Shown in pieces: positions 1 through 33,219 of a stretch of DNA of 33,219 bases. The stretch's first letter is position 1. Each line of letters opens with the position of its first letter. Source of the stretch: Opitutales bacterium (lineage in GTDB: Bacteria; Verrucomicrobiota; Verrucomicrobiia; Opitutales; Oceanipulchritudinaceae); the NCBI GenBank assembly GCA_020831525.1, contig JAFIGH010000056.1, positions 1 through 33,219 of the forward strand, given 5' to 3'. The position numbers and the translations under genes are program-made. The notes under the pieces are model-generated. The model did no database searches, was not told the origin of the DNA, and saw only the letters and a list, made by a program, of their open reading frames with translations.

Positions 1-79
1 CAAGTTTTTTCACCCGCACGGTGAACCTTTTCCTGCGTCGCTAATGATTAGGGGTGGAAACACCCACCGCCGTTTTTTG

Positions 80-108
80 TTGGCTTTGGACTGCCGTGGG
101 TCTATACA
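80..108 (+). promoter_or_regulatory. Putative sigma-70 promoter of the secreted protein gene
   Basis: A TTGGCT -35 box (80-85) and a TATACA -10 box (103-108) are separated by exactly 17 bases. The predicted transcript starts about 15 bases before the ATG at 130, so the leader is very short and has no clear Shine-Dalgarno sequence. Seen by eye only. Confidence 0.45.
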
Positions 109-129
109 TCCAGTCATTATTTTTATATC

Positions 130-1242
130 ATGAGATTCCTTCCCAAAATAATCCTTCCGGCTGTGCTCCTTGCGCCGGCGTTGAACGCCGCCCAATCGTT
201 TACGGCCGGGATCGAGCCGTTCCGTTCGCTGAGTTCCTTTGACCAAGTGCTCATGGACCTTGAGTTCCGTTTCGCGCCGATGGCAGGGACCACGGCGGCG
301 GGCGACGCCACCCACGTTCTTCTGCGCGGTCTGCGTGCGCTTGACGCGGATTCGGACGTCTACGAAAGCGGCTATGAGGCCATCAATCTCGACGCCGGGA
401 CGCGCCTCGACGTGGGCACCGTCTACATGCAGCTTCCGGACGCTTCGCTTCCGGAGAACTCGGTGGCTTCGCCCATCGTCGGTGTTGTCCGCCGGGATGG
501 CCCTTGGGACGATTATGGGCCACAGACACCGCAGGGGACGACGGTCGGTGGAGCCTCCGGCATCTCGACGTACGATCCGGAGACAGAGACGATATCGTTG
601 AGCCTCTCGCGCAACGGGCAGACGATTTCCGGCACAGTGAACTACACAGTGGTGGACACGGAAACACTCGTTCTGGAAGGTCCGGAAGGGTTGATCACCC
701 TCACGGCGGGCGGCGACATGTATAATTTCCACGAAACCGTCCTCTACCGCGAAGGCGGTCGTTTCTACGGGGTGATGCAATCGGCTGACCTATCGGTGAG
801 CTATGACTCGCTCCTCTTCGCCGTCGAGTTTTCCGGGTTCCCCGATGTGGACGGCGACGGGATTCCGGATATCGTCGATCCGGAGGCGGAGTTTCCGCCA
901 CTTGACCTCGAAGTGGGGACGTGGGTGTGGGATGCCCGCATCGGCTACCTGCGTGCGGCAAACGACCGCTGGGCGGAGTCACAGCAGCTTGGATGGGTCT
1001 ATTACGAGGCTTTCCCGTGGGTGTACCACCTTGACCTCGGCTGGATCGGCTACGTGCGCCATGATATCGTCGCGAACCCCGAGGGCACGCAGTGGACCTA
1101 CTTCCAGCAGGACGGTTATTTCGTATGGTTCTGGTCGACTCCGGAAGAAGCGGAATCCTTCTTCTACTTCTCGAACGCGTCGGACAGTGGATGGGAATCA
1201 TTCGCCGGCGGATTCGGAGAATTCCCGTTTCCGACCCTTTGA
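130..1242 (+). CDS. Secreted protein of unknown function with C-terminal aromatic-rich module
   Basis: I do not recognise a catalytic family. The 370-residue product starts with a short basic N-region and a hydrophobic stretch (MRFLPKIILPAVLLAPALNA) typical of a Sec signal peptide, so it is probably exported. Residues of about 20-235 look like a beta-rich domain. A DVDGDGIPDIVDPE segment near residue 240 resembles a thrombospondin type-3 or EF-hand-like calcium-binding loop and often acts as a linker in secreted proteins. The last ~110 residues are very rich in Trp, Tyr, Phe and Gly, with repeated GWxYY / WVYHLDLGWIGYV-like units. A related module ends the protein at 18934-20025. The gene stands alone, with its own promoter and a strong terminator. 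No RBS is obvious before the ATG. Export is fairly sure; function is unknown. Confidence 0.85.
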   Translation: MRFLPKIILPAVLLAPALNAAQSFTAGIEPFRSLSSFDQVLMDLEFRFAPMAGTTAAGDATHVLLRGLRALDADSDVYESGYEAINLDAGTRLDVGTVYMQLPDASLPENSVASPIVGVVRRDGPWDDYGPQTPQGTTVGGASGISTYDPETETISLSLSRNGQTISGTVNYTVVDTETLVLEGPEGLITLTAGGDMYNFHETVLYREGGRFYGVMQSADLSVSYDSLLFAVEFSGFPDVDGDGIPDIVDPEAEFPPLDLEVGTWVWDARIGYLRAANDRWAESQQLGWVYYEAFPWVYHLDLGWIGYVRHDIVANPEGTQWTYFQQDGYFVWFWSTPEEAESFFYFSNASDSGWESFAGGFGEFPFPTL

Positions 1243-1272
1243 CCTCCCTGTTAAATTTCTAAACATTCTGTC

Positions 1273-1298
1273 AACCCGCCGCTTCGGCGGGTTTTTTT
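1273..1298 (+). terminator. Rho-independent terminator after the secreted protein gene
   Basis: A 7-bp GC-rich stem (ACCCGCC at 1274-1280 with GGCGGGT at 1286-1292) closes a short loop and is followed by a T run. It sits 30 bases after the stop codon at 1242 and isolates this gene from the MoxR operon. Confidence 0.9.
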
Positions 1299-1370
1299 AT
1301 GGGTGATTTACCCGAAAGGGCGGGCCGGAGTTGGACTTCGGCGGAAAGACCGGTAGGCTCCCGTGTGAGT

Positions 1371-2336
1371 ATGGAAACCGACACGATACCCGCTCCGCGC
1401 ATTCGCGACGCGATGGAAGGCATGAAGGCCAACATCGCCCGTGTGATCAAAGGCAAGGATGCAGCGATTGAGAACATTCTAGTCTGTCTGCTTTCCTCGG
1501 GACACGCATTGATCGAGGACTTGCCGGGGTTGGGGAAAACGACGCTCGCCTATTGCCTCGCGCGGTCGCTCGATTCGGGGTTCAGCCGTATTCAATTCAC
1601 GAGCGATTTGCTCCCTTCCGACGTGATTGGCGTGAGCATCTATGATGACCGGGAGCGCAGCTTCACGTTCAAGCGCGGACCCGTCTTCAGCAATATCGTG
1701 CTGGCCGATGAGATCAACCGCGCCACGCCGAAGACGCAGAGCGCGCTCCTTGAGGCGATGGACCGCGGCAAGGTGTCGCAGGACGGGGAGACGCTGCCCA
1801 TCGGCCGCCCCTTCATGGTTGTGGCGACGCAGAATCCGGTCGACTACGAGAGCACGTTTCCGCTGCCGGAAAGCCAGATGGACCGTTTCCTCATGCGCCT
1901 GCACATGGGGTATCCGAATTTCAAGGATGAGATGGAGATTCTGCGCGGCGGCTTCCTGCGCTATGACGAGATCGACATCGAGCCGGTGGTGTCGGGCGGT
2001 GAGTTGACGGGCTTCCAGGATCTCGTGCCATCGGTATTTGTCGAGGACAGTGTTCTGGAGTACCTCCTGAGGATCGTGGGTGCGACGCGGACGGAAGCGG
2101 AGTTCCGCGCCGGGGCATCGGCGCGCGCCAGCCTCGCCCTGCGCACGGCGGCCCAGGCGCTTGCACTTCTGCGGGGACGTTCGTTTGTCATCCCCGAGGA
2201 TGTCGCGCAGTTGGTGGTGCCCACGCTGGCGCACCGGCTCGTGCTGCGGCGTGCAAGCGGCGACGCAATCGAGGAACGGCACGCCGTGGAGGGAATCCTC
2301 GGAAAGATCGTCGAACGCGTGCCGCAACCGGTTTGA
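1371..2336 (+). CDS. MoxR-family AAA+ ATPase
   Basis: A 321-residue AAA+ ATPase of the MoxR family, chaperone-like ATPases that usually act on partner proteins encoded next to them. Visible motifs are Walker A (LPGLGKTT, Lys56), Walker B (VLADEIN, Asp113-Glu114) and sensor 1 ([20 protein letters not shown]), followed by the helical lid. I chose the ATG at 1371 because the family alignment begins just after it. The in-frame ATG at 1299 abuts the preceding terminator and would add 24 residues unlike the family; GTG at 1365 is also possible. The stop overlaps the next start (TGATG), so translation is probably coupled to the DUF58 gene. MoxR, DUF58 and transglutaminase form a common cassette whose exact substrate is mostly unknown. 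Confidence 0.95.
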
Positions 2337-3508
2337 TGAGCGAGGTGCCGCCAGTGGAGCGGGAAGCCGGAACTCCGGTGCCCGCGGAGCGGAATGCGGA
2401 GTGGCGCGATCCCGGTTTCTTTGTGCGGCGGCGGCCGTTGTGGAGTGCCGTGCGACTTGTCGTGCAGTTGTTCAAACCTCCGCGCGGTCACCGCACTTTG
2501 CCGACGCGCGCGGGTGCCGTGTTGATCCTGCTTTGCCTCGGCATCGGCACGGCGGCCTTCAACACCTCACAGAACATTCTCTACATCGCGCTCGCACTTC
2601 TGCTGTCGAGTCTTCTCCTGAGCGGGGTCCTCTCGTGGCTTAACTTCAAGGGGTGTCGTTGGCGCTTGGCTGTCTCGGGGCCCTTCCGGGCAGGAGAGTC
2701 CGCGCCGGTGGCGGTTGAGGTCCACAACGCTCACCGCCGCCTGCCGCTCTACAGTATTGCCTTCGAGATCGACACGCACATCGGCGCGGACAAGAAGGTC
2801 CTCCACCTGCGGCGCGGTATCTTGCCGGGCGACACGGTAAAACTGGAATGGCTCTGGAAGCCTTCGCGGCGTGGCGAAGAAGTGGTTATCCTGCGGCGGC
2901 TTGTCTCGAAATTCCCCTTTGGTTTTTTGCGCAAGTCGATTGAGTTTCCCATGGAGCACCCTGTGCTCGTGTGGCCGGCCAAGATTGACGCGCCGCTCAC
3001 CTTTTCCCGCGCCCGAGCGGCGCGGCCCATGGGCCGTCTCTCACACCGCGCCGGCTACGGTGCCGACCTGCGCAACCTGCGGGACTACCGCCCGGGCGAC
3101 CCCCTTCGGCAAATCCACTGGCGAGCGACGGCGCGGCAGGGGCGGCTCACCGTGCGGGAGGACTTCGAGGAGACACGGCATTCCTACGTCGTGTCGCTCG
3201 GCGGTTCCGCCCGGCAGTGGCGGCTGGAGGCGCAGTTCGAGAAGTTCTGCTCCTTCGCGGCGACTGTGGTGGAAGACCTCTACCGAGCAGGAAGGTTGCA
3301 GGGAGTGGCCTTTCCGCGCGAGCGCGCGCGTCCCGTACACAACCTCGGCGAACTCCACGCCGTCTTCGACGCGCTGGCGCGTCTGCAGCCGCAGGACTGC
3401 GGTCCGGCGGGCGAAGAGCCGCGCTTTGCAACGTTGCTGACCTTCCGGCCGGAAGGCAGCGAATCCGTCCTTTGTCTGGCAGATGGAATCACGGTTGGCC
3501 AAGCTTGA
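2336..3508 (+). CDS. DUF58 domain membrane protein
   Basis: A 390-residue DUF58 protein, the usual partner of MoxR ATPases. The start ATG overlaps the last base of the MoxR stop codon. A Pro/Glu-rich cytosolic N-terminus is followed by two close membrane segments (around residues 60-105: AGAVLILLCLGIGTAAF and LYIALALLLSSLLLSGVLSW). A soluble C-terminal part carries the diagnostic DUF58 motif (YRPGDPLRQIHWRATAR, around residues 250-265). The reading frame overlaps the transglutaminase gene by 26 bases. DUF58 proteins have a von Willebrand A-like fold and are thought to be a scaffold or substrate for MoxR. The function in this organism is not shown by the sequence. Confidence 0.93.
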   Translation: MSEVPPVEREAGTPVPAERNAEWRDPGFFVRRRPLWSAVRLVVQLFKPPRGHRTLPTRAGAVLILLCLGIGTAAFNTSQNILYIALALLLSSLLLSGVLSWLNFKGCRWRLAVSGPFRAGESAPVAVEVHNAHRRLPLYSIAFEIDTHIGADKKVLHLRRGILPGDTVKLEWLWKPSRRGEEVVILRRLVSKFPFGFLRKSIEFPMEHPVLVWPAKIDAPLTFSRARAARPMGRLSHRAGYGADLRNLRDYRPGDPLRQIHWRATARQGRLTVREDFEETRHSYVVSLGGSARQWRLEAQFEKFCSFAATVVEDLYRAGRLQGVAFPRERARPVHNLGELHAVFDALARLQPQDCGPAGEEPRFATLLTFRPEGSESVLCLADGITVGQA

Positions 3509-5696
3509 TTACGCGGATCTCTACCGCATGAAGTGGATCCTCGGGGGGTTGCTGGGGCTGCTTTCGCTCTGGAACATTTTCTCCCTCGACCTCGGGCTCG
3601 ACTGGATGGTGCGCGGCGCGGCCATTCTTATGATGGCGGCGGTGCTTTGGCCGCCGGTGGCGGCTTCCCTTCCGGCATGGTTCTGGCGGGTCCAGACGCC
3701 GGTGATCGTTGTTTTCGTGGTGAGCGACTTCATTCTCGCCGGGGGCGACTTCATCCCGCCGTTGATCCGGATGGTGATCCTGCTCGCGCTCTTGCGCACC
3801 CTCCAGCCACGGACCCGCCGCGAAGACCTGCAACTCGTTGTCCTCACGCTCATTCTCGTCGTCGTATCCGGCGTGCTCACGCTGGAGATTTCCTTTGCCC
3901 TGCAGCTGGCCCTGTACACCCCGCTGGTGATGCTCTTTCTCTTCGTTGTGAACCTCTCGGAGAGCTTTTCTCCGGAGGACACCGTGCCCGACAATGCATG
4001 GAAGCGCTTTTGCTGGCGGCGGTTTTTGCGCGATGTGCGCGGTCTTTTCGACTCGCGCCTCATTATCTTCAGTGGAGTGCTCTTTTCGGGCATGATGCTT
4101 TCGGCTTCATTGCTCTTCATTTCCTTGCCGCGCTTTGAGCTGGGACAGACGCTGCCGTTTCTGACGATGCAGGCGCGGGGGACCTACACGGGCTTCAGCG
4201 AGCAGATCACCTACGGTGACATTGTCAGCATCATGAATGACGACTCGGTGGCGTTCCGCGCCGACGTCGGACCGGTGCGGCCCCGCCGCTCGCCCTACTG
4301 GCGTATGCTCGTGCTCGACGAATACACGCCGGAGGGGTTTTCCGTTTCAGAATCGCTGAGGGAGCGCGGACGCAGTGTGTCGAGCAATTTTGTCGCCGCG
4401 CCTGCCGTGTTGCGGCAGCCCCGCGGCGGGACGCCGTGGACGGTGTATTTCGAGGGCGGGGTGAGCCGGTTTCTGCCCTTTCCCGGATCGTTCGGCCATG
4501 TGCGCTTTCAAAGCCGCCATGATGTGGTTGTCGGCGACGCGACGGGTACCGCCGCCATGCGCGAGGCTCCCGGCAACGTGCTCTTCTACCAGCTTACCGG
4601 GCTTCAGCACGCGGATGTGCTTCCGCTGCACGAAGCGGACGAACCGCTGATCCGCGCCTTGGCCGGGGAGGCTTCCGGCGGAGGGAAGAAGGCATACCCG
4701 CTCACAACCCTCGGACTGCCCGGCGACGCGGCGAGCCTCCGGGTACTGGATGATGCGGTCGCCGCCGTGCGGGGCGGGGACACGGAGGCGATGGATGCCG
4801 AGACCTTCGGGCGACGGGCGGTGGCACTCTTGCAACACGGACGGGGCTACAGTCTGCGCACGGATATTCCCGAGGGCGACGGAGACATCCTTACCCGTTG
4901 GCTGGATTCGGACGTGGCGGGACATTGTGAGCTGTTTGCGGGAGCTTTCGTTCTTGTTGCCCGGCGCGCGGGTTTCCCCGCGCGGGTCGTTGTGGGTTTC
5001 CATGGCGGCGACTGGAACGGTTTCGAGAATTACTTCATGGTGCGCAACCGCCACGCTCATGCATGGGCGGAGATTTTCGATCCGGAGCAGGGGTGGCTGC
5101 ATTTCGAGCCGACGCCCGCGGGACTGTCCGGGGCCATCGGTCAGCCTTCGGAGGAAGCGACAGCGGGCGGCACGCAGGCGCAGGCCGACCGCACATGGGC
5201 CGCGTATATGGATAGTCTGCGCGTGATCTGGTACCGCCGCGTCGTGAATTTCGACCGGGAACAGCAGCAACAGCTTGTTTCGGGGATCGGCGCGGTTTTC
5301 CAAACTGTGCGTGATTCCACCGAGGCGACGCTGCGTTCGGCTTTCTCTGCTCTGCGCGAATGGTTCGGCGGGCCGTGGGACTTGCGCCACATCCTCATTC
5401 TCGTGCGGAATATCGCCATTGCTGTCATCGTTTGGGTGTTGTTCCGTGTGGCCCTGCGGTGGGTGCTGACCCGCGCGCGCATCCGGAGCGGGAGCGCGCG
5501 CACCCGTGCGAAAGCGGGACGGTTTTTGCGGCGCTTGCGTGCCGCCGGGGCGGATAGAGAAAGCGGCGGGCCGGATTCGGCCCGCGTGCGTGCGGAGTTA
5601 CGCCATATCCGCTACGGGCCGGTGGTTTCGTGGCCGGAGGTGGATGCCGTGTTTCGGAGTGCGCGGCGGGCCGTGCGCCGTGCGGCGCGGGTTTGA
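3483..5696 (+). CDS. Transglutaminase-like membrane protein (TgpA type)
   Basis: A 737-residue protein of the TgpA/DUF3488 type. The N-terminal ~200 residues hold several membrane helices. A periplasmic transglutaminase-like domain follows, with Cys482 (GHCELFAGAF) and His526 (HAHAWAEIF), and a last membrane helix lies near residues 645-665 (ILILVRNIAIAVIVWVLF). The third catalytic position, usually Asp in a DPT motif, is Glu542 here (HFEPTPAG), a conservative change worth noting. The gene starts inside the DUF58 gene with a 26-base overlap, so it is the third gene of a translationally coupled operon. TgpA homologues are envelope proteins, with a likely role in protein cross-linking or proteolysis at the cell envelope. 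The substrate is unknown. Confidence 0.93.
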   Translation: MESRLAKLDYADLYRMKWILGGLLGLLSLWNIFSLDLGLDWMVRGAAILMMAAVLWPPVAASLPAWFWRVQTPVIVVFVVSDFILAGGDFIPPLIRMVILLALLRTLQPRTRREDLQLVVLTLILVVVSGVLTLEISFALQLALYTPLVMLFLFVVNLSESFSPEDTVPDNAWKRFCWRRFLRDVRGLFDSRLIIFSGVLFSGMMLSASLLFISLPRFELGQTLPFLTMQARGTYTGFSEQITYGDIVSIMNDDSVAFRADVGPVRPRRSPYWRMLVLDEYTPEGFSVSESLRERGRSVSSNFVAAPAVLRQPRGGTPWTVYFEGGVSRFLPFPGSFGHVRFQSRHDVVVGDATGTAAMREAPGNVLFYQLTGLQHADVLPLHEADEPLIRALAGEASGGGKKAYPLTTLGLPGDAASLRVLDDAVAAVRGGDTEAMDAETFGRRAVALLQHGRGYSLRTDIPEGDGDILTRWLDSDVAGHCELFAGAFVLVARRAGFPARVVVGFHGGDWNGFENYFMVRNRHAHAWAEIFDPEQGWLHFEPTPAGLSGAIGQPSEEATAGGTQAQADRTWAAYMDSLRVIWYRRVVNFDREQQQQLVSGIGAVFQTVRDSTEATLRSAFSALREWFGGPWDLRHILILVRNIAIAVIVWVLFRVALRWVLTRARIRSGSARTRAKAGRFLRRLRAAGADRESGGPDSARVRAELRHIRYGPVVSWPEVDAVFRSARRAVRRAARV

Positions 5697-5793
5697 GGTC
5701 CGATTTTGGCATTGTCTCACGCCGCCGGAGTGCTTGCTTTGGAGCTATTGTGGAATACACGCGACTCCTAAACCCGCACACCCCTCCCTCCCC

Positions 5794-7422
5794 ATGACTG
5801 ACGAGCCCTTGGCGGTGCTGGACACCGGACACAAAGACTTTGCGGCGAGACCGGAATTGAGCGGGCACGTTGCCGCGCGGGCGGTGCACGGGCTCTCCCG
5901 GCGGGGCGGTAAAACCTTTGTCGTCGACCGCACGCTGGACCGGCGGGCGCTTTCGGGGGCCATGCTCCTTGCCGTGGCACGGGTCATGGCCGAGCGCTGG
6001 CGTCCGCGCCTTGAGGACGAGCCGCGGGTGGGCGTGGTCTTTCCCGCGGGCATCGGGACGCTTGTGGCGAATCTTGCCCTCGCCATGCTCGACAAGGTCC
6101 CCGTGAACCTCAACTTCACGGTCGGCCGCGCGGCCGCGGAGAAGTGTATCGCCAAAGCCGGACTGCGTACGATTCTCTCCGCCGGCGCGGTGAAGGAGAA
6201 GGTGCCGGATTTTCCGTGGACGGAGGCGTGCATCGATCTGGCGGAGGAACGGAAGACAATCCGTAAAATAGACATTATTCTCAATCTCCTTGCCATCCGG
6301 CTGCTCCCGGCTTCCTGGCTCATCCGCAAGTGGGGCGTGCCGACGGCCGGAGGCGGGCGCGAAGCGGGGCTTCTCTTCTCCAGCGGAAGCACGGGCGATC
6401 CCAAAGGGGTGGCCCTCACGCATGCGAATATCATCGGGAACTGCCTGCAGATCGAGAGTTGCGGTCTTCTCGACGCGCGGGAGACAATGATGGCTTGTCT
6501 GCCCACCTTCCACAGCTTCGGGTTCACTGTGACGGTTTGGTATCCGTTTTTCACGGGCATGCGGATCGTCACGCTGCCGTCGCCGCTGGAGACGCGCCGT
6601 GTGGCGGACGCCGTCGAGGCGGAGAAAGTGACGGTGATGATGGGCACGCCGACGTTTTTCCGGCCTTATTTCAAACGGGTGGAGCCCGCTAAGCTGAAGA
6701 GCCTGCGCTTTGTCGTGGGCGGAGCGGAGAAGACACCTAAGGGTTTCCACAAGAAGTGGGAAACGACGTTCGGCGGAAATTACCTCGAAGGCTACGGCTT
6801 GACGGAGACGTCGCCGGTTGTGAGCTGCAACCTGCCCGCGCGCGAAGGGGCTGCGGCGGAGATCCGCGAGGGCTCGGTGGGCCGTTTGTTTCCCGGAATG
6901 GAAGCGCGGGTTGTGGATCCGTCCACGGCGGAGGTGAAGCGCCGGGGTGAGTTGGGTATCCTCGAGCTGAAGGGCGTGAATGTTTTCGGCGGTTACCTCG
7001 ATGATCCGGTCGCAACCCGGCAGTGCTTCCGCGACGGGTGGTTCGTCTCAGGAGATCTTGCGCGGATCGACAACGAAGGTTTCTTCTACATCGAGGGACG
7101 GTTGAGCCGGTTCTCCAAATTGGGCGGGGAAATGGTGCCGCATGGAACTGTGGAGCAGGCGATTATTGAGGAGTTCGGCCTGCAGGATTCCGAATCACCG
7201 CTCGTCGCCGTGACCGGCGTCTACGACAACCAAAAGGGAGAAGCTCTTGTTGTGCTCGCGGCTGTCGAGATCAAGCCGGACGCCTTGCGCACGCGCCTGA
7301 CAAAGCGCGGCCTGCCGAATTTGTGGATTCCGCGGATCATCAAGCGGGTCGACGCAATTCCATGTCTTGCCTCCGGGAAGCTCGATCTGCGGGCCCTCAA
7401 TGAACTGGCCGAGTCGGCCTGA
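5794..7422 (+). CDS. AMP-dependent acyl-CoA/acyl-ACP synthetase, Aas-like
   Basis: A 542-residue acyl-adenylate-forming enzyme. It should activate a fatty acid with ATP and transfer it to CoA or ACP. Visible motifs are the P-loop (LLFSSGSTGDPKGVALTH, around residues 193-210), the GYGLTETSP adenine-binding motif and the GWFVSGDLARIDNEGFFYI core hinge region. The segments FHSFGFTVTVWYPFFTG and LSRFSKLGGEMVPHGTVE recall the acyl-ACP synthetase half of Aas, but there is no acyltransferase (PlsC) domain. The open frame extends to 5506, inside the upstream gene; ATG 5794 is chosen because homology begins soon after it. The 97-base gap after the transglutaminase gene leaves co-transcription open. 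With the CFA synthase family gene and the fab genes nearby, a role in lipid recycling is plausible. Confidence 0.9.
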   Translation: MTDEPLAVLDTGHKDFAARPELSGHVAARAVHGLSRRGGKTFVVDRTLDRRALSGAMLLAVARVMAERWRPRLEDEPRVGVVFPAGIGTLVANLALAMLDKVPVNLNFTVGRAAAEKCIAKAGLRTILSAGAVKEKVPDFPWTEACIDLAEERKTIRKIDIILNLLAIRLLPASWLIRKWGVPTAGGGREAGLLFSSGSTGDPKGVALTHANIIGNCLQIESCGLLDARETMMACLPTFHSFGFTVTVWYPFFTGMRIVTLPSPLETRRVADAVEAEKVTVMMGTPTFFRPYFKRVEPAKLKSLRFVVGGAEKTPKGFHKKWETTFGGNYLEGYGLTETSPVVSCNLPAREGAAAEIREGSVGRLFPGMEARVVDPSTAEVKRRGELGILELKGVNVFGGYLDDPVATRQCFRDGWFVSGDLARIDNEGFFYIEGRLSRFSKLGGEMVPHGTVEQAIIEEFGLQDSESPLVAVTGVYDNQKGEALVVLAAVEIKPDALRTRLTKRGLPNLWIPRIIKRVDAIPCLASGKLDLRALNELAESA

Positions 7423-7444
7423 CAGGGGAGGGACGGAGGGGGCG

Positions 7445-9583
7445 TCAGCGTCCGGAGTTGCCGCCTTCAAGCACTTCCCGCATTGTATTTGACAAGTGTC
7501 CCGTCCGGACAGGTTTGGCGTGGATGCCCGCAAACAGTCCGTCTGCCGCACGCGCGTCGTGGGGCGGGATCGATCTTGTGAGGAGAATGAGGGGAAAACG
7601 CGCGCCGCAGTCGCGTATACCGCGGGCGAGCGCGGCACCGTCGAGGCCTGCCAAATCGTGGTCGATGAGCGCGATGTCGTAGGCCTCTCCCGAGGAGGCG
7701 GCGCGCAGGGCATCTTCAGGGGCGGCGACGGCTGTGGGGCGCATTCCGAGCACGGCCGCGAGGGTGGTGAGGAGGCGCCTTACGTTGGCGTTGTCGTCGA
7801 CAATAAGGAGCCGTGCTCCCTCGTACGGTGCGGAGTGGTGCCGGACATACACCTTGTAATCCGGCCGCTCCGGTGCAAGCGGCACGTGGAAACGGAAGGT
7901 CGATCCCTTGCCGGGTTCGCTTTCGACACCGATGGTTCCGCCCATGTGCCCCACGATGTGCTTGCAGATGGCGAGTCCCAGCCCGGCGCCTCCCGACTTG
8001 CGGGTATCGGGATCGCCGCCTTGGGTGAAGGGCTGGAAGAGGTGCCTGAGGGTTTCGCGGTCGAGGCCGGACCCAGTGTCGCTCACCGCGCAGTGGAGGT
8101 CCCACAGTGCGTTGTCGTTGCGGGGCCGTGCGGTGACCGAGACATGGATTTCTCCTGCCGGAGTGAAGCGTGCGGCGTTGGAGAGGAGGTTGGTGATGAC
8201 CTGCTGCAGCCGCGTGCTGTCGCCGACGAATTCGGCCGGTGTGGCCGGATCGATGTAGTGGGTGAGTTCGACACCGGAGCGGCGCGCCGTCGCAGCGATC
8301 ATGCCAAGCGAGTTGTCGACAATGTCCATCGTGCGGAAGACTTCCGACTCCAGCTCCAGTCGGCCGGTTTCGATCTTCGAGTAATCGAGGATGTCGTTGA
8401 TCACGCGCAGAAGCGTTTCGCCGCTCTTGACGATGGTCTGCACGAAGTCGCTTCGCTGCGTGTCCAATCCGGTCTCAAGCAACAGCGAGCCCATACCGAT
8501 GATGGCGTTGAGGGGCGTGCGGATTTCGTGGCTCATCGTCGCGAGGAAGGTGCCCTTGGCTCTGTTGGCTTCGTCCGCACGCCGGGCCAGCGCGCGCGCT
8601 TCCTGCGTGGCTTTGCGCAGTCCCTCATTCGCATGCCGGAGCTGGTTCTCGAAATCTTTCTGCTTGGTGATGTCGCGGCCGGTCGCCTGAAGCTCGGAGA
8701 CGCGGCCTGCGTCGTCGAGGATGACACTGTCCGTCCATTCCTGCCAGACACGGGCTCCGTCCTTGGCAATCGATTGATGGAGGTAGGTCTGCGTAGGGTT
8801 GCCGGGACCGAGCGTGGCGAGGCTGCGGAGGATTGCTTCGTGCTCTTCGCGGGGGACGAAGTCAAGGAAGGGCCTGCCGATCAACTCCTGCGGTGATTTG
8901 CCGAAGAGGCGGCAGTAGGCTTCATTGACAAACGTGAGCGTGGTGTCGGGGAGAAAACGGCAAATCATCTCCTGCTGCGTTTTTACAACGGATTCGAGGC
9001 GCTGCCGCGCGCGGTTGATTTCGACTTCGTTTTCCTTGCGCTTTGTGACGTTGTTTTGCACCCCGAAGAGACCGTCTACGCGACCGTCCTTCGTGTAGAG
9101 ACAGGTGTAGTGGCCATCTACCCAAATCGCAGTCCCGTCGAAGCGTCGTTCTTCCGTTTCGACGTGGAGCTCGCCGCGGTCGAAAAACTCCCGCCAGACG
9201 CGATAGCCCTGCTCCAAATCGTGCTTGAAAAACGCATACGGCGTAAGTCCGATGAAATCCTCGTGGCGCGCGCGGTATTGTCTGATGACCGCGCGGTTCG
9301 CGTGCGTGACCCGCATGTGGGCGAAGCAGTGTTCGAGGACTTGCTGCTTGTCGACGGCCTCGCTCCATTCAAACGGTTCGTCGGCCGTCATGAAAAACAC
9401 GCCGCTGACCGACTGGGTGTAGAGGAGGTCGATAATTTCCGCCGCGGCGCGGACCTCTCCGCCTCCCCCCGCGCTCCGCCGTATGTAGTGGCTGCCGACG
9501 GCAGCGGGTACCGCTGCCGCAGGCAGGGCACGTTCCTCTGCGGGATACCCGGGGGCGGAACGGTGTGGGTGCGGTGTGGGCAT
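7445..9583 (-). CDS. PAS-domain hybrid sensor histidine kinase with receiver domain
   Basis: A hybrid two-component kinase of about 712 residues. In order it has two PAS-like sensor domains (roughly residues 50-185 and 195-310, each ending in a xVTKRK/DITKQK linker), a coiled-coil linker, a HisKA dimerisation domain with phospho-His352 (SHEIRTPLNAII), an HATPase_c domain and a C-terminal receiver. The HATPase shows N-box QVITNLLSNAARFT and G-boxes DTGSGLD and GAGLGLAICK. The receiver keeps the acidic pair (IVDDN), the phospho-Asp (ALIDHDLAGLDG), Thr (LLTRS) and Lys (HAKPV). There is no membrane segment, so it is probably cytosolic. No partner response regulator lies nearby, which makes it an orphan kinase. 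The frame can also start at GTG 9634, adding 17 residues; I prefer ATG 9583. The input signal cannot be read from the sequence. Confidence 0.92.
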   Translation of the reverse strand: MPTPHPHRSAPGYPAEERALPAAAVPAAVGSHYIRRSAGGGGEVRAAAEIIDLLYTQSVSGVFFMTADEPFEWSEAVDKQQVLEHCFAHMRVTHANRAVIRQYRARHEDFIGLTPYAFFKHDLEQGYRVWREFFDRGELHVETEERRFDGTAIWVDGHYTCLYTKDGRVDGLFGVQNNVTKRKENEVEINRARQRLESVVKTQQEMICRFLPDTTLTFVNEAYCRLFGKSPQELIGRPFLDFVPREEHEAILRSLATLGPGNPTQTYLHQSIAKDGARVWQEWTDSVILDDAGRVSELQATGRDITKQKDFENQLRHANEGLRKATQEARALARRADEANRAKGTFLATMSHEIRTPLNAIIGMGSLLLETGLDTQRSDFVQTIVKSGETLLRVINDILDYSKIETGRLELESEVFRTMDIVDNSLGMIAATARRSGVELTHYIDPATPAEFVGDSTRLQQVITNLLSNAARFTPAGEIHVSVTARPRNDNALWDLHCAVSDTGSGLDRETLRHLFQPFTQGGDPDTRKSGGAGLGLAICKHIVGHMGGTIGVESEPGKGSTFRFHVPLAPERPDYKVYVRHHSAPYEGARLLIVDDNANVRRLLTTLAAVLGMRPTAVAAPEDALRAASSGEAYDIALIDHDLAGLDGAALARGIRDCGARFPLILLTRSIPPHDARAADGLFAGIHAKPVRTGHLSNTMREVLEGGNSGR

Positions 9584-9713
9584 GGCGTGCAAAGACTCCG
9601 GAAGCGCGAACGGAAACGGATGTTGCCCTTTCACAGCCGTTATGTTTCTCCGGTGCGGGAGTGATCGTCAAGGCTTTGCCGTCCGGCGCAGCGGGCCGGG
9701 GGGCAGGCGGCAC

Positions 9714-11060
9714 TCAACGCTCTTGCGGCGGCCATAGGAGCTGATCTCGGCTGGTTTCCTCGCCGGGGAGGCAGAGGTCGGTGTTGTTGGGGCGCGCGTA
9801 GACGAGTTGCAGGACGTTGATGTTGCGCATGGCGAAGGCGGCTTCGCAGTAGCTCAGGTAGTAGGCCCATTTGCGGATAAAGGCGTCGTCAAAACCTAGC
9901 GAGCGCACGTCGTCGACGGCGCCGTGGAAGCGCTCCCGCCAGAGGCGCAGGGTGCGCGCGTAGTGCAGGCCAAAGGACTCGGCGTGCTGTAGGAAGAGAT
10001 CGCCCGCCCGGTTGAGGGCGGCGTTCATCGCCGCGACCGAGGGCAGTTGCCCTCCGGGGAATATATGCTTTTTGATCCAGTCGGCCCGCTTGCGGGAGGC
10101 ATTGTAGCGAGAGTCCGGGTTGACGATCACCTGGAGACCGAGGCGACCGGTGCGGCTGAGCAGATGCGTGCAGCGCTGAAAGAAGGTTCCGAGAAATTCG
10201 TGGCCGACGGCTTCGAGCATTTCGATGGAGACGATGGCGTCGTAGCGTCCGTCGATTTCGCGGTAGTCGGCGAAGCGGATGTCGACGCGGTCGGCGAGGC
10301 CCGCCGCCTCCACGCGCTTGCGCGCCTCGGTGTACTGCTCCCGTGAGACGGTGATCCCGGTGACGCGCACCCCGTGTTCGCGTGCGGCATAGAGGGCAAA
10401 GCCGCCCCAGCCGCAGCCGATCTCCAGCACGTGCATGCCCGGCCGCAGCCGCAGCCGGTCGGCGAGTCGCCGGTATTTTTCGATCTGCGCCTCTTCAAGC
10501 GTCTGCGCGGAGGGCGTGAAAAAGGCGCTCGAATAGGTCCATGTCGGGTCGAGCCAGAGCGCGTAGAAGGCATTGGAGAGGTCGTAGTGCTCTGCGATGT
10601 TGTTTCGGCTGTTTGCCTTCGAGTTGCGCCGCAGCTTGTGGCGGAGCGTGTTCAGGCCGCCGAGGAAAGAGAAGAACCACGATTTCACGCGGCTGCCGGA
10701 AAGATCGGGGGTGTGTTCGACGTTGAGGAGGAGGTAGGCGAGGAGGCGGGTGAGGTCGTCGGTCTCCCAGAGTCTGTCGACGTAGGCTTCGCCAAAGCCG
10801 ACTTCGCCGTAAAAGATGACTTTGCGGTAAAAGGCGGGGTCGAGGACGCGTAAGTGCGCCGACGCAACACCCGCTTCTTCTGTGCCGAAAGTAATGCGGG
10901 TGCCGTCCGGCTGGTCGAGGTGGAGGCAGCCGTGGGGGAGCCGCCGGAGCGTTCCGAGCAACAGCCGCTCACAAAAGCCCGGAACCCGTTCCTCCCGTGA
11001 CGGCAGGGTGTGCCCGGCGACGTCTCCGGGCATCGCCAATGTATCTTTTTTCGACTCCAT
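9714..11060 (-). CDS. cfa: Cyclopropane-fatty-acyl-phospholipid synthase family methyltransferase
   Basis: A 448-residue SAM-dependent methyltransferase of the CFA synthase family, which methylates cis double bonds of membrane lipid acyl chains to form cyclopropane rings. The N-terminal ~170 residues form the lipid-binding domain (AYVDRLWETDDLTRLLAYLL). The catalytic domain follows with NNIAEHYDLSNAFYALWL, the SAM-binding LEIGCGWGGFALYAA, and the conserved SIEMLEAVGHEF and GLQVIV segments. The chosen start ATG at 11060 is preceded closely by GGAG; the open frame continues 23 residues further upstream. The gene lies upstream of the histidine kinase on the same strand with a gap of about 130 bases. 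Some family members catalyse other lipid methylations, so the exact product is not certain. Confidence 0.92.
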   Translation of the reverse strand: MESKKDTLAMPGDVAGHTLPSREERVPGFCERLLLGTLRRLPHGCLHLDQPDGTRITFGTEEAGVASAHLRVLDPAFYRKVIFYGEVGFGEAYVDRLWETDDLTRLLAYLLLNVEHTPDLSGSRVKSWFFSFLGGLNTLRHKLRRNSKANSRNNIAEHYDLSNAFYALWLDPTWTYSSAFFTPSAQTLEEAQIEKYRRLADRLRLRPGMHVLEIGCGWGGFALYAAREHGVRVTGITVSREQYTEARKRVEAAGLADRVDIRFADYREIDGRYDAIVSIEMLEAVGHEFLGTFFQRCTHLLSRTGRLGLQVIVNPDSRYNASRKRADWIKKHIFPGGQLPSVAAMNAALNRAGDLFLQHAESFGLHYARTLRLWRERFHGAVDDVRSLGFDDAFIRKWAYYLSYCEAAFAMRNINVLQLVYARPNNTDLCLPGEETSRDQLLWPPQER

Positions 11061-11214
11061 TTCTCCGCGAGAATAGGCACCCGCGCGGTTTTGTCCAACG
11101 CGGAAGACGGAAGCCGGAGCCGTAAACAAAAAAGAGCGCAGGAGGGATCAGTCGTCTTGCCGCGGGCGCTCCGCGCGGACACTCGGTGCCGCCACCGGGT
11201 TCCTCCGGACGGAA

Positions 11215-11246
11215 CAAAAAAGCCGCCGGGCGCTGGGCCCGGCGGC
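11215..11246 (-). terminator. Rho-independent terminator of the fasciclin gene
   Basis: A 9-bp stem (GCCGCCGGG at 11222-11230 with CCCGGCGGC at 11238-11246) is followed on the minus strand by a run of six T. It lies 38 bases beyond the stop of the fasciclin gene and separates it from the CFA synthase family gene. Confidence 0.9.
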
Positions 11247-11284
11247 GTAAAATTCGGCTGTCAGTGGATCGTGTCCGGTCCGCC

Positions 11285-11905
11285 TCAGGAACCCGGGATC
11301 ATCACGCGGTCGATCACATGCACAACCCCGTTGCTCGCGGAAATGTCTGTCTGCACGACCCGCGCGCCGTCGATGCGCACTTCGTCGCCGTCGACGGTGA
11401 CTTCGGCCGGCAGGCCGAGACCGGTCGGCACTTCGCCGGGTTCGACATCGTCGCCGCGCACTTCGCCAGGCACGACATGGAAGGCGAGAATCTGGAGCAG
11501 TTGCTGACGGTTCTCCGGCTCCATCAGTTCTTCAAGGGTGCCCTCGGGAAGGGACTCGAAAGCTTCGTCTGTCGGCGCGAAGATAGTGAACGGACCCTCA
11601 CCTTGAAGAACATCGATCAAGCCAGCTGTTTCGAGCGCTTTCGTGAGCGTCTCGAATTTGCCCTCGTCCTTCGCCGCCTCAATGATGTTGGGGCCGTCTG
11701 CCTGGGGCGCGGCGGGCGGCGGTGTCGGGGCCTGCGCGTCCGGCGGGGGCGGCGGTGTCTGCTGCGGCGGCGGAGGCGCCGGTTGTTCGGTGTCAGCCCG
11801 CGGCGGCTCGTTTGTGCGCTCTCCGCTGTCGTAAGCGTGGAGGCTGAGGGAGAAAACCGCGCTCGCGGCGATCAGAGCGGTGAGTCTTTGCGTTGTCTTT
11901 TTCAT
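11285..11905 (-). CDS. Secreted fasciclin (FAS1) domain protein
   Basis: A 206-residue exported protein with one FAS1 domain, a fold used in cell-surface adhesion and sometimes in binding small molecules. Residues 1-24 form a signal peptide (KKTTQRLTALIAASAVFSLS ending near SLHA). Residues of about 30-70 are an extended linker very rich in Pro, Gln, Ala and Thr, with runs of prolines. From residue 71 the FAS1 domain shows its conserved H1 motif (GPFTIFAPTDEAFESLP), the H2-like segment (ILAFHVVPGEV) and the C-terminal GVVHVIDRVMIP. It is a single-gene transcript with its own terminator. The partner or ligand is unknown. Confidence 0.94.
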   Translation of the reverse strand: MKKTTQRLTALIAASAVFSLSLHAYDSGERTNEPPRADTEQPAPPPPQQTPPPPPDAQAPTPPPAAPQADGPNIIEAAKDEGKFETLTKALETAGLIDVLQGEGPFTIFAPTDEAFESLPEGTLEELMEPENRQQLLQILAFHVVPGEVRGDDVEPGEVPTGLGLPAEVTVDGDEVRIDGARVVQTDISASNGVVHVIDRVMIPGS

Positions 11906-12070
11906 ATGTTGTTTTCTACGTTGTTTGTTTTCAGACCGTCGCCGTAGGACGCCGTCGGTCTGGAGGGAGTCTACCGGGAGGCCCGGAACGTGCGAAATCT
12001 CTCGGCGGTTATCAACGGAGCTTACCGGAATTCGATTAGATATGCTTATTCAGGGACGAGGCTAACGCGG

Positions 12071-12520
12071 ATGCAAATCATGGATAGCGGCGGCGGAGAG
12101 GGTGCTGGCGCGGAGTCTGCGCGGGCTCACGGCGTGCTGCTTTTCGACGGTGTGTGCAACCTCTGCAACGGCGCGGTGGACTTTATCCTGCGCCGCGAAC
12201 GCGCGCCGCGGCTTCGCTTTGCCTCCCTGCAATCGGACTACGCCCGCCGTCTCCTCGCCGGTTCGGATGTCGATCCGGAGCGACTGGAGACCCTCGTTTT
12301 CGTGCGCGGCGGCGAGGTGTTCGTGCGCAGCGACGCCGTCTTCGCGGTGTGTGGCGAGTTGCGGGCACCGTGGCGGTGGCTGCGCTTCCTGCGGGTGCTG
12401 CCGCGGCGGTTCCGCGACAGACTCTACCGCTGCATCGCGGGTCGGCGCTACCGCTGGTTCGGACGCCGCGAGACCTGCCGCATGCCGTTGCCGGAAGAGA
12501 AAGAACGCTTCCTCGGGTAG
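12071..12520 (+). CDS. DCC-family thiol-disulfide oxidoreductase-like protein (DUF393)
   Basis: A 149-residue protein of the DUF393/DCC family. The signature DGVCNLCN motif (Asp26, Cys29, Cys32) lies near the N-terminus and resembles a thioredoxin-like active site. It is followed by the usual FVRGGEVFVRSDAVFAV block and a basic C-terminus (PRRFRDRLYRCIAGRRYRWF). The family is predicted to be a thiol-disulfide oxidoreductase but is poorly characterised. The start is either ATG 12071 or ATG 12080; the open frame extends upstream to 11990 without family similarity. It lies about 100 bases before fabG, with no clear functional link. Confidence 0.88.
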   Translation: MQIMDSGGGEGAGAESARAHGVLLFDGVCNLCNGAVDFILRRERAPRLRFASLQSDYARRLLAGSDVDPERLETLVFVRGGEVFVRSDAVFAVCGELRAPWRWLRFLRVLPRRFRDRLYRCIAGRRYRWFGRRETCRMPLPEEKERFLG

Positions 12521-12624
12521 CGGAGCGGTCGTCGGTTCCTTTCCTGCCTGCGTCGGCGGAACTTCCTCATGGAGGCGGTCTTTCCGCTTGCCATGGCGGG
12601 GCGGGCATGGCGGATTCATGCGCC

Positions 12625-13371
12625 ATGGAACTCACTTTTGACAACCGCGTGGCTGTCGTGACCGGCGCCGGACGCGGTATCGGCCGGGCCATCGCGGAGG
12701 ATCTTGCCAAAGAAGGCGTGACCGTTGTGTGCGTCAGCAAGAGCGAATCGAGTTGCGGTGCCGCCGCCGAGGCGATCCGCGCCGCCGGCGGCAAGGCTAC
12801 GTCGCGTGCCGTCGATGTCTCCGACAGCGAAGCCGTGGCCGCCGCCGCCGAGGCGATCCTCGCGGAGCACAAGCAGGTGGACATCCTCGTGAACAACGCC
12901 GGCATCACCCGCGACAACCTCATCCTGCGCATGAAGGACGAGGAGTGGGACACCGTCATCCGCACAAACCTCAATAGCTGCTTTTACTGGTCGCGCGCTT
13001 TTGCCCAGACGATGGCGCGCGCTCGCTGGGGACGTATCATCAACATCTCGTCGGTCATCGGGCTCATGGGCAACGCCGGGCAGGCCAATTACTCCGCCGC
13101 CAAGGCCGGTATCTTCGGCCTGACCAAGTCGCTCGCGCGCGAGTTCGCCAAGCGCAACGTGACCGCCAACGCCGTCGCTCCCGGCTTTATCCAGACCGAC
13201 ATGACGGCGGGTCTTGACGAACGGTTGAAAGAAGCCATCGTCGGACAGGTCCCTCTCCGTCGTCTCGGTACGGCGTCCGATATTTCCAAGATTGTCACCT
13301 TCCTCGCCTCTGAAGAATCCGGCTACATCACTGGCCAGACTTTTACGGTTGACGGCGGAATGGTGATGTGA
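12625..13371 (+). CDS. fabG: 3-oxoacyl-[ACP] reductase FabG
   Basis: A 248-residue short-chain dehydrogenase that reduces 3-oxoacyl-ACP with NADPH in fatty-acid elongation. It shows the TGAGRGIG nucleotide-binding motif (residues 13-20), NNAG (90-93), and the catalytic Ser142/Ser143, Tyr156 and Lys160 (NISSVIGLMGNAGQANYSAA). The C-terminus has the FabG-typical SGYITGQTFTVDGGM. I chose ATG 12625 because it gives the standard length; ATG 12607 in the same frame would add six residues. It is followed by acpP (43-base gap) and fabF, the classic fatty-acid synthesis order, so fabG rather than another short-chain dehydrogenase is well supported. Confidence 0.96.
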   Translation: MELTFDNRVAVVTGAGRGIGRAIAEDLAKEGVTVVCVSKSESSCGAAAEAIRAAGGKATSRAVDVSDSEAVAAAAEAILAEHKQVDILVNNAGITRDNLILRMKDEEWDTVIRTNLNSCFYWSRAFAQTMARARWGRIINISSVIGLMGNAGQANYSAAKAGIFGLTKSLAREFAKRNVTANAVAPGFIQTDMTAGLDERLKEAIVGQVPLRRLGTASDISKIVTFLASEESGYITGQTFTVDGGMVM

Positions 13372-13414
13372 AACAGAAAGTCCTTCAATTACCTACAATT
13401 GACCCGCTAAAATC

Positions 13415-13669
13415 ATGGCAGACAAGAGCATCGAAGAACGCGTAAAGGAGATCATCGTCAACCAGCTCAACGTGAACGAAGAGCAGGTGACCCCTGAAGC
13501 CTCGTTCCTGGAAGACCTCGGCGCAGACTCGCTCGACACCGTCGAGTTGATCATGGCGTTTGAGGAAGAGTTCAGCGACGAGATCGACGGCGAGATTCCG
13601 GAATCCGAGGCTGAAAAGCTTCAGACCGTGGGCGCGGTCATTCAATACATCAAAGGAAAAGCGGGTTAA
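13415..13669 (+). CDS. acpP: Acyl carrier protein
   Basis: An 84-residue, highly acidic acyl carrier protein. Ser39 in the [10 protein letters not shown] motif is the site for the 4'-phosphopantetheine arm that carries the growing acyl chain. Length and the [20 protein letters not shown] helix II/III region are typical of AcpP. It is flanked by fabG and fabF and followed by a terminator-like hairpin at 13719-13745, which suggests that acpP can be made in excess over fabF. Confidence 0.98.
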
Positions 13670-13718
13670 GGCCTCTCCGCTCCGCTTTCGCGGAGACAAT
13701 AAAGTTTAACTTTTTGCG

Positions 13719-13745
13719 CGAGGCCTTTCGGGGCCTCGTTTTATT
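13719..13745 (+). terminator. Terminator-like hairpin between acpP and fabF
   Basis: A perfect 7-bp stem (CGAGGCC at 13719-13725 with GGCCTCG at 13732-13738) is followed by TTTTATT. It looks like a normal rho-independent terminator, but it ends directly against the fabF ATG at 13746 and occupies the place where the fabF ribosome-binding site should be. A second, weaker hairpin (CTCCGC/GCGGAG, 13680-13695) lies before it. Confidence 0.8.
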
Positions 13746-15002
13746 ATGAACCATCGCGAGGATACGCAAAGGGTCGTAGTCACGGGCATGGGTGCGGTCA
13801 CGCCGCTCGGCCTCAGTGTGGACGCATTTTGGAAGGGGCTCGTCGCAGGATGCAGCGGTCTGCGCCGGGTCGATGCCTTCGACACGACCGAGTACGCCTG
13901 CCAGGTGGGCGGCGAGGTCGTCGGGTTTGATCCAAACGAATGGATGGATCCCAAAGACGCGAAGCGCAACGACCGCTACACGCAGTTTGCTGTCGCTGCC
14001 TCGAAGATGGCCGTGCGCGACGCCGGACTCGAAGGCGGATTTTCCGATCCCTACCGCGCGGGCTGTATCGTCGCCTCGGGCATGGGCGGTCTCGACACGA
14101 TCGAAAAACAAACCTTCCGCCTCTTCGACAGCGGGCCGCGCCGCGTATCGCCGTTCATGATCCCGATGCTCATCAGCAACATGGCGAGCGGGGTCGTGGG
14201 CATCGAGTTGAAGGCGCGCGGGCCCAACTACGGCATCGTCAGCGCCTGCGCCTCCGCCAGCCACTCCATCGCCGACGCCCTGCGTATCCTCCGCGCGGGT
14301 GAGGCGGATATCATGATTGCAGGCGGCAGTGAGGCGACGATCACCCGCATCGGCTTCGCCGGCTTTTGCAACATGAAAGCCATGGCGACGCGCTTCAATG
14401 ACGCACCGGAAAAGTCCAGCCGACCGTTTGACGCGCACCGTGACGGTTTTGTCATGGGCGAAGGTGCCGGAATTCTCGTCCTCGAAACCCTCGCCCATGC
14501 AAAGTCGCGGGGCGCGCACATCTACGCCGAGCTGGGCGGGCACGGCGCGACCTGCGACGCCTACCACATCACTTCGCCGGATCCGGAGGGGCTGGGCCTT
14601 GTCGAGTGCATGCGGCGCGCCATCGCCGACGCCGGGCTAACGCCGGATGATGTCGATTACATCAACGCGCACGGTACCTCCACCCCCTACAACGACCGCA
14701 CCGAAACGGCTGCGGTCAAAGCACTCTTCGGCGAACGCGCCCACAGTGTGCGCATCAGCTCCACCAAGTCCATGACCGGACACCTCCTCGGGGCCGCCGG
14801 CGGCATCGAAGCCATCGCCTGCATCAAGGCGATCAACGAGGGCGTGATCCCACCCACAATCAACTACGAGTTCCCCGATCCGGACTGCGACCTGAACTAC
14901 GTGCCCAATAAGGCCGTTCGCCAGACCGTGGACGTTGCCCTGAGCAACAACCTCGGATTCGGTGGACACAATGCCACGATCCTCTTCAGAAGGTTCGCCT
15001 GA
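13746..15002 (+). CDS. fabF: 3-oxoacyl-[ACP] synthase II FabF
   Basis: A 418-residue beta-ketoacyl-ACP synthase that condenses malonyl-ACP with acyl-ACP. The catalytic Cys168 lies in SACASASHS, and the two active-site histidines are in NAHGTSTPYND and TGHLLGAAGG. N-terminal RVVVTGMGAVTPLG and C-terminal NNLGFGGHNATILF are typical. The ATG at 13746 is the only reasonable start, since homology begins about nine residues later. It has no Shine-Dalgarno sequence, because the acpP hairpin lies immediately upstream. It completes the fabG-acpP-fabF group. Confidence 0.97.
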   Translation: MNHREDTQRVVVTGMGAVTPLGLSVDAFWKGLVAGCSGLRRVDAFDTTEYACQVGGEVVGFDPNEWMDPKDAKRNDRYTQFAVAASKMAVRDAGLEGGFSDPYRAGCIVASGMGGLDTIEKQTFRLFDSGPRRVSPFMIPMLISNMASGVVGIELKARGPNYGIVSACASASHSIADALRILRAGEADIMIAGGSEATITRIGFAGFCNMKAMATRFNDAPEKSSRPFDAHRDGFVMGEGAGILVLETLAHAKSRGAHIYAELGGHGATCDAYHITSPDPEGLGLVECMRRAIADAGLTPDDVDYINAHGTSTPYNDRTETAAVKALFGERAHSVRISSTKSMTGHLLGAAGGIEAIACIKAINEGVIPPTINYEFPDPDCDLNYVPNKAVRQTVDVALSNNLGFGGHNATILFRRFA

Positions 15003-15024
15003 AGGCGCATCTTGCCGCGCCTTC
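15001..15024. terminator. Possible bidirectional hairpin between fabF and the small minus-strand gene
   Basis: An 8-bp inverted repeat (GAAGGCGC at 15001-15008, GCGCCTTC at 15017-15024) sits between two convergent stop codons. It lacks a T run on either strand, so it is at best a weak or factor-assisted terminator. Confidence 0.35.
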
Positions 15025-15115
15025 AGCCGAAGACGACGTAGCCGACCGCCGCCAGCGCGAAGATCAGCGCACAAAGGCTGAGGGCGAAGCGTTCCTGTTT
15101 CGTCAAGCGCGGCAT
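15023..15115 (-). CDS. Small single-pass membrane peptide
   Basis: A 30-residue open frame encodes a basic N-terminus (MPRLTKQERF) followed by one hydrophobic helix of about 20 residues (ALSLCALIFALAAVGYVVFG). The LTKQERFAL-plus-helix pattern resembles the N-terminal anchor of ComEA-like helix-hairpin-helix proteins, but no such domain follows. The frame can be extended to 15223 (66 residues), which adds a stretch without hydrophobicity and without an RBS, so I prefer the short form. It could be a real small membrane protein or chance; codon choice and its place between fabF and tRNA-Gln give limited support. Confidence 0.4.
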   Translation of the reverse strand: MPRLTKQERFALSLCALIFALAAVGYVVFG

Positions 15116-15274
15116 GGTGTAGGCAATGCGCGGAGGCTCCCATGCGCGCCCTCCCTTGACAAGTCCGCAAATCCGGGACGGGGCATCGGCAAAGGCTCGG
15201 AAAAATCCTTCTCCGCGGCGCATTTGCGGGCTTGACGGGCTGGGCGCGGAGGCTGTTGGATGCGCGTGTTACAC

Positions 15275-15348
15275 AGGCCCATGGTGTAATGGTAGCACTT
15301 CGGATTTTGGTTCCGTCAGTCTAGGTTCGAGTCCTAGTGGGCCTGCCA
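15275..15348 (+). tRNA. trnQ: tRNA-Gln (UUG)
   Basis: The cloverleaf can be drawn fully. The acceptor stem is AGGCCCA/TGGGCCT, followed by a D arm, an anticodon arm with loop TTTTGGT giving anticodon TTG, a T arm CTAGG-TTCGAGT-CCTAG, discriminator G and an encoded CCA end. The outermost anticodon-stem pair is a T-T mismatch, which is tolerable. The methyltransferase gene on the other strand ends only two bases after the CCA. Confidence 0.97.
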
Positions 15349-15350
15349 CT

Positions 15351-15944
15351 TCACGCCTGTTTTTCCGCAATGAGGAGAACGGGCGGAAGGCGGCGGTTCT
15401 GCGGGATGTGTCTCCATGCGCGCGCAAACCTGTGTCGTCGGCGCTTCATCCATTCAAGCACGGCGCTGTACTCTTCCTCGCCGCCGGGGTGGCCACGGTA
15501 GCAGGTAACGCACAAGACGCCGCCTGCGGCGAGGTAGGCGAGGGCGCTCTCGAGCGCTGCGCAGGTCGAGGGCGCGCGCGTCGTCACGGAATGGTCGCCG
15601 CCAGGCAGGTAACCGAGGTTGAAGACCGCTGCGCGCAGGTTGCCGACCAGCGCGCGCGGCAGATGTTCAATGAGCCGTGCATGGTCGCCCGCGATCCATG
15701 TGATGCCCGCGGCGCGTGTACCGGGCGCGGATTGTTTGCGGGCGGATTCGAGAGCGGCTTTCTGGATGTCCATGGCGTACACATGGCCCGACGGACCGGC
15801 GTGCCGCGCGAGAAACGCCGTGTCGTGCCCGTTGCCCGCTGTCGCGTCGAGGACGGTGTCTCCGGTCCGCACATACGCTGCGAGGCGTGCGTGTGCCAGC
15901 TCGGTGAGCCGTCCGGTCGCTTCGACAGGTTCGGGCCAGGACAT
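15351..15944 (-). CDS. Small class I SAM-dependent methyltransferase, YtqB/rRNA-methylase-like
   Basis: A 197-residue Rossmann-fold methyltransferase resembling the putative rRNA methylase family (YtqB type). Motif I VLDATAGNGHDTAFLA lies near residue 30, followed by VYAMDIQKAAL, the FNLGYLPGGDHSVTT motif characteristic of the family, and the C-terminal VTCYRGHPGGEEE. ATG 15944 is preceded by GGAG at a suitable distance (CCGGAGACATG); the frame continues upstream into the lipoprotein gene but without family similarity. Some relatives modify tRNA wobble uridine. Whether the substrate here is rRNA or tRNA is not visible. Confidence 0.87.
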   Translation of the reverse strand: MSWPEPVEATGRLTELAHARLAAYVRTGDTVLDATAGNGHDTAFLARHAGPSGHVYAMDIQKAALESARKQSAPGTRAAGITWIAGDHARLIEHLPRALVGNLRAAVFNLGYLPGGDHSVTTRAPSTCAALESALAYLAAGGVLCVTCYRGHPGGEEEYSAVLEWMKRRRHRFARAWRHIPQNRRLPPVLLIAEKQA

Positions 15945-15987
15945 GTCTCCGGTCGCCCCGGACGCGCATTCGGCGTGTGCGGACACC

Positions 15988-16350
15988 TCAGGCGTCGGTG
16001 TCGCGCGCCGGTCGGTCGCGCCGGTCCGCCGGCGTGTGCTCCCAGCGCTCTTTCTCCGCATTCCATACGCGCGGAGCGTCGGCGCGCAGGTATTCGTAAC
16101 GGCCCGTGCGAGTGTTGTAGACACGGTCGGGGCTCTTGTTCACCTCGAATTGCTCGCGGCGGTTGGCCTCTTCATTGGCCCGCTTGAGGGCGGAAAGGTA
16201 GCCGCCCGGCTCGAGGTCTCCCCGGAACAATGAACCGGTGGGCGATTCCCGCCACCCGTCGCGCACGGTCTCCGTCGTGGAAGCACATCCGGCCGCAAGC
16301 GCAAGCGCGAGTGCGGCGGTGGCGGAAAAGCAACGGATTTCCGTTTTCAT
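15988..16350 (-). CDS. Small lipoprotein of unknown function
   Basis: A 120-residue protein with a lipoprotein signal (MKTEIRCFSATAALALALAA followed by GC; lipobox LAAGC, Cys22). The mature part is highly charged and includes FEVNKSPDRVYNTRTGRYEY and WNAEKERWEHTPADRRD. No known domain is evident. The VYNTRTGRYEYL segment may be a short repeat-like binding motif. It sits 43 bases upstream of the methyltransferase gene on the same strand and could be co-transcribed with it. Envelope location is likely; function is unknown. Confidence 0.8.
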   Translation of the reverse strand: MKTEIRCFSATAALALALAAGCASTTETVRDGWRESPTGSLFRGDLEPGGYLSALKRANEEANRREQFEVNKSPDRVYNTRTGRYEYLRADAPRVWNAEKERWEHTPADRRDRPARDTDA

Positions 16351-16398
16351 GATGACGATAAAAGCGGTTTTTCCGCCAATGGCAATGCGGAGCGGCGG

Positions 16399-17250
16399 CT
16401 ATTCAACAGCCGGGTTGCGCAGCGCTTCGGGGTGGAGCCGCATGGGGCCGACCGGAGTGGCGGGTCCGGACATCGTCACGGCGAAGTCGTCCCCGATGCG
16501 CAGGCCAATGCGGCCTCCCGGCATGTGCACGGTCAGCTCGTCATCGACAAGACCCAGCTTGCGCGCCACCGCGCCCGCCGCACTGGACGAACTGCCGGAG
16601 GCGAGAGTGTATCCCGCTCCCCGTTCCCAGATCTCGATCCGGATGTTCCGGCGGTCGAGCACTTCCATAAACTGCACGTTCGTGCGGTTGGGAAAGCGGG
16701 CGTCGCGCTCGATGTGCGGGCCGTAGGTCGTGGCAAGATCAGCGGACAACTCATCGACAGGCAGGACACAGTGCGGGTTGCCGATGGTGGCCGCACAGAA
16801 GCTGAATTCCCGGCCCGCCGCGGTCAGCGTTTCGTTGATGACCTCCCGCGGTTCACCTGTCACCGGAATCGTCTCCGCCGCAAACGAAACCCGCCCCATT
16901 TCCACCGCGATCATCCCTGCCGCTGCGTCGACGACGCATTCGACCACACCGCCCGGCGTCGACACACGGAAGGGCTCCGCGCCGACGCGGCCCTTGTCGT
17001 GCAGGTAGCGCGCGAAAATCCGCAGGCCATTGCCGCTCTTCTCCGCCTCGCTGCCGTCCGGATTGAGAATGCGCAGGCCGAAGTCCGCCCCCGCCCCCAG
17101 CGGGCCGAAAAGAATCCCGTCCGAGCCGAGACCGTAGTGGCGGTGGCAGATCAACCGGATGTCCCGCGGGGAGGGAAGTTCCGCACATTCCCCGGGATCG
17201 AGGACAAGGTAATCATTGCCGAGGGCGTGGTACTTCGTGAATGCAGTCAT
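16399..17250 (-). CDS. dapF: Diaminopimelate epimerase homologue lacking both catalytic cysteines
   Basis: A 283-residue protein with the complete DapF architecture: KYHALGNDYLVLD at the N-terminus, NPDGSEAEKSGNGLRIFARY in the middle, GNPHCVLPVDEL, and ERGAGYTLASGSSSSAAG at the end. DapF interconverts LL- and meso-diaminopimelate for lysine and peptidoglycan synthesis using two cysteines as acid and base. Here both positions are serine: Ser72 (in the CGNGAR motif) and Ser218 (in the ACGTGA motif). The fold is clear but the normal two-thiol chemistry is not possible, so it may act on another substrate, use serine, or be inactive. ATG 17250 and ATG 17256 are both acceptable starts; the frame extends to 17328. 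It is transcribed away from tRNA-Gly. Confidence 0.9.
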   Translation of the reverse strand: MTAFTKYHALGNDYLVLDPGECAELPSPRDIRLICHRHYGLGSDGILFGPLGAGADFGLRILNPDGSEAEKSGNGLRIFARYLHDKGRVGAEPFRVSTPGGVVECVVDAAAGMIAVEMGRVSFAAETIPVTGEPREVINETLTAAGREFSFCAATIGNPHCVLPVDELSADLATTYGPHIERDARFPNRTNVQFMEVLDRRNIRIEIWERGAGYTLASGSSSSAAGAVARKLGLVDDELTVHMPGGRIGLRIGDDFAVTMSGPATPVGPMRLHPEALRNPAVE

Positions 17251-17660
17251 TTCCATCCCGATAGCTTCTTGCTGCCCCATGCCACCCGCGCAAGCGCCGA
17301 AAAGCGTCCCAGTCCCGATATTTTCCATTCCGCAGTTAAATAAACACCCATATACATCCCACGGATATAATTATTGACAAAAAAGAACCCTTACTAAGAT
17401 TACTTGACGTTTTCGAAAGCACTGGCGGTTGCCGGGATACTGCATTTCATGCGGGTGCCGACGTTGGCGGATACTCGTCGCGACGGGGAATACCTATTTT
17501 TTCCGGAGGGACGGGTGCGGCGGAAGCAGCAGCGCCGGATTTCGATTCTCCGAGGGATTCCCGGACGATCTTTGCTGAAGAGCACGGATAGTCGAAAATC
17601 CGAAAAATCGCAGTTGACAGGCTTGAGTCGAAGGCTTGTTTTCCGTGTTTTCTTTTCATC
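17251..17660. other. Intergenic region without a supported gene
   Basis: This 410-base gap lies between the divergent dapF-like gene and tRNA-Gly. The part 17335-17410 is strikingly AT-rich compared with the neighbourhood and contains a TTGACA at 17374 with a TAAGAT 15 bases later, a poor promoter on the plus strand, and TATA-rich sequence that could hold the minus-strand promoter of the dapF-like gene. Open frames here (for example 17404-17670) run into the tRNA and have no recognisable features. I see no gene. Confidence 0.5.
17614..17642 (+). promoter_or_regulatory. Possible promoter of tRNA-Gly
   Basis: A perfect TTGACA (17614-17619) lies 41 bases before the tRNA. A TGTTTT follows at a 17-base spacing and is a poor -10 match. 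The -35 box is the only strong element. Confidence 0.35.
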
Positions 17661-17736
<76 letters not shown>

Positions 17737-17742
17737 TTTTTC

Positions 17743-17781
17743 AGGCCCACGGTACCGCAAAGCGGCGTGGGCCTCTTTGTT
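17743..17781 (+). terminator. Terminator after tRNA-Gly
   Basis: A 9-bp stem (AGGCCCACG at 17743-17751 with CGTGGGCCT at 17766-17774) encloses a second short CCGC/GCGG stem and is followed by CTTTGTT. The T tract is modest but the stem is strong. Confidence 0.7.
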
Positions 17782-17818
17782 GGCCGGATCCGCGGCGTCT
17801 CCATCGGACCGCGCTCGG

Positions 17819-17858
17819 TTTTCACGAAATTGTGCGCGGAGTGTCACGAAACCGGCAC
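17819..17858 (+). promoter_or_regulatory. Pho-box-like direct repeats upstream of secreted paralogue A
   Basis: Four heptamers begin at 17819 (TTTTCAC), 17830 (TTGTGCG), 17841 (GTGTCAC) and 17852 (CCGGCAC), exactly 11 bases apart and separated by 4-base spacers. The first and third match TTGTCAC in 6 of 7 positions; the other two are weak. Heptamers with 4-base spacers are the geometry of PhoB Pho boxes. A TAGTAT at 17872 may be the -10 box. Inference from pattern only. Confidence 0.5.
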
Positions 17859-17927
17859 ACGCGCATGGGCATAGTATTGGCCGCACGCATTTGTGCTGAA
17901 CGCAAATCCAAGAACCAAGGCAAACAC

Positions 17928-18749
17928 ATGCACAGAAAACAATCCATCTTCGCGGTCGCCGCAGCCGTAGGTTTCGCCGCCTCGCTCGGGGCGCAGGTCT
18001 TCAGCTTTGACGAGCTGAATCAGCCCTACACGCAGGACTTCAACGCCTACAGGGGAACAGCGGCGACGCTGCCGGATAACTTCTCGGTCTCGTGGGACGA
18101 GGGCGAGATTGAGCCCCCGGACGATCCCTTCACCGGAGTCGGGGATTTCGCGACGAGCGATCCCGATACTTCCTACGGTGCGTTCTCCGCCTTCACGTCG
18201 GACAACAGCGACTTCTCCTTCGGCATCCGCGAGCGGGCGCCCATCGACCTGCGCGACGCGCGCCTGTTCTTCGCCTTTACGAACAATACGGGCGTGTCCG
18301 TTTCCTCCTTCGAGGTGAGCTACGATGTGGAGGCGTGGTTCATCGGCGACCGCCGCAACCGCATCCGTCTGAAGTACGACACGCTGCTCGACAGTCCGGA
18401 CCGCGATACTTTTGAGGTCGACATCTTCTCGACCGACAACCCGTCCGCCGAAATGACCGTCGGGACGAAAGTCGACGGTTCGCTGGCCGCCAACCGGACG
18501 ACGGTCTTCGGCACCGTCGACCTCACGACACTCGACGACGGCACGGGCGAAATGTTCGGCGCACTGGCGCCCGGTGAGACGGCCTATTTCCGCTGGCAGT
18601 TTTCCAACACCGACGGCGACGGCGGATCGCTCCGCAGTGGTCTGGCGATCAACAATCTTTCCATCACCGCCATTCCGGAACCGTCGGTCTATGCCGCTGT
18701 CGGCGGTCTGCTGGCGTTGGTCCTTGTCTGTCTGCGTCGTCGCCGCTGA
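17928..18749 (+). CDS. PEP-CTERM secreted protein (paralogue A)
   Basis: A 273-residue exported protein. A signal peptide (MHRKQSIFAVAAAVGFAASL, cleavage near GAQ) is followed by a beta-sandwich-like domain of about 215 residues and a PEP-CTERM tail: PEPSVYAA, a hydrophobic helix and a final RRRR cluster. PEP-CTERM tails are cut and sorted by exosortase. No exosortase gene lies in the window. The domain (FNAYRGTAATLP near the start, RLFFAFTNNTG then VSSFEVSYDVEAW in the middle, AYFRWQFSNTDGDGG then SLRSGLAINNLSI at the end) resembles beta domains that I recall next to extracellular nuclease or phosphatase domains, but no catalytic domain is present. The start is supported by AAGG eight bases upstream. 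The next gene encodes a close paralogue with a different C-terminus. The upstream open frame through the tRNA is not coding. Confidence 0.92.
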   Translation: MHRKQSIFAVAAAVGFAASLGAQVFSFDELNQPYTQDFNAYRGTAATLPDNFSVSWDEGEIEPPDDPFTGVGDFATSDPDTSYGAFSAFTSDNSDFSFGIRERAPIDLRDARLFFAFTNNTGVSVSSFEVSYDVEAWFIGDRRNRIRLKYDTLLDSPDRDTFEVDIFSTDNPSAEMTVGTKVDGSLAANRTTVFGTVDLTTLDDGTGEMFGALAPGETAYFRWQFSNTDGDGGSLRSGLAINNLSITAIPEPSVYAAVGGLLALVLVCLRRRR

Positions 18750-18786
18750 GAAAGCGGCCGTTCGTCTGCCGGGTTCGTCCCCGGAA

Positions 18787-18820
18787 GCGCGTCCCGAGGG
18801 GTTGGGGCGCGCTTTTTTTT
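18787..18820 (+). terminator. Terminator after paralogue A
   Basis: A 9-bp stem (GCGCGTCCC at 18787-18795 with GGGGCGCGC at 18804-18812, one G-T pair) is followed by eight T. It ends the paralogue A transcript just before the repeat array of paralogue B. Confidence 0.92.
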
Positions 18821-18825
18821 GACGA

Positions 18826-18858
18826 TTGTAAGCAGGGCGTCACGCGGTTGTCACCGGA
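18826..18858 (+). promoter_or_regulatory. Pho-box-like direct repeats upstream of secreted paralogue B
   Basis: Three heptamers start at 18826 (TTGTAAG), 18837 (GCGTCAC) and 18848 (TTGTCAC), each 11 bases apart. The last is a perfect TTGTCAC. The array lies between the terminator of paralogue A and the start of paralogue B, where a promoter must be. I could not identify a convincing -10 box. Confidence 0.5.
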
Positions 18859-18933
18859 GAGGCGCACATTGGGTGGGGGAACGGGGCCAACCGGGCTTTC
18901 TTCCCGCCTACAACACCAACTCGAAAGAATACG

Positions 18934-20025
18934 ATGAAATACCGAATATTGACTGTCGCCGCCGCCATGGCAACGACCGGCCTCGCCGCCGAAGACGTCC
19001 GCTTCTTCTTTGCCTATCCGGGGCAAGTTTTCGCGGAAGACTTCAATGCCTACCGCGGGACACCGGAGACCCTGCCGGTGTTCTTCTCCGTCTCATGGGA
19101 CGAGGGCCGGATCCTCCCGCCGGACGATCCGTACACCGGAGTGGGGGACTTCGCGACGTCGGACCCGGATTTTGAATACGGTGCCTTCGCCGCATTCACC
19201 GCCGACGGGGAGAACCATTCCTTCGGCATCCGCGAGCGAGAGCCCGTCGACCTGCGCGACGCGCGGCTGTTCTTCGCCTTCACAAACCACACGGGCGTGC
19301 CCATCGACGGCTTCAATGTGAGTTACGACGTCGAAGCTTGGTACCGCGGCGACCGCCTGAACCGCATCCGGCTGAAATACGACACCTACCTCGAACGGGA
19401 CGCCCGCGATACTTTTGAAATGGACATCTTCAGCACGCCGAACCCGAGCGCGGCGGAGAGCCTCGATCCGGACACAAAGCAGGACGGCAGCCTTCCGGAG
19501 AACCGGACGACGGTCTCCGGCTATGTCGATCTATCCGCCGTCGTCATCGACCCGTCGGACGCTGAGGGGGCGACCTTCGGGCCGCTGCTGCCGGGGGAGA
19601 CAGCGTATTTCCGCTGGCAGTTCTCGAACCTTGAGGAAGGGGAGTCTGGATCTCTCCGCAGCGGTCTCGCCGTGAACAATCTGCGTATTGTTCCCGTGGG
19701 CGGCTCGGCCGGGCTGTGCGCGGAGGCCGGTGAATCGGACAACCACCCGTACCTCGGAGGCCTATACCAGCTCGGCGGCTGCTGGGCGCTTCTCTGGGAC
19801 GGCGTGGGTGAGGTCGATTGGGGGATCGCCTATGTCCGCGATCTCGATCCGGACGGCGCGGGTTGGATCTACCATGAAACAGCGGGCTGGCTGTACGTCG
19901 GTTTCGGTGACACCGCGACGGGGCTGTTTCTGTATTCAGCGGATGCCGACGACTGGATTGTCGCCGCGGATGCGTACGGAGAACTCTACTACAGCCGTGC
20001 GGACGACGCCTTCTTCCCTTGGTGA
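18934..20025 (+). CDS. Secreted protein, paralogue B, with aromatic-rich C-terminal module
   Basis: A 363-residue exported protein (signal peptide MKYRILTVAAAMATTGLAA). Residues of about 20-265 are a clear paralogue of the protein at 17928-18749: FNAYRGTPETLP, YTGVGDFATSDPD, SFGIRERE then PVDLRDARLFFAFTN, YDVEAWYRGDRLNRIRLKYD and SGSLRSGLAVNNLRI have near-identical counterparts. Instead of a PEP-CTERM tail it ends in a ~100-residue Trp/Tyr/Gly-rich module (DGAGWIYHETAGWLYVGFGD, then LFLYSADADDWIVA) related to the end of the protein at 130-1242. The function of both domains is unknown. The gene has its own Pho-like upstream array and shares a bidirectional terminator with the porin gene. Confidence 0.92.
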   Translation: MKYRILTVAAAMATTGLAAEDVRFFFAYPGQVFAEDFNAYRGTPETLPVFFSVSWDEGRILPPDDPYTGVGDFATSDPDFEYGAFAAFTADGENHSFGIREREPVDLRDARLFFAFTNHTGVPIDGFNVSYDVEAWYRGDRLNRIRLKYDTYLERDARDTFEMDIFSTPNPSAAESLDPDTKQDGSLPENRTTVSGYVDLSAVVIDPSDAEGATFGPLLPGETAYFRWQFSNLEEGESGSLRSGLAVNNLRIVPVGGSAGLCAEAGESDNHPYLGGLYQLGGCWALLWDGVGEVDWGIAYVRDLDPDGAGWIYHETAGWLYVGFGDTATGLFLYSADADDWIVAADAYGELYYSRADDAFFPW

Positions 20026-20057
20026 GATTTCGTAGAGCCCAGCTGATCGGTTTACGC

Positions 20058-20089
20058 AAAAGCCCGGTTCCGCGAGGAACCGGGCTTTT
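20058..20089. terminator. Bidirectional terminator between paralogue B and the porin gene
   Basis: A perfect 14-bp inverted repeat (AAAAGCCCGGTTCC at 20058-20071, GGAACCGGGCTTTT at 20076-20089) with a GCGA tetraloop gives a T tract on both strands. It serves the two convergent genes. Confidence 0.95.
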
Positions 20090-20121
20090 CATTTGGTGCG
20101 AAACGATTGTCGGCCTCGGGG

Positions 20122-21579
20122 TCAAAACTCCAGCTGGGCGCGGAAGGCGAAGACGTTGGCCGTGGTCCGCTTGCCGTCGAGGTTTTCGGCGTCGACATAG
20201 GCATAGTTGAGTTTGAGGACGATTTCGGGGATGGGAAACCAGTTGAGACCGAGGGTCCAGTGGTCCATCTCGTGGCCGTCGTAGTCGCGGGAGTTGGAAT
20301 CGGCGGTAGCATAGCGCAGGGCGAGTTGCCATGCCCCCGGACCGCCGTCGCGGCTCCCGAAGGGATTGTTCACCTTGGGCGCGCCCATATCACCGCTGTC
20401 GGCGCGGTACGTGTGGGTCTCGCCCGTGAGGAACCATGAGGCCTGCGCGTACCAGCCTTCCAGGGAGAGTGACTCGAGACCGAAATCGCGGTTGATGTCG
20501 ACCCACAGGTATTCGCCCTGCACGGCGAAGGGTCCCCAGCCCTTGGCGAATTCAAGGGCGGCGCGGCTGAAGTCTTTGACATTGGGGATGTCGTTGAGGC
20601 CGATCATGCGCCCGTCAACGGCGCGGGTGCCGAGGCGGGAGCGCAGGCGCACGTCGATGTATTCGCGGTTGCGGCCCTCGCGCTGCCGATAGGCGTTTTT
20701 GCGGTAGTTGGCGGAGCCGCCGATGTGGAGGAAACGATCCTCCTCGTTGATCGGGGCGAACGACGCCCGCCCGGCGAGGGAGAAGCCCTCCGTGATGCGT
20801 CGGTTGCGGACCACGCTGTCGCCCCCGAAGGCTCCGAGCCCGATATACATGTCGGGGCGGATGGTTTCGTAGAGGAAACCGAGTTCGCGGTCCGGCCTGT
20901 ATGCGTCGACCGGTGTGGCCCGTTCGATGAACGTGATGCGGCGGGAACTGGTGGAGCTTTCCATGTTGAAGGGCTCCTTGAAGTGGCCGATGGCGAAGCG
21001 CGACTGGTCCCAGCCGAGGTAGGCGATGTAGGCGTTGGCGAAGCGGACTTCGAGGTCGCGGAAATCGACTTCAAGCTGCCATTCCCAATCGTAGTTCCAG
21101 ATGCCGAGGGCACCGAGGCGGGCACGGCGGATGATCGATCCGTAGCGCGCCATGTCGCCGTCAACCGTGTCCTGCGCGTCGTCCCAGTCGACATAGGCGA
21201 AGTCCGCCATAAGGCGGCCGCGGATGCGGAACCGGTCGCGGCCGTCCGGCGTTTCAACCCCGAACTTCCGCACGCGCGCGGGCATCGGTTCGGTGCCGAG
21301 CGGTTCGGCGGGTTCGTAGTGGACTCCCGGGCTCAATTCGGCGGAGGGGCCGACACGTGCCGCCTCCTCCTCCGCGCGGCGTCGCGAGCGCTCCATGGCG
21401 CGCCGCACTTCGGCGTCGGTGAGTATGCCTTTCTCGACGAGCACTTCGAGAAGGACGGCGACATCGATGTCGCGCGTGTCCGCCGCCGCGAAATGGGCGG
21501 GCACGGCGAAGGCAGCGAATACTGCGGCGAGGGCCGCGGCCCGGAGCCGCGGCTTTCCTGTTCGGAAACACGTTTGCAT
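20122..21579 (-). CDS. Outer-membrane porin, OprP/OprO (phosphate-selective) family
   Basis: A 485-residue outer-membrane beta-barrel. Residues 1-32 form a signal peptide (RAAALAAVFAAFAVPAHFAAA). A short helical coiled-coil region (VLLEVLVEKGILTDAEVRRA) precedes the barrel. The barrel shows the OprP/OprO family pattern: RFRIRGRLMADFAYVDWDD, RRARLGALGIWNYDWEWQLE, YLGWDQSRFAIGHFKEPFNM and a final aromatic residue (FRAQLEF) used by the Bam machinery. OprP is a phosphate/polyphosphate porin in Pseudomonas, but many homologues have unknown specificity. ATG 21579 gives the correct signal peptide; the frame continues to 21636. The gene is divergent from the ABC importer across a region with two Pho-box-like arrays. 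Confidence 0.9.
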   Translation of the reverse strand: MQTCFRTGKPRLRAAALAAVFAAFAVPAHFAAADTRDIDVAVLLEVLVEKGILTDAEVRRAMERSRRRAEEEAARVGPSAELSPGVHYEPAEPLGTEPMPARVRKFGVETPDGRDRFRIRGRLMADFAYVDWDDAQDTVDGDMARYGSIIRRARLGALGIWNYDWEWQLEVDFRDLEVRFANAYIAYLGWDQSRFAIGHFKEPFNMESSTSSRRITFIERATPVDAYRPDRELGFLYETIRPDMYIGLGAFGGDSVVRNRRITEGFSLAGRASFAPINEEDRFLHIGGSANYRKNAYRQREGRNREYIDVRLRSRLGTRAVDGRMIGLNDIPNVKDFSRAALEFAKGWGPFAVQGEYLWVDINRDFGLESLSLEGWYAQASWFLTGETHTYRADSGDMGAPKVNNPFGSRDGGPGAWQLALRYATADSNSRDYDGHEMDHWTLGLNWFPIPEIVLKLNYAYVDAENLDGKRTTANVFAFRAQLEF

Positions 21580-21651
21580 TGTCTGTGTTGGTTGTCGGCG
21601 TCCTGCGGCCTGATTGCCGGAGGACGTCCTGAACAAGGGTCACCGCGGGGT

Positions 21652-21691
21652 GTGACAAAGCTCCGTCGCTCCAGTGAAAATCCGGTGACAA
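21652..21691 (-). promoter_or_regulatory. Pho-box-like direct repeats facing the porin gene
   Basis: On the minus strand, TTGTCAC (21691 down to 21685) is followed 11 bases later by TTTTCAC (21680-21674) and, again in phase at three repeat lengths, by another TTGTCAC (21658-21652). The intermediate position is degenerate. The array lies about 70-110 bases before the porin start. Confidence 0.55.
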
Positions 21692-21717
21692 TCCGGCGGA
21701 TGCGGGGACGGATTGAT

Positions 21718-21739
21718 TTGTCACGCAATCTTTACGCAG
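21718..21739 (+). promoter_or_regulatory. Pho-box-like direct repeat facing the ABC importer operon
   Basis: TTGTCAC (21718-21724) and TCTTTAC (21729-21735) are 11 bases apart, each followed by a similar tetramer (GCAA and GCAG). This matches the two-heptamer form of a Pho box and lies 40 bases before the start of the ATPase gene. Confidence 0.55.
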
Positions 21740-21779
21740 GCGGGTTGTTCCGGCGGGGCGGGGCGGTTCGGATAGTGGG

Positions 21780-22859
21780 ATGAGTGCGCCGTATCTGGAG
21801 ATCCATGACTTGCGCAAGCGTTTCGGCGAGGACGAGGTGCTCAAGGGGATATCGGTCAGCCTTGAGCGGGGCGAGTGCCTTGTCTTGCTCGGCCCGTCCG
21901 GCTGCGGCAAGACCACGCTCCTGAACATCGTTTCCGGCGGCCTTGAAGCGGACGCGGGTGCCGTGCGTTGCACCGGCGAGGCGCTCGACGTGCCGGCGGA
22001 GGGACGTTTTGTGCCCATGCGACGGCGCGGTTTTGCGATGGTTTTCCAGGAGTTCAGCCTTTGGCCGCACATGTCGGTGGCGGAGAATGTGGCCTTCGGC
22101 CTGCGATTGCGCGGTCTCGGGCGCCACGAACGCGAGGACCGCACGATGCAGGCGCTTGCCCGCGTGCGCATGGAGACGTTTGCCAACCGGTGGCCCGGCG
22201 AACTCTCCGGCGGGCAGCAGCAGCGGGTGGCCATCGCCCGCGCGCTCGTCGTGCGCCCGCGCCTGCTTTTGCTCGACGAGCCGCTGAGTGCCCTCGACGC
22301 CCGCCTGCGTGAGACGCTCAAGGACGAAATCGCTACGCTGCTTCGGGAGGAGCGCATCACTGCCGTCTATGTGACCCACGACCAAGCGGAGGCCTTTGCC
22401 GTGGGCGACCGCATCGCCCTGATGAACGGCGGACGCGTCGAGCAATGCGGACCGCCGGAGGAACTCTACCGGCATCCCGCCACGCGCTTTGCCGCGAGCT
22501 TCATTGGTTCCAGTAACATTGTGCCGGTGCGGACGGACGGCGGCCGTGCCCGCTGGCCCGGTGGACACGACACGCCGCTGCCCTCCGGCGCGACGGCGGG
22601 TGCTGTGGCGCACCTTCTTCTCCGGCGTGAGGCGGTGCGGGTCGAGCCGGGCAACGGCGGACCTCCGCAGGCGGGGAACGGGTGTGTGGTGCTTCCGGGG
22701 ATCTGCCGGCGCGAACGGTTTCTCGGCGACCGCTACGAGATTCTCGCGGAGGTGGGGGAGGCATTTACGCTGCGGGGGTTCGGCGCAGGGCGCATCGCCG
22801 CCGGAGCGCCCGTGCACGTGCGCTTTTCCATGGAGGACGTGCGGTGCCTCGCGGAGTGA
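21780..22859 (+). CDS. ABC importer ATP-binding protein (AEP/ferric-iron type)
   Basis: A 359-residue ATPase of the large importer class with a C-terminal regulatory TOBE-like domain. Motifs are Walker A GPSGCGKTT (residues 38-46), the Q-loop (VFQEFSLWPHMSV), signature LSGGQQQR, Walker B LLLLDEP, D-loop SALDARL and the H-loop THDQAEA. The last ~110 residues form the extra domain. Length and partner genes fit both the PhnT2 group of 2-aminoethylphosphonate importers and the FbpC ferric-iron group. It is the first gene of the operon; its stop codon overlaps the coding start region of the binding-protein gene. Confidence 0.94.
   Translation: MSAPYLEIHDLRKRFGEDEVLKGISVSLERGECLVLLGPSGCGKTTLLNIVSGGLEADAGAVRCTGEALDVPAEGRFVPMRRRGFAMVFQEFSLWPHMSVAENVAFGLRLRGLGRHEREDRTMQALARVRMETFANRWPGELSGGQQQRVAIARALVVRPRLLLLDEPLSALDARLRETLKDEIATLLREERITAVYVTHDQAEAFAVGDRIALMNGGRVEQCGPPEELYRHPATRFAASFIGSSNIVPVRTDGGRARWPGGHDTPLPSGATAGAVAHLLLRREAVRVEPGNGGPPQAGNGCVVLPGICRRERFLGDRYEILAEVGEAFTLRGFGAGRIAAGAPVHVRFSMEDVRCLAE
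22832..22836 (+). promoter_or_regulatory. Shine-Dalgarno sequence that sets a GTG start
   Basis: GGAGG lies seven bases before GTG 22844 and inside the end of the ATPase gene. It supports this GTG as the start of the binding protein, since no ATG occurs in frame near the signal peptide. Confidence 0.75.
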
Positions 22860-23857
22860 CGTTGGCCGCCGCGGCGGCCCTTGCCACCGCACTCGTCTTT
22901 GCCGGCTGCGGACCGGCGGCGGATGCGGAGCGCGACCACCTCGTTGTCTACTCGGCGGGTCCGCGGCCGCTTGCCGAGGAGATCATCGCGGCGTTTATGG
23001 AGTCGACGGGCATTCCCGTGGAGCTGTTCGCGGCCACGACGGGGCAGATCATGGCCAAGCTGGAGGCCGAGCGCTACCGCCCGCGCGCGGATGTCGTGGT
23101 GTTTGCCAGCGGCGTGGCGGCGGAGTCGCTCAAGGCGGAGGGGCGATTGCTGCCCTATGACCCGCCATGGCTCGACGAGACCCGGCGGCAGTGGCACGAT
23201 CCGGACAATCACTACTTTGCCACGAGTGCGGCGGTCGTGGGCATCGCCTTGCGCGCGGCGGTGTATGCGCCGGACATCGAATGGGAGGATGTCCTCGGCG
23301 GAGGGTTTGCGGGACGTCTCACGATGCCGTCGCCCTCGCGTTCGGGATCGGCGGGCGATTTCGTCCTCGCCTACACGCTGCGGGAGGGTGACGCGGCGTG
23401 GCCGCGCTTCCGCAGTGCGCGGCGCCGGGGCCTTGAGTTCTCCGCCGCCAACAGCCAGGCCATCACTTCGCTCCTGATCGGTGCCTACGACGGCATCGTC
23501 GGTGCCGTCGATTACCTGATCTACCGGCAGATCGCGGACGGGGCGGATGTGCGGATGCACTTTCCCGCCTCCGGCGGTGCCCTCGTCACGCGACCCGCCG
23601 CCATCCTGGCCGACACACCGGTGCCGGAGCGCGCGCAGCGTTTCGTCGACTTCTACTTCACGCGCGAATCGCAGGAGCGGGTCGCCGCCGCCCATCTCCT
23701 GCCCGCGCGGAAGGACACAGAACTGAGCGCGGCGCGGCGGGTCGACGGCATGCCGCCCGTATTCGAAGTTCCGGCCGAAGGCGCGCTGCGTCACCACGCA
23801 ACAGTCCTCCGCCGCTTTCAACTGGAAGTCGAACGCGCCGCCGTCGTGCGCGAGTGA
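22844..23857 (+). CDS. ABC importer substrate-binding lipoprotein (AEP/ferric-iron type)
   Basis: A 337-residue periplasmic binding protein, probably lipid-anchored: a GTG start, a hydrophobic signal (RGVTLAAAAALATALVFAGC) and a lipobox ending in Cys21. The mature part begins with HLVVYSAGPRPLAEEIIAAF. The block TGQIMAKLEAE then RYRPRADVVVF resembles the TGIITAKLLAE segment I recall from 2-aminoethylphosphonate-binding PhnS2 proteins, more than classic FbpA, whose Tyr-Tyr iron site I cannot confirm here. The coding region overlaps the ATPase gene by 16 bases and the permease follows three bases after its stop. The ligand is inferred, not shown. Confidence 0.9.
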   Translation: MPRGVTLAAAAALATALVFAGCGPAADAERDHLVVYSAGPRPLAEEIIAAFMESTGIPVELFAATTGQIMAKLEAERYRPRADVVVFASGVAAESLKAEGRLLPYDPPWLDETRRQWHDPDNHYFATSAAVVGIALRAAVYAPDIEWEDVLGGGFAGRLTMPSPSRSGSAGDFVLAYTLREGDAAWPRFRSARRRGLEFSAANSQAITSLLIGAYDGIVGAVDYLIYRQIADGADVRMHFPASGGALVTRPAAILADTPVPERAQRFVDFYFTRESQERVAAAHLLPARKDTELSAARRVDGMPPVFEVPAEGALRHHATVLRRFQLEVERAAVVRE

Positions 23858-23860
23858 GCC

Positions 23861-25540
23861 ATGCTTGCACGCCGCATCCTCCGCGCCCTCTCCGGCAAAT
23901 TACCGCTACTCTTGTGCGCGGCGTTTTTTCTCGCCGCGACCGGCTACCCGCTTGCCCTCCTGCTCTTGCAGAGCGTTTTCCCCGGCTTTCTCGGCGGGCG
24001 GTGGGACGGTTTCCTCGATCCCTACCGGCGGATGCTGGCCACCCCGGATATTGTGCGCATGCTCTGGAATTCGCTCGCATGGGCGGGCTCCGTGACGGTG
24101 GTGTCGTGGGTCTTCGGCATTCCCTGCGGCTACCTGCTCGCACGGACAGACCTTCCGGGCAAGCTGTGGGCCCGGCTCACCCTGCTCGTGCCGATAATGA
24201 CGCCGCCCTACATCGCGGCGCTATCCTACATTCTCATCATGCAGGAGGGCGGCTTTGCCGACATCGTCCTCGGCGGTGTGCCCGGCGGAGCGCGGGCGCT
24301 CTTCTTTTCGTTCTGGGGCGTCACCCTCGTCATGGCGCTTTCTTCCTACGGTTACGTGGCTTTGGCCGTGGAGGCCTCGCTGCGCTCGCTGCCCACCCGC
24401 CTTGAAGACGCCGCCGCCGTGCTCGGAGCCGACTGGCGCGCGCGGGCGCGCCATATCCTTTTGCCCCTGCTGCTGCCTGCCATCCTCAACTCGGGTCTGC
24501 TCGTGTTTCTCGAGGCCCTGTCGAATTTCGGCGTTCCCGCCGTGCTCGGCACCCGCAGCAACCTGCCGTTGCTTCCCGCCGAGATCTTCTACCTCGTCAC
24601 GAGCTGGCCTGTCGATCTACCGCTGGCCACCTCGCTTTCCAGCCTGCTTTGCCTCTTTGCCCTCGTCTCGCTCTATGCCAGCCGCTGGCTCGGCGCGCGC
24701 GGGGGTCGCGCCGCGCACCGTCCGGGCGTCTCACGCCTTGTGCGGCTGAAGCGCGGGTGGACCGTGGCCGGGTGGTGCTTCTTCGGCGGTCTCTTTGCCG
24801 CCGCCGCGGTTCTGCCCTACACCGCCATGGTGCTGACAAGTCTCGCGGAGCGCTGGGGCGGAGGATTCCCCGGGCTGACCCTCCGCCATTATGCCGCGCT
24901 CTTCGAGCCCGGCTCACGCGGCATGGGTGCCCTCGCGACGAGCGCGGGCCTGAGCTTCGCGGCCGCGACGACGTGTGTTTTCGTCGGCGGATACGTTGCC
25001 TATGTGAGCGTCCGCGCGGAAGGTCCGTTGCAAAAGGTCGTCGACGGGCTCGCCCTGCTGCCCCGCGTCTTGCCCAAAATTGTCATGGCCGTCGCGCTCA
25101 TCCTTGCATGGAACGCCCCGTGGGTGCGGATCGATGTCTACAACACGGTGTGGATGCTGCTTCTCGCCTATGTTGTCATCTACATTACGGACGCCCTCAA
25201 CTACGCCAACGCGAGCCTGCGCTCGGTGGATGAGCGCCTCGAGAACGCCGCCGCCGTCCTCGGAGCATCCCCCCTCACTGTCTTCAGGCGCATTGTGCTG
25301 CCGCAGTTGCGGCCCGCCCTTGTCGCTGCGTGGCTCACGACTTTCATCGTCTGCATGCGGGAACTGGTCGCCTCCATTCTCCTTCTTCCGCCCGGTGTCG
25401 ACACGACCGCCACGTTCATCTTCAACCAGTTCGAGCAGGGCGATATCTCCGCCGCCATGGCCATGGCCACCGTCACCATCCTCGTCAGCTCCGCCGTCCT
25501 TATCGCTTTTCAAATGAAGCAGAACGAGAGGGCGGGCTGA
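23861..25540 (+). CDS. ABC importer double permease (PhnU2/FbpB type)
   Basis: A 559-residue integral membrane protein formed by two fused permease halves with about twelve membrane helices. Each half contains an EAA-type loop that contacts the ATPase: EASLRSLPTRLEDAAAVLGA then DWRARARHILLP in the first half, NASLRSVDERLENAAAVLGA then SPLTVFRRIVLP in the second. This double-permease form is found in FbpB/SfuB iron importers and in the PhnU2 2-aminoethylphosphonate importers. It closes a three-gene operon (ATPase, binding protein, permease) and is followed by a good terminator. Confidence 0.94.
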   Translation: MLARRILRALSGKLPLLLCAAFFLAATGYPLALLLLQSVFPGFLGGRWDGFLDPYRRMLATPDIVRMLWNSLAWAGSVTVVSWVFGIPCGYLLARTDLPGKLWARLTLLVPIMTPPYIAALSYILIMQEGGFADIVLGGVPGGARALFFSFWGVTLVMALSSYGYVALAVEASLRSLPTRLEDAAAVLGADWRARARHILLPLLLPAILNSGLLVFLEALSNFGVPAVLGTRSNLPLLPAEIFYLVTSWPVDLPLATSLSSLLCLFALVSLYASRWLGARGGRAAHRPGVSRLVRLKRGWTVAGWCFFGGLFAAAAVLPYTAMVLTSLAERWGGGFPGLTLRHYAALFEPGSRGMGALATSAGLSFAAATTCVFVGGYVAYVSVRAEGPLQKVVDGLALLPRVLPKIVMAVALILAWNAPWVRIDVYNTVWMLLLAYVVIYITDALNYANASLRSVDERLENAAAVLGASPLTVFRRIVLPQLRPALVAAWLTTFIVCMRELVASILLLPPGVDTTATFIFNQFEQGDISAAMAMATVTILVSSAVLIAFQMKQNERAG

Positions 25541-25560
25541 ATTTTCTGCGCGCCCGCGAC

Positions 25561-25590
25561 AAAACCGTTGCGGTGGAGCGGTTTTTCTTT
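25561..25590 (+). terminator. Terminator after the ABC importer operon
   Basis: AAAACCGTT (25561-25569) pairs with AGCGGTTTT (25577-25585) with one T-G pair and is followed by TCTTT. It lies 20 bases after the permease stop codon and separates the importer from the microcompartment operon. Confidence 0.8.
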
Positions 25591-25633
25591 CTTCATCGAA
25601 AGGGTCGCGGGGTGCACCGGCGACGAAAACCTC

Positions 25634-25671
25634 TTGACAGCTTTGGAAGATTTTGCATGAAATCTTCCAAA
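25634..25671 (+). promoter_or_regulatory. Promoter with overlapping perfect palindromic operator, BMC operon
   Basis: A perfect TTGACA (25634-25639) and a TGAAAT (25658-25663) at 18-base spacing form a plausible sigma-70 promoter. A perfect 12-bp inverted repeat, TTTGGAAGATTT (25642-25653) and AAATCTTCCAAA (25660-25671) with a 6-base centre, covers the spacer and -10 box. Such placement is typical of a repressor operator. The gene start at 25699 lies about 30 bases downstream. No regulator gene lies next to it in this window. Confidence 0.75.
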
Positions 25672-25698
25672 AACCTTCGAACCCAATCCCGCCGAACC

Positions 25699-26379
25699 AT
25701 GCCGTCCACCGCCCCGAACCTCCGCCGTGAAGTCGTCGAAGCGCTTGTCCGTGAAGCGCTTCTGTCACGTATGGGAGGCGGTGCGGAGCGCCCGGCGGCG
25801 GCTGCGCCGAACCCCTTGGTGGTGAACGTGAGCGCGCGGCACTGCCACCTCACACAAGAAGCGGTGGAGCAACTTTTCGGGCCGGGGCACAAGCTCACCC
25901 CCATGAAGTGGCTCTACCAGGAGGGGCAATTTGCGGCGAAGGAGAGTGTCACGCTTGTCGGTCCGCGCAGCCGCGTGATTTCCAACCTGCGCATCCTCGG
26001 CCCGTGCCGCCCGCTCAACCAAGTGGAGCTGGCCTTCACCGATGCGATTGCACTCGGTTTCAAGATTCCGGTGCGGCCCTCCGGCAAGATCGAGGGCACG
26101 CCGGGCTGCATGCTCATGGGGCCGAACGGTTTTTTCGAGATGCCCGAGGGTGTCATCCGCGCCGCGCCGCACGCCCACCTCAGCCCGGACGACGCGGAGT
26201 ATTACGGCGTGAAAAGCGGCGACATGATGAAGATGCGCGTGGGCGGCGAGCTGGGGGTAACCTTCGACCGGATGCTCGCCCGCGTGGACCCGAGCTTCAA
26301 GCTGGAGGTCCACATCGACACCGACGAGGGCAACGCCTGCGGGCTCGGACCCGATTCCAAAGTAGAACTTTTTCGCTGA
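25699..26379 (+). CDS. pduL: PduL-type phosphotransacylase with encapsulation peptide
   Basis: A 226-residue PduL phosphotransacylase, which converts acyl-CoA and phosphate to acyl phosphate and frees CoA inside the microcompartment. The N-terminal ~25 residues (LRREVVEALVREALLSRM) form an amphipathic helix typical of an encapsulation peptide, followed by a Gly/Ala/Pro linker. The core shows the two PduL metal-binding motifs: NVSARHCHL (His48, His50) and the HAHLSPDDAEYYGV block. DTDEGNACGL lies near the end. I chose ATG 25699; an ATG at 25657 lies inside the operator and would add 14 residues without support. It is the first gene of the BMC operon. Confidence 0.95.
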   Translation: MPSTAPNLRREVVEALVREALLSRMGGGAERPAAAAPNPLVVNVSARHCHLTQEAVEQLFGPGHKLTPMKWLYQEGQFAAKESVTLVGPRSRVISNLRILGPCRPLNQVELAFTDAIALGFKIPVRPSGKIEGTPGCMLMGPNGFFEMPEGVIRAAPHAHLSPDDAEYYGVKSGDMMKMRVGGELGVTFDRMLARVDPSFKLEVHIDTDEGNACGLGPDSKVELFR

Positions 26380-26412
26380 GAAGCCTGAACACCTGAAAGG
26401 AAATACAAAGAC

Positions 26413-26682
26413 ATGAACGAATCACTCGGTTTGGTGGAAACCAAAGGCTTTACCGGCGCCGTCGAAGCGGGCGACGCCATGGTGAAGGCCGCCAGCGTAA
26501 AGCTGGTCAAGACGATACAGATCGGCGGCGGTTTCATCACCGTCCTCGTCAAAGGCGACGTGGGCAGTGTGAAAGCGGCCGTCGAGGCCGGGTCGGAAGC
26601 GGCCCGCAAAGTGGGCGAGCTGGTCAGCTCGCACGTCATCCCGCGCCCGCACGTGGATCTCCTCAAGAACTTCGACGTCTGA
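26413..26682 (+). CDS. BMC-H hexameric shell protein 1
   Basis: An 89-residue single-domain BMC shell protein (Pfam BMC), which forms hexamers that tile the compartment facets. The signature is [20 protein letters not shown] then the [13 protein letters not shown] helix and SHVIPRPH. The pore loop reads IGGGF (Gly38-40) instead of the common GSG, giving a pore edge without the serine hydroxyl. AAAGGA lies upstream of the ATG. It is followed after 24 bases by a second BMC-H gene. Confidence 0.97.
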
Positions 26683-26706
26683 CGTCACCAAAAACAAGAT
26701 ACAACC

Positions 26707-26982
26707 ATGGCATCACAAGCATTGGGAATGATTGAAGCGAAGGGGCTCGTCACGCTCCTTGAAGCGAGCGACGCGGCCCTGAAAGCGGCGGACGTCACCC
26801 TCAGCGGCTGGGAGAAGGTCGGCAGCGGCCTTGTCACGGCCTTTTTCCGGGGCGATGTCGCGGCGGTCAAAGCCGCCGTCGAGGCCGGCGCCGCCGCCGG
26901 CCAGACCGTCGGCGAGGTCGTCAGCGTGCAGGTTATCCCGCGTCCGCACGACGACCTCTCCAAGTTGAACAAGGGCCTCTGA
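26707..26982 (+). CDS. BMC-H hexameric shell protein 2
   Basis: A 91-residue BMC-H shell protein. [20 protein letters not shown] and [16 protein letters not shown] are typical. The pore loop is the canonical VGSGL (Gly39-Ser40-Gly41) seen in PduA/EutM, a pore that favours small polar metabolites. The C-terminus ends shortly after VIPRPHDDL. It lies between BMC-H 1 and the acyl kinase gene. Confidence 0.97.
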
Positions 26983-27047
26983 ACCTCAGCCGCGCCGGCC
27001 TCTCCGCGCGTCATCCGGACCCGCGGCGGCGGACCGGCCCCGAACCG

Positions 27048-28229
27048 ATGAAGATCCTCGTCGCCAACCTCGGCTCGACCTCCTTCAAGTACCGGCTCTT
27101 CGCCTTCCACGGCGAGGACGCCACGATGCTTGCGAAGGGCGGCTACGAGCGGGTGGAGGACCACGGCAAAGCCATCGCCGACGGGCTCGCCAAGCTTGTC
27201 GACGAAGGGCACCTCGCCAGTCTCGACGATCTCGACGGGGTGGGCTTCAAGGCGGTGCTCGGAAAAAACCTTTCAGGCTGCGTCTTCGCCGACGACCGCG
27301 CCCTTGAGGCGCTGGAAGGCTTCGCCCAGATTGCGCCCGCGCACAACCCGGCCTACGCCGACGGCATCCGGCAGTTCGGCAAGCGGACCAAGGCGCCGCT
27401 CGTGGCGCTTTTCGAGACGAGCTTCTACCAATGGGCGCCCGAAGCGCTCAAGCGCTATGCCGTCCCCAAGGCATGGCACGCCGCGGGTATCCACCGGCAC
27501 GGCTTTCACGGCGCGAGCCACAAATTCATTGCGGAGCGTGCTGCCGAAATGCTCGGGCGCGCGGATGTCGCCGAGACGGTGCGCCGGCTCTACGTCGACG
27601 GTCCGGGCGACGAACCGGCAAAGCCCCTGCGCGTCGTTTCCTGCCATCTCGGCGGGAGCAGTTCAGTGGCGGGCATCCGCAACGGTGTGGCCATCGGGTC
27701 CAGCTTCGGTCTCTCCCCGCAGAGCGGCCTGCCGCACAACAACCGCGTCGGCGATCTCGACTCCATGGCGGTCGCCGTCGCTATGCGCGAGCTTGGTATC
27801 ACTTTCGACGAAGCCTTGCGCCAGCTCTCCAAGGAAGGGGGGCTTCTCGGCATCAGCGGCGTGAGCAACGACGTGCGGGACATCGCGGCGGCGGCGGAGG
27901 AGGGAAACACCGACGCCCGCCTCGCGCTCGACGTCCTCGTCAAGTCGATCCGGCACTGGACGGGCGCGTTTGCCTTTGAAATGGGCGGGCTCGAAGCGCT
28001 CGTCTTCACGGCCGGCATCGGCGAAAACCGGGCGGATATCCGCAGCGGCGTCTGCGCGGGACTCGAAGGGTTCGGCATCCGCCTCGACGAAGGACGCAAC
28101 GCCGCCTACTCCGGCGGCGAGGGCGACATCGCGGCGGAGGATTCCGCTGTCCGTGTGCTTGTCATCCCCACCAACGAGGAACTGGTCGTGGCACGTGAGA
28201 CAAGGCGCCGCATTCTTCACGGTTCCTGA
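27048..28229 (+). CDS. ackA: Acetate-kinase-like acyl phosphate kinase (BMC-associated)
   Basis: A 393-residue acetokinase-family enzyme that would make ATP from the acyl phosphate produced by PduL. Conserved parts are VANLGSTSFKY (Asn7, Ser10, Ser12), HRHGFHGASHKF, CHLGGSSS, FTAGIGEN and VIPTNEEL. Several pocket residues differ from the archaeal acetate kinase I recall (Methanosarcina numbering): Arg91 is Lys (own Lys68), Leu122 is Ala (own Ala98), Asp148 is Glu (own Glu123), and HGG and MGTR are changed (LGK, HNNR). The Leu-to-Ala change would enlarge the acyl pocket, which fits a three-carbon substrate such as lactyl or propionyl phosphate. There is no encapsulation peptide. It sits inside the shell-gene operon. 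Confidence 0.93.
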   Translation: MKILVANLGSTSFKYRLFAFHGEDATMLAKGGYERVEDHGKAIADGLAKLVDEGHLASLDDLDGVGFKAVLGKNLSGCVFADDRALEALEGFAQIAPAHNPAYADGIRQFGKRTKAPLVALFETSFYQWAPEALKRYAVPKAWHAAGIHRHGFHGASHKFIAERAAEMLGRADVAETVRRLYVDGPGDEPAKPLRVVSCHLGGSSSVAGIRNGVAIGSSFGLSPQSGLPHNNRVGDLDSMAVAVAMRELGITFDEALRQLSKEGGLLGISGVSNDVRDIAAAAEEGNTDARLALDVLVKSIRHWTGAFAFEMGGLEALVFTAGIGENRADIRSGVCAGLEGFGIRLDEGRNAAYSGGEGDIAAEDSAVRVLVIPTNEELVVARETRRRILHGS

Positions 28230-28282
28230 CACAACTTTATCACCTGAATTCCAAAACCATCCAATCAACGGAAAGTAATACC

Positions 28283-28579
28283 ATGGCCAACAATGCAATC
28301 GGAATGCTCGAGACAAAAGGTCTCGTCGCGCTCGTCACCGGAACGGACGCCATGCTCAAGGCGGCGAACGTCGAACTCGCCGGTCCTATGAAGCAGGTCG
28401 GCAGCGCGCTCGTCACCGCCACGGTCACCGGCGATGTCGCCGCTGTGAAAGCAGCCGTCGAAGCCGGTGCCCAGGCCGCGCAGGCGGTCGGCGAAGTCGT
28501 GAGTGTGCACGTCGTGCCGCGCCCCGCCGACGAAGTGAGCGGCATTATCCCGCAGCACACCGCCGCGAAGAGCAAGTAA
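28283..28579 (+). CDS. BMC-H hexameric shell protein 3
   Basis: A 98-residue BMC-H shell protein with AIGMLETKGLVALVTGTDAM and [20 protein letters not shown]. The pore loop reads VGSAL (Gly40-Ser41-Ala42), the third distinct pore in this operon. The C-terminus carries a short polar extension (SGIIPQHTAAKSK). The BMC-P 1 gene starts six bases after the stop codon. Confidence 0.97.
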   Translation: MANNAIGMLETKGLVALVTGTDAMLKAANVELAGPMKQVGSALVTATVTGDVAAVKAAVEAGAQAAQAVGEVVSVHVVPRPADEVSGIIPQHTAAKSK

Positions 28580-28584
28580 CCCGC

Positions 28585-28902
28585 ATGTTCCTCGCGCGCG
28601 TCATCGGCTCGGTCGTATCGACGAAGAAGGACGACACCATGCGGGGGCGCAAGCTCCTGCTCCTGCGTCCGCTCCTCGTCGACGAAGAGGACCCCGGCAA
28701 ATTCCGTCCGGGGCAGAATACGATTGTGGCCGTCGACAACCTCGGGGCGGGCAAGGATGAGGTGGTGCTCTTTTGCCAGGGTAGCAGCGCCCGCCAGGCG
28801 GAGGGGCTCAAGCAGCTCCCTGTCGACGCCGCTGTGATCGGCATTGTCGACACCGTCGAAGTCCTCGGCCGCCAGGTCTACAACGCGCGCGGAGACAGCT
28901 GA
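28585..28902 (+). CDS. BMC-P (EutN/CcmL) pentameric vertex protein 1
   Basis: A 105-residue EutN/CcmL-family protein that caps the vertices of the shell as a pentamer. The start MFLARVIGSVVSTKKDDTMR, the middle LLLLRPLLVDE, the VAVDNLGAGKDEVVLFCQGS core and the AVIGIVDTVEV strand are diagnostic. It is one of three vertex proteins in the operon. Confidence 0.96.
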   Translation: MFLARVIGSVVSTKKDDTMRGRKLLLLRPLLVDEEDPGKFRPGQNTIVAVDNLGAGKDEVVLFCQGSSARQAEGLKQLPVDAAVIGIVDTVEVLGRQVYNARGDS

Positions 28903-28942
28903 CACCCGCGTGCTCCGCACCCCCAACTGAACTTCCGGATAC

Positions 28943-30391
28943 ATGGACGAAAAACTTATACGCTCTGTCGTTGAAGACGTGCTCTCACGCTTGCAAAATC
29001 CAGGGATCGCTTCGCCGCGTCCGGCTTCTCCGGTCGCGCGCCCCGGTTCGCGCGGTGGCCGCGGCGGTGTCTTCGCGACAGCCGACGAGGCGTGCACGGC
29101 GGCAGCCGACGCCTACGAACAACTCCGCAAGCAGGGTCTCGCCGGGCGCGAGCGCATTGTGCAGGTCGTCAAATCACTCTGCCGCGACAAGGCGGAAGAG
29201 TGGGGCCGCGTGGAGTTCGAGGAGACGCGCATCGGGCGCCTCGAACACAAGGTGGAGAAGCTGCAGGGCATCCCGCGTCTGCCCGGCACGGAGTGGCTCT
29301 CGCCGCACGGCATGAGCGGCGACCACGGCATCACCCTCGAGGAGAACTGTCCCTTCGGCGTCATCGGCGCGGTCACGCCGGTCACGCACTCCGTTCCCAC
29401 GCTTGCCTGCAACATCGTCAGCATGGTGGCGGCGGGCAACACCGTCGTCTTCAACGCGCACCCCAAGGGAGCGCGTTGCGCCGCCATGGCGGTGCGGGCA
29501 TTCAATGAGGCGATCAAGCGCGAAGTCGGTATCGAGAACATCGCGACGATCATCGAGAAGCCGACGGTCGAGTCCTTCAACGAAATCTGCGCGCATCCCG
29601 CCGTGCGCCTCATCTGCGTGACCGGCGGTCCCGGTATCGTCAATGCCGCCATGCGCAGCGGCAAGCGCGCCATTTGCGCGGGGCCGGGAAATCCGCCCGT
29701 AGTCGTCGACGAATCCGCCGACCTCGACCAGGCCGCCCGCGACATTATCCTCGGCGGGGCCTACGACAACAATCTCCTCTGTATCGGGGAAAAGGAAGTC
29801 TTCGTCGTCGACAAGGTCTACAAGCCCTTCCTCGACGCCTTTCGCCGGGCCGGAGCGGTATCGCTCAACGCGGCCCAACTGGAGCGCCTCACGGAAGCGG
29901 CGTTCACCTTTACGAAAGACGCCGGGGGCTGTTCGCACCCCGCCGTCAACCGCGACCTTGTGGGGGCCGACGCCTCCGTCCTCGCCGAACATGCCGGGCT
30001 CAAGGTCCCGCCCAAGACGGAACTCCTCTTCGCCGAGACCGCCGCCGACCACCTATTCGTTGTGGAGGAGCAGATGATGCCGATGCTCCCGGTTGTGCGC
30101 GCCCGCAACGTCGAGGAGGCCATCGAAATGGCGCGTGTCGCGGAACACGGGTACAAACACTCCTCCATCATCCACTCCCTCAATGTGCGCCACATGACCG
30201 CCATGGCGCGTGCGCTGGAGTCGACCCTCTTCATAAAGAACGGTGCCTGCATCGCGGGTCTCGGTTCCGGCGGCGAGGGCTACGCCAGCTTTTCCGTCGC
30301 CACGACCACGGGGGAGGGCATCACCACACCGACCACGTTCACGCGCAAGCGCCGCTGTGTCATGGTCGACAACCTCGCCATGGTCAGCTAA
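28943..30391 (+). CDS. CoA-acylating aldehyde dehydrogenase with N-terminal encapsulation peptide
   Basis: A 482-residue aldehyde dehydrogenase of the PduP/EutE class. It oxidises an aldehyde with NAD+ and CoA to an acyl-CoA. Residues 2-18 (DEKLIRSVVEDVLSRLQ) form an amphipathic helix followed by a Pro/Arg/Gly-rich linker, a typical N-terminal encapsulation peptide. Cys280 in NNLLCIGEKEVFVVD is the catalytic nucleophile. VTGGPGIVNAAM, FNAHPKGARCAAM and CAGPGNPPVVVDE match the family. In this operon the expected substrate is L-lactaldehyde from the aldolase. It is flanked on both sides by vertex protein genes. Confidence 0.95.
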   Translation: MDEKLIRSVVEDVLSRLQNPGIASPRPASPVARPGSRGGRGGVFATADEACTAAADAYEQLRKQGLAGRERIVQVVKSLCRDKAEEWGRVEFEETRIGRLEHKVEKLQGIPRLPGTEWLSPHGMSGDHGITLEENCPFGVIGAVTPVTHSVPTLACNIVSMVAAGNTVVFNAHPKGARCAAMAVRAFNEAIKREVGIENIATIIEKPTVESFNEICAHPAVRLICVTGGPGIVNAAMRSGKRAICAGPGNPPVVVDESADLDQAARDIILGGAYDNNLLCIGEKEVFVVDKVYKPFLDAFRRAGAVSLNAAQLERLTEAAFTFTKDAGGCSHPAVNRDLVGADASVLAEHAGLKVPPKTELLFAETAADHLFVVEEQMMPMLPVVRARNVEEAIEMARVAEHGYKHSSIIHSLNVRHMTAMARALESTLFIKNGACIAGLGSGGEGYASFSVATTTGEGITTPTTFTRKRRCVMVDNLAMVS

Positions 30392-30410
30392 ACCCGGAAA
30401 ACCGCCGACG

Positions 30411-30701
30411 ATGATACTTTGCCGAGTAGAGGGGACCGCCGTGAGCACCATCCACCATCCGACCTTGCGGGGGTGGCGGCAGTTGGTGTGCCAGCCGGTC
30501 AACGACGCCGGCGAGGAAATCGGCGATCCCGTGCTCGTGGCCGACACCCTCGGCGCGGGCCTGCATCAGACGGTCATGGTCACGAGCGACGGAAAGACGG
30601 TGCGCGAGCGGGTGGGGGACAATCATTCGCCCATGCGCTACCTTTCCATCGGTATCATCGACGACCCCGCCGCCGCGGCGGAAAAGGAGGCGGTGGCATG
30701 A
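30411..30701 (+). CDS. BMC-P (EutN/CcmL) pentameric vertex protein 2
   Basis: A 96-residue vertex protein with MILCRVEGTAVSTIHHPTLR, CQPVNDAGEEIGDPVLVAD, the TLGAGLHQTVMVTSDGK core and YLSIGIIDD. ATG 30411 follows the aldehyde dehydrogenase stop by 19 bases. The stop codon overlaps the next start (ATGA), so translation is coupled. An open frame extends upstream to 30243 within the dehydrogenase gene but is not coding. Confidence 0.94.
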   Translation: MILCRVEGTAVSTIHHPTLRGWRQLVCQPVNDAGEEIGDPVLVADTLGAGLHQTVMVTSDGKTVRERVGDNHSPMRYLSIGIIDDPAAAAEKEAVA

Positions 30702-30994
30702 AGCTCGCGCGCGTCGTCGGCCGCGTCACGCTCAGCGTGGGAGACCCCGCCTACAAAGGTGCCCGGTTTCTCGTCGCTTCGCCGTGGTCGCCCAAAGCCC
30801 CGGAGCCGCCCGCGGGGAAGCTCCGCAAGGGGAATTCCTTCGTCGTTTACGACAATCTCGGTGCCTCGCCGGGCGATCTTATCGGCTACACCGACGGCGG
30901 CGAGGCCGCCGCGCCCTTCCCCGAGCCGACACCCTGCGACGCCTACAACGTCGCCATCATCGACAAATTGACCCACAAACCTTTGCCAACCTGA
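30698..30994 (+). CDS. BMC-P (EutN/CcmL) pentameric vertex protein 3
   Basis: A 98-residue vertex protein: MKLARVVGRVTLSVGDPAYK, then FLVASPWSPKAPEPP, the VVYDNLGASPGDLIGYTDGG core and YNVAIIDKL. The start overlaps the BMC-P 2 stop (ATGA) and is preceded by a strong AAGGAGG eight bases upstream. It is the third of three vertex proteins; PV-type compartments typically have several. Confidence 0.94.
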   Translation: MKLARVVGRVTLSVGDPAYKGARFLVASPWSPKAPEPPAGKLRKGNSFVVYDNLGASPGDLIGYTDGGEAAAPFPEPTPCDAYNVAIIDKLTHKPLPT

Positions 30995-31001
30995 TCCCAT
31001 C

Positions 31002-32120
31002 ATGGCCAAACGCGTTTACACCGAATCCGATGTCCGTGCCCACCTTGCGAAAGGGGGCTCTCCGGCGAGTATGCCGAAGGACATCATCCTCACTCCCTCC
31101 GCCCGCGACCGCCTGCGCGAAGCAACGGGAAACGCACGCGGCGCTTCCGCCGCCGCCCCGGCCCGCGCGACCGCGCCTGGCGAACCCATCCTGCCCAACT
31201 ACATCTTCGAATGGCCCCCCGGTGCCGACCCGAAGACACCCGACGAAATCCAGGCCTTTTTCACCTCGCCGCCCATTGAGGAACTCAAGCGCCGCATGTG
31301 CGACATCGGCCGCCGTATGTGGGAACGCGAATACACCGACGGCAACGGCGGCAACCTCGTCGTGCGCGTGGGCGACAACCTCTTCCTTACCACGCAGACG
31401 CTCATCTCCAAGGGCTTCATGTCGCCCGAGACGATCAGCCTCGTGGACTTCGAGGGCAAACAGCTCGCCGGCAAATACAAGCGCACGAGCGAGTGCATGA
31501 CACACCTCGCCATTTTCCGCAACCAGCCCAAGGCGCGCGCCACCTGCCACGCCCACCCCGTGCACGCCACCGCCTACGCCGTCGCGGGTGTGCGTCCGCC
31601 CACCTGCATGATCCCCGAGGCGGAGGTCTTTCTCGGGCAGATCGGCATCGCCGAATACCAGACACCGGGCACCCCCGCCAACGCCAAGGCCGTCGGCGAA
31701 GTGGCGAAGGACCACCACGCCGTCCTCATGCTCAACCACGGCGTCATCACATGGGGCGACCACATCGAGGACGCCTATTGGAAGATGGAGAATACCGACT
31801 CCTACTGCAAAACGATCTGGATCGCCTCCCAGCTCGGCACCGACCTCAAGACGATCACCGGCGGACAGGCGCGCGAACTCATTGAGCTTCGCAAGTCCCT
31901 CGGCATGAAGGATAAACGCGAAAACTGGAAGGAGTGCGAACTCTGCGACAACAGCGAATTCCGCCCCGGTGTCATCTGCCGCAACCCCTCCCCCTCTCCT
32001 CCTTCCTCTTCCTCTTCCTCTTCCTCTTCATCTTCTTCTCCCTCCCCCTCCCGAAACGACGAATCCGAGGTCCTCGTGCAGCGCATTACCGACCTCATCA
32101 TAGAAAAACTCCAAGCCTAG
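31002..32120 (+). CDS. BMC-associated class II aldolase with C-terminal encapsulation peptide
   Basis: A 372-residue zinc aldolase of the FucA/RhaD class, expected to split L-fuculose-1-phosphate or L-rhamnulose-1-phosphate into DHAP and L-lactaldehyde. The catalytic core starts near residue 95 (ELKRRMCDIGRRMWEREYTD). The base is Glu164 (TSECMTH), and the zinc ligands are His183 and His185 (CHAHPVHA) and His246 (LNHGVITWG). The spacing between these residues matches FucA. The N-terminal ~90 residues contain a YTESDVRAHLAKGG...ILTPSARDRL segment that recurs in BMC-associated proteins. The C-terminus has a Ser/Pro-rich linker with 12 consecutive serines, then an amphipathic helix (VLVQRITDLIIEKLQA), a typical encapsulation peptide. 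Confidence 0.94.
   Translation: MAKRVYTESDVRAHLAKGGSPASMPKDIILTPSARDRLREATGNARGASAAAPARATAPGEPILPNYIFEWPPGADPKTPDEIQAFFTSPPIEELKRRMCDIGRRMWEREYTDGNGGNLVVRVGDNLFLTTQTLISKGFMSPETISLVDFEGKQLAGKYKRTSECMTHLAIFRNQPKARATCHAHPVHATAYAVAGVRPPTCMIPEAEVFLGQIGIAEYQTPGTPANAKAVGEVAKDHHAVLMLNHGVITWGDHIEDAYWKMENTDSYCKTIWIASQLGTDLKTITGGQARELIELRKSLGMKDKRENWKECELCDNSEFRPGVICRNPSPSPPSSSSSSSSSSSSPSPSRNDESEVLVQRITDLIIEKLQA
31986..32052 (+). repeat. Polypyrimidine tract with TCCTCT repeats inside the aldolase gene
   Basis: The coding strand is almost purely C and T for 67 bases, with a single A at 32030. It contains four tandem TCCTCT units (32004-32027). It encodes the Ser/Pro linker. Unit length is six, so slippage changes the linker by two serines without a frameshift. 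Confidence 0.9.
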
Positions 32121-32129
32121 AAGACCGTT

Positions 32130-33056
32130 ATGAAAGTCACCATCATCGGCGGCGGCGGCCGCGTCGGGTCCAACGCGGCTTTTGCCCTGCAGTGCGCCGG
32201 GATTGTATCGGAGATCCAGATACTCGACGCCAACAAGGATCTTGCCGACGGCGAGGCCCTCGACCTCCTGCACGGTGCCTCCAGCCTTGCCGATACCCGC
32301 GTCTACGCGGGTGACTACGACCGCGCGCGCGACACCAATATCTACGTCATCACCGCCGGGCTGCGCCGCAAACCCGACGAGTCGCGCCTCGACCTCATCA
32401 ACCGCAACGTCTCCCTTTTCCGGGGCATCCTCGCGGACATCCGCTCGGCGGGCCACCTCGCCTGTGCGAAGTTTTTCATCGTTTCGAACCCCGTCGATAT
32501 CCTCACCCACCTCAGCACGCTCGAGCTGGATGTCCCCGCCCACCAGATCCTCGGCCTCGGCACGATGCTCGACACGGCCCGCTTCCGCTCCCTCATCGCG
32601 GAGGAGATGAGCCTCGCTCCCACCCAGGTCAAGGCCCTCATCCTCGGCGAGCACGGCGACTCCATGGTGCCGGTCTGGTCCTCCGCCACCTACGCGGGTC
32701 TTCCCCTCGCGGGCTGCTCCGGCTGGACCCCGGTAAAGCAAAAGGAACTCTTTGAGCGCGCCAAAGGCAGTGGCGCGGAGGTCATCCGCCGCAAGGGCGG
32801 CGCGGGCTGGGCCGTCGGCGCCACCATCGCCGAAGTCGTTCACGCCATCGTTCTCGACAAACGCCAGCTCCTGCCCGTCGCCTCCCGCCAGCGCGGCAAA
32901 GCCTACGGTATCCGCGACATCTCTCTCAGCGTGCCCACCGTGGTCGGGCGCGACGGTGTCCTCGAACACGTCGAAATCGACCTCTGGCCCAAGGAAAAAC
33001 AAGGCCTCCAGGCCTCCGCACGCTCCCTTCGCGAGACGCTCCTAAAAGTCGCCTGA
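32130..33056 (+). CDS. Lactate/malate dehydrogenase family protein (BMC operon)
   Basis: A 308-residue NAD-dependent dehydrogenase with GGGGRVGSNAA (residues 7-17), SNPVDILTH, GTMLDTARFR and the catalytic His175 in LGEHGDSMV. The specificity loop reads AGLRRKPDESRLDL: Arg80 stands where lactate dehydrogenases have Gln102 and malate dehydrogenases have Arg, while the following Glu is more lactate-like. The substrate is therefore not clear. In PV compartment operons a protein of this family is thought to recycle NADH, for example by acting on lactaldehyde or a keto acid. It is the last gene of the operon, without a visible terminator before the AT-rich segment. Confidence 0.92.
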   Translation: MKVTIIGGGGRVGSNAAFALQCAGIVSEIQILDANKDLADGEALDLLHGASSLADTRVYAGDYDRARDTNIYVITAGLRRKPDESRLDLINRNVSLFRGILADIRSAGHLACAKFFIVSNPVDILTHLSTLELDVPAHQILGLGTMLDTARFRSLIAEEMSLAPTQVKALILGEHGDSMVPVWSSATYAGLPLAGCSGWTPVKQKELFERAKGSGAEVIRRKGGAGWAVGATIAEVVHAIVLDKRQLLPVASRQRGKAYGIRDISLSVPTVVGRDGVLEHVEIDLWPKEKQGLQASARSLRETLLKVA

Positions 33057-33088
33057 TTTGCCAGCAGCAATTGCCTGACTTTAAATTC

Positions 33089-33117
33089 TTGACCTTTCCT
33101 AAATTTTCGAAGATAAA
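33089..33117 (+). promoter_or_regulatory. Putative sigma-70 promoter of the transposase-like gene
   Basis: TTGACC (33089-33094) and GATAAA (33112-33117) are separated by 17 bases within an AT-rich stretch. A strong AAGGAG (33132-33137) precedes the ATG at 33149. Confidence 0.6.
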
Positions 33118-33148
33118 AAATTTGAGTTGAAAAGGAGTGAGATTAATT

Positions 33149-33219
33149 ATGGGAGAACAAAGAGTTGTATCTAATGAAGTATGTGTCTATCATCTAGTTG
33201 CGCGTGTGGTGCAGCGGCG
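33149..33219 (+). CDS. Partial gene, probable REP-associated (Y1/IS200-like) transposase
   Basis: The first 23 codons are visible before the window ends: MGEQRVVSNEVCVYHLVARV and then VQR. The VYHLVARVVQRR-like stretch matches the start of REP-associated tyrosine transposases, where a histidine-containing strand (VYHVxxR) opens the Y1 transposase domain; the catalytic HUH motif and Tyr would lie beyond the window. A clear AAGGAG sits 11 bases upstream of the ATG. The AT content of the gene and its leader is far above that of the preceding operon, which suggests recent acquisition. The assignment rests on a short N-terminus only. Confidence 0.6.
   Translation, partial: MGEQRVVSNEVCVYHLVARVVQR

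Follow-up and report, generated by a model that had tools for sequence, protein, structure and literature searches.

The window, the whole stretch of 33,219 nucleotides that was analysed, carries two genes in tandem on the forward strand, 184 bases apart. Gene A (positions 17,928 to 18,749; 273 aa) encodes a signal-peptide-like start, an exported domain (17,997 to 18,671) and a PEP-CTERM-like tail (18,672 to 18,749, including the stop codon). Gene B (18,934 to 20,025; 363 aa) encodes a signal-peptide-like start, the same exported domain (19,003 to 19,692) and a C-terminal Trp/Tyr/Gly-rich module, its tail (19,708 to 20,022). The limits of the shared domain were taken from alignment A5 and, in A, from the point at which the homology ends. 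A convergent gene for a phosphate-selective porin O/P (20,122 to 21,636, reverse strand; PF07396, E 7e-60) marks the locus.

Proteins A and B were compared using BLASTP, and 161 of 254 residues (63%) were identical (E 7e-104); the mature domains share 69% identity. The homology of the N-terminal domains reported by an earlier, sequence-only reading was thus confirmed, and their length was revised from about 215 to about 226–234 aa. The homology breaks off at one point, at which A reads ...RSGLAINNLSITA and B reads ...RSGLAVNNLRIVPV; beyond it the tails are wholly different. Hairpin-like repeats with T runs were seen by eye 3' of B (about 20,058 to 20,092) and of A (18,786 to 18,822), and are absent from the pattern-scan list; such hairpins would imply separate transcripts.

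The C-terminus of A, IPEPSVYAAVGGLLALVLVCLRRRR, consists of a PEP motif, a hydrophobic stretch (best 15-residue hydropathy 2.52) and a basic end (RRRR), and so has the motif, hydrophobic helix and terminal basic cluster by which PEP-CTERM is defined in Haft 2006 (PMC1569441). At 13.9 bits for TIGR02595 (curated cut-off 16) and 7.3 bits for PF07589 (curated cut-off 20.7) it scores too low for either model, and the PEP-CTERM label is therefore based on this architecture together with homologues whose PEP-CTERM tails are clear. Four exosortase matches (PF09721) were found in the same genome. The description of A as ending in PEP-CTERM holds by architecture, homologues and exosortase, and falls short by model score. 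The tail of B has neither a PEP motif nor a basic end, its best 15-residue hydropathy is 1.01, and the tripartite architecture is absent.

The aromatic module and its fold

The tail of B measures about 105–110 aa, close to the 100 or so first proposed, and is indeed rich in tryptophan (6%), tyrosine (8%) and glycine (16%). No Pfam or NCBIfam family came near its cut-off. Used as a single query against its own genome, the tail matched two further copies (E 8e-13 and 9e-12), and with a six-row profile the number rose to 38 at E ≤ 1, the strongest match outside the rows themselves having E 2e-16; because of these matches the composition cannot be put down to chance. The eight weaker matches (E 0.08–0.6) are mixed, and some may be chance: five end 7–75 residues from the stop codon, one lies 141 residues before it, another falls in an ORF that had given a match before, and in the last (L112) more than 230 residues follow.

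A classic form of the module has the consensus (profile A6) GW..S.WFG.F....WIYH..LGWLY.......WFYD..LGWLWT....YPYLY......WLYF......FYDY.T..W. Among the 30 strongest matches of the genome, the B form differs from it in having an additional unit at the N-terminus and in being shorter at the other end; the two were aligned using hhalign (20 classic against four B-type rows) with a probability of 96.4 and E 1.3e-9 over 51 columns. Profile A6 was made of 67 rows from named genomes together with the tail of the window (68 rows). Pfam gave stray matches to these rows only, to OCRE (PF17780) in three rows (best 0.0035), to WW (PF00397) in one (8e-4) and to four more families, each in a single row, and NCBIfam gave a single match (0.082). 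The profile contains a repeat of about 20 residues, a modest signal with z 3.4 and 2.9 at offsets 39 and 20, the highest values among 42 offsets examined; at offset 8 z is 2.7.

The classic module of L167, modelled with AlphaFold on the 68 rows, gave an all-beta hairpin fold of 11 strands (pLDDT 91.2, pTM 0.78). The tail of B was modelled only as part of the full-length protein, from a shallow alignment and with low confidence (pLDDT 53.7); in that model strands are seen as far as residue 256, and those of the hairpins from 277. The model by itself proves little on whether the tail belongs to the fold of the N-terminal domain, and the portability of the module is the better argument against it. 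Matches to known structures were too weak to indicate kinship: Foldseek against the PDB gave no match to the classic module at E 1e-3 (best 1.7), the best of 262 aligned chains in the VIA fold search had a Z of 3.0, with no choline-binding chain among those listed, and the best E in BFVD was 0.84. A sequence search of the PDB returned one match at E 1, PBSX XepA. The absence of a relative is no proof of a new fold.

The tail of B is a member of an undescribed family of about 90–105 residues, usually C-terminal and built of about five aromatic beta-hairpins. No description of it was found in the open-access literature, which is no proof of absence, since most subscription papers lay outside that scope; the module and its architecture appear new, and a swappable localisation module is as a kind already known. 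With neither a Pfam or NCBIfam model nor a recognised solved relative, the module is a target for domain definition and structure determination.

Profile A6 matched 54 times in the genome of the window and in 16 of the 17 genomes of its family, with 5–58 copies in each of the 16. G505, 80% complete, gave no match. A DNA pattern, W-x-Y-H-xxx-G-W-x-Y, was found in at least 118 stretches of genome contigs. Among the 80 matches listed, 72 belong by title to Verrucomicrobiota (many titled Opitutales or Opitutia), three were judged to be chance from short ORFs, and five loci come from four isolates labelled Deltaproteobacteria or Syntrophobacteraceae. These four genomes gave 16, 7, 11 and 5 matches, so their loci are not stray single contigs; their labels or their binning as MAGs may be wrong. 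In the phylum sample, eight of 387 genomes matched A6 at E 1e-5 and 11 matched profile A2 at 1e-3, the genome of the window included in both; these counts are lower bounds, as no more than 13 candidates per genome were scored. The A2 matches in the f3 genomes G075, G152 and G369 were weak, and that of G369 looks unrelated.

Variant and damaged copies were also seen. The variant WLGWYNDQFWPWIWDYQHGTWLWVVDNG... occurs seven times in a genome of another family of the phylum (G023; L045, L055, L060 and L066), including five copies on a single contig. L047 (G075) and L048 (G152), from a different family of the order, contain a unit of weak similarity close to the C-terminus, WLGRF..GTWIDHAVLGRLEF. 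In L020 (C35:11348-11551 of the own genome) the module lies in a 107-codon frame with no start codon, and probably represents the terminal part of a gene that is broken or has shifted frame.

Position and carriers of the module

All of the 30 strongest among the 38 matches in the own genome end within 44 residues of the stop codon. Position was then scored over the pattern matches: 77 non-chance loci gave 78 motif matches, of which 73 copies were scored, the modules cut short in L128, L156, L191 and L195 and the open end of L192 having been left out by eye. In 54 of the 73 the distance from motif to stop was at most 95 residues, which places the module at the end of the protein; it was 96–150 residues in nine and more than 150 in ten. 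Eight of these ten were scanned downstream (L174 and L184, the latter perhaps a frameshift, were outside the scan) and Pfam domains were found in seven: an FGE-sulfatase domain in L196, cyclophilin and FKBP domains in L134, and InlB-type repeats in L133, L163, L183, L188 and L193, with none in L143. The phylum search supplied 25 loci, in 19 of which the protein ends no more than 22 residues after the match; the six others are L063, in which an FGE-sulfatase domain follows, L064, in which pullulanase-associated domains follow, L054, L061, L067 and the doubtful L049. In L163 (197-1990) some 70 residues separate two modules, the second of which contains a frame break, and the second ORF of this locus ends in a further module; the first copy in L163, scored as terminal, is probably internal. 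The sequence-only reading had raised the question whether the tail is always C-terminal, and the ten internal copies, some of them weak cases, answer it in the negative; with 54 copies ending their proteins, neither is it mostly internal. A C-terminal place is thus usual for the module but not obligatory.

A signal-peptide-like N-terminus was assigned to 28 of 30 carriers in the own genome using a hydropathy heuristic, an upper estimate as the best of several starts was taken with no control set. Domains were sought in 27 of the 29 further carriers, and 20 of the 27 had a Pfam domain over cut-off: purple acid phosphatase, subtilase with P domain, reprolysin, CotH, endonuclease I, FG-GAP, PQQ and another propeller, PPDK_N, PATR, pectate-lyase-like, Ig-like, BACON and others; two trypsin-like matches were below cut-off. 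The partners of the tail are thus unrelated kinds of domain on exported proteins. No common substrate was apparent among the scanned carriers, and only one or two of the 27 look as if they act on polysaccharides.

By analogy with type IX secretion, such a module could be a targeting signal for a dedicated, undescribed outer-membrane machine for export or attachment. This is the chief rival of the retention role proposed below, and one that we consider improbable though serious. A folded domain of about 90 residues, biased to the C-terminus, on unrelated cargo, in 5–58 copies in each of 16 family genomes and mainly in one class of bacteria would suit such a signal; the terminal bias (54/73) and the tens of copies per genome are as much to be expected of a secretion signal as of retention, and count to that extent against the latter. 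The rival does not account for the internal copies (10/73), some of them before FGE-sulfatase, cyclophilin/FKBP or InlB-type domains, nor for the tandem copies in L163. A module that is portable, mostly terminal and sometimes internal or doubled points instead to a binding domain, as the retention role would have it.

Exchange with PEP-CTERM tails

The N-terminal domain was searched for in 273 genomes of the order and found in seven, the own genome included, with weak matches in G010 and G131. In G155 the orthologue of B (L070) carries the module and a paralogue (L077) ends in PEP-CTERM. G514, of the same genus, has an A-like piece and a piece with the B tail, both at contig ends, and the homologues of G443 and G535 have PEP-CTERM tails. 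A midpoint-rooted tree was built from seven rows, two of them fragments. In it B groups with L070 of G155 (support 100/99), A and the piece from G514 stand beside this group in an order that has no support, and the other clade (100/100) is made up of the three PEP-CTERM homologues. The most parsimonious reading of these sequences would be an ancestor with PEP-CTERM and one exchange, on the branch of B, before the two genera split.

The neighbourhood fits duplication in place. In G535 the PEP-CTERM copy adjoins, on the same strand, a porin gene with 44% identity to that of the window (L073/L078), and in G514 (L080) the B tail is followed by a porin at 95%, convergent as in the window. Tail exchange in A and B, as first proposed, was upheld. 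The pair is a natural experiment, one domain with two tails in a single genome, in which the effect of the tail is directly testable.

Exchange was also sought by comparing the ectodomains of 95 PEP-CTERM proteins, chosen among the 150 matches listed (A not among them), with those of 108 module proteins. Seven of the 108 matched a PEP-CTERM ectodomain at E 1e-4. In three further families the homology reaches both tails: L164 and L135 with L321 (39% over 601 aa, E 3e-86, for L164), L081 with L309 (27% over 303, E 6e-9) and L155 with L326 (33% over 133, E 8e-9). Four candidate pairs were rejected: L116, in which the module match is weak (E 0.318); L105, which is internal and has PATR repeats; L094, in which no more than the N-terminal portion of an ectodomain of 1589 residues is covered; and L285, in which the homology lies far from the module. 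In the A/B family and the three others, module and PEP-CTERM alternate on homologous ectodomains, as the earlier proposal had anticipated.

This alternation bears on two other explanations. The module might be a carbohydrate-binding module that keeps enzymes on a polymer outside the cell; its aromatic-rich beta fold and the internal copy of L064 with its pullulanase-associated domains would agree with that, but only one or two of the 27 partners scanned look like polysaccharide enzymes, and the module alternates with PEP-CTERM, so that we hold it to be quite improbable. It might also be a stabilising or oligomerising cap with no part in location, the location of the carriers being putative; against this slimmest of the readings stand the homologous ectodomains that bear either the module or a sorting tag, and the signal-peptide-like starts on nearly all carriers read.

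Exchange has not meant replacement throughout the genome. A PEP-CTERM match over cut-off is present in 15 of the 17 family genomes and the module in 16; the two counts show no inverse relation (Spearman 0.39, p 0.13), and both follow genome size (0.80 and 0.70). The family genome G496 has 57 module matches, two exosortase matches and a single PEP-CTERM match, and almost all of its tagged proteins seem to use the module.

Nor does the module resemble a PEP-CTERM tail. The mean of the best 15-residue hydropathy was 0.54 in the 68 module rows versus 2.12 in the 95 PEP-CTERM tails, a value of 1.6 or more was reached by one of 68 versus 88 of 95, and the net charge of the last eight residues was −0.6 (rows as cut for A6) versus +4.3. 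Of the 19 genomes that bear the module, 16 have an exosortase match, as do 15 of the 17 in the family, and given this co-occurrence a link between the two is still conceivable; the module is not restricted to exosortase-bearing genomes, as no exosortase match was found in G451 (23 modules), G608 (28) or G611 (18), the completeness figure, 94%, being that of G451 only. Sorting of the PEP-CTERM kind is therefore unsupported: the absence of helix and basic end, the internal copies and the genomes with no exosortase match led us to reject a strict C-terminal sorting signal. Of the original suggestion of an alternative device for localisation or anchoring, the device itself survives as the best reading; a C-terminal signal for sorting in the PEP-CTERM manner does not.

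A proposed role and known systems

We propose that the module is a portable, non-covalent surface- or matrix-retention module that acts beside exosortase sorting, and give this a probability of about one half. It would do for its carriers what exosortase and PEP-CTERM do for others, by a different route: the aromatic hairpins would bind a putative ligand and so hold the exported protein, presumably uncleaved, at the surface or in the matrix. At this locus a PEP-CTERM protein would have been duplicated to give A and B, the copy B then swapping its tag for the module. Neither sequence nor fold searches gave a PDB relative that hints at the ligand. More tentatively, Opitutia may have an unrecognised protein-placing system parallel to exosortase, with a partner of its own (a surface glycan or an outer-membrane machine), serving tens of exported proteins per genome, trading cargo with PEP-CTERM by tail exchange, occurring also in some bacteria labelled deltaproteobacterial and using a fold with no recognised solved relative. 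If this were true, dozens of unannotated exported proteins per genome would gain a predicted place, as PEP-CTERM and LPXTG have given elsewhere.

Several known systems invite comparison. OCRE has an aromatic-rich sequence pattern, and the module resembles it and WW in this respect; the matches (three and one of 68 rows) are isolated and weak, and the context of the module is exported and bacterial. Folded C-terminal domains direct the cargo of type IX secretion, and the module is likewise a folded C-terminal domain on many unrelated proteins. To our knowledge the type IX domain is always C-terminal, a rule from which the module departs by its internal (10/73) and tandem copies. A search for SprA gave no match in any of the 17 family genomes, and the same model was without a match in every control genome.

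Choline-binding repeats are about 20 residues long. The module is also an aromatic beta-hairpin structure with a repeat of about 20 residues; no choline-binding family was matched by Pfam among the 68 rows at E 0.1, and a ligand is hypothetical here. Choline-binding repeats provide non-covalent retention at the surface through aromatic beta-hairpins (PMC4471590).

GlyGly-CTERM with rhombosortase and LPXTG with sortase share the swapped-tail pattern: families with alternative GlyGly-CTERM, LPXTG or PEP-CTERM tails are taken as a sign of common processing themes in PMC3237569. Those tags are tripartite, and the module is not. PEP-CTERM with exosortase (EpsH) is similar in that a C-terminal region is common to many unrelated exported proteins per genome (PMC1569441). 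The module differs from it in being about four times longer, folded and free of PEP motif, membrane helix and basic end, in that it can be internal, and in its presence also in genomes with no exosortase match.
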